DNA of 64,000 nt from Lysobacter dokdonensis DS-58 (GTDB lineage Bacteria; Pseudomonadota; Gammaproteobacteria; Xanthomonadales; Xanthomonadaceae). The DNA is taken from assembly GCF_000770795.1 (NCBI RefSeq), contig NZ_JRKJ01000008.1, forward strand, positions 1 to 64,000. The letters run 5' to 3'. A program made the position numbers and the translations under genes. The notes beneath the pieces were generated by a model. It had not been told where the DNA came from, made no database searches, and saw only the letters and a list, made by a program, of their open reading frames with translations. Every line of letters begins with the position of its first letter. The first letter of the stretch is position 1. Positions 1 through 64,000 of the stretch are shown here, piece by piece.

Positions 1-861
1 GCGAAGGCCGCGAGTGCGAGTGCCAACAACGCGAACGCGCGCACGGCCGGCGCACGCCTCGAAATCGTGCCGCCCGTGCAGGCCGGCGCCAAGACACCAG
101 GATCACGATCCGGCGCCAGCGCCGGAGGCGAGGGCGACATGCTGCGACAGCAGGAATTGAACCAGGCGAAGGAAGACCTCGCCGCGCGCGATGCCGAAGT
201 GCAGGAACTGCAGTCCCGCGTCGCGGAACTGGAGAAACTGCAGAAGGACCAGGCCGCGCTGATCGCGATGAAGGACAGCAAGCTCGCGGCCGCCGAACAA
301 CGCCTGGCGCAGTCGAACGACGCCGCCGCGAAGGCGACGACCGCGACCACGGCGCAGCAGCAACCGGCGCAACAGACCGGCACGCCCGCATGGCTGTGGG
401 GCGGGGCAGGGTTGCTGATGCTTGGCGTGCTCGCGTGGCTGTTCACGCGCCGTCGCGCCACGCGCGTCGAACAACCGGCGCGCCGCGCATACGACACCGA
501 AGCGCTCGCCGCGGGCATCCCGACCGCCGAAGACGTCGCGCCGCGCGAACGCGCAGCACCGGCGCCGGCCACGCCGGAACAGGCGCCGGCCTTCGCAGCA
601 GCCCCTCCGCGTGCGAAGGAAACGCCGCACTGGACGGCCGCGCCCGCGACCCTCGGCGCGGCGCCCACGTGGCACGGTGGTGCGACCGGCGATAACACCG
701 CCGTCGCCGAACCGCAGACCGCGATGCAGCAACTGGAACTTGCGCGCGCCTATCTCGACATGGGCGACGACGACGCGGCGCGCGTGATCCTGCGCGAAGT
801 GCTCGACGGTCGCGATCCGGCCGCGCGCGACACGGCGGCACGCATGTTGCGCGAGCTGTGA
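1..861 (+). CDS. fimV: FimV-like pilus/polar hub protein, C-terminal part (5' end outside window)
   Basis: The reading frame is open from the left edge, so only the C-terminal ~286 residues are seen. They contain an RLEIVPP-type segment typical of FimV, a coiled coil rich in Glu/Gln/Ala (about residues 45-105 of the visible part), one transmembrane helix ([20 protein letters not shown]), a Pro/Ala-rich cytoplasmic linker, and a C-terminal FimV motif ([20 protein letters not shown], then a leucine-rich end). In Pseudomonas and Xanthomonas, FimV/TspA proteins are inner-membrane, peptidoglycan-binding proteins needed for type IV pilus function and polar organisation. The N-terminal LysM part would lie left of the window. 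It sits 10 bp before truA, the usual fimV-truA neighbourhood. Identity is based on architecture, TPR-like C-terminus and context. Confidence 0.85.
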
Positions 862-871
862 TGCGCGCCTG

Positions 872-1657
872 ATGGCGCGCTACGCGCTCGGCGTCGAATA
901 CGACGGCGGCGATTTCCTCGGCTGGCAACGCCTCAGCAAACCGGGCGAGCCGGGCGACGAAACCGTGCAGCAGGCGCTGGAAACGGCGCTGTCGTTCGTC
1001 GCGGCCACGCAGGTCGACACCGTATGCGCGGGCCGCACCGACGCCGGCGTGCATGGCGTGTGCAACGTCGTGCATTTCGATACCGACGTGCAGCGCGACG
1101 TGCGCGGCTGGGTGCTCGGCACCACCTCGCGCCTGCCGCCGAGCATCAGCATCCGCTGGTGCGTGCCGGTCGCCGACGATTTCCACGCGCGTTTTTCCGC
1201 CATCGCGCGACGCTATCGCTATCGCATCCTCAACCGTGCCGTGCGCCCCGCGCTGGCGCGTCGTTACGTGACCTGGGAGCGCATCCCGCTGGATGTCGAC
1301 GCCATGAACATCGCCGCGCAGGCGCTGGTCGGCGAACACGACTTCAACGCTTTCCGCACCGTGCATTGCCAGGCGCCGCACGCGCGCCGCGACCTGCAGA
1401 GCATCGCCTTCCGGCGCGACGGTGATGAGGTCTGGATGGATGTGAGGGCGAATGCATTCCTGCATCACATGGTTCGCAATATCGTCGGGTCCCTGGTCCT
1501 GGTCGGCCGTGGCGAACGCCCCCCGGCCTGGATCGCCGAATTGCTGGCCGGCCGCGACCGAACCCTCGCCGGGCCGACCGCACCCCCAACGGGCCTGAGC
1601 TTTCTCGGCCCGCTGTATCCCGGCCTGTTCGGCCTGCCCGACGAGGTGACCGCTTGA
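872..1657 (+). CDS. truA: tRNA pseudouridine(38-40) synthase TruA
   Basis: A 261-residue protein that converts uridines 38-40 of the tRNA anticodon arm to pseudouridine. The N-terminus [19 protein letters not shown] is typical of the family. The catalytic Asp lies in [11 protein letters not shown] (Asp57), with further conserved blocks RYRYRI and the C-terminal [11 protein letters not shown]. Length is normal for bacterial TruA. It follows fimV by 10 bp. Its stop codon overlaps the TTG start of trpF (TTGA), so translation of the two is probably coupled. The fimV-truA-trpF-trpB-trpA order is common in Xanthomonadaceae and Pseudomonas. Confidence 0.97.
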
Positions 1658-2319
1658 GCAAGACGCTGTTCCGCACGCGTATCAAGTTCTGCGGCATGAC
1701 CCGCGCCGGCGACGTGCGTCTGGCCAGCGAGCTCGGCGTCGACGCCGTCGGCTTCGTGTTCGCCGAAGGCAGCCCGCGCCGCCTGCAGCCCGAGGAAGCC
1801 CGCGCCATGCGCAATGCGATGGAGCCGCTGGTCGACGCCGTCGCGCTGTTCAAGGACAACCCGGCCGATGAGGTGCGCGCGGTGCTCAAGCAGGTTCGCC
1901 CGAGCCTGCTGCAGTTCCACGGCAGCGAGGACGACGTCTTCTGCAAGAGCTTCGGCGTGCCCTACATCAAGGGCATCCCGATGCGCGGCCTCGACCCGGC
2001 CCAGCGCGCCCAGCACGCGATCCAGCTGCTGATGAAGTACCCGGCGGCTTCGGCTTTCCTGTTCGATGGCCACGCCGAGGGCCAGCAGGGCGGCACCGGG
2101 GAGGTCTTCGACTGGTCCACCATTCCCACGGGGCTGGGCAAGCCCTTCGTCCTGGCCGGCGGCCTGCGGCCCGATAATGTGTTCGACGCCGTGATTTCCA
2201 CCCTTCCGTGGGGTGTGGACGTGGCTTCCGGGATCGAAAGCGCCCCCGGGATCAAGGACGGCGATAAGATGCGCCGTTTCGTCGAAGAAGTCCGTCGTGC
2301 CGACTGCCACCCAGACTGA
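1654..2319 (+). CDS. trpF: Phosphoribosylanthranilate isomerase
   Basis: A 221-residue TIM-barrel enzyme of tryptophan synthesis that isomerises N-(5-phosphoribosyl)anthranilate to CdRP. The first strand reads RIKFCGMTR with the catalytic-base Cys13. The general-acid Asp is in FLFDGH, and the phosphate-binding region is [14 protein letters not shown] near the C-terminus. The start is TTG, embedded in the truA stop (TTGA); the next in-frame starts would remove the catalytic strand. The 3' end overlaps the likely trpB start by 23 bp. trpC, trpD and trpE are not in the window. Confidence 0.97.
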
Positions 2320-3544
2320 GCCCACCGCCCGCGGCTCCGAGCTGATCGATTTCAGCAACACCCCCGACCCGACCGGCCATTTCGGCCGCTTCGGCGGGCG
2401 GTTCGTGGCCGAAACGCTGATCGGTCCGCTGGACGAGCTGGCCGCGGCGTACGACGCGGCGCGCGTGGACCCCGCGTTCATCGCCGAGTTCGAACACGAC
2501 CTCAAGCATTACGTCGGCCGCCCGAGCCCGATCTACGAAGCCACGCGCCTGTCGCGCGAGAACGGCGGCGCACGCATCCTGCTCAAGCGCGAAGACCTGA
2601 ACCACACCGGCGCGCACAAGATCAACAACACCATCGGCCAGGCGCTGCTCGCGCGCCGCATGGGCAAGCCGCGGATCATCGCCGAGACCGGCGCGGGGCA
2701 GCACGGCGTCGCTTCGGCCACCGTGGCCGCGCGCCTCGGGCTGGAATGCGTCGTGTACATGGGCGCGACCGACATCGAGCGCCAGAAGATCAACGTCTAT
2801 CGCATGCGCCTGCTCGGCGCGACGGTCGTGCCGGTGACCAGCGGTTCGCAGACGCTCAAGGACGCGCTCAACGAAGCGATGCGCGACTGGGTGACGAATG
2901 TCGCCGACACCTTCTACATCATCGGCACCGTCGCGGGCCCCGACCCGTATCCGCGCATGGTCCGCGACTTCAACGCAGTCGTCGGCCGCGAAGCGCGTGC
3001 GCAGATGCTCGCCGACTACGGCCGCCTGCCGGATGTCGTCACCGCGTGCGTCGGCGGCGGCAGCAACGCGATCGGCATCTTCCACGCCTTCCTCAACGAC
3101 CGCGGCGTGCGCATCGTCGGCGCCGAAGCGGCGGGCGAGGGCATCGCGACGGGCCGTCACGCCGCGTCGCTCGCCGCCGGTCGCCCCGGCGTGCTGCACG
3201 GCAACCGCACCTACGTGTTGTGCGACGACGACGGCCAGATCGTCGAGACGCATTCGGTGTCCGCGGGCCTCGACTATCCGGGCGTCGGCCCGGAACACGC
3301 ATTCTTGAAGGACACCGGCCGCGCCGATTACGTTGGCGTCACCGACGACGAAGCGCTCGCCGCCTTCCACCAGCTCGCGCGCACCGAGGGCATCCTCGCC
3401 GCGCTCGAATCCAGCCACGCCGTCGCGCAAGCCCTGAAGCTCGCGCGGGACATGCCACGCGATGCCCTCGTGCTGTGCAACCTGTCCGGCCGCGGCGACA
3501 AGGACGTGCACACCATCGCCGCGCGCGACGGACTTTCTTTCTGA
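2297..3544 (+). CDS. trpB: Tryptophan synthase beta subunit
   Basis: The beta subunit joins indole and L-serine using pyridoxal phosphate. The hallmark [16 protein letters not shown] segment is near the N-terminus. The PLP lysine is in [10 protein letters not shown] (Lys108 from the chosen start), with the phosphate-binding glycine loop GGGSNA and LSGRGDKD near the C-terminus. The frame is open further upstream inside trpF. I prefer GTG at 2297 because it gives about 24 residues before HFGRFGG, as in relatives, and an AAGAAG purine run lies 6 nt upstream. The result is 415 residues. It overlaps trpF by 23 bp. A small DUF3144 gene separates it from trpA. Confidence 0.97.
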
Positions 3545-3564
3545 ACCTTGCCAGGAGTAGCACC

Positions 3565-3945
3565 ATGACCGACGACACCCAGGGCCAGCAGGCCGCGCAG
3601 CAGCAGAACGAGCTCGACCCCAAGTTCTTCGCGGTGGTCAACGAGTATCTCGAACTGACCAACAAGCATTCGAAGGAACACGGCCTCAAGCGCATCTCGA
3701 TGGCCTCGCTGTACGCCGCCGCGCGCTTCAACGTGCACACCTTCATGTCCGCCGCCGGCGCCAACGTGGCCGCCGAACGCCAGGACTTCCTCAACTACAT
3801 GACCAAGCTATACCGCACGATGCTCAATGAGCACCTGGACGGCCTGGGCCACGAGCGCGGCGTCAACGTCGGCGAGTCCGAGCTGCAGGCGGAAATCGAC
3901 CGCCAGGCCGCCGCGCGCGCCGCGCAGGAAAACACCGGCGCGTGA
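3565..3945 (+). CDS. DUF3144-like small protein inside the trp block
   Basis: A 126-residue, probably cytoplasmic protein without signal peptide or membrane segment. The core (ELDPKFFAVVNEYLELTNKH, then SLYAAARFNVHTFM) fits my memory of DUF3144, a small helical family of unknown function; the assignment was not tested. The N-terminus is Gln/Asp-rich, and the C-terminus (QAEIDRQAAARAAQE) is probably a coiled coil. The start ATG is preceded by CAGGAG at good spacing. It lies 20 bp after trpB, and its TGA overlaps the GTG of trpA (GTGA). It is therefore almost certainly co-transcribed and translationally coupled with the two tryptophan synthase subunits. Its function is unknown. Confidence 0.8.
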   Translation: MTDDTQGQQAAQQQNELDPKFFAVVNEYLELTNKHSKEHGLKRISMASLYAAARFNVHTFMSAAGANVAAERQDFLNYMTKLYRTMLNEHLDGLGHERGVNVGESELQAEIDRQAAARAAQENTGA

Positions 3946-4754
3946 GCCGGCTGTCGGCCACGTTCGACGCCCTGCGCGCGCGCGGGCGCAAGGCGCTGGT
4001 GCCCTTCGTCACCGCGGGCGATCCCGCGCTCGACGCAACGGCGCCGGTGCTGCATGCGCTCGTCGCGGCGGGCGCCGACGTGCTCGAACTCGGTGTGCCG
4101 TTCTCCGACCCGATGGCGGACGGCCCCGTGATCCAGCGCAGCTCGGAACGCGCGTTGTCACGCGGCGCCGGGCTGTCGTACGTACTCGACACGGTGCGCA
4201 CCTTCCGCACGAAAGACGCGACGACGCCCGTGGTCCTGATGGGATACCTCAATCCCGTCGAGATCCGCGGCGTCGAACGCTTCGCGCGCGATGCGGCCGA
4301 GGCGGGCGTCGACGGCGTGTTGCTCGTCGACCTCCCGCCCGAGGAAGCCGACGATCTGCGCGCTGCGCTCGACTCGCACGGCCTCGCGCTGATCCTCCTG
4401 GCCTCGCCGACGACACCGGAAGCGCGCCTGCGCCGCCTGTGCGGCGACGCTCAGGGTTACCTCTATTTCGTGAGCTTCGCCGGCGTGACCGGCGCGGACC
4501 GGCTCGACGCCGGCGCCGCGTCCGAACGCCTGCATGCGCTGCGCGCGCAGGCCAGCGTGCCCGTGCTCGCCGGTTTCGGCATCAAGGACGCGGCGTCCGC
4601 CTCCGCGATGGCCGAACACGCCGACGGCGTGGTGGTGGGCAGCGCGCTCGTTGCCGCGCTCGCGGCCGCCGACGATCCGGTGGCCGAAGCCGCGCGTTTC
4701 CTCGCGCCCTTGCGCGCCGCGCTCGACGCCGCCTCCGGCGCGCGGGCCGCATAG
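3942..4754 (+). CDS. trpA: Tryptophan synthase alpha subunit
   Basis: A 270-residue TIM-barrel subunit that cleaves indole-3-glycerol phosphate to indole, which is channelled to TrpB. Motifs are FVTAGDP at the start and LELGVPFSDPMADGPVIQ. The catalytic Glu49 and Asp60 fall at the same numbers as in the Salmonella enzyme. The phosphate-binding part is VLAGFGIKDAASA plus GVVVGSALV. The GTG start overlaps the preceding stop (GTGA). The C-terminus is Ala-rich. A -10-like box follows it and precedes accD. Confidence 0.97.
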   Translation: MSRLSATFDALRARGRKALVPFVTAGDPALDATAPVLHALVAAGADVLELGVPFSDPMADGPVIQRSSERALSRGAGLSYVLDTVRTFRTKDATTPVVLMGYLNPVEIRGVERFARDAAEAGVDGVLLVDLPPEEADDLRAALDSHGLALILLASPTTPEARLRRLCGDAQGYLYFVSFAGVTGADRLDAGAASERLHALRAQASVPVLAGFGIKDAASASAMAEHADGVVVGSALVAALAAADDPVAEAARFLAPLRAALDAASGARAA

Positions 4755-4785
4755 CCCCTCGCACCGCCCTCGCGGGGCGCTGCGC

Positions 4786-4791
4786 TAGACT
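4786..4791 (+). promoter_or_regulatory. Candidate -10 box of accD (TAGACT)
   Basis: TGCGCTAGACTCCCGCGC (4781-4798) lies 39 nt before the accD GTG and nearly repeats the box before tpiA (CTGCGCTAGACTGCCGCG). A good -35 is not visible. A short G/C hairpin (stem 4765-4769 with 4775-4779) lies just upstream. Confidence 0.5.
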
Positions 4792-4830
4792 CCCGCGCAC
4801 CCCGACCACCCCTGACCGGAAGACCGTTAC

Positions 4831-5714
<884 letters not shown>

Positions 5715-5718
<4 letters not shown>

Positions 5719-7076
5719 GCCGCAAGTATTTCGGCACCGACGGCATCCGCGGCCGCGTGGGCGAGGGTGCGATCTCCGCGGACTTCGTGCTTCGCCTCGG
5801 CAACGCCTACGGCCATGCGCTGTTGCAGGCGCAGCGCGATTCGCACCGCGAATGGCGCAAGCCGGTGGTCATCATCGGCAAGGACACGCGCATCTCGAAC
5901 TACATGTTCGAGGCCGCGCTGGAAGCCGGGCTGGTCGCCGCGGGGGTCGACGTGCAGCTGATGGGCCCGATGCCCACGCCGGCCGTCGCGCACCTGACGC
6001 GCTCGCTGCGCGCCGACGGCGGCATCGTGATTTCGGCCTCGCACAACCCGCACCACGACAATGGCATCAAGTTCTTCTCGGCCGAAGGCGAAAAGCTCGA
6101 CGATGCGACGGAACTCGCCATCGAAGCCGCGCTCGAAGCCCCGTTCACCACCGTGCAATCCGAGCGCCTGGGCAAGGCGCTGCGCACGCGCGGCGCGGTC
6201 GAGCGTTACGTCGAGGCGTGCAAGAACTCCGTGCCCAAGGGCTTCGACCTCACGGGCGTGCGCATCGCGATGGATTGCGCGAACGGCGCGACGTACCAGA
6301 TCGCACCGCTCGTGCTGCGCGAACTCGGCGCGCGCGTGGATGCCATCGGCGTCGATCCGAACGGCCTGAACATCAACGACGGCGTCGGTTCGACGCATCC
6401 CGAAACGCTGGTCGCGCACGTGCGCGCCACCAAGGCCGACATCGGCATCGCCTTCGACGGGGACGGCGACCGCGTGCTGTTCGTCGCCGACGACGGCACG
6501 ATCTGCGACGGCGACGATCTGCTCTACGTCCTCGCCACCGACTGGCAGGACAGCGGCCGCCTGCGCGGCCCGATGGTCGGCACGCTCATGACCAACTTCG
6601 GCCTGGAGAAGGCGCTGGCCGACCGCGGCATCGCCTTCATGCGCGCCAAGGTCGGCGACCGCTACGTGCACCAGATGCTCGTCGAACACGAGGGCGTGCT
6701 GGGCGGCGAAGCGTCGGGCCATCTGCTGTGCCTGGATCGGGCGAGCACCGGCGACGGCATCGTGAGCGCGCTGCAGGTGCTCGAAGTGCTGCGCCGTCGC
6801 GGCCTCAGCCTGCGCGACGCGCTCGCCGGCATGCGCAAGGTGCCGCAGAAGACGATCAACGTGCAGCTCGCACCGGGCGCCAAGCCTGTCGAGCAGGCGT
6901 CCGTGCAGGCCGCCTTGGCCGATGCGCAACAGGCCGTCGCCGGCCGCGGCCGCGCGTTCCTGCGCCCGTCGGGCACGGAACCGGTCGTGCGCGTCACGGT
7001 CGAAGCCGACGACGATACGCTCGTGCGCAACACCCTCGACAAACTGGCCGACGCCGTGCGCGCGGCCGCGCAGTAA
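5715..7076 (+). CDS. glmM: Phosphoglucosamine mutase
   Basis: A 453-residue enzyme converting glucosamine-6-phosphate to glucosamine-1-phosphate for UDP-GlcNAc, and hence peptidoglycan and lipopolysaccharide. It begins [13 protein letters not shown]. The phosphoserine loop is [13 protein letters not shown] (Ser109), the Mg-binding loop is DGDGDR, the sugar-specificity loop is GGEASGH and the phosphate-binding loop is [11 protein letters not shown]. The TTG start overlaps the accD stop, implying one transcript. The next gene starts 15 bp downstream. Confidence 0.97.
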
Positions 7077-7091
7077 CCATTGCCCATCGAA

Positions 7092-8051
7092 ATGAACGCC
7101 CAGACCCGCATTCCCACGCTCGACATCGCGCGCTTCACCCATCCGACCAGCCCCGAGGACCGCGACGCGTTCGTCGCCGAACTCGGCAGCGCCTATCGCG
7201 AGTGGGGCTTCGCCGGCATCCGCAACCATGGCATCCCGCAGGACCAGATCGACCGCGCATACGACGTGTTCCAGCGCTTCTTCGCGCAGTCCGACGAGAC
7301 CAAGCGCAAATACCACGTCGCCGGCGGCGGCGGTGCGCGCGGCTACACGCCCTTCGGCGTGGAAACCGCAAAGGGCGCGCAGTACCACGACCTGAAGGAG
7401 TTCTGGCACATCGGCCGCGAGATCCCGCGCGACCATCATTGCGCCGACGTCATGCAGGCCAACCTGTGGCCGGACGAAATCCCGGAGTTCCGCGAAGTGG
7501 GCTACGGGCTGTACCAGTCGCTCGACACGCTCGGCGCGCAGGTGTTGTCGGCGCTCGCGCTGCACATCGGCCTGCCGGAGAATTACTTCGTCGACAAGAC
7601 GAACTACGGCAACTCGATCCTGCGGCCGATCCACTACCCGCCGATCACCACGCCCGACATCCCGAACGTGCGCGCAGGCGCGCATGAAGACATCAACCTG
7701 ATCACGCTGCTGGTCGGCGCGAGCGCCGCGGGCCTGGAAGTGAAATCGCGCACGGGCGAGTGGGTGCCGTTCACCTCCGACGCCGACACCATCGTCGTCA
7801 ACATCGGCGACATGCTGCAGCGCCTGACCAACCACGTGTATCCGTCCACCACGCACCGCGTGGTGAACCCGCCGGGCGAACTCGCGCGCCAGCCGCGTTA
7901 CTCGACGCCCTTCTTCCTGCACCCGAACCCGGATTTCCTCATCGACGTCCTGGACTCGTGCGTGACAGACGAAAACCCGTCGCGTTATCCGGAAGCAATC
8001 ACGGCGCAGGGGTATCTCGAAGAGCGCCTGCGCGAGATCAAGCTCAAGTAA
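7092..8051 (+). CDS. Isopenicillin N synthase-like 2-oxoglutarate/Fe(II) oxygenase
   Basis: A 319-residue protein of the isopenicillin N synthase / 2OG-Fe(II) oxygenase superfamily. The N-terminal DIOX_N region reads IPTLDIAR...WGFAGIRNHGIP. The jelly-roll core has the iron triad: His and Asp in GAHEDINLITLL and a later His in STTHRVVNP. RYSTPFFLHP carries the Arg-x-Ser that binds 2-oxoglutarate. The family includes plant-type hydroxylases and bacterial enzymes of unknown substrate, so the substrate is not predictable. An in-frame TTG at 7080 is also possible; ATG 7092 is preferred. It lies 15 bp after glmM on the same strand, and its last 8 bp overlap the convergent methyltransferase gene. 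No antibiotic cluster is nearby. Confidence 0.88.
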   Translation: MNAQTRIPTLDIARFTHPTSPEDRDAFVAELGSAYREWGFAGIRNHGIPQDQIDRAYDVFQRFFAQSDETKRKYHVAGGGGARGYTPFGVETAKGAQYHDLKEFWHIGREIPRDHHCADVMQANLWPDEIPEFREVGYGLYQSLDTLGAQVLSALALHIGLPENYFVDKTNYGNSILRPIHYPPITTPDIPNVRAGAHEDINLITLLVGASAAGLEVKSRTGEWVPFTSDADTIVVNIGDMLQRLTNHVYPSTTHRVVNPPGELARQPRYSTPFFLHPNPDFLIDVLDSCVTDENPSRYPEAITAQGYLEERLREIKLK

Positions 8052-8904
8052 CGCCGCGCCAGCGGCGCTTGCTGATCGACTTCAGCAACGCGCGGAACAG
8101 CTTCACCTGCATCCGCTGCTTGAACGACCCCGCGCCCGGGATGCGCTTCAACGCTTCCGGGCGCTCGGCGGGGATCGCGCGGTTCGCGCTCACCAACGCA
8201 TCGGCCGATTGCGTCGACGGCGTCGCCCGCAATACGTACTGGAACGCGTGCCGCGAATCATCGTCATCGAGCAGTTCGACGGCGGTGACCAGCTCGCGCG
8301 ACAAGCCCATCGCGTAATCGGCGTCCACCTCGGGCACCTCCACGACCACTTCGTACAAACGCTCCAGGCGCAGTCCGCAGTCCGCGAGCAGTTGCGCGAT
8401 CGTGCCGCGCGTGAAAAATCGCAGATGCGTGTGGTCCATGATGCCGCGCTGCGCGTAGTCCCAGCGCCCCTGCAGCAGCATCGCGCGCACGCTGCCGTGC
8501 GCGATGTTCGGCAGGCTGATCGCCACGCTGCCGCCTTCGCGCAAGTGCCGCAATGCGTTGCGCAGCGCATCGGCGGGGTCGACCATGTGTTCGAGGACGT
8601 CGCCGAAGATCAGCACGTCGAAGCGCGCTTCGGGATGCGCGGCGAGGTAATCGTCGAGGCCGCCGTTCCAGACTTCGCTCAGCACGCGCGCGGCGGCCTG
8701 CGCGGACGCCGGATCCGGTTCGACGCCGGTGACGCGATGCCCGCGCGCGACGAGCGAGGCGCCCAGGTACCCCGACGAGCAGCCGACTTCGAGGACCGAC
8801 AGATGCGCGCGCCCGTCGGCGACGGCCAGTTCGTGCAGCAGCGTGTGCGAGTTGTTGCGCGCAGCGAGGTCGATGACCGCCTCGTACTTGATCGCGTCCG
8901 TCAT
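8044..8904 (-). CDS. Class I SAM-dependent methyltransferase
   Basis: A 286-residue methyltransferase. The SAM-binding motif I is VLEVGCSSGYLGASL, followed by the acidic loop GVEPDPA and the post-motif FDVLIFGDVLEHMVDP. The Methyltransf_11/12-like core covers roughly residues 40-190. The C-terminus (about 240-286) is basic (GSFKQRMQVKLFRALLKSISKRRWR) and may be amphipathic or membrane-binding. The start ATG lies inside the stop of the upstream oxygenase gene (ATGA), so the two are translationally coupled. Related enzymes are often encoded with glycosyltransferases, none of which are present here. The substrate is unknown. Confidence 0.88.
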   Translation of the reverse strand: MTDAIKYEAVIDLAARNNSHTLLHELAVADGRAHLSVLEVGCSSGYLGASLVARGHRVTGVEPDPASAQAAARVLSEVWNGGLDDYLAAHPEARFDVLIFGDVLEHMVDPADALRNALRHLREGGSVAISLPNIAHGSVRAMLLQGRWDYAQRGIMDHTHLRFFTRGTIAQLLADCGLRLERLYEVVVEVPEVDADYAMGLSRELVTAVELLDDDDSRHAFQYVLRATPSTQSADALVSANRAIPAERPEALKRIPGAGSFKQRMQVKLFRALLKSISKRRWRGVT

Positions 8905-9590
8905 GCCTTTGCCATCCAGAAAAACACCGCGGCCATGCGTTTGTCCGCCAGTTCGCGGCCATGGTAAGCGGTGGCGCTGTGCAGCAGGTTCGCGCGGTAC
9001 AGCAGCAAACGATTGAACTTGTGATCGACGCTGACGTCTTCGACGAACGAATCGGGCGGCACGAACCGCGTCCCCAATGCCTGCACCAGTGTCTGGTGCG
9101 GCGGCATCACGATGTTGCCGCCGCGCTGTCCGCCGGGCAGGCGCTGGCGGAAGAAGGTGGTGCCGAAACCGGCGGGCACGCCAGGGTTGAGATAAAGGAC
9201 TGCGGCGAAACGGCACAGCGCGCGCGAATCGGTGTGCGGCCGCGCGTCGCACTCGTCCGCGCCGACCACCTGGATGCAGTTGTGGTTGAGATGCGCACCG
9301 TCGGGCGCGGATTCGACCCAGAGTTTTTCCACGCCCGTCGCTTTGCGCACCAGCGCCTCGACGATGGCCAGCTCATCGGGCAGCAACCCCGGCATCACGC
9401 GCATGCCCGGCCAGGATTCGGGTTTGTGCGGGAAACCTTCGATCCAATCGGTGCGCGCGAGCGTGCGCGCGCGCACGGCGTCGGGGTCGGGCAGGACATC
9501 GTCGAATACCCAGAAATCGCGGCCCGGCGTGGGCTTGCGATAGGGCAGGACGGGCAGGGCGGGGCGCGCGGGCGGGCGAAGCATCGGCAT
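8901..9590 (-). CDS. DUF6445-like 2OG-Fe(II) oxygenase-fold protein
   Basis: A 229-residue soluble protein with a double-stranded beta-helix pattern. The metal-site candidate HTD is in ARPHTDSRALCRFAAVLYLN, followed by GFGTTFFRQ and a distal His in LLHSATAYHG. This matches the small oxygenase-like family annotated DUF6445 as I remember it; the substrate is unknown. It begins at ATG 9590 in a Pro/Arg-rich N-terminus and overlaps the methyltransferase start by 4 bp. The pairing suggests a hydroxylation plus methylation tailoring unit, but this is inference. It is divergent from tpiA, 59 bp apart. Confidence 0.72.
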   Translation of the reverse strand: MPMLRPPARPALPVLPYRKPTPGRDFWVFDDVLPDPDAVRARTLARTDWIEGFPHKPESWPGMRVMPGLLPDELAIVEALVRKATGVEKLWVESAPDGAHLNHNCIQVVGADECDARPHTDSRALCRFAAVLYLNPGVPAGFGTTFFRQRLPGGQRGGNIVMPPHQTLVQALGTRFVPPDSFVEDVSVDHKFNRLLLYRANLLHSATAYHGRELADKRMAAVFFWMAKA

Positions 9591-9620
9591 GCGCCGATCA
9601 TAGCGGGCGGGCCGCTGCGC

Positions 9621-9626
9621 TAGACT
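9621..9626 (+). promoter_or_regulatory. Candidate -10 box of tpiA (TAGACT)
   Basis: CTGCGCTAGACTGCCGCG (9615-9632) nearly repeats the accD box. The predicted start site near 9633 would leave a leader of about 17 nt before the ATG at 9650. No clear -35. Confidence 0.55.
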
Positions 9627-9649
9627 GCCGCGCTTCGAGGTTCGGGAAG

Positions 9650-10405
9650 ATGCACATGCGTCGCAAGATCGTGGCGGGCAACTGGAAACTGCATGGCGAT
9701 CGCGCCTTCGCGTGCGCGCTGGTCGAGGAGATCGCGAAGGTCGCGCCGGTGGCGGGCGTCGAGCGGGTCGTGCTCCCGCCGCTGCCGTACCTGGGCGAGC
9801 TGGTCGAACACTTCGCCGAGCGCGGCGTGTCCTTCGGTGCGCAGGACGTCAGCGTCAACGAGAAGGGCGCCTACACCGGCGAGGTCTCGGCCGCGATGCT
9901 GCTCGACGTCGGCGCCAGGTACGGCCTGGTCGGCCATTCCGAGCGCCGCCAGTACCACGGCGAGTCCAGCGAGCTGGTCGCGCAGAAGTTCTTCGCGGCC
10001 AAGCGGGCGGGCCTCATCCCGATCCTCTGTGTGGGCGAATCCCTCCGCGAGCGGGAGGCGGGCCAGACCGAATGGCGCATCGAGGAGCAACTGGAGCCGA
10101 TCTTCGCCCTCGGGGGCCCCGAGGCCCTGGACGGGGCGGTCATCGCCTACGAACCGGTCTGGGCCATCGGCACCGGCCGCACGGCCACCCCGGAGCAGGC
10201 GCAGGCGGTCCACGCCTTCATTCGTGGCGAGGTCGCTTCGCGCTCTGCTAACATTGCCGGCTCGCTGCCCATCCTCTACGGCGGCAGCGTGAAGCCCGAC
10301 AATGCGAAGGCGCTGTTCTCGCAGCCCGACGTCGATGGCGGACTGGTGGGCGGCGCTTCCCTCGTCGCCCGGGATTTCCTGGCCATCGCAGACGCGGCGG
10401 CCTGA
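9650..10405 (+). CDS. tpiA: Triosephosphate isomerase
   Basis: A 251-residue glycolytic enzyme interconverting DHAP and glyceraldehyde-3-phosphate. The catalytic residues are visible: Lys in AGNWKLHG, His in GHSERR and Glu in AYEPVWAIGTG. The phosphate loop is YGGSV plus GGLVGGASL. Either ATG 9650 (MHMRRK) or ATG 9656 could start translation; the difference is two residues. It is followed by secG 22 bp downstream, the tpiA-secG order common in gammaproteobacteria. Confidence 0.97.
   Translation: MHMRRKIVAGNWKLHGDRAFACALVEEIAKVAPVAGVERVVLPPLPYLGELVEHFAERGVSFGAQDVSVNEKGAYTGEVSAAMLLDVGARYGLVGHSERRQYHGESSELVAQKFFAAKRAGLIPILCVGESLREREAGQTEWRIEEQLEPIFALGGPEALDGAVIAYEPVWAIGTGRTATPEQAQAVHAFIRGEVASRSANIAGSLPILYGGSVKPDNAKALFSQPDVDGGLVGGASLVARDFLAIADAAA
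10249..10254 (+). promoter_or_regulatory. Possible internal -10 box for secG inside tpiA
   Basis: TCTGCTAACATTGCCGGC resembles the other GCTAnAnT boxes of this window but lies within the tpiA coding sequence, about 170 nt before secG, and has no clear -35. It may be coincidental. Confidence 0.25.
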
Positions 10406-10427
10406 CGCATAAGGCAGAGTTCCCCCG

Positions 10428-10850
10428 ATGTTGATGACCCTCCTCAACGTGCTGTACGTGCTCCTCGCGGTCGCGATGATCGTGTTGATCCTGATGCAGC
10501 GCGGCGCGGGTGCGCAGGCCGGCTCCGGTTTCGGCGCGGGCGCGTCGGCCACCGTGTTCGGTGCGCGCGGCGCGGGCAACTTCCTGTCCAAGAGCACCAA
10601 GTGGCTCGCGATCACCTTCTTCCTGATCGCCCTGTTCATGGGCTGGCACTTCACGCATGCGTCGAAGGCGCCGGCCGAAGCGCAGCAGAAGGCAGCGGCG
10701 GCGGACCTTGGCCTGGTGAGCGACGTGCCGACGGCCCCGGCCGCTGCGCCCGCGCAGCAGCCGGCCAACACTGCGGTTCCGGTGGCGCCCGCCGCCAACA
10801 ACGCGGTCCCGGCCGCACCGGCGCCGGCGACCACCGTCGCGCCGAAGTAA
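10428..10850 (+). CDS. secG: Preprotein translocase subunit SecG
   Basis: A 140-residue inner-membrane subunit that stimulates SecYEG-mediated export. Two transmembrane segments are visible (about residues 3-20 and 53-72), separated by the conserved Gly-rich loop QRGAGAQAGSGFGAGASATVFGARG. The C-terminus beyond residue 80 is a long Ala/Pro/Val/Gln-rich low-complexity tail, extended relative to short SecG proteins. Start ATG 10428 (MLMTLL). It is co-directional with tpiA. A tRNA-Leu gene follows, as in many proteobacteria where tRNA-Leu and nuo genes follow secG. Confidence 0.95.
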   Translation: MLMTLLNVLYVLLAVAMIVLILMQRGAGAQAGSGFGAGASATVFGARGAGNFLSKSTKWLAITFFLIALFMGWHFTHASKAPAEAQQKAAAADLGLVSDVPTAPAAAPAQQPANTAVPVAPAANNAVPAAPAPATTVAPK

Positions 10851-10878
10851 CGCTTCGCAGAAGAATCAAACCGACATA

Positions 10879-10884
10879 CAATGT
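10879..10884 (+). promoter_or_regulatory. Candidate -10 box of tRNA-Leu (TACAAT)
   Basis: TACAAT lies 40 nt before the mature tRNA 5' end. A TTCGCA at 10854-10859 could serve as a weak -35 with a 19-nt spacer. Confidence 0.5.
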
Positions 10885-10924
10885 CGAACTCCGCAGCGCG
10901 CGATGCGCGATGCGGGACCTGATT

Positions 10925-11009
10925 GCCCAGGTGGCGGAATTGGTAGACGCACTACCTTGAGGTGGTAGCGGCTTCGGTCGTGGGGGTTCGAGTCCCCCCT
11001 TGGGCACCA
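10925..11009 (+). tRNA. tRNA-Leu(GAG)
   Basis: An 85-nt class II tRNA with encoded CCA (11007-11009). The acceptor stem GCCCAGG pairs with CTTGGGC. The anticodon stem CTACC/GGTAG encloses a loop with anticodon GAG at 10959-10961, decoding CUC and CUU. A long variable arm is present, as expected for tRNA-Leu, and the T-arm is GGGGGTTCGAGTCCCCC. Confidence 0.97.
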
Positions 11010-11015
11010 AACAAG

Positions 11016-11040
11016 AAAACCCGCTTCGGCGGGTTTTTTT
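11016..11040 (+). terminator. Intrinsic terminator after tRNA-Leu
   Basis: Stem CCCGC-TTCG-GCGGG flanked by A-rich sequence upstream and seven T downstream: a textbook Rho-independent terminator separating the tRNA from the nuo operon. Confidence 0.95.
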
Positions 11041-11065
11041 GTACCCATTAGTACGTGAAGGGTGG

Positions 11066-11092
11066 TTGTCTTCGCACACCGCCAGCTACAAT
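11066..11092 (+). promoter_or_regulatory. Candidate nuo operon promoter
   Basis: TTGTCT (11066-11071) and TACAAT (11087-11092) are separated by 15 nt, slightly short. The -10 context GCTACAATAGCCGG matches the window-wide motif. The predicted start near 11099 gives a leader of about 44 nt before nuoA. Confidence 0.55.
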
Positions 11093-11142
11093 AGCCGGCT
11101 CGTGATCGCCCCCTGCGCACGAGCGAATCAAGAGGTCCGAGC

Positions 11143-11499
11143 GTGCTGGCTGAATATCTGCCGACCCTGCTGTTCCTGATCGTCGCCCTCGGCATCGGCG
11201 TCGCCCTGATCATCGTGGGCAACGTGCTCGGTCCGAAGCGCCCGAGCTCCGAAAAACTCTCGCCCTACGAATGCGGCTTCAACGCATTCGAGGACGCGCG
11301 CATGCAGTTCGACGTGCGCTATTACCTCATCGCGATCCTGTTCATCGTCTTCGACCTGGAAATCGCGTTCGTCTTTCCCTGGGCCCTCGTGTTCCGCGAG
11401 CTCGGTGTGTTCGGCCTGGTGGAAATGGGCGTGTTCCTCGCGCTGCTGGTGATCGGTTTCGTCTACGTCTGGAAGAAGGGTGCACTGGAATGGGAGTGA
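11143..11499 (+). CDS. nuoA: NADH-quinone oxidoreductase subunit A
   Basis: A 118-residue membrane subunit of proton-pumping respiratory complex I. It has three transmembrane helices and the family signature [27 protein letters not shown], including the loop Cys, then the acidic [11 protein letters not shown] segment. The start is GTG 11143, preceded by AGAGGT. Its 3' end overlaps nuoB by 10 bp. It is the first gene of a complete nuoA-N cluster. Confidence 0.98.
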
Positions 11500-12083
11500 T
11501 CCAGACTGTTTCGGGTTTGATGCATAACCCGCTGCCGGAAGATCGCGTCGGCGACATCCTGCGGCCGGAAGGCGAAAACCCGTTGCTGGAGCAGGGCTTC
11601 GTCACCACGAGCTTCGACGCGCTGTGGAATTGGGCGCGCACCGGCTCGATGTGGCCGATGACCTTCGGCCTGGCGTGCTGCGCGGTCGAGATGATGCATG
11701 CCGGCGCCGCGCGCCTGGACCTCGACCGCTACGGCGTCGTGTTCCGTCCCTCGCCGCGCCAGTCCGACGTGATGATCGTCGCGGGCACGCTGGTCAACAA
11801 GATGGCCCCGGCGCTGCGCAAGGTCTACGACCAGATGCCCGAGCCCAAGTGGGTCATCTCGATGGGCAGCTGCGCCAACGGCGGCGGCTACTACCACTAT
11901 TCGTACGCGGTCGTGCGCGGTTGCGATCGCATCGTGCCCGTCGACATCTACGTGCCGGGCTGCCCGCCGACGGCCGAAGCGCTCGTCTACGGCATCCTGC
12001 AATTGCAGAAGAAGATCCGTCGCAACGAGTCCTCGCCGTTCACGCGCAAGGCCACCGACGGCACGCAGGGCGTCAACGCATGA
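11490..12083 (+). CDS. nuoB: NADH-quinone oxidoreductase subunit B
   Basis: A 197-residue peripheral-arm subunit carrying iron-sulfur cluster N2, the last redox centre before quinone. The cluster ligands are visible: the adjacent Cys pair in [10 protein letters not shown], then Cys in [12 protein letters not shown] and Cys in [11 protein letters not shown]. The start ATG 11490 lies inside nuoA, and the stop overlaps the nuoC ATG (ATGA). Confidence 0.98.
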
Positions 12084-12817
12084 GCGCCGCGTTCATCGAG
12101 CGCCTGCGCGCGCACTTCGGCGACGCGCGTTTCGAAGGCTCGGCCGTCGCCATCGCGCAGCCGCGCAACGAAATCACGCTCGAAGTGCCGCCGGCAATGT
12201 GGCACCTGGCGTGCGAAGACTTGCGCGACACCTTCGGCTTCGAACTGTGCATGGACGTTTCCGGCGTCGATTACCTGGGCTACGGCAACGACGAGTGGGA
12301 CACCACCGACGTCTCGTCCGAAGGCTTCAGCCGCGGCGTCGAAGGCCGCGGCCCGGGGCGCTTCAAGTGGGGCGAGCTTCCCAGCGGCCTGCAGGAAGAA
12401 CCCGCGCCCGATCGCCGTTTCGCCGTCGTCGCGCACCTGCTGTCGATGCAGCACAACCAGCGCATCCGCGTGCGCGCGTTCTGCGCGGACGACACGCTGC
12501 CGGTGATTCCGTCGGTCGTCGACCTGTGGCCTGGCGTGAACTGGTTCGAGCGCGAAGCCTTCGACATGTACGGCATCCTGTTCGAGGGCCATCCGGACCT
12601 GCGCCGCATCCTCACCGACTATGGTTTCGTCGGCCATCCGTTCCGCAAGGATTTCCCGCTGATCGGCAACGTCGAAGTCCGCTACGACAACGAGCGCCAG
12701 CGCGTGGTGTACGAACCGGTCACGTCCGTGGAGCCGCGCGTCGGCGTGCCGCGCGTGATCCGCGACGACGCGCGTTATTCGACGGCCGCCGGCGAAGAAA
12801 AGGAAGCGCGCAAGTGA
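12080..12817 (+). CDS. nuoC: NADH-quinone oxidoreductase subunit C
   Basis: A 245-residue subunit of the connecting fragment of complex I; NuoC and NuoD are separate genes here, not fused as in E. coli. The conserved 30-kDa-subunit blocks are [17 protein letters not shown] and [25 protein letters not shown]. The start ATG overlaps the nuoB stop, and the stop overlaps the nuoD GTG (GTGA). Confidence 0.97.
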
Positions 12818-14109
12818 GCGCCCAATTGCAAACCGCCAACACCTCGGGCCTGAACAACGCCGAGATCCGCAACTACACGCTCAACTTCGGCCCGCAGCAT
12901 CCGGCCGCGCACGGCGTGTTGCGCCTGATCCTCGAGATGGACGGCGAAATCGTGCAGCGCGCCGATCCGCACATCGGCCTGCTGCATCGCGGCACCGAGA
13001 AGCTGGTCGAATCCAAGCCCTTCAACCAGTCGATCGGCTACATGGATCGCCTGGACTATGTCTCGATGATGTGCAACGAGCACGCCTACGTGCGCGCCAT
13101 CGAGACCCTGCTCGGCATCGAGGCACCGGAACGCGCGCAGTGGATCCGGACGATGTTCGACGAGATCACGCGCATCCTGAACCACCTGATGTGGGTCGGT
13201 TCCAATGCGCTCGACCTCGGTGCGATGGCGGTGTTCCTCTACGCCTTCCGCGAACGCGAAGAGCTGATGGACGTCTACGAGGCGGTGTCGGGCGCGCGGA
13301 TGCACGCCACGTACTACCGCCCGGGCGGCGTGTACCGCGACCTGCCGGACCACATGCCGAAGTACCGCGAATCGCCGTGGCGCAAGGGGCAGAAGCTCAA
13401 GCGCTTCAACGAGTGGCGCGAAGGCTCGATGCTCGATTACCTCGAGCAGTTCGCGAAGGATTTCCCGAAGCGCGTCGACGAGTACGAGACGCTGCTCACC
13501 GAAAACCGCATCTGGAAGCAGCGCACCGTCGGCATCGGCGTGGTCTCGCCGGAAGACGCGCTCGCGTGGGGCATGAGCGGGCCGATGGTCCGCGGTTCGG
13601 GCCTGGCGTGGGACCTGCGCAAGAAGCAGCCCTACGCGAAGTACGCCGAAGTCGACTTCGACATTCCGCTCGGCACCAACGGCGACTGCTACGACCGTTA
13701 CCTGGTGCGCGTGGCCGAAATGCGCGAATCGATCCGCATCGTCGCGCAGTGCGTGCAGTGGCTGAAGGCCAACCCCGGCCCGGTGATGCTCGATAACTAC
13801 AAGGTCGCGCCTCCCTCCCGCGAGGAGATGAAGGACGACATGGAAGCCCTGATCCACCACTTCAAGCTGTTCACCGAAGGCTACTGCGTCCCCGCCGGGG
13901 AAACGTACGCCGCGGTGGAGGCACCGAAGGGCGAGTTCGGCGTGTACCTGGTCAGCGACGGCGCCAACAAGCCGTTCCGCTGCAAGTTGCGCGCGCCGGG
14001 GTTTGCGCACCTCTCGTCGATGGACGCGGTCGTCCGTGGCCACATGCTGGCCGACGTGGTCGCGATGATCGGCACGTACGACGTGGTGTTCGGCGAGATC
14101 GACCGCTGA
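12814..14109 (+). CDS. nuoD: NADH-quinone oxidoreductase subunit D
   Basis: A 431-residue 49-kDa-type subunit forming part of the quinone pocket with NuoB. Family motifs are [15 protein letters not shown] near the N-terminus, [12 protein letters not shown], the conserved [12 protein letters not shown] and the C-terminal [14 protein letters not shown]. The start is GTG 12814, overlapping nuoC by 4 bp. A 43-bp gap before nuoE is the largest in the first half of the operon. Confidence 0.97.
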
Positions 14110-14152
14110 TCGCGTCGCGATCGGCCATACAAGTTCCAGCAAGGCAGAACCG

Positions 14153-14680
14153 ATGAGAGCGACCGGCAACTTCGAGAACGCGCGCAATGTCGACCCGCAG
14201 CAAGTGCTGTCGGACGCCACGCGTGCGCACATCGACCACTGGCTGACCAAGTTCCCGGCGGACCGCAAGCGGTCGGCCGTGCTGCAGGGGCTGTTCGCCG
14301 CGCAGGAACAGAACGGCGGCTTCCTCACCGACGAGCTCATCGCCGCGGTGGCGAAGTACCTGTCGATCCCGCCGGTGTGGGCGTACGAAGTCGCCACGTT
14401 CTACTCGATGTTCGAGACCGAACAGGTCGGCCGTAACAACGTCGCCTTCTGCACCAACATCAGCTGCTGGCTCAACGGCGCCGAAGACCTCGTCGCGCAT
14501 GCGGAGAAGAAACTCGGTTGCAAGCTCGGGGAAAGCACGAGCGACGGCCGCGTGTTCCTCAAGCGCGAAGAAGAATGCCTGGCCGCATGCTGCGGCGCGC
14601 CGATGATGGTGATCAACGGCCACTACCACGAGAAGCTCACGACGCAGAAAGTCGACGAGCTCCTGGACGGCCTGGAGTAA
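14153..14680 (+). CDS. nuoE: NADH-quinone oxidoreductase subunit E
   Basis: A 175-residue thioredoxin-like subunit of the NADH-oxidising module, binding [2Fe-2S] cluster N1a. Ligands are in CTNISC and in EECLAACCGAP near the C-terminus. The helical N-terminal half (LQGLFAAQEQNGGFLTDELI) is typical. It starts at ATG 14153 after AAGG-type sequence and is followed 3 bp later by nuoF. Confidence 0.97.
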   Translation: MRATGNFENARNVDPQQVLSDATRAHIDHWLTKFPADRKRSAVLQGLFAAQEQNGGFLTDELIAAVAKYLSIPPVWAYEVATFYSMFETEQVGRNNVAFCTNISCWLNGAEDLVAHAEKKLGCKLGESTSDGRVFLKREEECLAACCGAPMMVINGHYHEKLTTQKVDELLDGLE

Positions 14681-14683
14681 CGC

Positions 14684-16051
14684 ATGGCAGGGCACAGCCA
14701 CTACAGCGATCCCACCGGTCCCGTCGGCCCCGCGCCGCAGGAGCACAACGTCGTCTACACGACGCTGCACTTCGACAAGCCGTGGTCGTACGAGAACTAC
14801 CTGAAGACCGGCGGTTACGCCGCGCTGCGCAAGATCCTCGAAGAGAAGATCGAGCCGGCGGCGGTGATCGAAATGGTCAAGGCCTCCGGCCTGCGCGGCC
14901 GCGGCGGCGCAGGCTTCCCGACCGGCCTGAAGTGGTCCTTCATGCCGAAGGGCCCGGGCATCAAGTACATCCTGTGCAACTCGGACGAATCCGAACCGGG
15001 CACGGCGAAGGACCGCGACATCCTGCGCTACAACCCGCATGCGGTGATCGAGGGCATGGCGATCGCGTGCTACGCGACCGGTTCGCCGGCCGCGTACAAC
15101 TACCTGCGCGGTGAGTTCCACCACGAGCCGTTCGAACACCTGGAAGAAGCCACGCGCGAGGCCTATGCCAACGGCTGGCTGGGCAAGAACCTCCTCGGCA
15201 CCGGCATCGACATCGATCTGTACAACGTGCTCGGCGCCGGCGCGTACATCTGCGGCGAAGAAACCGCGCTGATGGAATCGCTGGAAGGCAAGAAGGGCCA
15301 GCCGCGCTACAAGCCGCCGTTCCCGGCCAACTTCGGCCTGTACGGCAAGCCGACGACGATCAACAACACCGAAACCTACGCCTCGGTGCCGGCGATCATC
15401 CGCAACGGCGCGGAGTGGTTCCTCAACCTCGGCAAGCCCAACAACGGCGGGCCGAAGGTGTTTTCGGTGTCGGGCCACGTCGCGAAGCCGGGCAACTACG
15501 AAATCCGGTTGGGCACGCCGTTCTCCGACCTCCTGCAAATGGCCGGCGGCATCCGCAACGGCCACAAGCTGAAGGCGGTGATCCCCGGCGGTTCGTCGAT
15601 GAAGGTCCTGCCGGCCGACACGATGATGGCCTGCACGATGGACTACGACTCGATCCAGAAGGCCGGTTCGGGCCTGGGGTCGGGCGCGGTCATCGTCATG
15701 GACGAGACCACCTGCATGGTGCGCGCGTGCCAGCGCATCGCGCGCTTCTACTTCAAGGAAAGCTGCGGCCAGTGCACGCCGTGCCGCGAAGGCACCGGCT
15801 GGATGTACCGCATGCTCACGCGCATCGTGGACGGCAAGGCGACGCTCGACGATCTGTCGATGCTGCGCGCCGCCGCCGGCCAGATCGAAGGCCACACCAT
15901 CTGCGCGTTCGGCGAAGCCGCCGCGTGGCCGGTGCAGGGTTTCCTGCATCACTTCTGGGACGAATTCGAATACGCGATCGTCAACGGGCGCTTCCTGCTC
16001 GATGACCAGCGCGCCGGTACGGTGGTCGCAAAGCAGGGTGTCGCAGCATGA
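14684..16051 (+). CDS. nuoF: NADH-quinone oxidoreductase subunit F
   Basis: A 455-residue flavoprotein subunit that oxidises NADH. It contains the NADH-binding glycine loop [16 protein letters not shown], the FMN-binding region with [14 protein letters not shown] and [19 protein letters not shown], and the N3 [4Fe-4S] ligands [10 protein letters not shown] plus the distal Cys in HTICAFGEA. The N-terminus carries about 20 extra residues. Its stop overlaps the nuoG ATG. Confidence 0.98.
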
Positions 16052-18285
16052 GCGCCGTCGAAACCGACGTCACCAAGCCCGTCGTGCCGGAAGGCCACGT
16101 GTCGATCGAAATCGACGGCGTGGCGATGACCGCGCCCAAGGGCTCGATGATCATCGCCGCCGCCGACAAGGCCGGCATTCCCATTCCGCGTTTCTGCTAC
16201 CACGACAAGCTCAGCATCGCGGCCAACTGCCGCATGTGCCTGGTCGAAGTCGAGAAGATGCCGAAGCCGGCGCCTGCGTGTGCCACGCCGGTGATGGACG
16301 GAATGAAGGTCGTCACGCGCAGCGACAAGGCGTTGAAGTCGCAGCGCAACGTGATGGAATTCCTGCTCATCAACCATCCGCTCGATTGCCCAATCTGCGA
16401 CCAGGGCGGCGAGTGCGAATTGCAGGATCTCTCGCTCGGTTACGGGCGCTCGGTCTCGCGCTTCGTCGAACGCAAGCGCGTGGTCGCCGACGAGGATTTC
16501 GGCCCGCTGGTCGCCAGCGACATGACGCGCTGCATCCAGTGCACGCGCTGCGTGCGCTTCACCGCGGAAGTCGCCGGCACGTACGAGCTCGGCGGCATGA
16601 TGCGCGGCGAGAACCTGCAGATCGGCACGTACGACGGCAAGCCGCTGACGACCGAACTGTCCGGCAACGTCATCGACGTCTGCCCGGTCGGCGCGCTGAC
16701 CAACAAGGTGTTCCGTTTCCGCGCGCGTCCGTGGGAACTCGTCGCGCGCGAATCGCTCGGCTTCTCCGATGCGCTCGGCAGCAACCTGTTCCACCACGTC
16801 CGCCGCGGCGAAGTGCTGCGTTCGGTGCCGCGCGACAACGAGGCGGTCAACGAATGCTGGCTGTCGGACCGTGACCGTTACGCGCACCAGGGCCTGTACG
16901 CCGCCGACCGCGCGGTCAAGCCGATGGTGAAGGACGGCAACGACTGGCGCGAAACCAGCTGGGAAGAAGCGCTGGCCAAGGCCGCGAAGATCCTGCGCGA
17001 CAACACGGGCGACCGCCTCGGCATCCTCGTGCATCCCTCGACGACGAACGAGGAGGGCGCCTTGCTCGCCCGCTTCGCCGAAGGCCTGGGCACCGGCAAC
17101 CTCGACCATCGCCTGCCGCAGCGCGACGTGTCCGACGGCGCGGTGGCCGAGCAATTCGCGATGCCGGTGGCCGACATCGAAAACGCCGACGTCATCGTGA
17201 TCGTGGGCTCGCACCTGCGCCACGAAGTGCCGCTGCTGCACCAGCGCGTGCGCAAGGCGCAGCGCAAGGGCGCGCGCGTGCACATGGTCAATCCGGTGGA
17301 TTTCGATGTCGCGTTCGATACCGCGTCGTCGACGGTCGTGCCGATGGCCGAACTCGCCACGGCGCTGGGCCGCGTCGACATCGCGGGCGCGCAGCGCGCC
17401 GTCGTGATCGTCGGCGGCGTCGCCGAGCTGTCCGAACACGCCAGCGCCATCCGCGCGGCGGCGCGCGGTTTCGCGTCGGCCAACAACGCCACGCTGTGCC
17501 GCATCCCGCAGGGCGCGAACGCGCTGGGCCTTTCGCAGCACGGCGTGTTGCCGGCCTCGCGCGGTACGCAGGCGATGTTCGCGCAATCGCTGAGCGCGTA
17601 CGTGATCTACGGCATCGAGCCGGGCCTGGATTTCGCCGATCAGTCCGTTGCGATGAAGGCGCTCGCGGGCGCGCAGGTCGTCGCCTTCAGCCAGTACGCG
17701 TGTGAGTCCACGCGCGCGGTGGCCGACGTGATCCTGCCGATCGCGGCACTGCCGGAAAACGAAGGCTCGCTGACCAACCTGGACGGCCGCGTCCAGCACG
17801 CCACCGCCGGCGGCAAGTCGCCGGGCGAAGCGCGCGCCGGCTGGCGCGTGCTGCGTGCGCTCGGTGCGGACCTGGGCCTCGCCGGTTTCGATTTCACCGA
17901 TTACGCCGGCATGCGCAAGGGCTTGTCGCTGCGCAACGTCGATGTCGCGAAGGGCGCCGCGCCCGCGCACGCACCCACGCACGGCACGGGCCTGTCCATC
18001 GTCGCTTCGCAGGCGATCTACCGCATCGACGCCACCGTGCGCCGCGCGGCCGCGTTGCAGGCGCATCCGCTGACGCTGGGCGCGCGCATCGTGCTGCATC
18101 CGACGGATGCGGGCGAGGCGGGCGTGCATGCCGACGGCGTTGCGAAGGTGAAGAACGCCACGGGCACGGCGACGCTGCCGGTCGCGATCAGCGACAAGGT
18201 CGCGCGCGGTTGCGCGTGGGTCGAATCGGGGTATGGCGCGACCGCCGCGCTGCTGTCGGGCACCGTGGAGATCACCCGCGCATGA
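16048..18285 (+). CDS. nuoG: NADH-quinone oxidoreductase subunit G
   Basis: A 745-residue iron-sulfur subunit. The N-terminal ferredoxin domain holds the [2Fe-2S] ligands ([22 protein letters not shown]); a His-Cys segment ([18 protein letters not shown]) and [11 protein letters not shown] bind further clusters. The rest resembles a molybdopterin oxidoreductase that has lost its cofactor. It overlaps nuoF by 4 bp and nuoH by 4 bp. Confidence 0.97.
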
Positions 18286-19337
18286 TGTACGTCGACGCCT
18301 TCCGCGATTGGCTCGTGGCCTTCGGGCCGCTGGGCCTGCTGCTCTGGATCGTGCTGAAGATCCTGCTGATCGCCGTGCCGGTGATCCTTGCCGTCGCGTT
18401 CTACGTGGTGTGGGAGCGCAAGCTGATCGGCTGGATGCACGTGCGCCACGGGCCGATGTACATCGGCAAGGGCATCCTCCAGGCCTTCGCGGACGTGTTC
18501 AAGCTGCTGTTCAAGGAAGTGGTGCAGCCCAGCGTGGCGCAGCCGTTCCTGTTCCGCCTTGCGCCCCTGATCGCGCTCGTGCCGGCGTTCGCCGCGTGGG
18601 CGGTGGTGCCGTTCGATGCGCAACTGGTGTTGTCGAATGCGAACGCGGGCCTGCTGTACCTGCTCGCGATGACCTCGCTCGGCGTGTACGGCATCATCCT
18701 CGCGGGCTGGGCGTCGAACTCGAAGTACGCCTTCCTCGGTGCCATGCGCGCCGCGGCGCAGGTCGTGTCCTACGAGATCGCGATGGGCTTCGCGCTCGTC
18801 GGCGTGCTGATCGCCGCCGGCAGCCTCAACCTGACGGACATCGTCATGGCGCAGGCCGGGGATGCGGGCCTGTTCGAGTGGTTCATGTGGCCGCTGCTGC
18901 CGCTGTTCGTGGTCTATTTCGTCTCGGGCGTGGCGGAAACCAACCGCGCGCCGTTCGACGTGGTGGAAGGCGAGTCGGAAATCGTCGCCGGCCACATGGT
19001 CGAGTACTCCGGTTCGCAGTTCGCGCTGTTCTTCCTGGCCGAATACGCCAACATGATCCTCGTCAGCTTCCTGACGGCGATCTTCTTCATGGGCGGCTGG
19101 CTCAGCCCGTTCCACGGGCTCGGCATTCCGTTCCTCTCCGTCGACGGCTGGTGGTGGCTGTTCCCGAAGGTGGTCTTCTTCGCGAGCTGCTTCATCTGGT
19201 TCCGTGCGTCGTTCCCGCGCTACCGCTACGACCAGATCATGCGACTGGGCTGGAAGGTCTTCATTCCGCTCACCATCGCCTGGATCTGCGTCACGGCGCT
19301 GATGGCGTACTTCAACGTGTTCACGCCGGGGCAGTGA
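18282..19337 (+). CDS. nuoH: NADH-quinone oxidoreductase subunit H
   Basis: A 351-residue, about eight-helix membrane subunit connecting the peripheral arm to the proton-pumping arm and lining the quinone channel. Signatures are [17 protein letters not shown] near the first loop, [45 protein letters not shown] and the C-terminal [18 protein letters not shown]. The tandem ATGATG at 18282 gives two possible starts one codon apart. Confidence 0.98.
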
Positions 19338-19341
19338 GGGC

Positions 19342-19830
19342 ATGACTCGCATCGTTTCCTATTTCAAGAGCCTGCTGCTGATCGAACTGGCCCAGGGCCT
19401 GTTCCTCACCGGCAAGTACCTGTTCCGTCCGAAGTACACGGTGATGTACCCGGTGGAAAAACTGCCGCAGTCGCCGCGTTTCCGTGGCCTGCACGCGCTG
19501 CGCCGCTACGCCAACGGCGAAGAACGCTGCATCGCCTGCAAGTTGTGCGAAGCGGTGTGCCCGGCGCTGGCGATCACCATCGATTCGGAACAGCGCGCCG
19601 ACGGCACGCGCCGCACGACGCGCTACGACATCGACCTGTTCAAGTGCATCTTCTGCGGCTTCTGCGAAGAGTCGTGCCCGGTGGACTCGATCGTCGAGAC
19701 GCACATCCACGAATACCACTTCGACAAGCGCGGCCAGAACATCGCGACCAAGCCGCAGTTGCTGGCCATCGGCGACCGTTTCGAAGCCGAGATCGCCGCG
19801 CGCCGCGCGGCCGACGCACCGTACCGCTGA
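19342..19830 (+). CDS. nuoI: NADH-quinone oxidoreductase subunit I
   Basis: A 162-residue peripheral subunit with two [4Fe-4S] clusters (N6a, N6b). The ligands are [12 protein letters not shown] and [15 protein letters not shown]. The N-terminal amphipathic helix ([23 protein letters not shown]) sits at the membrane. It starts 4 bp after nuoH. Confidence 0.98.
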
Positions 19831-19837
19831 GGCCCTC

Positions 19838-20467
19838 ATGGATTTCCCGACCCTCGCGTTCTACGCATTCGCCACGATGGCCATCGCCGCCGCCGTCGGC
19901 GTGATCAGCGTGAAAAACCCGGTGCAGGCCGCGCTGTTGCTGGTGCTCACCTTCTTCTCCGTCGCCTGCACGTGGCTGCTGGCCGGCGCCGAGTTCCTCG
20001 GCATCGTGCTGATCCTAGTCTACGTCGGCGCGGTGATGGTGCTGTTCCTGTTCGTCGTGATGATGCTCGACATCGACGTCGCGCCGTTGCGCGAGGGCTT
20101 CGTGCGCTACCTGCCCATCGGCTTGATCGTCGCGATCATCATGCTCGTGGAGATCTGCATGCTGATCGGCGTGAAGGTGCTCGTGCAGGCGCCGCTCGCA
20201 CCCGATGCCGCGGCCGCCGCCGACATCCCCAACACCACGTGGCTGGCGCAAGCACTGTTCACCGACTTCCTGCTGCCGTTCGAAGTGGCCGCGGTGATCC
20301 TGACCATCGCCGTCGTGGCGGCGGTCATGCTCACGTTGCGCCGCCGCGGTGGCGTCAAGCACCAGGACCCGTCCGCGCAGGCGCGCGTGCGGTCCGCCGA
20401 CCGCCTGCGCATGGTGCGCATGGAGGCGACCAAGCCGGCCGCGACGCAGGAGGAGGGCACGCCATGA
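19838..20467 (+). CDS. nuoJ: NADH-quinone oxidoreductase subunit J
   Basis: A 209-residue membrane subunit with five predicted helices. The conserved third helix with its pi-bulge region is [18 protein letters not shown]. The C-terminal ~35 residues are charged and cytoplasmic, longer than in some relatives. The ATG start is 7 bp after nuoI, and the stop overlaps the nuoK ATG. Confidence 0.96.
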
Positions 20468-20772
20468 TCCTTTCGCTCGGGCATTTCCTCGCCCTCGGCG
20501 CCGCGCTGTTCTGCATCAGCGTGGCGGGCATCTTCCTCAACCGGAAGAACGTCATCGTCCTGCTGATGTCGATCGAGCTGATGCTGCTCGCGGTCAACAT
20601 CAACTTCGTCGCGTTCTCGCGCGAGCTGGGCGATGCGTCCGGCCAGGTGTTCGTGTTCTTCATCCTGACGGTGGCCGCGGCCGAAGCCGCGATCGGCCTG
20701 GCCATCCTCGTTACGCTGTTCCGCAACCGGCGCACGATCAACGTCGCCGAAATCGACTCCTTGAAGGGCTGA
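20464..20772 (+). CDS. nuoK: NADH-quinone oxidoreductase subunit K
   Basis: A 102-residue membrane subunit with three helices carrying the proton-channel glutamates in [17 protein letters not shown] and [11 protein letters not shown]. Start ATG 20464 overlaps the nuoJ stop; nuoL begins 3 bp after its stop. Confidence 0.97.
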
Positions 20773-20775
20773 CCG

Positions 20776-22920
20776 ATGCCGGCCGTTGAATTCACCCTCT
20801 CGAAGTCGATCCTCGTCGCGATCGTCCTCGCGCCGCTGATCGGCGCGATCCTCGCCGGCCTGTTCGGCCGCCGCATCGGGCGCGCGGGCGCGCACACGGT
20901 GACCATCGCGGGCGTCGCGCTCAGCTGCGCGCTGTCGATGTACGTGCTGTGGCAACTGGTGTCGCAGGGCGCGGCGCCGTTCAACCAGAACCTCTACACG
21001 TGGTTCGAGATCGGCGGCTACAACGCGCACGTCGGCTTCATGGTCGACAAGCTCACCGCGATGATGATGGTCGTGGTCACCTTCGTCTCGCTGCTCGTGC
21101 ACGTGTACACGATCGGCTACATGGAGGAAGACCCGGGTTACCAGCGGTTCTTCAGCTACATCTCGCTGTTTACCTTCTCGATGCTCATGCTGGTGATGAG
21201 CAACAACTTCCTGCAGCTGTTCTTCGGCTGGGAAGCGGTGGGCCTGGTCTCGTACCTGCTGATCGGGTTCTGGTTCAAGCGCCCGACGGCGATCTTCGCC
21301 AACCTCAAGGCGTTCCTCGTCAATCGCGTGGGCGACTTCGGCTTCCTTCTCGGCATCGCGGGCGTGCTGTTCTGGTTCGGCACGCTGGACTACGCAACGG
21401 TGTTCGCCAACGCCGCTTCGACCATCGGCGGCGGGGAAGTGTTCGAGTTCATCCCGGGCCACGCATGGTCGGTCGCGACCGTCATCTGCATCTGCCTGTT
21501 CATCGGTGCGATGGGCAAGTCGGCGCAGGTGCCGCTGCACGTGTGGCTGCCCGATTCGATGGAAGGCCCGACGCCGATCTCCGCGCTGATCCACGCCGCG
21601 ACCATGGTGACGGCGGGCATCTTCATGGTGGCGCGCATGTCGCCGCTGTTCGAACTCTCGCCGGCGGCGCTGAGCTTCGTGTTGTTCATCGGCGCGACCA
21701 CCGCGTTCTGGACCGGCCTGATCGGCATGGTGCAGAACGACATCAAGCGCGTCGTGGCGTATTCCACGCTCTCGCAGCTGGGCTACATGACCGTCGCGCT
21801 CGGCGTGTCGGCGTATTCGGCCGGCGTGTACCACCTGATGACGCACGCATTCTTCAAGGCACTGCTGTTCCTCGGCGCCGGCTCGGTGATCATCGGCATG
21901 CACCACGAGCAGGACATGCGCCGCATGGGCGGCCTGAAGAAGTACATGCCCATCACGTACTGGACGATGGTCATCGGCACGCTCGCCCTGGTGGGCACGC
22001 CGTTCTTCAGCGGTTTCTTCTCGAAGGACACCATCATCGAGGCCGCGGCCGAGCACGCGCACGAAGCGCACAACTGGGTGGCGACGTATGCGCACTGGGC
22101 CGTGCTGCTCGGCGCGTTCGTCACCTCGTTCTACAGCTTCCGCCTGCTGTACCTGACCTTCCACGGCAGGGAGCGCTTCCACGATCCGGTGCCCGACCAC
22201 TACATCGCGCCGGAAGCGGATTCGACCGAGCACGAAGAAGCCATCTCGCACTCGCACGACGAGCCCGCCGACGCGCACGGGCACGACGACCACGGCCACG
22301 GCCATGCGCACACCCCGCACGAGTCGCCTTGGGTCGTGACGCTGCCGCTGATCCTGCTGGCGATTCCGTCGATCGTCATCGGTTACTTCACCGCGGGTCC
22401 GATGTTGTTCGGCACGAATTCGTCGGGACACGAGAAGATCGCTCCGTACTTCACCGGCGCCATCGAAGTGCTGCCCGAACACGACGTGCTGTCGAAGATC
22501 GCCGCCGAGCATTGGCACGGGCCGCTGCAGTTCGCGCTGCACGGGTTCATGGCGCCGGCGTTCTGGCTGGCGCTCGGTGGCTTCCTGCTCGCCACGTTCC
22601 TGTACCTGTTCCGCCCCGACCTGCCGGGCAAGATCGCGCATGCGTTGCGTTGGCCGGTGCGCGTGCTGGAGCGCAAGTACTTCATGGACGACCTGTGGAT
22701 CGACGGTTTCGCCGGCGGCGGTCTCGCGCTCGGCCAGGCCTCGCGCGAGGTCGACTCCAGGTTGATCGACGGCGTCGCGGTGAACGGCAGCGCCCGCCTG
22801 GTCGGGTTGGTGTCGGGCGTCGTCCGCCAGGTCCAATCCGGTTACCTGTACCACTACGCCTTCGCGATGATCATCGGTCTGATCGCGCTGCTGGCCGTGA
22901 TCCACAAGCTCTGGGTCTGA
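20776..22920 (+). CDS. nuoL: NADH-quinone oxidoreductase subunit L
   Basis: A 714-residue antiporter-like proton-pumping subunit. Core motifs are FFGWEAVGLVSYLLIGFW with the essential Glu, KSAQVPLHVWLPDSMEGPTPISALIHAATMV with the key Lys, and VVAYSTLSQLGYM. The C-terminal long amphipathic helix region follows about residue 590. Between helices, at about residues 485-516 (bases 22228-22323), a loop rich in His and Asp (HSHDEPADAHGHDDHGHGH) is inserted. It is absent from the E. coli protein as I remember it and may bind metal. Confidence 0.97.
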   Translation: MPAVEFTLSKSILVAIVLAPLIGAILAGLFGRRIGRAGAHTVTIAGVALSCALSMYVLWQLVSQGAAPFNQNLYTWFEIGGYNAHVGFMVDKLTAMMMVVVTFVSLLVHVYTIGYMEEDPGYQRFFSYISLFTFSMLMLVMSNNFLQLFFGWEAVGLVSYLLIGFWFKRPTAIFANLKAFLVNRVGDFGFLLGIAGVLFWFGTLDYATVFANAASTIGGGEVFEFIPGHAWSVATVICICLFIGAMGKSAQVPLHVWLPDSMEGPTPISALIHAATMVTAGIFMVARMSPLFELSPAALSFVLFIGATTAFWTGLIGMVQNDIKRVVAYSTLSQLGYMTVALGVSAYSAGVYHLMTHAFFKALLFLGAGSVIIGMHHEQDMRRMGGLKKYMPITYWTMVIGTLALVGTPFFSGFFSKDTIIEAAAEHAHEAHNWVATYAHWAVLLGAFVTSFYSFRLLYLTFHGRERFHDPVPDHYIAPEADSTEHEEAISHSHDEPADAHGHDDHGHGHAHTPHESPWVVTLPLILLAIPSIVIGYFTAGPMLFGTNSSGHEKIAPYFTGAIEVLPEHDVLSKIAAEHWHGPLQFALHGFMAPAFWLALGGFLLATFLYLFRPDLPGKIAHALRWPVRVLERKYFMDDLWIDGFAGGGLALGQASREVDSRLIDGVAVNGSARLVGLVSGVVRQVQSGYLYHYAFAMIIGLIALLAVIHKLWV

Positions 22921-22954
22921 ACCCCTTAGCCCCCCTTTGCATGGAATCGAAGAC

Positions 22955-24466
22955 GTGGCGAACGCGCCCCTCCTGAGTCTGTTGATCTGGCTGCCGATCC
23001 TCGGCGGCGCGCTCGCGCTGATGCTCGGGCAGCAACGCGCGCAAGCCGCGCGCTGGCTGGCGCTCGGCACCGCGCTGGTGACCCTGGCCTTGTCGATCCC
23101 GTTGTTCAGCGGGTTCGACATCGCCAACGCGAACATGCAGTTCGTCGAACAGCATGCGTGGATCCCGGCGTACGACATCCGTTACGCGCTGGGCGCCGAC
23201 GGCATTTCGGTCGCGCTGATCGGGCTGACCACGCTCACGACGGTGCTGGTGCTGATCGGCGCGTGGGGCTCGATCGACGAACGCGTCAACCAGTACGTCG
23301 CCGCGTTCCTGATCCTCGAAGGCCTGATGATCGGCGTGTTCTGCGCGCTGGACGCGATGCTGTTCTACGTGTTCTTCGAAGCGATGCTCATCCCGATGTT
23401 CATCATCATCGGCGTGTGGGGCGGACCGCGCCGCGTGTACGCATCGATCAAGTTCTTCCTGTACACCTTCCTCGGGTCGGTGTTCATGCTGGTCGGCATC
23501 ATCTACCTGTACCTCAAGGGCGGCAGCTGGCAGCTCGCGGACATGGCCGCGCTCCCGCTGACCATGAAGGAACAGACCTGGTTGTTCTTCGCGTTCCTGG
23601 CCGCGTTTTCGGTGAAGGTGCCGATGTTCCCGGTGCACACGTGGTTGCCCGACGCGCACGTCGAAGCGCCGACCGGCGGCTCGGTGATCCTGGCCGCGAT
23701 CATGCTGAAGATCGGCGGATACGGGTTCCTGCGGTTCTCGCTGCCGATCGTGCCGGACGCCGGCCACGAGTTCGCGTGGGTCGTGATCACGCTGTCGCTG
23801 ATCGCGATCATCTACATCGGACTGGTCGCCCTGGTGCAGGACGACATGAAGAAGCTGATCGCGTATTCGTCGATCTCGCACATGGGCTTCGTCACGCTCG
23901 GCACGTTCATCGCCTTCTCGCTGGTGCGTGACACCGGCAACGTCGATGCCGCGCGCCTGGGCCTGCAGGGCGGCATGGTGCAGATGATTTCGCACGGCTT
24001 CATTTCCGGTGCGATGTTCTCCTGCGTCGGCGTGCTCTACGACCGCATGCACACCCGCATGATCCGCGACTACGGCGGCGTGGCGAACACGATGCCGTGG
24101 TTCGCGATGTTCATGGTCTTGTTCGCCATGGCCAACTCCGGCCTGCCGGGCACGTCGGGCTTCATCGGCGAGTTCATGGTCATCCTCGCCAGCTTCCAGC
24201 AGCATCCGCTGCTCGCGTTCGGCGCGGCGACAACGCTGATCGTCGGCGCGGCGTACACGCTGTGGCTGGTCAAGCGCGTGATCTTCGGCGAGGTCGCCAA
24301 TGCGCACGTCGCCGAACTGGAAGACATCAACATGCGCGAGTGGATCGTGCTGGGCGTGTTCGCCATCGGCGTGTTGGCGCTCGGCATCTACCCGAAGCCG
24401 CTGACCGACCTCATGGAACCCTCCATCGCACAGCTCGCGAGCCAGCTCGCGGCCAGCAAGCTTTGA
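22955..24466 (+). CDS. nuoM: NADH-quinone oxidoreductase subunit M
   Basis: A 503-residue antiporter-like subunit with about 14 helices. It has FFEAMLIPMFIIIGVWG with the essential Glu, KVPMFPVHTWLPDAHVEAPTGGSVILAAIMLK with the pump Lys, and KKLIAYSSISHMGFV. I chose GTG 22955 because the protein then begins just before the first helix (LLSLLIWLPILGG). An in-frame TTG at 22937 would add six residues. Confidence 0.96.
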   Translation: MANAPLLSLLIWLPILGGALALMLGQQRAQAARWLALGTALVTLALSIPLFSGFDIANANMQFVEQHAWIPAYDIRYALGADGISVALIGLTTLTTVLVLIGAWGSIDERVNQYVAAFLILEGLMIGVFCALDAMLFYVFFEAMLIPMFIIIGVWGGPRRVYASIKFFLYTFLGSVFMLVGIIYLYLKGGSWQLADMAALPLTMKEQTWLFFAFLAAFSVKVPMFPVHTWLPDAHVEAPTGGSVILAAIMLKIGGYGFLRFSLPIVPDAGHEFAWVVITLSLIAIIYIGLVALVQDDMKKLIAYSSISHMGFVTLGTFIAFSLVRDTGNVDAARLGLQGGMVQMISHGFISGAMFSCVGVLYDRMHTRMIRDYGGVANTMPWFAMFMVLFAMANSGLPGTSGFIGEFMVILASFQQHPLLAFGAATTLIVGAAYTLWLVKRVIFGEVANAHVAELEDINMREWIVLGVFAIGVLALGIYPKPLTDLMEPSIAQLASQLAASKL

Positions 24467-24479
24467 TTCGAGAAACTGC

Positions 24480-25919
24480 ATGAACCCGACGATGCCCACC
24501 GCCGCCGAACTGCTGCCGCTGCTGCCCGAGCTTGTGCTGGTCGGCGCGGCCTTCGCGCTGCTGATGCTCGACCTGTTCCTCGACGACCGCCGCCGCTGGA
24601 TCACGCACGTGCTCAGCATCCTGGTGCTGGCCGTCGTGGCCGGCATGATCGGCTTCGGCACGGGCGGGCAGGGCACGGTCCTCAACGGGATGTTCATCCG
24701 CGACATCGCGGCGGACGTCATGAAGTTCTTCACCTGCATCGTGTCGGCGTTGTCGCTGGTCTACATCTGGCCGTTCCTGCGCGAGCGCGGGCTCTATAAA
24801 GGCGAGGTGGCGATCCTCGTGTTGTTCGCCACGGCCGGCATGATGCTGATGGTGTCCGCGGGCAGCCTGGTGATGGTGTACCTCGGCCTCGAGATGCTCG
24901 CGCTGTGCCAGTACGCGCTGGTGGCGATCGACCGCGACAGCCCGCTCGCATCCGAAGCGGCGATGAAGTACTTCATCCTCGGTTCGCTGGCCTCGGGCAT
25001 GTTGCTTTACGGCCTGTCGCTGACCTACGGCGCGACCGGCACGCTCGACCTGGTCGGCATCCGCGACGCGATGGGCTCGGCATCGCCCGGTTTGTTGCTC
25101 ACGGGCCTGGTGTTCATCGTCGCGGGCATCGCCTTCAAGTTCGGCGCGGCCCCGTTCCACATGTGGTTGCCCGACGTCTATCACGGCGCCCCGACGCCGA
25201 TCACGTTGTTCATCGGTTCTGCGCCGAAGATCGCCGCGTTCGGCATGGCGTATCGCCTGCTCGAGCTCGGCGCGGGTCCGCTGGATACGCAGTGGCGTTT
25301 GCTGATCGCCGGGCTGGCGGTCGCATCGCTGGTGCTGGGCAACCTGATCGCGCTGGCGCAGAACAACCTCAAGCGCATGCTCGCGTATTCCACGATCTCG
25401 CACGTCGGGTTCCTGTTCCTCGGCCTCGCCGGCGGCGGGCCGCAGGGCTTCGCCTCCGCGATGTTCTACGCCATCACCTATGCGCTGATGTCGGTGGCGG
25501 CGTTCGGTGCGATCGTCGTGCTCTCGCGCAAGGGCTTCGAAGCCGACGAGATCGACGACTTCAAGGGGCTCAACGTGCGCAACCCGTGGATGGCCGGGCT
25601 TGTGCTGTGCGTGATGGCTTCGCTTGCGGGCGTGCCGCCGTTCCTCGGTTTCTGGTCGAAGCTCGCCGTGCTGCGCGCCGCGCTCCAGGGCGACATGTTG
25701 TGGCTGGCGATCGTCGGCATCGTGTTCGCCGTGGTCGGCGCGTTCTACTACCTGCGCGTGATCAAGGTGATGTACTTCGACCAGCCGGTGGGCGAGGGCA
25801 TGCGCGAACGCGACGACCGCCCGCTGCGCGTGGCATTCGGCGCCAACGCGTTGCTGCTGCTGGTCCTCGGCATCTTCTGGAACCCCTTGATGGCCTGGTG
25901 TTTGGCCGCGTTCCGCTGA
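24480..25919 (+). CDS. nuoN: NADH-quinone oxidoreductase subunit N
   Basis: A 479-residue antiporter-like subunit, last of the operon. Typical blocks are YLGLEMLALCQYALVA, FKFGAAPFHMWLPDVYHGAPTPIT, NNLKRMLAYSTISHVGFLFLG and GVPPFLGFWSKLAVL. Start ATG 24480, 13 bp after nuoM. With nuoA-M it completes the 14-subunit proton-pumping complex. No terminator is evident before the tRNA-Met promoter. Confidence 0.97.
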   Translation: MNPTMPTAAELLPLLPELVLVGAAFALLMLDLFLDDRRRWITHVLSILVLAVVAGMIGFGTGGQGTVLNGMFIRDIAADVMKFFTCIVSALSLVYIWPFLRERGLYKGEVAILVLFATAGMMLMVSAGSLVMVYLGLEMLALCQYALVAIDRDSPLASEAAMKYFILGSLASGMLLYGLSLTYGATGTLDLVGIRDAMGSASPGLLLTGLVFIVAGIAFKFGAAPFHMWLPDVYHGAPTPITLFIGSAPKIAAFGMAYRLLELGAGPLDTQWRLLIAGLAVASLVLGNLIALAQNNLKRMLAYSTISHVGFLFLGLAGGGPQGFASAMFYAITYALMSVAAFGAIVVLSRKGFEADEIDDFKGLNVRNPWMAGLVLCVMASLAGVPPFLGFWSKLAVLRAALQGDMLWLAIVGIVFAVVGAFYYLRVIKVMYFDQPVGEGMRERDDRPLRVAFGANALLLLVLGIFWNPLMAWCLAAFR

Positions 25920-25947
25920 ACCGATACGAAAGTCTTCAATGCGCGGG

Positions 25948-25976
25948 TTGCATTCCCCGCGCGGCTTCACCATAAT
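25948..25976 (+). promoter_or_regulatory. Promoter of initiator tRNA gene
   Basis: TTGCAT (25948-25953), a 17-nt spacer and CATAAT (25971-25976), 11 nt before the tRNA 5' end. This is one of the best-formed sigma70-type promoters in the window. Confidence 0.75.
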
Positions 25977-25987
25977 GCGCGGCCTGC

Positions 25988-26064
25988 TGCGGGGTGGAGC
26001 AGTCTGGCAGCTCGTCGGGCTCATAACCCGAAGGTCGCAGGTTCAAATCCTGCCCCCGCTACCA
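25988..26064 (+). tRNA. Initiator tRNA-Met (CAT)
   Basis: A 77-nt tRNA with encoded CCA and anticodon CAT at 26022-26024. Three consecutive G:C pairs in the anticodon stem (GGG at 26017-26019 with CCC at 26027-26029) mark it as initiator rather than elongator. Position 1 is T and position 72 is T, so the first acceptor pair is mismatched, as required for initiators, but it is U-U rather than the C-A of E. coli. Confidence 0.95.
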
Positions 26065-26069
26065 AACAA

Positions 26070-26102
26070 CGACGGCGATCCGGAAACGGGTCGCCGTTTT
26101 TG
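26070..26102 (+). terminator. Intrinsic terminator after tRNA-Met
   Basis: Stem ACGGCGA (26072-26078) pairs with TCGCCGT (26091-26097), followed by a run of five T and then GTTT. Confidence 0.85.
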
Positions 26103-26119
26103 TTTCGGCGTCCGTTCGA

Positions 26120-26416
26120 TCAAGCGCCCATGGCGTGCTGGAGCGCGAGCAACAGCACCAGATACGCGCCGCCGACCACGACGCCCACGCCGATGCGTGC
26201 GTACGCGGGAATCGCGTCGACGCCGCTTTTCGCCCAGAGCCATGCCGAACCGATTTCGGTAAGCACGTAGATCGGCGGACCGAACAGGACGAGTGCGATC
26301 CATCCGGCGCCCGTCTCCGGCCAGCGCGGCCAGACTTCCAACGCGACGATGGTCGCGACGACCAACCACGCGAACGCGACTCCGAGCACGATCGAGAGCG
26401 TGCGGTTCTTCGGCAT
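26120..26416 (-). CDS. Small hypothetical membrane protein
   Basis: A 98-residue protein with three likely transmembrane segments (about residues 7-25, 36-58 and 73-94) and few charged loops. No recognised domain. The start ATG 26416 is preceded at good spacing by AAGGGG; an ATG 18 nt further upstream lacks this. It is convergent with the tRNA-Met terminator. Function unknown. Confidence 0.65.
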   Translation of the reverse strand: MPKNRTLSIVLGVAFAWLVVATIVALEVWPRWPETGAGWIALVLFGPPIYVLTEIGSAWLWAKSGVDAIPAYARIGVGVVVGGAYLVLLLALQHAMGA

Positions 26417-26462
26417 GGTTCCCCTTGCCGGCACGATGCCGGCAGGGCACTTTTACCAGAAC

Positions 26463-26702
26463 TCAGCCGACGCGCGTGGTGTCCAGCAACATGCGCGCCT
26501 GCTTGCATGCGCGCTGGCTGCGTTCGTCCCACCAGCCTTTCCCGATCGCGGTTTTCGAATCGGCCAGCGGTTCGCTCTCGTCGAGGATCCACGCTTCGGC
26601 GATGAGCGGCCATGCATCGCGCCACGTGTAGTCGGGGAGGGCGCGCGCCGCGCGCCGGCCGGTTTCGACGGCGTGTGCGTATTTGGGTTCCATGCGGCCC
26701 AT
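26463..26702 (-). CDS. Hypothetical protein
   Basis: About 79 residues (MGRMEPKYAHAVETGRR...), soluble and Trp-rich, with the sequence YTWRDAWPLIAEAWILDES. No domain recognised. The frame is open for a further 20 residues upstream and the start is uncertain (26762, 26702 or 26693); none has a strong ribosome-binding site. It lies 46 bp upstream of the small membrane protein gene and is divergent from the toxin gene. Its reality is moderately supported by amino-acid composition and by third-position G/C preference. Confidence 0.5.
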   Translation of the reverse strand: MGRMEPKYAHAVETGRRAARALPDYTWRDAWPLIAEAWILDESEPLADSKTAIGKGWWDERSQRACKQARMLLDTTRVG

Positions 26703-26866
26703 GTGCGAATTCAAGCGCGTGCGCGGAAAGCATGGCGTGAAGAAATCGCTGTGCGGTCTCAAGACGCATCGCGCGCGCGGTTTCCGAACCAGTTCCCGGT
26801 GTGCAATTCAGGCGATCGCCACCATGCGTGCACGTTTCGCGTCGCCGGAGCATGTGTCTCCGATAG

Positions 26867-26895
26867 TTGACGCGATGTCTTCTACGGGATACAGT
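26867..26895 (+). promoter_or_regulatory. Promoter of toxin-antitoxin operon
   Basis: TTGACG (26867-26872), exactly 17 nt, TACAGT (26890-26895). The -10 ends only 2 nt before the toxin ATG, so initiation at the usual distance would fall just inside the annotated start codon region. Either the start site is unusually close or the toxin is translated from a transcript that begins elsewhere. Confidence 0.6.
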
Positions 26896-26897
26896 GC

Positions 26898-27188
26898 ATG
26901 TACGAAGTCCGCACCACTGCGCAATTCGATTCGTGGGTTGCGTCGCTGGGCGACATCAATGCGCAAGCGCGTGTTTTCGCCCGGTTGTCCAACATGGCGA
27001 AGGGCAATTTCGGCGATTGGAAATCCGTGGGTGGTCGCGTCCTGGAATCGCGCATTCATTACGGTGCCGGATATCGGCTGTATTTCATGCGCGACGGCAG
27101 CTCGGTCGTGTTGCTGCTTTCCGGCGGAGACAAATCATCGCAATCACGCGACATCCTGCGGGCGCAGGTGCTCGCTGCCGCGTACTGA
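26898..27188 (+). CDS. HigB/RelE-ParE-type toxin (addiction module killer protein)
   Basis: A 96-residue RelE/ParE-superfamily protein. The pattern MYEVRTTAQFDSWVASL..AQARVFARL, GNFGDWKSVGGRVLESRIHYGAGYRLYF and VVLLLSGGDKSSQSRDI is that of the phage-related/HigB-like addiction module killer family, usually ribosome-dependent mRNA interferases. It is followed 18 bp later by its probable antitoxin, the toxin-first order typical of higBA. Catalytic residues in this family are not sharply defined, so mRNA cleavage is inferred from the family. Confidence 0.85.
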   Translation: MYEVRTTAQFDSWVASLGDINAQARVFARLSNMAKGNFGDWKSVGGRVLESRIHYGAGYRLYFMRDGSSVVLLLSGGDKSSQSRDILRAQVLAAAY

Positions 27189-27206
27189 CGCATCGGGAGG
27201 ATGCCA

Positions 27207-27656
27207 ATGACCAGCAACAGCCTCAAGCTCCAAACAACGCCCTTCGACGTCGTTCGCCATCTCGCCAGCGACGGCATGATGGCCAGCTATCTCACCGCCT
27301 GTTACGAAGAAGGCGGCACCGCGCTCTTCCTCAAGGCCATCGGAGAAGTCGCCCGCGCGCGCGGCATGAGCGAAGTCGCCAACAACACCGGCCTGACGCG
27401 GGCCAGCCTGTACAAGGCGCTTGCCGAAGACGGCAACCCCGCATTCGACACACTCGTGCGCGTACTCGACACGCTCGGCTTCCGCATGCGCATCGAGCCC
27501 ATCACGCCTGATGCGCCGGTCGTACGAGACATGCACGCCGCACCCGGCCGCGTGCGCGTGATGGAACAACGCACTGAATACAACCTGCGCCCCGCGGCAA
27601 AAACACCCGCCAAAGCAAGGAAAGCGACGAAGAAGGCCGCGGCGAAGAAACGCTGA
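27207..27656 (+). CDS. HigA-type antitoxin with lysine-rich tail
   Basis: A 149-residue antitoxin of the family that accompanies HigB-like killer proteins. The core TPFDVVRHLASDGMMASYLTACYEEGGTALFLKAIGEVARARGMSEVANNTGLTRASLYKALAEDGNPAFDTLVRVLDTLG includes a helix-turn-helix at about residues 53-75 that probably binds the operon's own promoter. Beyond about residue 100 there is an added segment ending in Lys/Ala repeats (KTPAKARKATKKAAAKKR), unusual for this family and reminiscent of histone H1-like tails. The start ATG 27207 follows GGGAGG by 6 nt. Confidence 0.85.
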   Translation: MTSNSLKLQTTPFDVVRHLASDGMMASYLTACYEEGGTALFLKAIGEVARARGMSEVANNTGLTRASLYKALAEDGNPAFDTLVRVLDTLGFRMRIEPITPDAPVVRDMHAAPGRVRVMEQRTEYNLRPAAKTPAKARKATKKAAAKKR

Positions 27657-27737
27657 GGGAGTGCCATCGTCCGCATGGGGACCGCGCTGCCCTTCGGGAC
27701 GATGCCCTTTGCCCGCAGCACCCGATACACCTGCGGC

Positions 27738-28142
27738 ATGCGCATCGATCCTCCTGAATCCACCATCCCCGCGTACGCCTTCGGCGGCGCGCGTCCGTTC
27801 GGTTTCCATGCGCCGGCCTGGGCGGAGTTCGTCGTCTCCGATCACGACGGCATGGTGTGGGCGTTCCAGCATTGCCCGCTCGCGGATGCCGCGACGCGCT
27901 CCTGGACCGCCGGCGCCATTACCGGCCGTTACGCATTGCTGGGCTCGTGCAGGCAGGAGATCCCGAACTGGCGGGACGTGATCCTCCATCGCCACGGCGG
28001 GTTGTGGCGCTCGCTGCATGCCGAGCAGGAGGATGAACGCGAGGCGGATTTCCGCAGTGCGACATCCGGCACCCTGTGGGCCATCGCGATGCTCGCCATG
28101 GTGGTCATGACCGTGCTCGCGGTGGAATCCACCTTCTTCTGA
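27738..28142 (+). CDS. Hypothetical tail-anchored protein
   Basis: About 134 residues: a soluble N-terminal part with Trp- and His-containing segments (FGFHAPAWAEFVVSDHDGMVWAFQHCPL) and a single hydrophobic C-terminal helix (TLWAIAMLAMVVMTVLAVESTFF) that would anchor it in the membrane. No family recognised. The frame is open from 27675, but ATG 27738 (MRIDPP) is the more natural start. It is followed by the rimP promoter. Function unknown. Confidence 0.55.
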   Translation: MRIDPPESTIPAYAFGGARPFGFHAPAWAEFVVSDHDGMVWAFQHCPLADAATRSWTAGAITGRYALLGSCRQEIPNWRDVILHRHGGLWRSLHAEQEDEREADFRSATSGTLWAIAMLAMVVMTVLAVESTFF

Positions 28143-28200
28143 GCCGTTCGCAGGGCTGAACCGCCGCGCCCGCCCTTGGCCGGCGGCCGCTTGCGCTTGC

Positions 28201-28229
28201 TTGCCACCCCCGGCGTTCAGGCCTACACT
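28201..28229 (+). promoter_or_regulatory. Promoter of the rimP-nusA-infB operon
   Basis: TTGCCA (28201-28206), 17 nt, TACACT (28224-28229). The predicted start near 28236 leaves a leader of roughly 267 nt before rimP. The leader is described separately. Confidence 0.7.
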
Positions 28230-28285
28230 GTGCGGCGTTACAGCGATGGGCCGTCCCCATCGCACCAGCGTCTCCGCTGGCGATC

Positions 28286-28308
28286 AAGGGCTCCTCGGAG
28301 CCTTTTTT
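28286..28308 (+). terminator. Terminator-like hairpin 1 in rimP leader
   Basis: GGCTC/GAGCC stem extended by A-T pairs and followed by TTTTTT (28303-28308). It lies between the promoter and rimP, so it must be read through or regulated. Confidence 0.7.
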
Positions 28309-28418
28309 CTTTCAGGGAGGCCGCCGGGCTCGCTGGCCGCACCCTCGCATCGCGATGGGCGCGCAGCGCCGACATCCGGCGGGAACCGCATCCTCGATGC
28401 GCCGTTCCCGCTGCTGAC

Positions 28419-28447
28419 AAGGGGCCCGACGGGCCCCTTGTTGTTTT
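28419..28447 (+). terminator. Terminator-like hairpin 2 in rimP leader
   Basis: A 9-bp perfect stem AAGGGGCCC-GAC-GGGCCCCTT followed by TTGTTGTTTT-type T-rich sequence, 56 nt before the rimP start. Confidence 0.7.
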
Positions 28448-28502
28448 CCGGCTCCCGCCGGACCGAACAGGCGATTGCATTGCCGCAAGGATGGCCGCAC
28501 CT

Positions 28503-29045
28503 ATGACCGACAAGGCGAACGAAATCTCGGCGCTGCTCGCCCCGACCGTCACGTCGATGGGCCTGGAGCTGCTGGGTGCGGAATACCTGCCTTCGCCGGG
28601 CGGTGCGGTGTTGCGTCTGTACATCGATGTGCCGCAGGCCGAAGCCGAGCAGCGCAACGTCGGGATCGAGGATTGCGAAGCGGTGAGCCGCGAGGTCTCC
28701 GCGCAGCTTGACGTCGAAGACCCGATCAGCGGCAACTACACGCTGGAAGTGTCGTCGCCGGGCGTGGACCGCCCGTTGTTCGCGCCGTCGCATTTCGAGC
28801 GCTTCCTCGGCCAGTCGGCCAAGGTCGGACTGAAGCTCCCGCAGGACGGTCGCCGTCGCCTGCAGGGCCGCATCGACAAGATCCAGGGCGACACGATCAC
28901 CTTCGACATCGACGGCCAGCCGTTCGAAGTCGCGTTCGACAACATCGACAAGGCCAAGCTCGTCCCCGATTGGGTCGCGCTCGGCATGGCGCCGAAGCCG
29001 CCGCCCGGGAAGGGCCCGGCGAAGAAGCCCGCGAAAAAGAAGTAA
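28503..29045 (+). CDS. rimP: Ribosome maturation factor RimP
   Basis: A 180-residue protein assisting assembly of the 30S subunit. The N-terminal alpha/beta domain reads [25 protein letters not shown]. The conserved motif [25 protein letters not shown] is followed by the C-terminal SH3-like barrel. A Pro/Lys tail ([16 protein letters not shown]) ends it. An upstream in-frame ATG at 28491 would add four residues. It is the first gene of the rimP-nusA-infB-rbfA-truB operon. Confidence 0.96.
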
Positions 29046-29099
29046 GCCGCGCCACGCGCGACCCCACATTCAACATTTGACGCATAGAGACACACCACC

Positions 29100-30587
29100 A
29101 TGTCGAAAGAACTCCTGCTTGTCGTCGACGCCGTCGCCAACGAAAAGGGCGTGCCGGAATCGGTGATCTTCGAGGCCATCGAGGCTGCGCTCGCGTCCGC
29201 CGCGAAGAAGCGCTACCCCGACCAGGACGTGCTCGTGCGCGTGCAGATCGACCCGAAGGACGGCAACTACGAAACCTACCGCCGCTGGGAAGTGGTGGCC
29301 GACGACGTGGTGATGGAATCCCCGGATCGCCAGATCCGCCTGATGGACGCGGTCGACGAAAGCGACGGCGCCGAAGTGGGCGACTACATCGAAGAACAGA
29401 TCGAAAATCCGGATTTCGGCCGCATCGCCGCGCAGGCCGCCAAGCAGGTGATCGTGCAGCGCGTCCGCGAAGCCGAGCGCGCGCAGGTCGTCGATGCTTG
29501 GAAGGATCGCGTCGGCGAACTCGTCACGGGCATCGTCAAGCGCGCCGAGCGCGGCAACATCTACGTCGACCTCGGCGGCAATGCCGAAGCCTTCATCCCG
29601 AAGGACAAGGGCATCCCGCGCGACGTGCTGCGCGCCGGCGACCGCGTGCGCGGCTACCTCTACGACGTGCGCACCGAGCCGCGCGGCCCGCAGCTGTTCA
29701 TCAGCCGCGCCGCGCCGGAATTCATGATCGAGCTGTTCAAGCTCGAAGTGCCGGAAGTCGGCCAGGGCCTCGTCGAAATCAAGGCCTGCGCCCGCGACCC
29801 GGGCGACCGCGCCAAGATCGCCGTGCTCGCGCACGACCACCGCACCGATCCGATCGGCGCGTGCATCGGCATGCGCGGTTCGCGCGTGCAGGCCGTGTCC
29901 AACGAGCTCAACGGCGAGCGCGTCGACATCATCCTGTGGAGCGACAACAGCGCGCAGTTCGTCATCAACGCGATGGCGCCGGCCGAAGTGCAGTCGATCA
30001 TCGTCGATGAAGAAAAGCATTCGATGGACCTCGCGGTCGCCGAAGACCGCCTCGCGCAGGCCATCGGCAAGGGCGGCCAGAACGTGCGCCTCGCCAGCCG
30101 CCTGACGGGCTGGCAGCTCAACGTCATGACGGCCGACCAGGTGCAGGCCAAGAGCGAAGCCGAGCAGGCCAACGCGCGCCAGCTGTTCATGGACAAGCTG
30201 GAAGTCGACGAAGAAATCGCCGGCATCCTCGTGTCCGAAGGCTTCACCACGGTCGAGGAAATCGCGTACGTGCCGGTCGGCGAGCTGCTGGCGGTGGAAG
30301 GCTTCGACGAGGACATCGTCGAGGAACTCCGCGCCCGTGCCCGCGACGCGCTGCTCAACGATGCACTCGCGGTCGAAGAAGAGCTCGACGAACACCAGCC
30401 GGCGCAGGATCTGCTCTCGCTGGCGGGCATGGACGAGGCCACGGCCTACGTGCTCGCTTCGCGCGGCATCCGCACGCGCGACGACCTGGCCGACATGGCG
30501 GTCGACGAGATCACCGACATCGAGGACATGGACGCCGAGCGCGCCGCCGCCCTGATCATGGAAGCGCGCAAGCACTGGTTCGAATGA
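29100..30587 (+). CDS. nusA: Transcription termination/antitermination factor NusA
   Basis: A 495-residue RNA-polymerase-binding protein controlling pausing, termination and antitermination. Order: N-terminal domain (1-125), S1 domain with VTGIVKRAERGNIYVDLGG (about 135-200), KH1 and KH2 (IGACIGMRGSRVQAV; LAQAIGKGGQNVRLAS), then two C-terminal acidic helix-hairpin repeats (LVSEGFTTVEEIAYV; LASRGIRTRDDLADM), as in E. coli. The leader's terminator hairpins make autoregulation plausible, since NusA controls its own operon in E. coli. Confidence 0.98.
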   Translation: MSKELLLVVDAVANEKGVPESVIFEAIEAALASAAKKRYPDQDVLVRVQIDPKDGNYETYRRWEVVADDVVMESPDRQIRLMDAVDESDGAEVGDYIEEQIENPDFGRIAAQAAKQVIVQRVREAERAQVVDAWKDRVGELVTGIVKRAERGNIYVDLGGNAEAFIPKDKGIPRDVLRAGDRVRGYLYDVRTEPRGPQLFISRAAPEFMIELFKLEVPEVGQGLVEIKACARDPGDRAKIAVLAHDHRTDPIGACIGMRGSRVQAVSNELNGERVDIILWSDNSAQFVINAMAPAEVQSIIVDEEKHSMDLAVAEDRLAQAIGKGGQNVRLASRLTGWQLNVMTADQVQAKSEAEQANARQLFMDKLEVDEEIAGILVSEGFTTVEEIAYVPVGELLAVEGFDEDIVEELRARARDALLNDALAVEEELDEHQPAQDLLSLAGMDEATAYVLASRGIRTRDDLADMAVDEITDIEDMDAERAAALIMEARKHWFE

Positions 30588-30616
30588 CGGCGCCGGGCCC
30601 TTGCGGGCCTACGCGC

Positions 30617-30622
30617 TAGAAT
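30617..30622 (+). promoter_or_regulatory. Possible internal -10 box before infB (TAGAAT)
   Basis: ACGCGCTAGAATCGCCCC (30611-30628) matches the window-wide motif. It follows a short GGCCC-TTGC-GGGCC hairpin after nusA. No -35 is evident. It may give extra infB transcription. Confidence 0.4.
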
Positions 30623-30676
30623 CGCCCCCTTTCCAGCCCGGGGCACCCAATCCCCCGGGCCACCAACGGACACCGA

Positions 30677-33301
30677 ATGTCGCAGCAAACCACCATCCGC
30701 AAGCTGGCCGAACTGGTGAACACGCCGGTCGAGAAACTGCTGGAGCAACTGTCCGAGGCGGGCATGAGCTTCAGCGGTCCGGACCAGGTCGTGACCAGCA
30801 CCGAGAAGATGAAGCTCCTCGGCTTCCTCCGGCGCACGCACGGCAAGGGTGATGCCCCGGCCGAGGAAGGCGAGGCGTCGAAGAAGATCACGCTCAACCG
30901 CCGCAAGGTGCAGGAAGTGACGGTCGCCTCCGGCCGCACCAAGAGCACCGTGGCCGTCGAGGTCCGTCAGAAGCGCACGTACACCAAGCCGCCCGAAGGC
31001 GCGGCGGTGGACAGCTCGCCCGCGGCGCAGGCCGCGATCGCGCAGGCTGATCCGGAGCGCGCGGAGATCCTGCGCAAGCTCGAGGAATCCCGCCAGCGCA
31101 ACCTGAGCGAGCAACAGCGCCTCGCGGAAACCGACGCCAAGCGCAAGGCCGAGCTCGATGAGCGCCGCCGCCTGGAAGAGGAAGCCGCCGAGCGCGAACG
31201 CCAGGCTGCCGCCGCAGCCGCGGCCGCCGCCGCGGAAGCCGTCGTCGCCGAGGAATCCGCCAAGCCGAAGGCCGGCCACCATGGCCACCCGAAGCCTGCC
31301 GCCCCGCGCGTGGACGCCAAGTCCGACGCCCACAAGGGCAAGGGCGCTGCGCCGAACCGCGGTTCGCACGCGATGGTCACGTCGATCGAAGACGACGACA
31401 ACGCCGCGCGTTTCGCCGGCCAGCTGCACCTGAGCGCGCAGGAACGTGCGCGTCGCGGTGCCTCGCGCGGCCGCCCGAAGCAGCGCCGTTCGCTCGACCA
31501 GTCGCGCACCGGCACGGGCTTCACCCGTCCGACCGCGCCGATCGTGCGCGAGATCTCCATCGGCGACGCCATCACCGTGGGCGACCTGGCCCAGAAGCTC
31601 GCGCTCAAGGGCGGCGAGGTGGTGAAGCAGCTGTTCAAGATGGGCGTCATGGCCACGATCACGCAGACGATCGACCACGACACCGCGGTGCTCGTCACCG
31701 AGGAACTCGGCCACCGGGCCGTGCACGCCGATGCCGGCGACGTGGAAGACGTGCTGCTCGCGCACACCGAGGACCAGCAGGGCGAACGCCAGACGCGCCC
31801 GCCGGTCGTCACGATCATGGGCCACGTCGACCACGGCAAGACCTCGCTGCTCGACTACATCCGCCGCACCAAGGTGGCCGCGGGCGAAGCCGGTGGCATC
31901 ACGCAGCACATCGGCGCGTACCACGTCGAAACCGACCGCGGCACGATCAGCTTCCTCGACACCCCGGGCCACGCAGCATTCACGCAGATGCGCGCGCGCG
32001 GCGCCAAGCTCACGGACATCGTGGTGCTGGTGGTCGCGGCCGACGACGGCGTCATGCCGCAGACGATCGAAGCGGTGCAGCACGCCAAGGCGGCGAGCGT
32101 CCCGCTGATCGTCGCGGTGAACAAGATCGACAAGCCGGGCGCCGATCCGCTGCGCATCAAGAACGACCTGCTCGCGCAGGGCATCGTCGCCGAAGAGTTC
32201 GGTGGCGACACGCAGATGGTCGAGCTCTCCGCCAAGACCGGCGCGGGCGTCGACAACCTGCTCGACGCGATCTCGCTCCAGGCCGAAGTGCTCGAACTGA
32301 AGGCCGTGTACGAAGGCCGCGCCAGCGGCACCGTCATCGAGTCCTCGCTCGACAAGGGCCGTGGCCCGGTCGCGACGGTGCTCGTGCAGCAGGGCACGCT
32401 GCGCAAGGGCGACTACCTGGTGTGCGGCATCCAGTACGGCCGCGTGCGCGCGCTGTTCGACGAAACGGGCAAGCAGGTGCCGGAAGCGGCGCCGTCCATC
32501 CCGGTGCAGGTGCTCGGCCTGTCGGGCGTGCCCGATGCCGGCGACGACTTCACGGTGGTCGAAGACGAACGCCTCGCCAAGGACGTCGCGCAGCAGCGCG
32601 ACGCCAAGCGCCGCGAATCGCGCCTCGTCAGCCAGGCGGGCAACCGCATGGAAGACATCATGGCGCAGATGGGCGAGGGCGCCGCGCAGCAGACGCTCAA
32701 CCTGCTGGTCAAGGCCGACGTGCAGGGTTCGGTGCAGGCCCTGCGCGAAGCGCTCACCGGTTTGTCGAACACGCAGATCCGCATCAACGTGATCGGCGGC
32801 GGCGTGGGCGGCATCACCGAATCCGACGCCACGCTGGCGGCCACGTCGAAGGCGACGGTCATCGGCTTCAACGTCCGCGCCGATGCCTCGGCGCGCAAGG
32901 TGATCGAATCCAACGGCGTCGACCTGCGCTACTTCTCGATCATCTACGACGTCATCGACCAGGTGAAGCAGATCGCCTCGGGCGTGCTCGGCAAGGAGAT
33001 CCGCGAAGAGATCATCGGCATCGCGGAAGTCCGCGACGTGTTCCGCAGCTCGAAGTTCGGCGCGGTCGCCGGCTGCATGGTCGTCGAGGGCGTGGTCAAG
33101 CGCACCAAGCCGATCCGCGTGCTGCGCGACAACACCGTGGTCTTCGAAGGCGAACTGGAATCGCTGCGCCGCTTCAAGGAAAACGTCGACGAAGTGCGCA
33201 ACGGCACGGAGTGCGGCATCGGCGTCAAGGCGTACAACGACGTCAAGGCCGGCGACCAGATCGAATGCTTCGAGCGCATCGAGGTGCAGCGCACGCTGTA
33301 A
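30677..33301 (+). CDS. infB: Translation initiation factor IF-2
   Basis: An 874-residue GTPase that delivers initiator tRNA to the ribosome. The N-terminal IF2_N domain begins [21 protein letters not shown] long charged Ala/Glu/Arg coiled region spans about residues 110-270, with a second IF2_N-like segment near 300. The G domain starts near residue 375 with GHVDHGKTS (G1 at 382), DTPGHAAF (G3) and NKIDKPGA (G4). Domains II, III (C1) and IV (C2) complete it. An internal alternative start (shorter IF-2) may exist but cannot be decided here. Confidence 0.98.
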
Positions 33302-33319
33302 GGCGTGCGTTGAATCGCA

Positions 33320-33682
33320 ATGGCGCAGAAAAGCTTCCATCGCACCGACCGCGTCGCCGCCCAGCTCCGCCGCGAGCTGGGCACGCTGGTCCACATGGCC
33401 GTGCGCGAGCATGGCCTGGGGTCCACCAGCGTTTCCGACGTCGAAGTCACGCGCGACATGGCGCACGCCAAGGTGTTCGTCACCGTCCTGCAGCCGGAGA
33501 AGGCCAGGGAAACGGTGAAGGCGCTGAAGGAGATCGCGCCGGAGATCCGCTTCCAGCTCGCGCGCGCGATGAAGCTGCGCCACGTGCCGGAACTGCATTT
33601 CCACTACGACGATTCGGTCGACAAGGGCGAGCGCATCGACCAGTTGCTGCGCGACAACCCCATCGCGGGCGACGAGGCCTGA
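33320..33682 (+). CDS. rbfA: Ribosome-binding factor A
   Basis: A 120-residue KH-fold protein needed for 16S rRNA 5'-end processing and 30S maturation. It shows [40 protein letters not shown] and the C-terminal [27 protein letters not shown]. It lies 18 bp after infB. Confidence 0.97.
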
Positions 33683-33687
33683 GCCGC

Positions 33688-34659
33688 TTGAAGCAGCAGG
33701 GGCCGAAGCGAAACTTTCGCAAGCTCGACGGAATCCTTTTGCTCGACAAGCCGCGGGGCCTGAGTTCCAACCAGGCCCTGCAGCGTGCCAGGCACCTGTT
33801 CCGCGCGGACAAGGCCGGTCACACCGGCAGCCTGGATCCACTCGCCACCGGCCTGCTGCCGGTGTGCTTCGGTGAAGCCACCAAGATCGCCGGCGGCCTG
33901 CTCGGGGCGCGCAAGGCGTACGAAACGGTCGCGCACCTGGGCATCACCACCGACACCGACGACGCCGAAGGCCAGCCTTTGCTGGAACGGCCGGTGCCGC
34001 ACCTGACCATCGGCCGCATCGATGCCGCCCTGCGCACCCTCACCGGCGCGCAGATGCAGCGCCCGCCGATCTACTCGGCGCTCAAGCGCGGGGGCGAGCC
34101 GCTGTACGCGCGCGCGCGCCGCGGGGAGATCGTCGAAGTCGAGCCGCGGCCGGTCGATGTCCACGCATTCGACCTGATCTCCGCCGCCGACCTCCTGCAC
34201 GGCGACAAGCCGCTGCTGCGCCTGAACGTCGAATGCGGCTCGGGCACCTACGTGCGCAGCCTCGTGCGCGACCTGGGCGAAGCGCTCGGTTGCGGCGCCC
34301 ACGTGGCGGAACTGCGGCGGCTGTGGGTGGATCCGTTCCGCGATCCGCGCATGTGGACGCTGGAAGCCCTGCAGGAACTGGCCGAACGTGGCGAGCGCAT
34401 GCTCGACGCCTGCCTGCTGCCCATCGAAACCGGCATGGCCGCATGGCCCGCGCTGCGCGTGAGCCATGCGCAGGCCCAGCGGCTGGCGCAGGGGCAGAGC
34501 GTTGCCGGCGCCGGTTCGACGGCCGGCGAGGTCGCGCTGTACGACGAAGCGGGCCGCGCGCTGGGGCTCGGCGAAGTCGACAGTGAGGGCCGCCTGCGCC
34601 CGCAACGCCTCTTCACCTGGGCCGCCGCGCTCGGCCAACCGCAAGGCCGCACCGCCTAA
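33688..34659 (+). CDS. truB: tRNA pseudouridine(55) synthase TruB
   Basis: A 323-residue enzyme making pseudouridine 55 in the tRNA T-loop. [14 protein letters not shown], the catalytic Asp50 in [31 protein letters not shown] and [17 protein letters not shown] are diagnostic. The C-terminal part (about 245-323) is the TruB-C/PUA-like region. No ATG is available; TTG 33688 with a GAGG 10 nt upstream is the best start, 5 bp after rbfA. Confidence 0.96.
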
Positions 34660-34663
34660 ACCC

Positions 34664-34693
34664 TTGTCCCGCAAGGCCTGCGCGGCTTACAAT
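34664..34693 (+). promoter_or_regulatory. Promoter of rpsO
   Basis: TTGTCC (34664-34669), 18 nt, TACAAT (34688-34693). The predicted start near 34700 gives a leader of about 117 nt, long enough for an S15-binding autoregulatory structure, though I could not identify one by eye. Confidence 0.65.
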
Positions 34694-34816
34694 CCCGCGG
34701 CTTTTCGTTCCAACCGCAACATCCACGCAGTCCCCTCAACAGGCGGGCACGCGGTGCGCACCGGTCGCGACATTCCGGGCGTTCCTGCAGGCCGCGCATC
34801 CAGGAGTTAGCACGCA

Positions 34817-35077
34817 ATGTCCATCGATTCCGCGAAAGTCATTTCCGAACACAAGCGCGGCGACAACGACACCGGTTCGCCGGAAGTCCAGGTCGCCCTG
34901 CTCACGGCCCGCATCGAGCAGCTGACGGGTCACTTCAAGACGCACAAGCAGGACCACCACAGCCGTCGTGGCCTGCTGATGATGGTCAACCGTCGTCGCA
35001 GCCTCCTCGACTACCTCAAGCGCAAGGACATCGAGCGCTACAAGAGCCTGATCGAGAAGCTCGGCCTGCGCCGATAA
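34817..35077 (+). CDS. rpsO: 30S ribosomal protein S15
   Basis: An 86-residue primary 16S rRNA-binding protein. The helical core with its conserved rRNA-contact residues is clear: [38 protein letters not shown], and [17 protein letters not shown] typical purine-rich ribosome-binding site (CCAGGAG) precedes the ATG. It is followed by a very strong hairpin terminator and pnp, the classical rpsO-pnp pair. Confidence 0.98.
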
Positions 35078-35088
35078 GAGACACCCGG

Positions 35089-35123
35089 ACCGCGGCGCAG
35101 CGATGCGCCGCGGTTTCGTTTTT
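35089..35123 (+). terminator. Terminator between rpsO and pnp
   Basis: An 11-bp perfect stem ACCGCGGCGCA-GCGA-TGCGCCGCGGT followed by TTCGTTTTT. In E. coli the equivalent terminator is leaky, letting pnp be co-transcribed. A further GGCGCC/GGCGCC hairpin (about 35125-35142) lies in the pnp leader. Confidence 0.85.
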
Positions 35124-35202
35124 GGGCGCCGCCAATGGCGCCAGCCGCGGCCGACAAGGGTCGGTCGAGGTCCATCCGCAAGCAACACACAGGAATACAC
35201 CC

Positions 35203-37311
35203 GTGGCGAAAATCACCAAGACCTTCCAGTACGGCAAGCACGAGGTCACCCTCGAAACCGGCGAGATCGCACGCCAGGCCTCCGGCGCCGTCGTCGTCAA
35301 GATCGATGGCACCGTACTGCTGGTCACCGCCGTCGCCGCCAAGTCGGCGCGCGAGGGGCAGGATTTCTTCCCGCTCACCGTCGACTACCAGGAAAAGTTC
35401 TACGCAGGCGGCCGCATCCCCGGCGGCTTCTTCAAGCGCGAAGGCCGCCAGACGGAAAAGGAAACGCTGATCTCGCGTCTCATCGACCGTCCGATCCGCC
35501 CGCTGTTCCCCGAGGAATACAAGAACGAAGTCCAGATCATCGCGACCGTGATGTCGCTGAATCCGGAAGTCGACGGTGACATCCCGGCGCTCATCGGCGC
35601 CTCGGCTGCGCTGTCGCTGGGCGGCACGCCGTTCCAGGGTCCGATCGGCGCGGCCAAGGTCGGTTACAAGAACGGCCAGTACATCCTCAACCCGTCGACC
35701 AGCGAGCTCGTCGATTCGGAACTCGAACTCGTCGTCGCCGGTACGTCCAACGCCGTGCTGATGGTGGAGTCCGAAGCGAAGGAACTGTCCGAAGACGTGA
35801 TGCTCGGTGCGGTGATGTTCGGCCATCGCGAAATGCAGAAGGTCATCAACGCGATCAACGAGCTCACCGTCGAAGCGGGCACCAAGCCCTCGACGTGGTC
35901 GGCCCCGGCCAAGAACGCCGCGCTGATCTCCGCGATCCAGGAAGCGTGCGGCACGCAGCTCTCGCAGGCCTACCAGATCCGCAACAAGGGCGAACGCCGC
36001 GACGCGATCTCCGCGATCAAGAAGGACACCTGGTCGACGCTGACCGGCCGCGCGGAATCCGAAGGCTGGCTGCCGGCCGATTTCGGCAAGGAATTCGGCG
36101 AGCTCGAATACAACACCATGCGCAACTCGGTGCTGTCGACGAAGGTCCGCATCGACGGCCGCGCGCTCGACACGGTGCGCCCGATCAACTCGCAGGTCGG
36201 CATCCTGCCGCGCACGCACGGCTCGTCGCTGTTCACCCGCGGCGAAACGCAGGCGATCGTGGTGGCCACGCTCGGCACCGCGCGCGATGGCCAGATCATC
36301 GACGCCGTCGCCGGCGAGTACAAGGAACACTTCCTGTTCCACTACAACTTCCCGCCGTACTCCGTCGGTGAAGCCGGCCGCATGATGGGCCCGAAGCGTC
36401 GCGAAATCGGCCACGGCCGCCTCGCCAAGCGCGGCGTGCTCGCCGTGATGCCGACGATGGAAGAATTCCCGTACACCATCCGCATCGTGTCGGAAATCAC
36501 CGAATCCAACGGCTCCTCGTCGATGGCCTCGGTCTGCGGTTCGTCGCTCGCGCTGATGGACGCCGGCGTGCCGGTGAAGGCGCCGGTCGCGGGCATCGCG
36601 ATGGGCCTGGTGAAGGAAGGCGAGCAGTACGTCGTCCTGTCCGACATCCTCGGTGACGAAGACCACCTCGGCGACATGGACTTCAAGGTGGCCGGTACGC
36701 GCAACGGCGTGTCGGCGCTGCAGATGGACATCAAGATCCAGGGCATCACCGAAGAAATCATGAAGGTCGCGCTGGCGCAGGCGAAGGCCGGCCGCCTGCA
36801 CATCCTCGACGAGATGAACAAGGCGATCACCACGCCGCGCGGCGAGCTGTCCGAGTTCGCGCCGCGTCTGCTCACGATGAAGATCCATCCGGACAAGATC
36901 CGCGAAGTCATCGGCAAGGGCGGTTCGACGATCCAGGCGATCACGAAGGAAACCGGCACGCAGATCGACATCCAGGACGACGGCACGATCGTCATCGCGT
37001 CGGTCAACGCCGCCGCGGCGCAGGCCGCCAAGGCGCGCATCGAGCAGATCACCAGCGACGTCGAGCCGGGCCGCATCTACGAAGGCAAGGTCGTCAAGCT
37101 GATGGACTTCGGTGCGTTCGTGACGATCCTCCCGGGCAAGGACGGTCTCGTGCACGTCTCGCAGATCTCCAACGAGCGCGTCGAGAAGGTCAGCGACAAG
37201 CTCAAGGAAGGCGACGTGGTGAAGGTCAAGGTCCTCGAAGTCGACAAGCAGGGCCGCATCCGCCTGTCGATGAAGGCCGTCGAAGAAGGCGAGGGCGTCA
37301 CGGCCGAGTAA
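35203..37311 (+). CDS. pnp: Polyribonucleotide nucleotidyltransferase (PNPase)
   Basis: A 702-residue phosphorolytic 3'-5' exoribonuclease of the RNA degradosome. Two RNase PH domains (about 1-230 and 310-540) contain [28 protein letters not shown] and the second-core [20 protein letters not shown]. The KH domain follows ([15 protein letters not shown]), then the S1 domain ([33 protein letters not shown]). I chose GTG 35203 with AGGAA 7 nt upstream; the longer open frame upstream is leader. PNPase usually autoregulates through a leader stem-loop cut by RNase III. Confidence 0.98.
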
Positions 37312-37335
37312 TCGCCGCGCGCAATCGTTCGATAC

Positions 37336-37367
37336 GAAAAAGCGGACCTTCGGGTCCGCTTTTTTTC
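37336..37367. terminator. Bidirectional terminator between pnp and the hybrid kinase gene
   Basis: Stem AGCGGACC-TTCG-GGTCCGCT is flanked by AAAAA on the left and TTTTTTT on the right, so it can stop transcripts from both sides: pnp (plus) and the long minus-strand gene string ending at 37372. Confidence 0.93.
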
Positions 37368-37371
37368 TGCC

Positions 37372-40300
37372 TCAATGCAGCGCGTCCAACCGCGCCAGCA
37401 GCAACCCCGGATCCACCGGCTTGACCAGGTGCGCATCGAACCCGCACGCCGCCGAGCGTTGCCGGTCCGCATCCGATCCCCAGCCCGTCGTCGCCATCAC
37501 CGCGATCTTGTCGCCTTCGGGCATCGCGCGGATCTGCTGGCACGTCTCGAATCCATCGAGCGTCGGCATGCCGAGGTCGAGCAGCACGACATCGGGCCGG
37601 CGTTCGGCGATCGCCTCCAGCGCCGCGCGGCCGTCGTACACCGTGCGTACCTCGTGCCCGCGCATCTGCAGGAACAAGGCCATCGAATCCGCGCTCTCGT
37701 GATTGTCGTCGGCCACCACGATCGACATCGCATGCCGCTGCCGCACCACGGGCCATTCGCCCGACTCCTCGATCAACGCGCCCGGCGCGAGCGGCAAGCG
37801 CACGACGAACTCGCTGCCTTGCCCCAACCCCGCGCTGCGCGCTTCCACCGTGCCGCCGTGTTGCTCGACCAGGCTCTTGACCAGCGTCAACCCGATCCCC
37901 AGCCCGCCCTGCGAATGCGCGCGCCCATGCTCGCTCTGCGTGAACATGTCGAAGACGTGCGTGAGCATCTCCGGCGCCAGGCCGATGCCGTCATCGCGCA
38001 CGCGCACTTCGGCGACGTCACCGTCGCGTCGCGCGAGCAGCGTGATGTTCCCGCCGGGCGGCGTGTACTTCGCCGCGTTGTTGAGCAGGTTGGTGAACAC
38101 CTGCGCCAGGCGCATCGGGTCGGCGTCCAGCGCCAGCGCATCCGGCGCGGCCTCGACATGGAAATGATGGTTGGCCTGTTCGAGCAGCGGCCGACTGGTT
38201 TCGATCGCGCCTTCCAGCACGTCGCGCATCGTGACGCGCTGCTTGCGCAGCTCGATTTCGCCGCGCGTGATCCGCGAGACCTCCATCAGGTCGTCGACGA
38301 GGCGGATCATGTGCTGCACCTGCCGCTCCATCATCCCGTGCAACTTGTGCAATTGCGCGTCGTCACCTTCGGTCGCGCGCAGGATGTGCAGGCAGTTGCG
38401 CAGCGGCGCGAGCGGGTTGCGCAATTCGTGCGCCAGCGTGGCGAGGAATTCGTCCTTGCGCCGGTCGGCGGCGCGCAGGTCTTCCAGGCCTTGCCGGCGC
38501 TCGATCAGGTCGGCGGCCTGGCGCGCCAGGATGTCGAGCAGGCGCAGGTCGCGTTCGGCCGGCATGTGCGGGCGCGTCCAGTGCGTGGAAAGCATGCCGA
38601 CGATCTGCCCGTCGCGTGCGAACAACGGCGTGCTCTGCACCGCGGCGATGCCGGTGCGGCGGTAGCGATCCTGGTCGGCGGAGCCGGCCATCGTGTCGTG
38701 CCGTTCGATGTTCTCGATGATCATCCGGCCCTCGGCGCGCATGGCCTGCGCGCTGCAACTCTGCGACGCCGGGCCTGCGTCGATCCATGTCCATTCGATC
38801 GCCGATTGCGGGGTGAACCCGCGCGAGGCCAGCAACTCCAGTTGCCCGCCGTTGCCGCGTTCCGGGTGCAGCCGCTGCAGTACCGCGAACTGCGAGCGCA
38901 TGATCGCCATCGCCGCGGCCACCAGGTTGTCGTACAGCGCGTCCTCGCTTTCTTCGTGCACCAGCTCGGCGCTGATCTCCTGCAACAGCTTGGCGTCGGC
39001 GAGTTCGGCCTCCAGGCGCGATTCGCTCTCGCGCACCGCCGCCTCGGCGCGCGCACGCGCGATCGCGGCCCACGTGCGCTCCGCGGTTTCCTCGATCAAC
39101 GCGATCTCGTCGCCGGCCCACAGGCGCGGCGTCGCCTGCTGCACGCTGAGTAGAGCGGAGAGACGACCGTGCTTCACCAGCGGGACGCTGACGTGCGCGC
39201 GCACCTGCACGCGCTCGTATGCATCGCGCTGCGCCTGCGCCAGCGTGCTCGATGCATGCGCGTCATCGAGCACCACCGTACGCCCGGCGCGCAATCGCTG
39301 GCCGATCTCCTCGCCGAACGTCGCGAGCTCGTGTTCTCCGTTCACCGAGGACATGCCTTCGCGGCAATGATCGGTGTGGACATGCAGGATGTGCCCGTCT
39401 TCCGACATCTCGGCGTACAGCGTTCGATCCGCACCGAGATGCTCGCAGAGCGCGGTGGCCGCGGTGCACTGGATTTCGACCGGATCGGACAGTGGCCGCA
39501 ACAGATCGCTCAGCGACACGCGGAACGCCGCGCGCGCCGCCGACCGCCGCATCAACGCTTCGGCGCGCTTGCGCTCGGTGATGTCCAGCGCCATTGCGAC
39601 GACATATCGACGGCCGTCCTTCAGCCGCCCGGGTGACGAGGCATTCATGCTCCACGTGCGCGGCAGGCCGTTGCGCGTGACGATCTCGATGTCGGTCTGC
39701 ACCATCGCGTGGTCGCTGCCGAAGATGCGCTCGATCGCGTCGCGGAATTCGCCCTCGCGGATGCCGTAGGCGCGCCGCAGCCAATCCTGCAGGACGGCCG
39801 AATCGGTCTTCGTGTAACCGGTGAGTTCGGTCCAGTGGCGGCTGAGGTTGAGGATCTCGCCGTCGTCGGCATGCAGGCACAGCGCGAGCGGCGCGTCCTC
39901 CACCGTTCGCCGCAATTGCGCTTCGTTTTCGCGCAGGCGCTCCATCGCGCCACGGCGTTCGGAATCGTCGAAGTTCACCCCCGTCATCGCCACCGCGCGT
40001 CCCTCCGCGTTGTAGACGGCGCGGCCGCGCGACACGATCCAATGCACACTGCCGTCGGGCCACACCACGCGGAAATCGGCGTCGTAGTCGGTGTGCGCGG
40101 CGATAGTCTCCGCCAGCGCCTGGCGCATGGCGTCGCGGTCCTCGGGGTGGATGAGTTCGTCGAACGCACGCTGGAACGTCAGCGTTTCGTGCGGCTGCAC
40201 GCCGAAGTTCGCCTTGCACTGGTCGGACGCCTGCGTTTCCAGCGTGATCAGATCGAGGTGCCACGTGCCGAGGCGACCCGTGGCGAGCGCGAGTTCCAGC

Positions 40301-41355
40301 CGGTCCGCCTGGTCGCGCAGCGACCGTTCGAGTCGCTTGTGTTCGCCGATGTCGATGATGACGGCGACGAAGCCTTCGTAACGCCCATCGGGCCCGCGCA
40401 ACGCACTGACGCTCGCGCTACCCCACAACGGCTCTCCGTCCTTGCGGCGATAGCGCTTCTCGACGGTGAGGCTGGGCATGCCGCCTTCGAGACGGCGCAG
40501 CGCGTCCATCGAGCGTTCGAGCGATTCGGGATCGGTGATGTCGGCGAGGTGTTTGCCCAGCAGCTCGTCTTCGCGGTACCCGAGCATCCGGCACCAGCAA
40601 CGATTGGCGTAGATCACGCGTCCGTCGGCGTCGGCGACCATGATGCCCGCGACGCTCTGGTGCAGGATCGTGTGCAGGCGGCGCTCGCTGTCTTCGAGCT
40701 TGTCGACGGCGTGCGCGCGTTCGATCCAGTCGGCCGCCTGGCGCGAGAGCAGGTCGAGCAGCAACAGGTCGCGTTCGCCCGGCACGCCATCGGGATGGTG
40801 CGTCGTCAACACGCCGAGTACGCGGCCATCGCGTGCGAGCAGCGGCGCGGCCTGGATCGCGCGCAGGCCGCCCATCACCAGTGCCGCGCGCGTGTCGGGG
40901 TCGAAGTAGGGCGACAGCGCGACGTCGTCCACCATCATGCGCCGTGCGGTGCGCGCGCATTCTTCGGCGAGCGCTCCCGCTTCGGCGACGCGCTGGAAAT
41001 CGTCGAAGCTGTGTTCGAGCCCGTGGCTGACGATCAGGTCGAGGTCGCCATCCTCGCGCACCATGCGCAGGTCGCCGCTTTGCGCACCCGTGACGGCGAC
41101 CGCCGCGGCCACGACATCCTGCAGCAATTGTTCTTCGTCCTCGTCGTCGCGCACCAGGCGCGTGCTGAGTTTCTGCAGGCGGCGCAGGTGGTCGATCTCG
41201 GTTTCGTGCAACTGCAACGCGGTGCGCAGCGCATGCGGCCAGTTCGTCAGCGGCCCCAGCGGCGTGGACGCCCAATCGAACGCGTGGACACGCCGAAGCC
41301 AGTCGCCCTCGCCGGCGCGTCGCTCGGCTTCTGGTTCGTGCATGTCCATGGTCAC
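37372..41355 (-). CDS. Large cytoplasmic multi-sensor hybrid histidine kinase
   Basis: A 1327-residue protein without membrane segments. Order from the N-terminus: a WASTPLGPLTNWP leader found in many such kinases, a GAF domain (about 55-215), three PAS/PAC domains (about 225-345, 350-465, 470-590), two further GAF domains (about 600-765 and 790-965), HisKA with the phospho-acceptor His976 in TLAHELRNPLAPLRN, HATPase (NLLNNAAKYT; DDGIGLAPEMLTHVFDMF; GLGIGLTLVKSL) and a C-terminal receiver with Asp1260 in VVLLDLGMP. The first and last GAF domains share a long repeated pattern (RQAADWIERAHAVDKLED versus RQAADLIERRQGLEDLRA), suggesting internal duplication. ATG 41355, 41349 or 41343 may be the start. 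No DNA-binding partner is adjacent; the input is unknown. Confidence 0.92.
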   Translation of the reverse strand: MTMDMHEPEAERRAGEGDWLRRVHAFDWASTPLGPLTNWPHALRTALQLHETEIDHLRRLQKLSTRLVRDDEDEEQLLQDVVAAAVAVTGAQSGDLRMVREDGDLDLIVSHGLEHSFDDFQRVAEAGALAEECARTARRMMVDDVALSPYFDPDTRAALVMGGLRAIQAAPLLARDGRVLGVLTTHHPDGVPGERDLLLLDLLSRQAADWIERAHAVDKLEDSERRLHTILHQSVAGIMVADADGRVIYANRCWCRMLGYREDELLGKHLADITDPESLERSMDALRRLEGGMPSLTVEKRYRRKDGEPLWGSASVSALRGPDGRYEGFVAVIIDIGEHKRLERSLRDQADRLELALATGRLGTWHLDLITLETQASDQCKANFGVQPHETLTFQRAFDELIHPEDRDAMRQALAETIAAHTDYDADFRVVWPDGSVHWIVSRGRAVYNAEGRAVAMTGVNFDDSERRGAMERLRENEAQLRRTVEDAPLALCLHADDGEILNLSRHWTELTGYTKTDSAVLQDWLRRAYGIREGEFRDAIERIFGSDHAMVQTDIEIVTRNGLPRTWSMNASSPGRLKDGRRYVVAMALDITERKRAEALMRRSAARAAFRVSLSDLLRPLSDPVEIQCTAATALCEHLGADRTLYAEMSEDGHILHVHTDHCREGMSSVNGEHELATFGEEIGQRLRAGRTVVLDDAHASSTLAQAQRDAYERVQVRAHVSVPLVKHGRLSALLSVQQATPRLWAGDEIALIEETAERTWAAIARARAEAAVRESESRLEAELADAKLLQEISAELVHEESEDALYDNLVAAAMAIMRSQFAVLQRLHPERGNGGQLELLASRGFTPQSAIEWTWIDAGPASQSCSAQAMRAEGRMIIENIERHDTMAGSADQDRYRRTGIAAVQSTPLFARDGQIVGMLSTHWTRPHMPAERDLRLLDILARQAADLIERRQGLEDLRAADRRKDEFLATLAHELRNPLAPLRNCLHILRATEGDDAQLHKLHGMMERQVQHMIRLVDDLMEVSRITRGEIELRKQRVTMRDVLEGAIETSRPLLEQANHHFHVEAAPDALALDADPMRLAQVFTNLLNNAAKYTPPGGNITLLARRDGDVAEVRVRDDGIGLAPEMLTHVFDMFTQSEHGRAHSQGGLGIGLTLVKSLVEQHGGTVEARSAGLGQGSEFVVRLPLAPGALIEESGEWPVVRQRHAMSIVVADDNHESADSMALFLQMRGHEVRTVYDGRAALEAIAERRPDVVLLDLGMPTLDGFETCQQIRAMPEGDKIAVMATTGWGSDADRQRSAACGFDAHLVKPVDPGLLLARLDALH

Positions 41356-41391
41356 GACGGCGTCGCGCGATCCCTTTCGTTTGCGAAGACC

Positions 41392-42363
41392 CTACTGCTT
41401 CGCAACGGACGCAGGCGTGGAGGTCGGCCGCCGCCTGAACTCGAGAGCCGCGTACGCGAGCGTCGCCGCCGCCAGCGGCGCGAGGTAATAACAGGCGCGA
41501 TATGCAAGCAGTGCGCCAATCAGCTGCGGGGCGGGGACGCGATGCCCGAGCAGGGCGATGAATACGGCTTCCGCCACGCCGATGCCTGCCGGGATGTGCG
41601 CGATCGCGCTGGCCACCGCCGCGAGCAGCAGCGCGGCGATGACGGTCGCATCCCCCACCTGGGGGAGGAAGCAGGCGACGACCAGGCCCATCAACGTCCA
41701 GTTGGTCGTCGCCATTGCGAGCTGCAGGAGCGCCAGGCGCACCGACGGAAACCGGAAATGATGTCCGCGCACATGGAAGACGCGGCCATGCGTCACGTGG
41801 CAGGCGATCAGGTACGCGGCCGCGATCGCGAGCAGGACCACGCCCAGCACGCGCATGCCGGCGCCGGAGCCCAGCCCGAACACGTGGATCGGGAAGTCGG
41901 GCGGCGGCACGATCGCCCCGCTGGCGAACAACGCGCCCGCCAGCAGGAAATAGCCGATCCAGTTGGTCGCCACGCAGAATCCGATCACCCGCGTGATGCG
42001 CCCCAGCGGTACGCCTTCGCGGGCGTACATCCGCAATCGGAAGCCGGCCCCGCCGACCGCCGCGCCGATGTTCAGCGCGAAGGTGTAGGCGATGAAGGAG
42101 ATCCACATCACCCGCAACGTCGGCACATCGTGCCCGGCATAGCGCCGCGCGGCGAGGTCGTAGCCGGTGTAGAGCAGGAAGCTCGCGGCCGTCAGCGCGA
42201 GCGCGATGGCGAGGGTGTGCGGTTCGAGATTGCGCAGCGTAGCGACGACTTCCCGCCAATCGATCGACTGCGCCGCGCGCCACAACAGCCACGTCACGCC
42301 GCACAGGAAGGCGATGAACGCCACGCGCTTGGCCCGCGCGACCCACGGGCGGCGGTGCTTCAC
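41392..42363 (-). CDS. ybhN: YbhN/UPF0104 family membrane protein (LPG synthase TM-like)
   Basis: A 323-residue protein with about eight transmembrane helices, of the lysylphosphatidylglycerol-synthase transmembrane/UPF0104 family. Characteristic parts are NIGAAVGGAGFRLRMYAREG (cytoplasmic loop), ATNWIGYFLLAGALF and AHIPAGIGVAEAVFIALLG. Start GTG 42363 overlaps the clsB stop (GTGA). In E. coli the same three genes, ybhP-clsB(ybhO)-ybhN, are adjacent; YbhN-type proteins have been linked to lipid transport or membrane homeostasis, but the exact role is unsettled. Confidence 0.88.
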   Translation of the reverse strand: MKHRRPWVARAKRVAFIAFLCGVTWLLWRAAQSIDWREVVATLRNLEPHTLAIALALTAASFLLYTGYDLAARRYAGHDVPTLRVMWISFIAYTFALNIGAAVGGAGFRLRMYAREGVPLGRITRVIGFCVATNWIGYFLLAGALFASGAIVPPPDFPIHVFGLGSGAGMRVLGVVLLAIAAAYLIACHVTHGRVFHVRGHHFRFPSVRLALLQLAMATTNWTLMGLVVACFLPQVGDATVIAALLLAAVASAIAHIPAGIGVAEAVFIALLGHRVPAPQLIGALLAYRACYYLAPLAAATLAYAALEFRRRPTSTPASVAKQ

Positions 42364-43577
42364 GTGCCATCCGCCGGTGCAGTGACGCGCACCAGTTGCG
42401 GCGTATGCCCGGGCAGGAGGCCAGCCCAGCGCGGGAAGCGGCGCAGCACATGGAACAGCAGCGGCCGCGTGATGCGGGACCACCACGTGCGCTCGCCCAG
42501 CTGCGCGACGTCGATCGCGTGGCATTCCCGCTGGCGCAACGCGGCGAGGCGCGCGGTGAGTTGCGAGGCGAAGCCCGCATCGCGCACGAAGATGTTCGCC
42601 TCGAGGTTCAACGCCAGGCTCAACGGGTCGAGGTTGCTCGACCCGATCGTCGACCAGCGTCCATCGATCACGGCGACCTTCCCGTGGAACTGCCGTTCGC
42701 AGTACTCGACGATGTCGACGCGGGCGCGGAGCAGGTGCCGATACAACGTCCGCGTGGCGGGATGCGCGATGGGCGAATCCGATTCCGCGGCAACGAGCAG
42801 CGTGACCTTCACGCCGCGACGCGCAGCACGACGCAGTTCGCGCAGGAAGCCCCAGCCCGGGAAGAAGTAGGCGTTGGCGATGGTGATCTCGTGTTTCGCT
42901 TCGCGGATCGCGCGACGGTACTCGCGTTCGATCGAGGTGCGTCGGCGGCGGTTGTCGCGGAGTTCGAACAGCACCTGCGCATCGCCGGCGTGCGCGCGCT
43001 CCACGCTGGCCGGCGGATGCGTCCATCGTTCGCCCGTGCCGTCCCCGCCGAGCGCCGAACGCGCGAACGAATGGATGTCGGCGACCACCGGCCCTTCGAC
43101 CTCCACCGCGTAATCCTGCTTGTGCGTGGGGTCCGTCTCGACGAGATGATCGATCGAGTAATTGATCCCGCCGATGAAAGCGCGCTCGCCATCGACGATC
43201 AGCAACTTGCGGTGCAACCTGCGGAACACGTTCACGCGAACGCCCAGCAACCCCGGGTGCGGATCGAAGGCGTGCACGCGCACGCCGGCGGCGATCAGCT
43301 CCGACAGGAACTCCGGCGAGAACGCCGGCGACCCATAGCCATCGTAGGTGAGGTCCACGCGCACGCCGCGGTTCGCGGCCCGGATCAGGGTGCGTTGCAG
43401 ATCGCGGCCGACGGCGTCCTCGAAGAGGATGAAGGTTTCGATGATCACTTCGCGCTGCGCGGCGGCGATCGCGGCGAACGCGCGCGGGAAGAATTCCTCG
43501 CCGTTCTCCAGCAAGGACACGCGATTGCCCGGGCGCCACGGGCCCGGCGGCCGCGGTCGACGCCAGCCCATGCTCAC
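42360..43577 (-). CDS. clsB: Cardiolipin synthase B-type phospholipase D family protein
   Basis: A 405-residue protein with two complete HKD motifs: HRKLLIVDGERAFIGGINY and HGKVAVIDGRWSTIGSSNLD. Each has the pattern HxK(x)4D. ClsB of E. coli makes cardiolipin, and can make phosphatidylglycerol, from membrane phospholipids. There is no N-terminal transmembrane pair, which agrees with ClsB rather than ClsA. GTG 43577 gives a GTGA overlap with the upstream gene; ATG 43571 two codons later is an equal alternative. Confidence 0.93.
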   Translation of the reverse strand: MSMGWRRPRPPGPWRPGNRVSLLENGEEFFPRAFAAIAAAQREVIIETFILFEDAVGRDLQRTLIRAANRGVRVDLTYDGYGSPAFSPEFLSELIAAGVRVHAFDPHPGLLGVRVNVFRRLHRKLLIVDGERAFIGGINYSIDHLVETDPTHKQDYAVEVEGPVVADIHSFARSALGGDGTGERWTHPPASVERAHAGDAQVLFELRDNRRRRTSIEREYRRAIREAKHEITIANAYFFPGWGFLRELRRAARRGVKVTLLVAAESDSPIAHPATRTLYRHLLRARVDIVEYCERQFHGKVAVIDGRWSTIGSSNLDPLSLALNLEANIFVRDAGFASQLTARLAALRQRECHAIDVAQLGERTWWSRITRPLLFHVLRRFPRWAGLLPGHTPQLVRVTAPADGT

Positions 43578-44317
43578 CACGCCACCTTCGCCAGCATCGG
43601 CACATGGTCGGACAGGTGCGACCACGGCTTGGCGGTCATCACGCGCGCCTGCGTGGCGCGCGCATTGCGGACGTAGATGCGGTCGACCGGCAGCAACGGC
43701 CAGCGTGCCGGGAAGGTCTTCGCGAGTTTGCCCTGCGATTGCAGGAACACTTCGGTCAGCCCGCAGCTGTCCATCACCGGATGTCCCCGACTGCGCCAGT
43801 CGTTGAAATCGCCGGCGACGATCAGCGGTGCGTCGCGCGGGATCGCATCGTGCAGCACTTCGCACAGCAGGCGCAGTTGCTTCTGCCGATGCGCTTCGTG
43901 CAGGCCCAGGTGCACGCAGATCGCGTGCAACGAATGCGCGCCGTCGTCGACATGCAACTGGCAGTGCAACAGGCCGCGGCCTTCATGGCCCGCGATGGAG
44001 ATATCGCAGTTGCGATGCGCCCGGATCACGTACTTCGACAACACCGCGTTGCCATGGTGTCCGTGCGGATACGCGGCGTTGCGTCCGTAGGCGGCGTGCG
44101 ACCAGATCGAGTCGGCGAGGAATTCGTATTGGGGCTTGTCGGGCCACTTGGCGTGCTTGCGCTTGTGGAGTTCGTTCTCGCCCATGACTTCCTGCAGGAA
44201 CACGACGTCCGCGCCCACCTCGCGCACGGCGTCGCGCAGCTCGTGCAGCACGAAGCGGCGCCCGAACTGATCGAAGCCCATGTGGCAATTGAGGGTGAGG
44301 ACGGTGACGGACGGCAC
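43574..44317 (-). CDS. ybhP: YbhP-like endonuclease/exonuclease/phosphatase family protein
   Basis: A 247-residue metal-dependent phosphohydrolase of the EEP superfamily. Active-site motifs are visible: LTLNCHMGFD, VVFLQEVMGE (metal Glu), HLGLHEAHRQKQL (His), APLIVAGDFNDWR (Asp/Asn) and SDHVPMLA (terminal Asp-His). In E. coli the homologue YbhP is encoded with clsB, and a phospholipid head-group role is suspected. It begins the tight ybhP-clsB-ybhN module and starts 60 bp after dinB on the same strand. Confidence 0.9.
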   Translation of the reverse strand: MPSVTVLTLNCHMGFDQFGRRFVLHELRDAVREVGADVVFLQEVMGENELHKRKHAKWPDKPQYEFLADSIWSHAAYGRNAAYPHGHHGNAVLSKYVIRAHRNCDISIAGHEGRGLLHCQLHVDDGAHSLHAICVHLGLHEAHRQKQLRLLCEVLHDAIPRDAPLIVAGDFNDWRSRGHPVMDSCGLTEVFLQSQGKLAKTFPARWPLLPVDRIYVRNARATQARVMTAKPWSHLSDHVPMLAKVAW

Positions 44318-44377
44318 GCGGCGGGGACGAATCGGGGGATGACCGCGATTGTGTGGGCCGCACCCGTGACGGGCGGG

Positions 44378-45475
44378 TCAGCCGAACAGGTCGCTCTGCG
44401 GCGTCGCCAGTCGGTCGGCGTCGATGAAGCCCGACAGGCCCACGCCCACGAGGCGGTAGCGCGTGCGCGAGGGCAGGTCGACGCGTTCGCGCAGCGCACA
44501 CGCGATGTCGGCCACCGCGTCCAGTGAAGACGGCGGCTCGGGCGGCGTCAGGCTGCGCGTGAGGATGCGGAAGTCGTCGGTCTTCAGCTTGAGCACCACC
44601 GTGCGCGCGATGCGGCCGTGCGGATCGGCGCGTTCCTTCTCGCAGCCGCGCCAGGCTTTCTCCGCCAGGCGACGGATGTGGTCTTCCATGTCCGCCAGGC
44701 GCAGGTCGCGTTCGAAGGTGTCTTCGGCGCTGATCTGCATCGTCGGCCGTTCGGATTGCACCGGATGGTCGTCGATGCCGAGCGAGAGTTCGTGCAGGCG
44801 CCGGCCCCAGCGTCCGAAGCGCTGCTCGAGGTTCGCGGCGCCGAGCGTGCGCAGGTCCGCCACCGTCGATACGCCGAGTTCGGCGAGCTTGGCTTCCATC
44901 ACCTTGCCGACACCGGGCAGGCGGCCGACGGGCAAGGGCGCGAGGAATGCTTCGACCTGGTGGGGCCTGATGACGAAGATGCCATCGGGCTTGCGCCAAT
45001 CCGAGGCGATCTTCGCGAGGAACTTGTTCGGCGCAACGCCCGCCGATGCGGTGAGTTGCGTTTCTTCGCGGATCGCTTCGCGGATCGCCTGCGCGGTCGC
45101 GGTCGCGCTCGGCAGGCCGGTGAAGGTGTGCGTGACGTCGAGATAGGCCTCGTCGAGCGACAGCGGTTCGATCAGGTCGGTATGCCGCCCGAAGATCTCG
45201 CGCACATGCTTCGACACCGCCTTGTAACGCACGAAATCCGGCGGCACGAACACCGCCTGCGGGCACAGGCGTTCGGCGCGGATCGCCGGCATCGCCGAGC
45301 GCACCCCGAACTTGCGCGCTTCGTAACTGGCCGCGCAGACCACCGAGCGCGCACCGCGCCACGCGACGACGACGGGACGGCCGCGCAACGCCGGATCGTC
45401 GCGCTGCTCGACGGACGCATAGAACGCGTCCATGTCGACGTGCAGGATCTTGCGCTGGGGCGCGTCTTCGATCAC
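44378..45475 (-). CDS. dinB: DNA polymerase IV
   Basis: A 365-residue Y-family translesion polymerase. Motifs: HVDMDAFYASVEQRDDP with the metal Asp residues, SYEARKFGVRSAMP, PLSLDEAYLDVT with the second metal site, SAGVAPNKFLAKIASDWRKP, and the helix-hairpin segment PGVGKVMEAKLAELGV. The C-terminus SDLFG resembles a QLxLF-like clamp-binding peptide. GTG 45475 overlaps the upstream gene (GTGA). No SOS box was recognised because the upstream gene abuts it. Confidence 0.96.
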   Translation of the reverse strand: MIEDAPQRKILHVDMDAFYASVEQRDDPALRGRPVVVAWRGARSVVCAASYEARKFGVRSAMPAIRAERLCPQAVFVPPDFVRYKAVSKHVREIFGRHTDLIEPLSLDEAYLDVTHTFTGLPSATATAQAIREAIREETQLTASAGVAPNKFLAKIASDWRKPDGIFVIRPHQVEAFLAPLPVGRLPGVGKVMEAKLAELGVSTVADLRTLGAANLEQRFGRWGRRLHELSLGIDDHPVQSERPTMQISAEDTFERDLRLADMEDHIRRLAEKAWRGCEKERADPHGRIARTVVLKLKTDDFRILTRSLTPPEPPSSLDAVADIACALRERVDLPSRTRYRLVGVGLSGFIDADRLATPQSDLFG

Positions 45476-46743
45476 CGCCAGAAGGGAATGAAGTCGGCGT
45501 CGGGCGCGGTGTCCTTCGGGCCGTGCTGCGGCAGCGTGACACCGAGGACATGGCGGCCTTGCGGGAGCCGGCGCACGTCGATCATCGCGACCAGCGCGGG
45601 CCGGTTGGTCCGCGCGTCCTCGCCGATGTCGAAGACCGGTGCGATCGGCTTGCCGTCGAGCGTCACCGGCCGCACGTGTTCGGCGTAGCAGGCCAGTTGC
45701 CGCTCCGCGGGCAAGGTGCCGCAGCGCTTGTCGAGGGCTGGGCCGTCGCGGTCGGGCACCCATGGCACGACCAATTGCACGTACGGTCCGATGATCACCG
45801 CGGACTGGATGAACGGGGATGCGGCGTTGCGGATCGGGTCGCGGCGGTCGTCGTAATGCGCGGGGTCGACCGAACGCGACGGAAGCTCGTCTTCGTCGGG
45901 GAAGGCGTCGTAGCTGCCGTACGCATCGGGGTTGCGCGCCACGTAGTAGCTCGTCGACGCGGCGAAGGTCGCGATGAAGAAGATCGACGCGATCAGCGCG
46001 ATCGTCCGCCGCCGCCCGCGATGACTCGACAACAGCGCGAGCGCGGGGTTGTTCGCCATGCCCACGCCGATCTTCGAATAGAACCCCAGCACCGCGCGCA
46101 ACACGCGCGTGCCGATGCCGTCCGGTGCCATGCGCGCACCGGCGCGGCGATCGATGGCCATCGCCAGCCCGTAGGGCACCATCGCGACGGCGATGGTCCA
46201 CATCAGCCACAGCGAATTGGCGCGCACGCCGAAGCGCGCTTCGAGCAACCACGCGATGCCGAGCACGACCGCGGCGGCCAGCGTCACGACGCACAGGATG
46301 GAGGCGAGCACCACGCCCATCGCGAAGACCATCGTCGCGCGGTTGTCGGCGCGGTCGATCGCATCCTCCATCTTGCCCAGGCGTTTGCTTTCGAATTCGC
46401 GCGCGTTGGGCCCGAGCTTGAAATGGTCCCAATCCACGCCCTTGGGATAGATCGACAACATGCCGACCAGCGCGATCCACCGCGCGCGCAGCAGCAGATG
46501 GATCACGAACGTGACGGCGAGGATGATCGCCGCGCTCTTGGCGTAGACGTAGATGACGAAGAGCAGCTTGGCCCAGCGGTCGACCAGGCGCGGCGTCCAG
46601 TCGAGGATGTAGCGATCCAGCAGCTCGGGCAATTGCAGCATCGCGAACACGGCGACGCCGGAGATCAGCAGTTCGACCTCCCACGTGGGGGTGGTGTGGC
46701 GGGGCAGCGATGTCGCCTCGTCGCGTGCGTCCGGATGGGTCAT
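45472..46743 (-). CDS. Hypothetical multi-spanning membrane protein
   Basis: A 423-residue protein of no family I recognise. Predicted helices: residues about 22-42, 60-88, 140-172, 178-200 and 248-265. A charged cytoplasmic loop (KGVDWDHFKLGPNAREFESKRLGKMEDAIDRADNRA) lies between helices 2 and 3. The C-terminal ~155 residues are soluble, probably periplasmic, with two Cys (KRCGTLPAERQLACYAEHV) that could form a disulfide, and a ending IDVRRLPQGRHVLGVTLPQHG. Its stop overlaps the dinB start. Function unknown; co-transcription with dinB may be accidental. Confidence 0.75.
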   Translation of the reverse strand: MTHPDARDEATSLPRHTTPTWEVELLISGVAVFAMLQLPELLDRYILDWTPRLVDRWAKLLFVIYVYAKSAAIILAVTFVIHLLLRARWIALVGMLSIYPKGVDWDHFKLGPNAREFESKRLGKMEDAIDRADNRATMVFAMGVVLASILCVVTLAAAVVLGIAWLLEARFGVRANSLWLMWTIAVAMVPYGLAMAIDRRAGARMAPDGIGTRVLRAVLGFYSKIGVGMANNPALALLSSHRGRRRTIALIASIFFIATFAASTSYYVARNPDAYGSYDAFPDEDELPSRSVDPAHYDDRRDPIRNAASPFIQSAVIIGPYVQLVVPWVPDRDGPALDKRCGTLPAERQLACYAEHVRPVTLDGKPIAPVFDIGEDARTNRPALVAMIDVRRLPQGRHVLGVTLPQHGPKDTAPDADFIPFWR

Positions 46744-46783
46744 GGAAGGGCCCCTGCCTGTGTGCGCGCAGGATGCCCGATAA

Positions 46784-46811
46784 CGTCATCCCCGCGAAAG
46801 CGGGGATGACG
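46784..46811. repeat. Palindromic REP-like element
   Basis: A perfect 12-bp inverted repeat: arm CGTCATCCCCGC at 46784-46795, tetraloop GAAA, arm GCGGGGATGACG at 46800-46811. This palindrome is common as a dispersed intergenic repeat in beta- and gammaproteobacteria. It lies between two minus-strand genes and may also act as a terminator or mRNA stabiliser. Only one copy was seen in this window. Confidence 0.85.
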
Positions 46812-46823
46812 GGGGGACGCGCC

Positions 46824-48200
46824 TCAGGTCGGAGGCGTGGGCAGTGTGAAAACGAACGGGCAGGGCTTGGGCTTGATCACCAGGACCGTGCCGCCGTTGA
46901 TCGCGGTGATCCACGCCAGCAGCTGCTCCTGCACGGCGCGGTTCGGATCGCCCACCGGCGTGTTGCCGTCGGCGCCGAGCGCGAGGTTGGCTTCGTCCAG
47001 CAATCCCTGGATCGTGAGCCCCGCGGCCTTGTAGTAGTTCTCCTTGGTGACGTAGCCGGCGTCGATGTTGAGCCGCAGGATCGCCACCTGGCGGGACAAT
47101 GCGTACGCCATGTTCGTGGTGCTGGCGTTGTTGACCCAATTGACGAACGTCGTCCAGTTCTGCGCCTGTGTCGGCGTCGCCAGCGTGGTGGTCAGGTTCC
47201 AGTTGCTGCCGCTGGAAGAGCGCAGGTTCAACTGGTTGAGCGCGTTGAACTCGGGGTTCATCGTGCCGCCGTCGTTGACCTTCGTCTGCCCGGACGCGGT
47301 GATCCACCACGACTTCGGCTTGCCGCCGCTCTTGCAGTCGCAGTAGTTGCCGAACTCGACGATCGTCGTCTCGCCGACCGTCAGCGTCAGGCCCGTGACC
47401 GGGTTGGTCGGCGTGCCCGTCGGCGTGCCGTTGACGATGGACGCGGACTGGTGCCACGTGCCGCCACCGAGGCCTTCGGTCACCGAGTACGTCAGCGTCG
47501 GATCCATCCCGAGGAAGCTCACGATGCCGTCGGGGGATTGCGTCAGGCCCGCGCCGCTGCCGCCGTTGCTGTCGCCCAGCGTCATCAGCCAACCGAAGAT
47601 CGGCTGCTCGTCCGGGTCCCAGTCGCCGTTGGCGTTGGCGTCGTAGAACTTGTAGATGCTGATGTCGGCCGTCTGCGGTTGTTCGGACGGCAGCTTGACG
47701 TGGAAGTTGTCGGTCTTGCTGTCGCTGTTCTTGAAACCGCCGTTGGCGATGTAATCCGACTTGCGCGTGATCCACACCTTGTACACGCCGCCGTTGTTCG
47801 GCGTGTCGTCGAACGGCGCCAGTTGCACGCGGACGCCCGAGCAGGGCGGGTCCACCGTGTCGATGGCATGGTCGTTAGCAAATTGCGCCACGCCGCCGAC
47901 CACGGTGAACTCGCGGTGGTCGATGGTGTCGCTGCTCAACACCACGCTCCCGGAGGGGTTGGTGACCTGGAAGACGTAGGTGTCATCGGGAATCGCGGCG
48001 GCGTTGCAGTTGGAATTGGTCGGCCCACCGTTGAGGTAGACGTCCGCCTTGTTCTCGTACTGGTTGACGTTGACGTTGCCGTCGGTGTCGGTGGTGAAGA
48101 TGGCGCCGCTGATGGACGCGGCGAACGCCGATGGCGCCAGGCATGCGGACAGGAGGATGCCTGCCGCGCGAAGGCGCACACGTGGGTGAGCGTGTGTCAT
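46824..48200 (-). CDS. Secreted SdrD B/CNA-B-like repeat protein
   Basis: A 458-residue exported protein with a signal peptide (cleavage probably after AFA, residue 27). Around residues 180-290 a prealbumin-like region shows ISIYKFYDANANGDWDPDEQPIFGWLMTLGD, then SFLGMDPTLTYSVTEGL and TTIVEFGNYC, the pattern of SdrD B/CNA-B domains, including a calcium-type DANANGDWD loop. The C-terminal third is alpha-helical (NWTTFVNWVNNASTTNMAYALSRQVAILRLNID..GLTIQGLLDEANLALG). No sortase motif, PEP-CTERM or membrane anchor is visible. Composition is richer in Asn/Thr than its neighbours. It is probably an extracellular or periplasmic structural/adhesive protein; role unknown. Confidence 0.8.
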   Translation of the reverse strand: MTHAHPRVRLRAAGILLSACLAPSAFAASISGAIFTTDTDGNVNVNQYENKADVYLNGGPTNSNCNAAAIPDDTYVFQVTNPSGSVVLSSDTIDHREFTVVGGVAQFANDHAIDTVDPPCSGVRVQLAPFDDTPNNGGVYKVWITRKSDYIANGGFKNSDSKTDNFHVKLPSEQPQTADISIYKFYDANANGDWDPDEQPIFGWLMTLGDSNGGSGAGLTQSPDGIVSFLGMDPTLTYSVTEGLGGGTWHQSASIVNGTPTGTPTNPVTGLTLTVGETTIVEFGNYCDCKSGGKPKSWWITASGQTKVNDGGTMNPEFNALNQLNLRSSSGSNWNLTTTLATPTQAQNWTTFVNWVNNASTTNMAYALSRQVAILRLNIDAGYVTKENYYKAAGLTIQGLLDEANLALGADGNTPVGDPNRAVQEQLLAWITAINGGTVLVIKPKPCPFVFTLPTPPT

Positions 48201-48306
48201 GGTCTTGCCCCTGCTCCGCGATGAAAGATCGCAGCCTGTTCAACGCCGTGATCTTCGCGTGCAGGACGACCGTTGGTCGCCATTTTCGGTGAATGGGGAA
48301 GCGACC

Positions 48307-49155
48307 TCAGCCTTGCGCGCCAGCGATGCTCAAGTGCCGCAGCAATCGCGACAGCGACACCACGTCCTGGTGGTTGTGCGAGAGCACGCGCCGCAGGTTT
48401 TGCGCACTCCCGCCGCGAAGGAACGACAACCACGCCGACGGCGCTTCCGAACCGGGCAGGTCGTCTTCCCGCACGATGCGCAGCACCTGGCGCTCGATGG
48501 TGGCCAAGCGGCAGTTCTCGTAAACGCCGCGGTAGCGCCGGCGCGTCGGGTACAACAGATCCACATGCTGCAACCCGAACAGGGGATTGGTTTTCCGCGC
48601 GAGTCGGTAGCGCGTGGCGAGCAGTGGGGCGTCGTAGCACTTGCCGTTGTAGCTGACGAGCACGGTGTCGGGCGCGACCCACTCGCGGAACGCATCGAGC
48701 ATCGCGGACTCCGCGGCCATCGTGCGCATCGTGAGCTGGCGGATGCGCAACGCACCGCCGTGCCAGTCCGCCGCGCCGATCATGAAGGCGCGCGTGCCGG
48801 TGCCGCCGGCCAGGCCCGTCGTTTCCGTATCGAAGAAGAGCATGCGCGACGGATCGAGCGCGTCCTTGCGGTCGAAAGCGCCGCAGAAGGATTCGGGCAA
48901 CGCATCGTCGGCGACGATGGCTTCGCGCAGATGCAGGCCCGGCGCGATTTCGACACCGGGCAATGAGCGATCGGAATCCACGCGCACCATCGGCGGCGCG
49001 GGCGCGCGAATGCGGAGCAACTGGCGGAGGTGTTCGATCGACGCCTGCGCAGGCCGCGCGGGAGTCGAAGCGGGGAGTGGCGCCGGTTCCCTTGCGGGGA
49101 TATCGCCACCGGCTTGGCGCTTGAGTGCCTTGAGTTTGTCGAGCGTCAGGCTCAT
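48307..49155 (-). CDS. mrfB: MrfB/YprB-type RNase H-like 3'-5' exonuclease
   Basis: A 282-residue protein with an RNase H-like fold. DEDD-type motif I is MLFFDTETTGLAGGTGTRAF. The middle acidic residues are in VSYNGKCYDAPLLATRYRL, and the last motif is HNHQDVVSLSRLLRHL. The N-terminal 60 residues are a Pro/Ala linker. The ATG overlaps the helicase stop (ATGA), so both are made together. In Bacillus subtilis YprA/YprB were renamed MrfA/MrfB and act in repair of mitomycin C lesions independently of UvrABC; an equivalent role here is inferred. Confidence 0.85.
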   Translation of the reverse strand: MSLTLDKLKALKRQAGGDIPAREPAPLPASTPARPAQASIEHLRQLLRIRAPAPPMVRVDSDRSLPGVEIAPGLHLREAIVADDALPESFCGAFDRKDALDPSRMLFFDTETTGLAGGTGTRAFMIGAADWHGGALRIRQLTMRTMAAESAMLDAFREWVAPDTVLVSYNGKCYDAPLLATRYRLARKTNPLFGLQHVDLLYPTRRRYRGVYENCRLATIERQVLRIVREDDLPGSEAPSAWLSFLRGGSAQNLRRVLSHNHQDVVSLSRLLRHLSIAGAQG

Positions 49156-51557
49156 GCCGTCTCCAACGCACCGAGCACGCGCAACGCGAGTGCCCGCGGC
49201 GAATCGACGGTGTCTTCCTGCATCTCCAGCACGGGCCCGACGCACGCAGGGCACCCGGCCTTGCAATCGCAGCGCTCGACCAACTCGCGCGCGAGCACCA
49301 CGAGTTCATGCTGCCGTCGCCACAACGGCTCGCTCTGCCCGACGCCGCCGGGGTAGTTGTCGTAGAGATAGACCGTCGGCACGAAGCGGTCGTGCACGTT
49401 CGGATCGCCCACGCTGCCATCGGTGCTGCGCAACTGCCCGCGTCCTCGGCCATCGGCGGTGGCGAACCACGCGCCATCGCCGCTGCCGACCGCCTTCTGC
49501 AGGTCCGCCGCATCGGCCATCACGGCCACCTTGGCGACGACGTGCAACGCGTACGCCGCACCGAGGAAGCCATCCAGCGCATCCTGTCGCGAGGCGAACC
49601 GCGCATCGAGCGTCTCCTGCGGCAATTGCCACCACAGCGAACTCGTGTGCATTTCCTGGTCGGGCAACGTGACCGGGCCGTAACCGATGTTCTCGTGCGT
49701 GTAGTAGCGGATCTTCTTGTAGCCAGCGACGCGGCGGACGACGTGCACCTCGCCGTGGTGGCACGTGCCCGCGCCGGCGATGCAGCCATCGAACCGCTCC
49801 AGTACCTTGAGCTTGGTGTAGTCGATCGCGTCGGTGTAGTAGTCGACGTGCGTGCGCGTGACGTAGGCCTTGCGGCCTTCCCAGTCGAGGCGCTCCACTT
49901 GGTAGGGCGTGGACTGCACCATGTGGATCGCGCCTTCGTAGAGCATCAGCGGCGCGGAGGAGTAGTCGACCTCGGCGATGATCACCTGGCGCCCGTCGGT
50001 GCGGTCGACGACGACGAAGTTGCCATCGGCCACCGACCGCAGACTCACCGCGTTGGCGGGATAACTGTCTGCGATCCATTCCCAGCGGCCGCCTTCGGCA
50101 TGCACCACGCCATCCTGGGCGAGCAGTTCGAGATAGACGGTCGGATCCACGGGGCCAAAACGCTCGCCTTCGAGGAACGGGAGTTCGAACGCGGCGCAGC
50201 GGATATGGTCGAGCAGGATCACCGGTTGGTCGGGTGCGATGCGCGCGTGTTCCGGCGTGGACGCGGAGAAGAATTCCGGGTGGCGCACGACATATTGGTC
50301 GAGCGGATCGGAACTGGCGACGAGCACGCCCACCGACGCCTGCTGCCGGCGGCCCGCGCGGCCGAAGCGTTGCCATGTGGCCGCAACGGAGCCCGGATAA
50401 CCGTTGAGCACCACCACATCCAGGCTGCCGATGTCGACGCCGAGCTCCAGCGCGGACGTGGAGACGATGCCGTCGATGCGCCCTTCGCGCATCGCTCTCT
50501 CGGCTTCTCTGCGCTCGGTCGGCAGGTAACCGCCGCGATACGCGCGGATGCGCGCGGGCTTGCGGGGGTCGTGGTCGAAGACGTCCTTCAGGTATTTCGT
50601 CAGCACCTCGACCATCGTGCGCGATTGCGCGAACACCAGCGTCTTGAGCCCGGCGCGGATCGCGGTGCGCGCGATCTTGTTGCTCTGCGAGCGGGCGGAG
50701 GCGCGCAGGCCGAGGTCGGGGTTCACGACCGGCGGGTTCCAGAGCAGCACGTGTTTGTCGCCGGTCGGCGCGCCGGAGTCGGTGATCGCGGTGACGTCGC
50801 TTTCGATCAGGGTTTCGGCGTGGTCCTTCGGGTTGCCGATGGTCGCCGAGCAGAGGATGAATTGCGGGTTGGCGCCGTAGAAGGCGCACACGCGACGCAG
50901 GCGACGAAGCACGTTGGCCAGGTGCGAGCCGAACACACCGCGGTAGCTGTGGATTTCATCGATGACGACGTACTGCAGGCCTTCGAAGAACTGCGCCCAC
51001 TTGGTGTGGTGGGGCAGGATGCCCTGATGGAGCATGTCGGGGTTGCTGACGACGATGTCGCCGTTGAGGCGGATGGCCTGGCGTTGGTCGCCGGGGGTGT
51101 CGCCGTCGAACGTGGCGGTGCGCAGGCCGAGGTCGCCGGCGCGGTTGAGTTCGATCAGTTCGGCGACCTGGTCCTGCGCGAGGGCCTTGGTCGGGAAGAG
51201 GTAGAGCGCCTTGGCTTGCTTGGTCATCGCGGCGGCGACGACGGGCAGGGTGTAGCAGAGGGATTTGCCGGAGGCGGTCGGGGTGGCGACGACGAGGTGT
51301 TCGCCGCGTTGCGCGGCATCCCAGGCATCGCGTTGGTGGGCGTAGAGCTGCGTGACGCCGCGGGCGCGCAGGGCGTGGGCGAGTTTTTCGGGAAGGGTGT
51401 CGGGCAGTGCGGCGTATCGGCCTTCGCGGCCGGGGATGAGGAAGTGGCCCGTGATCAGCGCGGCGTGCTTGCCGGCGAGCTTGGTGGCGAGCAGGCCGCC
51501 ATCGCGCATCTGCGGGGCGGGTGGGGCAGGGTGTTCGAACAGCGTCAGTGCCGACAT
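49152..51557 (-). CDS. mrfA: MrfA/YprA-type DEAD/DEAH-box helicase with DUF1998
   Basis: An 801-residue superfamily 2 helicase. Motifs in order: YAHQRDAWDAAQRG (Q), VATPTASGKSL (I), LFPTKALAQDQ (Ia), VIDEIHSYRG (II), LCSATIGN (III), IVSTSALELGVDIGSLD (V) and QRFGRAGRRQQ (VI). The C-terminal DUF1998 region contains four clustered cysteines (CDCKAGCPACVGP), ligands for a zinc or Fe-S site. ATG 51557 is preceded by AAGGAG. It is the upstream partner of the mrfB-like exonuclease gene. Confidence 0.9.
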   Translation of the reverse strand: MSALTLFEHPAPPAPQMRDGGLLATKLAGKHAALITGHFLIPGREGRYAALPDTLPEKLAHALRARGVTQLYAHQRDAWDAAQRGEHLVVATPTASGKSLCYTLPVVAAAMTKQAKALYLFPTKALAQDQVAELIELNRAGDLGLRTATFDGDTPGDQRQAIRLNGDIVVSNPDMLHQGILPHHTKWAQFFEGLQYVVIDEIHSYRGVFGSHLANVLRRLRRVCAFYGANPQFILCSATIGNPKDHAETLIESDVTAITDSGAPTGDKHVLLWNPPVVNPDLGLRASARSQSNKIARTAIRAGLKTLVFAQSRTMVEVLTKYLKDVFDHDPRKPARIRAYRGGYLPTERREAERAMREGRIDGIVSTSALELGVDIGSLDVVVLNGYPGSVAATWQRFGRAGRRQQASVGVLVASSDPLDQYVVRHPEFFSASTPEHARIAPDQPVILLDHIRCAAFELPFLEGERFGPVDPTVYLELLAQDGVVHAEGGRWEWIADSYPANAVSLRSVADGNFVVVDRTDGRQVIIAEVDYSSAPLMLYEGAIHMVQSTPYQVERLDWEGRKAYVTRTHVDYYTDAIDYTKLKVLERFDGCIAGAGTCHHGEVHVVRRVAGYKKIRYYTHENIGYGPVTLPDQEMHTSSLWWQLPQETLDARFASRQDALDGFLGAAYALHVVAKVAVMADAADLQKAVGSGDGAWFATADGRGRGQLRSTDGSVGDPNVHDRFVPTVYLYDNYPGGVGQSEPLWRRQHELVVLARELVERCDCKAGCPACVGPVLEMQEDTVDSPRALALRVLGALETA

Positions 51558-51627
51558 CGGGCGTCTCCTTGCGACGCCGCGAGTTGTAGGCGTGGTCCGT
51601 CTCAGGACGTGAGAAGCACAAGGAAGG

Positions 51628-53031
51628 TCAAACGATCCCGAACGCGTAGAACGCACCGATCGCGACGAACACCGCCGCCGTCTTGATCAGCGTGATCGCG
51701 AAGATGTCCTTGTATGCCTGCCGATGCGTCAACCCGGTCACGGCCAGCAACGTGATCACCGCGCCGTTGTGGGGCAGGGTGTCCATGCCGCCGGAGGCCA
51801 TCGCGGCCACGCGGTGCAACACCTCCATCGGAATCCCCGACGCCTGCGCATTCGCGATGAACGTCTCCGCCATTGCAGCCAGCGCAATGCTCATCCCGCC
51901 CGATGCCGACCCCGTGATGCCGGCCAACGCCGTCACCGTCACCGCCTCGTTGACCAACGGATTCGGGATCGCGCGCAACGCATCGGCGACGACCAGGAAC
52001 CCCGGCAACGCGGCGATCACCGCACCGAACCCGTACTCCGACGCCGTGTTCATCGAGGCGAGCAACGCCCCGCCGATGGCCGACTTCGTGCCTTCCGCGA
52101 ACCGCGCCACCACCGGCTTCCAAGCCAGCACCAGCACCGCGACGATCCCCGCGAGCAGCGCCCCCTCGACCGCCCAGATTGCCGTGACCTTCGAGACCTC
52201 CTGGATCACCGGCGCGGGCGAACCGATCACCCCGGGCACGAACGAATGCTCCACCCCGTACCAACCGGGAATCGCGTTCGTCAGCAGCTTGTTCACCACG
52301 CCGACCAACACCAGCGGGAACAACGCGACCAACGGATTCGCCAACCGATCGCCGACGAACGACGCCGGCTCGTTCACCAGCGTCGCAGGATCGCCATAGC
52401 CTTCGCCCTTGCGCACGGCCGCACGCCGGCGCGATTCCAGATACGCCAGGCCTGCCAGCAAGATCGCGACCGCCCCGATCATCCCCAACCACGGCGCCGC
52501 CCACCCGTTCGTGCCGAAGAACGCCGACGGGATGATGTTCTGGATCTGCGGCGTGCCCGGCAGCGCATCCATCGTGAAGGTGAAGGCCCCGAGCGCGATG
52601 GTCCCGGGAATCAGGCGCTTGGGAATGTCGGCCTGCCGGAACAACTCCGCCGCGAACGGATACACCGCGAACACCACGACGAACAACGAGACCCCGCCAT
52701 ACGTCAGCAACGCGCACACCAACACGATCGACAGGATCGCGCGCTTCGCCCCGACCACCCGGATCGCCGCCTTCACGATGGCCCGCGAAAACCCCGACAA
52801 CTCGATCAGCTTCCCGAACACCGCCCCCAGCAGGAACACCGGGAAATAGAGCTTGAGGAACCCGACCATCTTGTCCATGAACAGGCCGGTGAACATCGGC
52901 GCGACCAGCGACGGATCGGTCAGCAACACCGCGCCGAGCGCGGCGATGGGCGCGAAGAGGATGACGCTGTGGCCGCGGTAGGCGACCACCATCAGGAACA
53001 CCAGTGCGGCCAGCACGATCAGGAAAGCCAT
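51628..53031 (-). CDS. GntP-family permease, candidate 3-hydroxybutyrate transporter
   Basis: A 467-residue inner-membrane protein with about 12-14 helices of the GntP/ion-transporter superfamily. Typical pieces: LYFPVFLLGAVFGKLIE, LTYGGVSLFVVVFAVYPFA, GAFTFTMDALPGTPQIQN, and TGSASGGMSIALAAM with the late MASGGMDTLPHNGAVITLLAVTGL. GntP proteins import gluconate and other hydroxy acids. In Pseudomonas a GntP permease gene is adjacent to 3-hydroxybutyrate dehydrogenase. Here it is divergent from the TonB receptor and shares an operator-like 16-mer with the dehydrogenase/hydrolase promoters, so 3-hydroxybutyrate is the likeliest substrate. Start ATG 53031 after GGGGA. Confidence 0.85.
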   Translation of the reverse strand: MAFLIVLAALVFLMVVAYRGHSVILFAPIAALGAVLLTDPSLVAPMFTGLFMDKMVGFLKLYFPVFLLGAVFGKLIELSGFSRAIVKAAIRVVGAKRAILSIVLVCALLTYGGVSLFVVVFAVYPFAAELFRQADIPKRLIPGTIALGAFTFTMDALPGTPQIQNIIPSAFFGTNGWAAPWLGMIGAVAILLAGLAYLESRRRAAVRKGEGYGDPATLVNEPASFVGDRLANPLVALFPLVLVGVVNKLLTNAIPGWYGVEHSFVPGVIGSPAPVIQEVSKVTAIWAVEGALLAGIVAVLVLAWKPVVARFAEGTKSAIGGALLASMNTASEYGFGAVIAALPGFLVVADALRAIPNPLVNEAVTVTALAGITGSASGGMSIALAAMAETFIANAQASGIPMEVLHRVAAMASGGMDTLPHNGAVITLLAVTGLTHRQAYKDIFAITLIKTAAVFVAIGAFYAFGIV

Positions 53032-53070
53032 GCGTCGTCCCCGGTCGCAAGGGGCGACCACGATGGCGGC

Positions 53071-53076
53071 AGTGTT
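53071..53076 (-). promoter_or_regulatory. Weak candidate -10 box of permease gene
   Basis: On the minus strand GAACACTGCCGCC gives AACACT, 28 nt from the operator-like 16-mer and about 40 nt before the permease ATG. It is a poor match alone, but its placement parallels that of the bdhA box. Confidence 0.35.
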
Positions 53077-53104
53077 CGGCACCGCGCCCCGCGGGCCCAC
53101 TGTC

Positions 53105-53120
53105 CGAAAGTACGATGCCG
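53105..53120. promoter_or_regulatory. Operator-like 16-mer, copy 1
   Basis: CGAAAGTACGATGCCG lies between the divergent permease and TonB receptor genes. The identical 16-mer recurs at 60382-60397 between bdhA and the oligomer hydrolase gene. Its right end is 18 nt before the rightward -10 (53139), so it occupies the -35 position, as an activator site replacing a -35 would. Confidence 0.7.
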
Positions 53121-53138
53121 GAAGATTCGGCGGCGTCC

Positions 53139-53144
53139 TAGCCT
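53139..53144 (+). promoter_or_regulatory. Candidate -10 box of TonB receptor gene (TAGCCT)
   Basis: TCCTAGCCTTGGCC resembles the TAGGGT and TAGGCT boxes of the hydrolase and bdhA genes. No good -35 is present; the operator-like 16-mer stands there instead. Confidence 0.5.
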
Positions 53145-53194
53145 TGGCCTCGATCCGCGGCCGTCCGCCGCGCCTGCATCGGGGAATGGAACGC

Positions 53195-55471
53195 ATGAAG
53201 CGCAAGACACTGAGCCTGGCCATCGCCTGCGCCATGTTGCCGACGATCGCCTGGGCGCAGGACGCCCAGCCGGCGGCGTCGACGCAGCAGGAGACCGCCG
53301 CGAAGAAGACGACCACGCTCGAATCGGTCACCGTCACCGCGCGCAAGCGCGAGGAAACGCTGCAGGAAGTGCCGGTGGCCGTCACCGCGTTCACCTCCGA
53401 CGCACTCGACAAGCTGCAGGTCGAAGATCTCGGCGACCTCGACGCGCAGGTGCCGAACCTCACCGTCTATGCCGCGCGAGGTTCCTCCAGCACGATCACC
53501 GCGTACATCCGCGGCGTCGGCCAGTCCGATCCGCTGTGGGGCGTGGACCCGGGCGTCGGCATCTACATGGACGATGTCTACATCGCGCGTCCGCAGGGCG
53601 GCCTGCTCGACGTGTTCGACGTCGAGCGCGTCGAAGTGCTGCGCGGCCCGCAGGGCACGCTGTACGGCAAGAACACCATCGGCGGCGCGATCAAGTACGT
53701 CAGCCGCCCGCTGACGCCCGACATGCAGGGCTTCGGTTCGGTGACCCTCGGCAACTACGGCCAGCGTGACTTCAAGGCCGGCATCGGCGGCGGCCTCGGC
53801 GGCAACGACGCGCTGCGCGCCCGCGTGGCGGTGGCCGACATGCATCGCAACGGCTTCGGCGAAAACCTCGTCACCGGCGATGACGTCAGCGACAAGGACG
53901 TGACCGCGTTCCGCCTGTCGGTCGGCGCGTTCGTGACGGACGACTTCGACCTGCAATTCAACGTCGACCACGTCGACGACACCTCCGGCGTGCGCGCCGC
54001 GCAGATGCTGGCGCCGAACCCGTTCGCGCCGTCGATCTTCGCGCCGAACCCGAACGCGCCGGAGAACGCGCCGCTGGTGGCTAACCGCTTCGACGTGCGC
54101 AACGGCATGCCGAACATCAACGACACCACCATGCTCGGCATGTCGGTGACGGCGAACTACAAGTTCAACGACGACTGGACCTTCAAGTACGTCTGGGCCA
54201 AGCGCGAGTCGGATACCGAGACCAACATCGACTTCGACACGCTGCAGTCGAAGACCGCCGACGTGAAGGCCTTCTACAGCGACCAGCAGACCACGCACGA
54301 GCTGCAGGTCAACTACGACGCCGGCGGACGCGTGCATGGCGTGATGGGCATCTACTCGTTCGACGGCTACGCCGGCGGCCAGGTGCTCAACAACTTCTTC
54401 AACCTGTCCTTCGGCGACACGCACGGCACGGTCTACACCCAGAGCACCGCGGTGTACGCCGACTGGACGTTCGACATCACCGAGAAGTTCTCGATCGACG
54501 CCGGCGTGCGCTACACCGACGAAGACAAGCACGCGGTGGTCACCAACCAGTGCTACAGCGATTCCACCTTCACCAACGTCGCCAACTGCGCGGGTCTGGG
54601 CACGCCGATCGCGGCGGGCTTCGACCGCACCATCAACTTCAAGAACACCTCGCCGAAGATCTCGCTGGACTACCAGGTCACCGACGACATCATGGCCTAC
54701 GCGCTGGCCAGCCGCGGCTTCAAGTCCGGCGGTTACAACATCCGCGCGCAGGCCACGGCGGTGCCGCGTTCGGCCGAGCCGTTCGAAGACGAGCAGGTCG
54801 ATTCGTACGAAATCGGCGCGAAGATGGGGTTCCTCGATCAGTCCCTGTTCCTCAACGCCGCGTACTTCTACAACAAGTACGACGACATGCAGCTCTCGGT
54901 GTTCACCGAATACACGCTGCCCAACGGCACGCGCGCGTTCTTCGGCGACTTCACCAACGCCGGCGCGGGCACCGTGCAGGGCGTGGAGCTCGAATACCAG
55001 TGGCTGGCGAACGAGCACTTCACGCTGTCGGGCAACCTGGCGTGGCTGGACGCGCAGTTCGACGAGTACCTGTACAAGGGCTTCAACATCGCCGACCAGC
55101 AGGAGTTCACCAACGCGCCCGAGTTCTCCGGCGCGGTGAACCTCGAATACCGCACGCCGGTGGGCGACATGGGCGAGCTCTCGGCCCGCCTGACGTACTC
55201 CTACCAGTCCGAAGTCACGGCGACCACCGAAGTGACCCGCGACCCGGTCACCAACGTGCGCACGACCCCCATCACGCAGGACGGCTATGGCCTGGTGAAT
55301 GCGGGCGTGACGTGGGCCATCGACGACCACTGGTCGGTCATCGCGCAGGGCACCAACCTGACGGACAAGGAATTCCTGACCACGGGTTACGTGATCCCGG
55401 CCCTGGGCGTACGCACGGGCTTCTACGGCAACCCGCGCCAGTACAGCCTGACGGTGAAATACAACTTCTAA
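53195..55471 (+). CDS. TonB-dependent outer-membrane receptor
   Basis: A 758-residue outer-membrane transporter. Signal peptide at 1-22 (cleavage after AWA), TonB box TLESVTVTARKRE (about 39-51), plug domain with LRGPQGTLYGKNTIGGAIKYVSR, and a 22-strand barrel ending in a C-terminal Phe (YSLTVKYNF). It belongs to the FecA/CirA-like group without a SusD partner. The start ATG 53195 is chosen over ATG 53186 for ribosome-site spacing. Its neighbours and the shared operator suggest it imports 3-hydroxybutyrate oligomers or a related product rather than iron, but the ligand cannot be read from sequence. Confidence 0.92.
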   Translation: MKRKTLSLAIACAMLPTIAWAQDAQPAASTQQETAAKKTTTLESVTVTARKREETLQEVPVAVTAFTSDALDKLQVEDLGDLDAQVPNLTVYAARGSSSTITAYIRGVGQSDPLWGVDPGVGIYMDDVYIARPQGGLLDVFDVERVEVLRGPQGTLYGKNTIGGAIKYVSRPLTPDMQGFGSVTLGNYGQRDFKAGIGGGLGGNDALRARVAVADMHRNGFGENLVTGDDVSDKDVTAFRLSVGAFVTDDFDLQFNVDHVDDTSGVRAAQMLAPNPFAPSIFAPNPNAPENAPLVANRFDVRNGMPNINDTTMLGMSVTANYKFNDDWTFKYVWAKRESDTETNIDFDTLQSKTADVKAFYSDQQTTHELQVNYDAGGRVHGVMGIYSFDGYAGGQVLNNFFNLSFGDTHGTVYTQSTAVYADWTFDITEKFSIDAGVRYTDEDKHAVVTNQCYSDSTFTNVANCAGLGTPIAAGFDRTINFKNTSPKISLDYQVTDDIMAYALASRGFKSGGYNIRAQATAVPRSAEPFEDEQVDSYEIGAKMGFLDQSLFLNAAYFYNKYDDMQLSVFTEYTLPNGTRAFFGDFTNAGAGTVQGVELEYQWLANEHFTLSGNLAWLDAQFDEYLYKGFNIADQQEFTNAPEFSGAVNLEYRTPVGDMGELSARLTYSYQSEVTATTEVTRDPVTNVRTTPITQDGYGLVNAGVTWAIDDHWSVIAQGTNLTDKEFLTTGYVIPALGVRTGFYGNPRQYSLTVKYNF

Positions 55472-55489
55472 GGCGGGAACCCCTCCCAA

Positions 55490-55514
55490 CCTCCCCCTGC
55501 TGTGCGGGGGGAGG
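55490..55514 (+). terminator. Hairpin after the TonB receptor gene
   Basis: An 8-bp stem CCTCCCCC (55490-55497) with GGGGGAGG (55507-55514). No T-run follows, so it may be a Rho-assisted terminator or mRNA-end stabiliser rather than a full intrinsic terminator. Confidence 0.5.
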
Positions 55515-55549
55515 AGCGGATACGCTAGGCGCATGACGTTGCGCATTCC

Positions 55550-58500
55550 ATGTTGAACATCGGTGTCGTGGTTTTCGCGGGCCTGGCGTGGCTGGGCCTG
55601 CTGTTTTTCGCCGGGGTGTACGGCGAGCGGCACCCGCGTGCGTTTTCCTCGGGCTGGCGGCACGTCTACGCGCTCTCGCTCGCCGTGCACTGCACCTCTT
55701 GGACCTTCTACGGCACGGTGACGCAGGCCGCGCGCAACGGGTGGCCGTTGCCGCCCACCTTCCTCGGCGCGATCGTGCTGTACCTGGTCGGGTTCGGTTT
55801 CATGGTGCGGCTGGTGAAGCTGGCGCGCGAAACCAACGCCACGTCCATCGCCGACCTGATCGCCACGCGCCTGGGCAAGGATGCGTGGCTCGCCGCGACC
55901 ATCACGCTGGTCGCCGCGCTCGGCCTGATTCCGTACATCGCGTTGCAGCTCAAGGCGATCGCCATGAGCTTCGGCATGCTCACGGCCAGCGACGCCACGG
56001 GCGCGGCGTGGCAGGACAGCGCGCTGTATGTCGCGCTGGCGATGGCCTTGTTCGCGATGTTGTTCGGCACGCGGCGCGTCAGCGCGGCAGAACACAATCG
56101 CGGACTCGTGCTCGCGATGGCGCTGGAATCGGTGCTCAAACTCGCGGCGATGCTTGCGCTGGGTGCGTTCGTGTGGTTCGGGCTCGATTTCGAGATGCCT
56201 GCGTCGTCGGTGCAGGCGCCGGTGTCGCCGGGCGGGTTCGCGCCGCTGGTGCTGCTGGGCGCTTTCGCGATGTTCATCCTGCCGCACCAGTTCCACATCG
56301 CGGTCGTCGAGTGCCGCGAACAAGGCGACGTGCGCACCGCGCGCTGGCAATTCCCCTTGTACCTGGTGCTGATCGCGTTGCCGGTGCTGCCGCTGGCGCG
56401 CGCGGGCGAGGCGTTGCTGGGGTCGAGCGTGCCGTCCGATCTGTACGTGCTCGCGTTGCCGCTGTCGCAAGGGCAGGAGGGGTTGGCGCTGTTCGCATTC
56501 CTCGGCGGGTTGAGTGCAGCGACGGGCATGGTCGTCGTCAGCACGCTCACCTTGAGCCTGATGATCGGCAACCACTGGTTCGCGCCGGGCCTGTTGCGCG
56601 GTGCGTGGGCGCGTGGCGATGGCGGCGACTTGCGCGGACACGTCCTCGCGCTACGGCGCTTCGGCATCGTCGCGATCATGTTGCTGGCGTGGGGCTACAG
56701 CCGGCTCGTCGCGGGGAGCGAGGCGTTGGCGGACGTCGGCGCCGTGTCGTTCTCGGCGCTCGGCACGTTGGTGCCCGCGCTCGCATTCGCCGTGTGGCGG
56801 CCGCAGACGCCGGCGCGCGCGGTCGTGGTCGGCATCGTGGCGGCGTTCGCGACGTGGTGCTGGGTGCAATGGGTCCCCACGTTCCATGCGCTGCATGGCA
56901 CTTCACCGACGTGGTTGATCGACGGACCGTTCGGCATCGAGTGGTTGTCGCCGAACGGCTTGTTCGGGTTGACGGGGTGGAGCCGGCTCGGGCGCGCGGT
57001 GGGTGCGAGTCTGTTCGTCGGAACCGTCGCCACGGTGCTGGCGTTGGCGTGGAAACGCGAACTGCCGCGTCGCGCGCGGCGCGGTCTCGATGCGCGCACG
57101 CTGCGCGACGCGGGCCTGCGCTTCCTGCCGCCGGATCGCGTGGAAGCGATGCTGCGCGAAGCGCCGGCCGACGGCGCCGTGCCCGCGCAGACCGAAGCGC
57201 AGGTCGAACGCGAACTCGCGGCCGTGCTGGGCTCGGCCTCCGCGCGAGTACTTCTCGATGCCGCGCGGCGCGAAGCAGGGCATCTGGACACGGTGGCCGC
57301 CATCGTCGGCGAGGCCTCGCGCGATCTGCGGTTCAACCAGCGCGTGCTCGAGACTTCGCTGGAGAACATGGACCAGGGCATCAGCGTGGTCGATGCGCAG
57401 CTGCGCCTGGTCGCTTGGAATCGCCGGTACGCGGAGTTGTTCGGCTTCCCCGAATCGTTGCTCACCGTCGGCACGACGATCGCCGAACTCGCGCGTTACG
57501 CGCTGCAACAGATGCCACCGACGGGCGACGCCGAACGCGCGTTGCAACGGCGACTGTCGCACATGCGCGCGGGCACGCCGCACCTCACCGAGCGCGAGTT
57601 TCCCGACGGCCGCATCGTCGAGATCCGCGGCAACCCGATGCCGGGCGGCGGGTTCGTCGCGACCTTCACCGACGTCACCGCGTTCCGCCGCACCGAAGCG
57701 GCGTTGCTGCAATCGAACGAAACGCTCGAGCAACGCGTGGAAGAACGCACCGCCGCGCTCGAATCCGCGCGCCACGAGGCCGAGCGCGCGAACGACGCGA
57801 AGGGCCGTTTCCTTGCCGCCATCGGCCATGACTTGTTGCAACCGTTGCACGCCGCGCACTTGTTCACCGATGCCCTTGCGCAGCAGGTGCCCCCGGGCGG
57901 AAAGGAGAGCGTGAAGCAGATCCGCGGCGCGCTGGATTCGACGACCGATCTGCTGACCGCGCTGCTCGACATGTCGCGGCTGGAAGCAGGCGGCCTGGAT
58001 CCGCAACCGCGCGCATTTGCGCTCGCCGACGTGCTCGAACCGCTCGCTTCCGAATTCCGCGTGCTGGCGGCCGAACGCGGCCTGCAATTCGACGCGCTCG
58101 CGACCTGCGCATGGGTCCACAGCGACCCGCAGTTGCTGCGCCGCGTGCTGCAGAACTTCCTCGCCAACGCGGTGCGTTACACCGACCGTGGTCGCATCGT
58201 CCTCGGCGTGCGCCGCACGGGCGGTGCGCTGCGCATCGAAGTGCACGACACCGGCCCGGGCATCGAGCGCGAAGCGCAGTCGCACATCTTCGACGAATTC
58301 CGCCGCGGCGCCGACGCCGCGGGGCAGGGGCTCGGCCTGGGCCTGGCGATCGCCGACCGCATCGCGAAGTTGCTCGACGCGCCGCTCACGCTACGCAGCG
58401 CGCCCGGCACCGGCACGATGTTCGCCGTGACGGTCCCGCGTGTGGCCACGCCCGCACGCGCGCAACACGCCGCCGCGAAGAGTGGCCTGGCCGGCACCCG

Positions 58501-58864
58501 CGTCCTCGTCCTCGACAACGAAGTCCTCGCCCGAAACGCCTTGCGGCAATTGCTCGAAGGCATGGGCTGCTCCGTGATCGACGCCCGCGACGCGAACACA
58601 GCCGACGCGGCGTTGTCCGAATCGCCCGCGGACCTGTGGTTGTTCGACTACCACCTCGACGACGGCGCCACCGGCGTCGGCGCGCATGCGCGGTTGTCGC
58701 AAGCCCATGGCGCGCGACCGACGCTGATCCTCAGCGCCGACGCAGGCACCGACGTGCGTGCCGCCGTGCAGGAAGCGGGCTTGCCGTTGTTGATGAAACC
58801 GTTGAAACCGTTGGCGTTGAAAAGCGTGCTGGATCGCTTGCTTGCTGCACGAGCGGTGACGTAG
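55550..58864 (+). CDS. SLC5-fused hybrid histidine kinase (CrbS/CbrA-like)
   Basis: A 1104-residue membrane kinase. Residues about 1-490 form 12-13 transmembrane helices resembling the sodium:solute symporter (SLC5) fold. A STAC-like segment follows (VERELAAVLGSASARVLLDAAR, about 545-585), then a PAS domain (LENMDQGISVVDAQLRLVAWNRRYAELF), a coiled coil, HisKA with His760 in AAIGHDLLQPLHAAH, HATPase (NFLANAVRYT; HDTGPGIE; GLGLGLAIADR) and a receiver with Asp1033 in LWLFDYHLDD. CrbS and CbrA kinases of Vibrio, Pseudomonas and Shewanella share this layout and control acetate or carbon use with a LuxR- or NtrC-type regulator. Here a LuxR-type regulator is 18 bp away, convergent. It may sense or transport a small carboxylate such as 3-hydroxybutyrate (inference). 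Confidence 0.92.
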   Translation: MLNIGVVVFAGLAWLGLLFFAGVYGERHPRAFSSGWRHVYALSLAVHCTSWTFYGTVTQAARNGWPLPPTFLGAIVLYLVGFGFMVRLVKLARETNATSIADLIATRLGKDAWLAATITLVAALGLIPYIALQLKAIAMSFGMLTASDATGAAWQDSALYVALAMALFAMLFGTRRVSAAEHNRGLVLAMALESVLKLAAMLALGAFVWFGLDFEMPASSVQAPVSPGGFAPLVLLGAFAMFILPHQFHIAVVECREQGDVRTARWQFPLYLVLIALPVLPLARAGEALLGSSVPSDLYVLALPLSQGQEGLALFAFLGGLSAATGMVVVSTLTLSLMIGNHWFAPGLLRGAWARGDGGDLRGHVLALRRFGIVAIMLLAWGYSRLVAGSEALADVGAVSFSALGTLVPALAFAVWRPQTPARAVVVGIVAAFATWCWVQWVPTFHALHGTSPTWLIDGPFGIEWLSPNGLFGLTGWSRLGRAVGASLFVGTVATVLALAWKRELPRRARRGLDARTLRDAGLRFLPPDRVEAMLREAPADGAVPAQTEAQVERELAAVLGSASARVLLDAARREAGHLDTVAAIVGEASRDLRFNQRVLETSLENMDQGISVVDAQLRLVAWNRRYAELFGFPESLLTVGTTIAELARYALQQMPPTGDAERALQRRLSHMRAGTPHLTEREFPDGRIVEIRGNPMPGGGFVATFTDVTAFRRTEAALLQSNETLEQRVEERTAALESARHEAERANDAKGRFLAAIGHDLLQPLHAAHLFTDALAQQVPPGGKESVKQIRGALDSTTDLLTALLDMSRLEAGGLDPQPRAFALADVLEPLASEFRVLAAERGLQFDALATCAWVHSDPQLLRRVLQNFLANAVRYTDRGRIVLGVRRTGGALRIEVHDTGPGIEREAQSHIFDEFRRGADAAGQGLGLGLAIADRIAKLLDAPLTLRSAPGTGTMFAVTVPRVATPARAQHAAAKSGLAGTRVLVLDNEVLARNALRQLLEGMGCSVIDARDANTADAALSESPADLWLFDYHLDDGATGVGAHARLSQAHGARPTLILSADAGTDVRAAVQEAGLPLLMKPLKPLALKSVLDRLLAARAVT

Positions 58865-58882
58865 CAGGACGACGGCCAGCCG

Positions 58883-59545
58883 TCACTCCATCTGCCGCGA
58901 CGGATCGCTCAATTCCAGTTCCCGCAGGATCACGCTCGCCTGCGTGCGATTGCGGACGCCGAGGCGTTCGAAGATCGCGGACAGGTGCGACTTCACCGTG
59001 CGCTCCTGGATGTCGAGGCGGTCGGCGATCTGTTTGTTGAGCAATCCTTCCGCCACCAGCGCCAGCACGCGGAATTGCTGCGGCGACAAGCTCGCCAGGC
59101 GTGCAGCGAGCGCGGAATCACCGGGCGTCGAAGGCGCGCCATTCACTGCGGCACGCAATGTCGCGGGCAACCATTGCTCCAGGGCGAGCACGCTGCGAAT
59201 GGCGTGGCGCAGGTCGTCCAGACCGGTGCTCTTCGGCAGGTAACCCGCGGCGCCGTGGTCGAGTGCGCGGCGGATGACGCGCGGGTCATCGTTCGCGGAC
59301 ACCACGACGACGGCGACACCCGGGTGTTGCGCGCGGATCGCCGCCAATCCCGCGAGGCCATGGTTGCCCGGCATGTGGAGGTCGAGCAGCACGAGATCGA
59401 TGCCCGGTTCGGCATCCAGGCGCGCGAGGACGCCTTCGAGCGTTTCGGCTTCGTGGACGTCGAGGTCGGCCACGGCGTCCTTCGCCGCGCCGCGCAATGC
59501 GGCCCGGAAGAGCGGGTGGTCGTCGGCGATCAGCAGGGACGGCAT
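58883..59545 (-). CDS. LuxR/NarL-type response regulator
   Basis: A 220-residue two-domain regulator. The receiver has acidic residues IADDH (Asp8, Asp9), phospho-acceptor Asp55 in LVLLDLHMPG and Lys105 in GYLPKS. The GerE-type helix-turn-helix covers about residues 148-210 (LSPQQFRVLALVAEGLLNKQIADRLDIQERTVKSHLSAIF). It is 10 bp downstream of bdhA on the same strand, so regulator and enzyme are one operon. The convergent neighbour is the SLC5-fused kinase, its probable partner, in the manner of CrbS/CrbR. Its likely target is the 16-mer found in both divergent promoter regions of this locus. Confidence 0.93.
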   Translation of the reverse strand: MPSLLIADDHPLFRAALRGAAKDAVADLDVHEAETLEGVLARLDAEPGIDLVLLDLHMPGNHGLAGLAAIRAQHPGVAVVVVSANDDPRVIRRALDHGAAGYLPKSTGLDDLRHAIRSVLALEQWLPATLRAAVNGAPSTPGDSALAARLASLSPQQFRVLALVAEGLLNKQIADRLDIQERTVKSHLSAIFERLGVRNRTQASVILRELELSDPSRQME

Positions 59546-59555
59546 CGGGCCAGTG

Positions 59556-60320
59556 TCACTGCACGGTCCAGCCGCCGTCCACCTCGATTGTGTGCCCGGT
59601 GATGTTCCGCGCGTGCGGGCCCATCAGGAACGCGGTGATGCCGGCCAGTTCGTCGAAGCCGATGAACACGCCCTTAGGCATCGGCTTGAGCATCACCTCA
59701 CGCACGACGGCGTCTTCGGGAATGCCCCGCGTGCGCGCCTGGTCGGCGATCTGCTTGTCGACCAGTGGGGTCTTCACGTAGGTCGGGCAGATGGTGTTGA
59801 TCGTGATGTCAGTGTCGGCCGTTTCCAGCGCGATCACCTTGGAGAACCCGACCAGCCCGTGCTTGGCCGCGACGTAAGCGCTCTTGTACGGGCTGGCGAC
59901 GAGCGAGTGGATCGAGCCGATGTTCACGATGCGGCCGAAGCCGCGTTCGCGCATGCCGGGCAGCACCGCACGCGACAAACGCGCGACACCGACGAGCATC
60001 ACCTGCACGAGGAGATCCCATTTGGCGATTGGGAACTCTTCCAGCGGCGCGACGTGTTGCAGGCCGGCGTTGTTCACCAGGACGTCGATCGGCCGCGACA
60101 CTTGCGCCATCGCGGCGGCGACGCTGTCATCGGACGTGACATCGAGGGCCAGCGCTTCGGCCGATCCGCCGCCAGCCTTGATGGCGTCGACGACGGCCTG
60201 CGCGGGCGCCAGGGCGACGTCGGTCACCACGAGATGGTGGCCCGCGTTCGCCAGTTCGGAGGCGATGCCGGCGCCGATGCCACTACCGGCGCCGGTGATC
60301 AGGATGCAACGTGGGGTCAT
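59556..60320 (-). CDS. bdhA: D-3-hydroxybutyrate dehydrogenase
   Basis: A 254-residue short-chain dehydrogenase oxidising D-3-hydroxybutyrate to acetoacetate with NAD. The cofactor loop is TGAGSGIG (9-16), with NNAG at 83-86. The residues known to bind and act on substrate in Pseudomonas 3-hydroxybutyrate dehydrogenases are all present at a constant offset: Gln88, Ser136, His138, Lys146, Tyr149 (with Lys153) and Gln190. This makes the assignment much stronger than a generic SDR call. It is the first gene of a bdhA-regulator operon, divergent from the oligomer hydrolase gene. Confidence 0.95.
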   Translation of the reverse strand: MTPRCILITGAGSGIGAGIASELANAGHHLVVTDVALAPAQAVVDAIKAGGGSAEALALDVTSDDSVAAAMAQVSRPIDVLVNNAGLQHVAPLEEFPIAKWDLLVQVMLVGVARLSRAVLPGMRERGFGRIVNIGSIHSLVASPYKSAYVAAKHGLVGFSKVIALETADTDITINTICPTYVKTPLVDKQIADQARTRGIPEDAVVREVMLKPMPKGVFIGFDELAGITAFLMGPHARNITGHTIEVDGGWTVQ

Positions 60321-60348
60321 GGCGTCGGGCTCGGAGCGTGCTGCGGCC

Positions 60349-60354
60349 AGCCTA
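60349..60354 (-). promoter_or_regulatory. Candidate -10 box of bdhA (TAGGCT)
   Basis: Minus-strand GCTAGGCTGGCCGC differs at one base from the plus-strand GCTAGGGTGGCCGC before the hydrolase gene. The predicted start near 60342 gives a leader of about 22 nt. The box is 27 nt from the operator-like 16-mer. Confidence 0.55.
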
Positions 60355-60381
60355 GCAGGCCGTGGCGCGGACGCCTTCGGA

Positions 60382-60397
60382 CGAAAGTACGATGCCG
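60382..60397. promoter_or_regulatory. Operator-like 16-mer, copy 2
   Basis: CGAAAGTACGATGCCG, identical to 53105-53120. It ends 17 nt before the -10 of the hydrolase gene, again in the -35 position, and lies 27 nt from the bdhA -10. Confidence 0.7.
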
Positions 60398-60414
60398 CGC
60401 GGCGGCCGGGTTGC

Positions 60415-60420
60415 TAGGGT
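60415..60420 (+). promoter_or_regulatory. Candidate -10 box of the oligomer hydrolase gene (TAGGGT)
   Basis: TTGCTAGGGTGGCCGCATG: the box ends 7 nt before the A of the start codon, so transcription should start on the ATG itself and give a leaderless mRNA. Confidence 0.55.
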
Positions 60421-60426
60421 GGCCGC

Positions 60427-62139
60427 ATGGATAACATGCGCGAACGAGCGAAGTGGGGCGCGGCGCTGTGCGTCGCGATGGCTGGGCTGGCGGGTTGCGC
60501 ATCCACGCCGCGCGCGACGGAGGCGACGACGATGTTCACCGCGACGCAGACCACCGAACACCGCGGCAGCGACGATCTGCTCACCGCCGGCCTGGGGATC
60601 GACGGATTGCGCGCGATGGCCGCGCCGGCGTTCGCCGATCCCGCGCATCCCACCGACGCCGAACGTCGCCGTCGCGCGCTGTGGAACAACTGGCGCGGCA
60701 TCGCCGATCTCGGGCCGCTCGGCGGCTACGGCATCCTGTACGGCACGACGCAGGCGGTGCCCGGGCGCGAGTTCAGCGCACAGGCGCGCATCGATGGTGC
60801 GCACCAGCCGCATCGCGTGCTGGTGCAAGTGCCCGATGGATTCGATGCGACCAAGCGTTGCGTGGTCGTCACCGCGTCGTCGGGTTCGCGCGGCATCTAC
60901 GGGTCGATCGCGGTCGCCGGTGCATGGGGCCTGCCGAAAGGCTGCGCCGTGGCGTACACCGACAAGGGCGCGGGCACCGATTACGTCGACCACGGCGCCG
61001 ATGGCGTCGAGGTGAAGCACGCGCATTCGCAGGACAATCCCGAAGCCGATTGGGGCCGCCACGTGAAGCAGGCGGCGGAGTTCGCGCTGCAATCCCTGAC
61101 GCAAGCCTTCCCGGACCAGGCGCCCTTCCGCTTCGACAACACGCGCGTCATCGCGGTGGGCATTTCGAACGGCGGCGGCGCGGTGTTGCGCGCGGCGGAA
61201 CTCGACGGTGATTGGCTCGACGCCGTGGTCGCGGGCGAACCGAGCATCGACGCGGCCGGTGGTCGCGCGTTGTACGACTACACCACGCAAGCGGCGCTGT
61301 TGATGCCGTGCGCGTTGCTGGATTTGGAATCGCTGCCGCAATCGCCGTTGTCGGCCGCGGGCAAGGCCGTCGGCACCTTGCGTTGCACCTCGCTCGGCAT
61401 CACGCCCAAGGACGCACGCGCGACATTGCAGGCGAGCGGTTGGACCGATGCCGCGATGCGCGCGGCGGCGTTGTCCGTGGATTTCGATCTCTATCGCGCG
61501 GTCGCCGTGACGTATGCATCGGCGTACGGGCGTTACGGTTTCAACGCGCATCCGTGCGGCTTTCGTTTCGGCGCGCAGAATCCGGACTTCACTCCGCGCG
61601 CAGCGACGGACGTCGAGCGCGCCGCCTGGTGGAGCGACGGCAGCGGCATTCCGCCGGGCGCGGGTGTGAACATCGTCGACACGAAGGTCGCCGCACCGGA
61701 TTTCACGCTACCGGGCCTGCAATGCCTGCGCGCGTTGTGGGACGGGCAGGGCGCCGACGCCGACCGCGTGCGCGCGGGTGTCGCGCAGCTGCGCGCGAAC
61801 GCCCCGCGCGCGGGGTTGCCGGTTGTCGTGGTGCATGGTCTCGACGACGGGCTGATCCCGCCCGCGTTCTCGAGCGCCCCGTACGTCGCGATGGCGAAGG
61901 CCGCCGGACGCGACGTGCGCTACTGGCAGATCCGCAACGCCCAGCACTTCGACGGCTTCCTCGCGCTGCCCGATTACGGCAGTCGCTACGTGCCTTTGCT
62001 GCCGTACGTGTACGCGGCCCTGGACCAGGTGAATGCGCATCTCGACGATGCGGCCAAGCCGTTGCCGGTGGATGCGGTGATCGAAACGAAACCGCGTGGG
62101 GCGACGCCGTTGTCGGCGGAGCATCTTGCGATTCCCTGA
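60427..62139 (+). CDS. D-3-hydroxybutyrate oligomer hydrolase (lipoprotein)
   Basis: A 570-residue hydrolase of the 3HB-oligomer hydrolase family, which splits short 3-hydroxybutyrate oligomers, products of PHB depolymerase, into monomers. The N-terminus is a lipoprotein signal with lipobox LAGC (Cys24); Ala at +2 predicts the outer membrane. The alpha/beta-hydrolase nucleophile is Ser247 in [15 protein letters not shown]. Late acid and His candidates are [12 protein letters not shown] and NAQHFDGFL. It also has [18 protein letters not shown]. With TonB receptor, permease and dehydrogenase it completes a path from oligomer to acetoacetate. No leader or ribosome-binding site precedes the ATG. 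Confidence 0.92.
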
Positions 62140-62164
62140 AGGCGGAGAGGGGGCGCGCTAAACT
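62136..62164 (+). promoter_or_regulatory. Candidate mtnA promoter
   Basis: CTGAAG (62136-62141, overlapping the hydrolase stop), 17 nt, TAAACT (62159-62164). The predicted start near 62171 is one base before the mtnA ATG, so the mRNA would be essentially leaderless. Confidence 0.5.
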
Positions 62165-62171
62165 GCGCCCC

Positions 62172-63227
62172 ATGGACGACTTCGACTACGCCCGCTACGA
62201 CCGCATCCGCCCCATCCGCTGGACCGGCGAGGCGCTCGATCTTCTCGACCAGCGCAAGCTGCCGTTCGAAACGCAGTACATGACGTGCCGCACCAGCGAC
62301 GAGGTCGCCGCGGCCATCCACGCGCTCGCGGTCCGCGGCGCACCGGCGATCGGCATCGCCGCGGCCTGGGGCGTCGTGCTCGCCGAACGCGAGATCGATG
62401 CGACCGACGCGCGCGACGCGGCCGCCAAACTCGAACCGGCCCTGCAACGCCTCAACGCCGCACGCCCGACCGCGGTCAACCTCGCCTGGGCGCTCGCACG
62501 CATGCGCGCCGCCCTGGCCCGTGCCGACCACGACTGGCGCGGCGCGCTCGAACGCGAAGCGCAGGCCATCGACACCGAAGACCTCGCCGCCAACCGCCGC
62601 ATGGGCGCGCTGGGCGCATCGCTGATCGAACCCGGCAGCGGCGTCCTCACCCACTGCAACACCGGTTCGCTCGCCACCGCAGGCTTCGGCACCGCGCTCG
62701 GCGTGATCCGCGCCGGCGTCGCGCAGGGCCGCATCGACAAAGTGTTCGCGGGCGAAACCCGTCCGTGGCTCCAGGGCGCGCGCCTGACCGTGTGGGAACT
62801 GCAGCAGGATGGCATCGACGCCACCCTGATCGCAGACTCCGCTGCTTCGCATTTGCTTAAGTCTGGCAAGGTGCAGTGGGTGGTCGTCGGCGCCGACCGC
62901 ATCTGCGCCAACGGCGACACCGCGAACAAGATCGGCACCTACCAGCTCGCCATCGCCGCGCGCCACCACGGCGTCGGATTCATGGTGGTCGCCCCGTCCT
63001 CGACCGTCGACATGGCCACCGCCAGCGGCGATCTGATCGAGATCGAGGAGCGCGACGCCGCCGAGCTGCACGCCGTCGGCGGCAGCCGCACCGTCGCCGA
63101 GGGCATCGACGCCTGGAACCCGGTCTTCGACGTGACGCCCCACGACCTGATCGATGCGATCGTCACGGAACGGGGCCTGATCCGCCGCCCGGATGAAGCC
63201 GCGATGCGGGCCGCCTTCGGGGGCTGA
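62172..63227 (+). CDS. mtnA: S-methyl-5-thioribose-1-phosphate isomerase
   Basis: A 351-residue enzyme of the methionine salvage pathway, isomerising methylthioribose-1-phosphate to the ribulose form. Diagnostic parts: [50 protein letters not shown] with the active-site Cys, [41 protein letters not shown] with the active-site Asp, and the C-terminal [20 protein letters not shown]. The ATG is directly preceded by CGCCCC, without a ribosome-binding site. Other mtn genes are not in the window. mtnA before gyrA is the order I know from Xanthomonas. Confidence 0.97.
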
Positions 63228-63411
63228 GTCGTCCTGCGCTCGAGACGTTTCGGCTCGATCCTCTCCCCCGCGTTCGTGACCTTCAGTCGGCCGCATTCGT
63301 CGCGGCGTGACGGGGTGTCGCGATGGAATCGTTCGCGAAATCCGCGCGTGTCATCGCGTGGATCGACGTCGAAGGTCGGGACCGCGTTCATCAGGAAGGA
63401 GGATCCCACGC

Positions 63412-63780
63412 GTGCAGCTGACTGATCTTCCGCAGGTGGAGCGTGATGCCCTGCACCTGCTGCTGGAGGGCGAAAGCCCGACGCTCATCGCGTTGCGGGC
63501 GCAACTGCGCCATCTCGCGTCGGTCACGCGGTCGCCCGATGCGGTGGGTGTGTATATCGACTTCCACCTGGACAGCAGGGCCATACCGCTCCCCGGAGCG
63601 CAGGATTTCGAGTTATCCGACGTCGTGGCCGACAGCCCCGGCGCGGAGCCTGTCGGGTTCATCCTGTTCATTCGAGGGGGGCTGGTTTCGCTACTCGAAG
63701 GCTACGTCGCCGGGGATCGCTATCCACACGAGGAAGGTCGCGCCTTCTCCGTCAGGCGGGACCCGGGCGAGACTTCATAA
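63412..63780 (+). CDS. Small hypothetical protein
   Basis: A 122-residue soluble protein of no family I can name. It begins with an amphipathic helix (VERDALHLLLEGESPTLIALRAQLRHLASV), then strands VGVYIDFHLD, VGFILFIRGGLVSLLEGYVAG, ending in basic/acidic residues. The GTG start is preceded at 9 nt by an exceptionally strong Shine-Dalgarno sequence AGGAAGGAGG (63393-63402), good support for a real gene. The 184 bp before it (63228-63411) show no gene or clear signal. It lies between mtnA and gyrA. Confidence 0.7.
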   Translation: MQLTDLPQVERDALHLLLEGESPTLIALRAQLRHLASVTRSPDAVGVYIDFHLDSRAIPLPGAQDFELSDVVADSPGAEPVGFILFIRGGLVSLLEGYVAGDRYPHEEGRAFSVRRDPGETS

Positions 63781-63806
63781 CTCTTTGTTTTTCGGGCGTT
63801 TGAAAA

Positions 63807-63835
63807 GCGACTGGCGACCGGGTCCATGCTAGAAT
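63807..63835 (+). promoter_or_regulatory. Candidate gyrA promoter
   Basis: TAGAAT (63830-63835) in CATGCTAGAATTCCCGCC is a good -10 of the window-wide type; GCGACT (63807-63812) at 17 nt is a weak -35. The predicted start near 63842 gives a leader of about 30 nt. Confidence 0.6.
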
Positions 63836-63871
63836 TCCCGCCTTGCGCACTCCTTAGAAAAAGCCCACCGA

Positions 63872-64000
63872 ATGGCAGAACTCGCCAAGGAAATCATCCC
63901 GGTCAACCTCGAAGACGAGATGCGCCGCAGCTACCTCGATTACGCGATGAGCGTGATCGTGGGGCGCGCACTCCCCGACGTCCGGGACGGCCTCAAGCCG
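63872..64000 (+). CDS. gyrA: DNA gyrase subunit A, N-terminal 43 codons (continues beyond window)
   Basis: The visible part reads [20 protein letters not shown] and then [20 protein letters not shown], the highly conserved start of GyrA, the DNA-breaking/rejoining subunit of the gyrase that introduces negative supercoils. The catalytic Tyr and the quinolone-resistance region lie beyond the window. TAGAAT at 63830-63835 is the likely promoter -10. GyrA rather than ParC is favoured by the [11 protein letters not shown] start and the mtnA neighbour. Confidence 0.97.

Follow-up and report, generated by a model that had tools for sequence, protein, structure and literature searches.

Six adjacent genes of Lysobacter dokdonensis DS-58 raise the question of whether a bacterium may possess, for a polyester, the kind of dedicated locus known for polysaccharides. 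In polysaccharide utilisation loci, an outer-membrane receptor, exported hydrolases, an inner-membrane permease, a catabolic enzyme and a dedicated regulator are clustered. The enzymes of extracellular polyhydroxybutyrate (PHB) breakdown are well known; to our knowledge, the uptake and sensing of its fragments by Gram-negative cells have been little described, and we know of no TonB-dependent receptor for polyester fragments. The six genes lie in a stretch of 64,000 nucleotides (contig NZ_JRKJ01000008.1), hereafter the window, in which a sequence-only reading had proposed a self-contained route for the uptake and breakdown of 3-hydroxybutyrate (3HB) oligomers. The present analysis establishes, at the level of sequence, the identities of the genes, their conserved linkage, a box and its positions, the separate grouping of the kinase and the presence of a depolymerase in relatives. 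It supports the interpretation of the cluster as a locus for the utilisation of PHB and 3HB oligomers that has its own CrbS/R-like system, and we consider it fairly probable that this locus lets the cell scavenge 3HB oligomers released from environmental PHB.

Gene content and proposed route

Reading frames confirmed all six genes at the positions previously assigned to them. The permease (467 aa, 51628-53031, reverse strand) displays 10 hydrophobic segments and takes its name from annotated relatives, being 70-75% identical to plasmid-borne records of a “GntP family permease” (among 15 listed of 103). No Pfam or NCBIfam model matched it (Pfam searched at E-values up to 10), including the GntP model of Pfam, which we take to be PF02447, and identification by BLASTP against E. 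coli GntP was abandoned, as no similarity was found. The GntP assignment thus stands by identity with annotated relatives and is backed neither by family models nor by the E. coli protein; an inner-membrane transporter of 3HB or acetoacetate is the probable function. In Azospirillum lipoferum, a relative of this permease is in line with genes for 3-oxoacid CoA-transferase A and B and a 3-hydroxybutyrate dehydrogenase. This gntP-scoA-scoB-bdhA type of operon shares with the locus the same permease family (about 74% identical) beside a 3HB dehydrogenase, but no receptor, oligomer hydrolase or SLC5-type kinase is annotated in its 11.3 kb.

Divergently from the permease, the TonB-dependent receptor (758 aa, 53195-55471, forward strand, with an alternative ATG start at 53186) matches PF00593 (158.6 bits) and PF07715 (70.1 bits). 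It is followed by a hybrid sensor kinase (1104 aa, 55550-58864, forward strand) and, on the reverse strand, by a LuxR/NarL-type response regulator (58883-59545, Response_reg and GerE domains) and the 3-hydroxybutyrate dehydrogenase BdhA (59556-60320), which passes TIGR01963 with 351.4 bits against a cut-off of 307.05. The six substrate and catalytic residues reported earlier for BdhA (Q88, S136, H138, K146, Y149 and Q190) are all present and align with those of solved 3HB dehydrogenases. The 3HB-oligomer hydrolase (570 aa, 60427-62139, forward strand) reaches 423.9 bits with PF10605 (3HBOH), far over the cut-off of 27, and carries the lipobox LAGC with C24. This cysteine, together with S247, D473, D474 and H507, is invariant across 14 aligned sequences; catalytic roles can be presumed for S247, D473/D474 and H507, and a comparison of the hydrolase with solved structures gave no match.

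The proposed course begins with oligomers that come from other organisms or, in the case of many relatives, from a secreted PHA depolymerase of the locus itself. The TonB-dependent receptor, of which they are the presumed ligand, would carry them across the outer membrane, and the hydrolase, a predicted lipoprotein, would cleave them to 3HB. The GntP-type permease would bring 3HB into the cell, where oxidation by BdhA would give acetoacetate; the conversion of the latter to acetoacetyl-CoA would fall to ScoAB, whose genes lie elsewhere. The SLC5-type hybrid kinase may sense 3HB or acetoacetate and phosphorylate the LuxR-type regulator, which would bind a GKMC-N4-GTMC dyad centred near -42 and presumably activate the hydrolase/bdhA, receptor/permease and scoAB promoters. 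Contrary to the earlier proposal, the locus does not contain the whole route: the genes for acetoacetate activation (scoAB) lie on another contig and are joined to it solely via the putative regulator box. There, scoA passes TIGR02429 (275.8 against 128.5 bits) and a second CoA_trans match lies behind it.

Conserved linkage and depolymerase genes in relatives

The association of these genes was analyzed in a family set of 149 genomes (Lysobacteraceae) and in named loci consisting of the best 80 of at least 484 confirmed relatives. The linkage counts cover the hydrolase in 105 of 107 genomes (G073 and G143 left out), receptors above 52% identity, a threshold that excludes five paralogues and the 37% match of G114, and kinases above 45%. 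Adjacency of receptor and locus-type kinase is the tightest link tested, the two lying within 8 kb in 81 of the 85 family genomes in which both occur. Kinase and hydrolase are at most 25 kb apart in 86 of 102 genomes having both and beyond this distance in the other 16, several times on different contigs, and receptor and hydrolase lie within 25 kb in 66 of 82. These counts oppose the possibility, raised beforehand as a potential refutation, that the homologues of the receptor and kinase occur mostly away from bdhA and hydrolase genes. Receptor and kinase are present without a hydrolase match in G023, G071 and G124. In 76 of the 80 named loci, about 2 kb at most separate the regulator from the hydrolase, whether or not bdhA lies between them. 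The presence of bdhA varies: it is above threshold in 20 of these 80 loci, the others having in its place a weaker match (38-47% identical) or none.

No PHB depolymerase gene occurs in the window, as the sequence-only reading had stated; in many relatives, the locus has one between receptor and kinase. A short-chain PHA depolymerase occupies this position in 16 family genomes and in 12 of 20 out-of-family loci. The family gaps were examined for 22 of 82 receptor-kinase pairs, L125 apart, and 16 of the 21 gaps exceeding 1 kb contain the depolymerase; those of L135 and L125 pass NF050059 (296.1 and 299.5 against 280 bits). The position of this gene ties both receptor and kinase independently to polyester.

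The main competitor of the scavenging interpretation is a pathway for the monomer alone, in which permease, BdhA, hydrolase and regulators serve 3HB and the receptor is a passenger importing something else. We regard it as unlikely, though it is the alternative that survives best. A small molecule such as 3HB could cross porins without a receptor, and the receptor passes no substrate-specific NCBIfam cut-off. Moreover, a receptor match at E 1e-120 is missing from 22 of the 105 hydrolase genomes and the match of G114 is just 37% identical, leaving 23 without a close receptor. Among the named loci (from the best 80 of at least 484 relatives), a distant receptor, 26-33% identical, stands in the receptor's place in 10 of the 44 showing one (six complete and four truncated where the stretch ends, L105 and L038 being among the 10), which slightly lowered our confidence in the scavenging interpretation. 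Against a passenger role stand the tightness of the receptor-kinase link, the depolymerase lying between these two genes and a boxed intergenic region common to receptor and permease.

The putative regulator box and the two-component system

A dyad, GKMC-SAAR-GTMC-GATG, was found in both divergent intergenic regions, 20-21 bases upstream of a -10-like box; its description in a PHB/3HB locus is a new element of this analysis. Between permease and receptor, the putative box GTCCGAAAGTACGATG (53102..53117, forward strand) is followed 21 bases further on by the -10-like TAGCCT. Between bdhA and the hydrolase, GGACGAAAGTACGATG (60379..60394, forward strand) precedes by 20 bases the -10-like TAGGGT, itself 6 bases ahead of the hydrolase ATG, and a leaderless mRNA starting at 60427 is predicted. 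The window holds two exact copies of the 16-mer; 9 of 100 shuffles reached three matches at up to three mismatches, so that a chance repeat is rejected by the genome-wide counts and not by the window alone. The genome contains three exact copies of the dyad, preceding only genes of the locus and scoAB, the next pathway step, where the third copy ends 52 bases upstream of the scoA start. In the 12 genomes whose scoA was examined, a box at no more than two mismatches precedes this gene in 6 of 8 bearing the locus against 1 of 4 lacking it, the chance of such a site being about 0.006 per 250 bases on one strand. A good scoA box is missing from G039 and G062, and G127, which lacks the locus, retains one with a single mismatch.

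Of the 149 family genomes, 80 were surveyed, of which 65 have a hydrolase match and 15 have none; they yielded 69 exact matches against 0 for the reversed pattern. The exact matches occur in 51 of the 65 hydrolase-bearing genomes, the other 14 having none, and in none of the 15 without hydrolase; they lie upstream of the hydrolase in 51 cases, an enrichment partly by construction since the pattern was partly derived from hydrolase-upstream sites, upstream of the receptor in 12 and elsewhere in six. These six precede scoA once and bdhA-like genes twice, and three are beside no recognised pathway gene. One-mismatch matches were dropped, their total of 21 being no higher than the 22 of the reversed control. 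A site within two mismatches of the window's 13-mer lies upstream of the hydrolase in 77 of the 80 named loci (best 80 of at least 484 relatives), and a GKMC-SAAV-GKMC-R box is present in 34 of 38 homologous permease/receptor intergenic regions against 0 of 38 shuffled ones. Outside the family, forms of GKAC-SAAG-GTAC occur upstream of the receptor in 12 of the 13 loci examined (of 20), the exception being L220 with GTCC-GAAG-GTAC; the pattern itself is found within one mismatch in just 2 of the 20.

The kinase combines PAS_7, HisKA (H760), HATPase_c and Response_reg domains with a putative SLC5/STAC-type membrane part of 12 hydrophobic segments. The case for an SLC5 fusion is less strong than the earlier description had it: in a profile search (E 5.8e-71, profile positions 3-570), the membrane part matches the solved chain 10ed_A, which carries only the name “histidine kinase”, and the protein is akin to acsA-linked kinases. 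Conversely, no Pfam SLC5 model matched, and hhalign against a two-row profile of E. coli PutP and ActP gave a non-significant probability of 0.3%. In a tree of the window's kinase, those of 29 chosen loci, 3 second-copy and 9 class-level kinases, the locus-type kinases form one group with 100/100 support, apart from the acsA-linked CrbS-type and the class-level ones; the nearest to that of the window is the kinase of L105.

The system resembles CrbS/R (MxtR/ErdR) in its membrane part fused to a PAS/HisKA/HATPase/receiver kinase, its LuxR-type partner and its AC-N4-GT dyad (PMC5715377). The CrbR (ACTU) boxes of Pseudomonas are dyads whose core is AC-N4-GT and which immediately precede a sigma-70-like promoter (PMC5715377), and a comparison by eye found an imperfect dyad with this core and position in the putative box. 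It may be proposed that the two-component system is a plain acetate-sensing CrbS/R, with the 3HB genes as another arm of a general acetate regulon. Besides this ACTU-like motif, the proposal draws on the regulator, whose best named relative is ErdR/CrbR, at 204.8 bits under a cut-off of 390 in a model of the kind “exception” (a score concerning the regulator of the locus and not the acs-linked regulators of the family), and on the sole match to the kinase membrane part in the window's genome at E 1e-30. It is nevertheless still less credible than the passenger receptor: a second kinase, about 40-45% identical, is found beside acsA and a LuxR gene in 2 of 3 such family loci examined, many relatives carry both kinases and the three exact boxes of the genome precede no gene beyond the locus and scoAB. 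Assignment to CrbS/R proper was rejected, the kinase falling outside the acs-linked group and the regulator below the ErdR cut-off. Unlike CrbS/R, the locus system is linked to PHB/3HB genes and not to acs/actP, with a box extended to GTMCGATG that precedes the hydrolase, receptor, scoAB and bdhA-like genes.

Mobilisation of the cell's own PHB store is highly improbable and was discarded: although other bacteria also use members of the hydrolase and BdhA families on endogenous PHB, the hydrolase has a lipobox, it is hard to see what an outer-membrane receptor would do and no PhaC_N match over the cut-off, hence no PHA synthase, was found in any of 12 genomes (its own and 11 relatives), so that the substrate is probably exogenous.

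Relation to known loci

The likeness to polysaccharide utilisation loci suggested by the sequence-only reading is supported by the linkage of the receptor with catabolic genes, conserved in and out of the family. TonB-receptor-based carbohydrate loci gather the same set of component types in one cluster; the present locus differs from them in the presumed polyester class of its substrate, the lack of a SusD partner among the six genes and its SLC5-type two-component regulator. A single carbon source is likewise served by a dedicated SLC5/STAC kinase and LuxR partner in the pyruvate system RpuS/R of Sinorhizobium, which controls a pyruvate symporter, no polyester genes being mentioned in the part of the article cited here (PMC9100948). 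No paper describing a locus of this form was found in the open-licence literature by titles and abstract starts.

A broader proposal, to which we give an even chance, is that of an order-wide, co-regulated polyester utilisation locus for environmental PHB, comprising receptor, PHA depolymerase, oligomer hydrolase, permease and a dedicated SLC5-type two-component system, the window holding a scavenger version without depolymerase that uses oligomers made by others. If true, TonB-dependent receptors would include one for polyester fragments, the SLC5/STAC kinase family would acquire a new signal in 3HB or acetoacetate, for which this system would be specific, and the idea of a utilisation locus would be extended from polysaccharides to a biodegradable plastic. 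The locus offers a testable receptor, sensor and promoter box, the last of which could act as a 3HB-responsive reporter. The arrangement also varies between kinase and LuxR gene, where some relatives have extra genes that, by eye, appear NUDIX-like in L037, L052 and L038 and GGDEF/EAL-like in L133.

Composition and proposed role of the locus

Six adjacent genes between 51628 and 62139, present as the sequence-only reading had described them, encode a permease (-), a TonB-dependent receptor (+), a hybrid sensor kinase (+), a LuxR-type regulator (-), the 3-hydroxybutyrate (3HB) dehydrogenase BdhA (-) and a 3HB-oligomer hydrolase (+). Family searches back the identities of the receptor, kinase, regulator, dehydrogenase and hydrolase; the name of the GntP permease comes through close relatives only, with no confirmation from these searches. 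All six substrate or catalytic residues claimed for the dehydrogenase are present, and the lipobox cysteine at 24 and S247, D473, D474 and H507 of the hydrolase are invariant among 14 aligned sequences. Two of these, the hydrolase of the window and one from the same genus (L007, L009), lack about 25-30 residues near position 190 that are present in the other 12.

The locus probably serves the scavenging of environmental 3HB oligomers under dedicated CrbS/R-like control. Beyond the observed gene identities, linkage, box and kinase group, oligomers would be taken up through the receptor, the kinase would respond to a signal, the regulator would activate the promoters and the hydrolase would act from a predicted location. 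That it constitutes a polyester utilisation locus, one co-regulated unit including the receptor and a 3HB/acetoacetate-specific two-component system, is a reading for which we see the case as evenly balanced. The earlier proposal of a utilisation-locus layout for a polyester was taken up by comparison with TonB-receptor utilisation loci, which the window locus would resemble in its working but with a polyester as substrate; its control would work as in CrbS/R, although its kinase falls outside the acs-linked kinase group. No published description of such a locus came up in the searches of open-licence papers, in agreement with the earlier claim, and the signals or substrates given for SLC5/STAC systems in the excerpted text of PMC9100948 are acetate, histidine or glucose, pyruvate and ionic strength. 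An exogenous substrate is favoured, since none of the 12 genomes tested has a PhaC_N match over the cut-off.

Conservation of the grouping

The hydrolase was found in 107 of the 149 Lysobacteraceae (family) genomes searched, representing 42 of 54 genera. The co-occurrence of the genes in related genomes was checked with whole-genome coordinates and the grouping is kept: the locus-type kinase is no more than 8 kb from the receptor in 81 of the 85 genomes with both, and distances of up to 25 kb separate the hydrolase from the kinase in 86/102 and from the receptor in 66/82. Among the best 80 of 484 named relatives (the named loci), some from genera that we take to be Lysobacteraceae and others labelled just Lysobacterales or Proteobacteria, the regulator is at most ~2 kb from the hydrolase in 76, and bdhA is above threshold in 20; the kinase, receptor and permease occur within the fetched stretch in 53, 40 and 39 of them, respectively, many stretches stopping short of the expected receptor position. 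Three receptor-kinase blocks fetched from split loci (L117, L121, L123) have a dehydrogenase-like gene, 39-40% identical to BdhA, next to the permease.

Close receptor relatives occur in 38 of 200 genomes of the order, 20 of which are assigned to other families by the taxonomy used in the search. The neighbourhoods of all 20 were fetched, some stopping at contig ends, and each contains at least one of kinase, permease, regulator, hydrolase or depolymerase: a locus-type kinase and a permease are present in 16 each (seven of the permeases being only 36-40% identical), a LuxR-type regulator in 13, a PHA depolymerase located between receptor and kinase in 12 and the hydrolase in nine.

The putative regulator box

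Both divergent intergenic regions of the window locus share the 16-mer CGAAAGTACGATGCCG (53102-53117 and 60379-60394), whose 13-base core has two exact matches in the own genome, both at the locus, and two more with one mismatch (one for the reversed control). Footprinting across the 80 named loci (best 80 of 484) yielded TGGTACSAAAGTACGATG with a -10-like TAnnnT at a constant distance downstream; a site within two mismatches of the window 13-mer precedes the hydrolase in 77 of these loci, and within one mismatch in 71. A GKMC-SAAV-GKMC-R box is present in 34/38 permease-receptor regions vs 0/38 shuffled ones. The core AC-N4-GT is the same as in the ACTU box of Pseudomonas fluorescens, which the excerpted text of PMC5715377 describes as required for CrbR-mediated activation. 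In the window (60415-60427), a -10-like TAGGGT ends 6 bases ahead of the hydrolase ATG; the recurrence of a similar spacing across many named loci (best 80 of 484) suggests, from sequence, a conserved leaderless hydrolase mRNA.

When GKMCSAARGTMCGATG was searched in 80 genomes, 69 hits were obtained in 51 genomes and none with the reversed pattern; it is present in 51/65 genomes with a hydrolase match vs 0/15 without. Of these hits, 51 precede the hydrolase, an enrichment partly by construction because the pattern was derived from hydrolase-upstream sites, 12 precede the receptor and six lie elsewhere. One of the six, in the own genome, ends 52 bases upstream of scoA, encoding the 3-oxoacid CoA-transferase of the step following BdhA; two precede bdhA-like genes (42-44% identical) outside the locus, and the remaining three show no obvious connection with the pathway. 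The scoA box (at most two mismatches) occurs in 6/8 locus-bearing genomes vs 1/4 without the locus, the chance of such a match in a random 250-base stretch being ~0.6%. The scoA and bdhA sites, the reversed control and the absence in hydrolase-less genomes are free of the construction bias. The gene divergent from scoA across the putative box (L178, own contig C1, 107-853) reads like an electron-transfer-flavoprotein beta subunit. Outside the family, the form GKMC-SAAG-GTAC precedes the receptor in all 13 loci searched of the 20, as GTACGAAGGTACAAGTG in seven of the 13; the full pattern is found within one mismatch in only 2/20.

Kinase, receptor and depolymerase variants

Two kinases of this kind are common in family genomes. 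The second is ~40-45% identical to the locus type and, in two of three loci opened, adjoins acsA and a LuxR-type gene; acsA lies within the fetched 1.5 kb of 3/9 class-level kinase homologues. A 42-row tree sets the 30 locus-type kinases apart on one side of a branch supported at 100/100, and in the own genome the locus-type kinase stands alone at E 1e-30. The kinase had been described as SLC5-fused: profile comparison aligns the membrane part along its length with a solved histidine-kinase chain, but independent comparisons gave no support for the SLC5 fold.

In 10 of the 44 named loci showing a receptor before the kinase, this receptor shares only 26-33% identity with that of the window, which slightly lowers our confidence in the scavenging reading and also reduces that in a dedicated polyester utilisation locus. 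These distant receptors keep position and orientation, at full length in L038, L063, L064, L084, L096 and L098 and cut by the stretch end in L066, L091, L102 and L105, the last of which has the kinase closest to the window's. It is as if, judging by sequence comparison, the receptor position were retained and the receptor itself exchangeable while the locus stays. A second receptor paralogue of the own genome (44% identical) lies off-locus on contig C12:404581-406731 (L136).

Two relatives have, between receptor and kinase, a gene scoring 296.1 and 299.5 bits against the NCBIfam model for extracellular type 2 short-chain-length PHA depolymerases, above its cut-off of 280; in a third a type 1 PHA depolymerase adjoins the receptor (281 vs cut-off 150). 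Among the 21 family genomes with a receptor-kinase gap > 1 kb, 16 have a type 2 homologue, three an alpha/beta hydrolase with a MaoC-like protein and two neither. With a gap of 78 bases and no PF10503 match in the own genome, the window's locus looks like a scavenger form; in the same-genus relative G039 a PF10503 match (149 bits) is located ~67 kb away from the hydrolase gene. In one set of relatives, L134 (8033-9384), L193 and L194, the depolymerase is replaced by an alpha/beta hydrolase together with a MaoC-like dehydratase, which may point to a related substrate. The window's receptor-kinase gap contains a GC-rich inverted repeat (55490-55514, CCTCCCCC...GGGGGGAGG), perhaps a terminator or attenuator lowering kinase expression.
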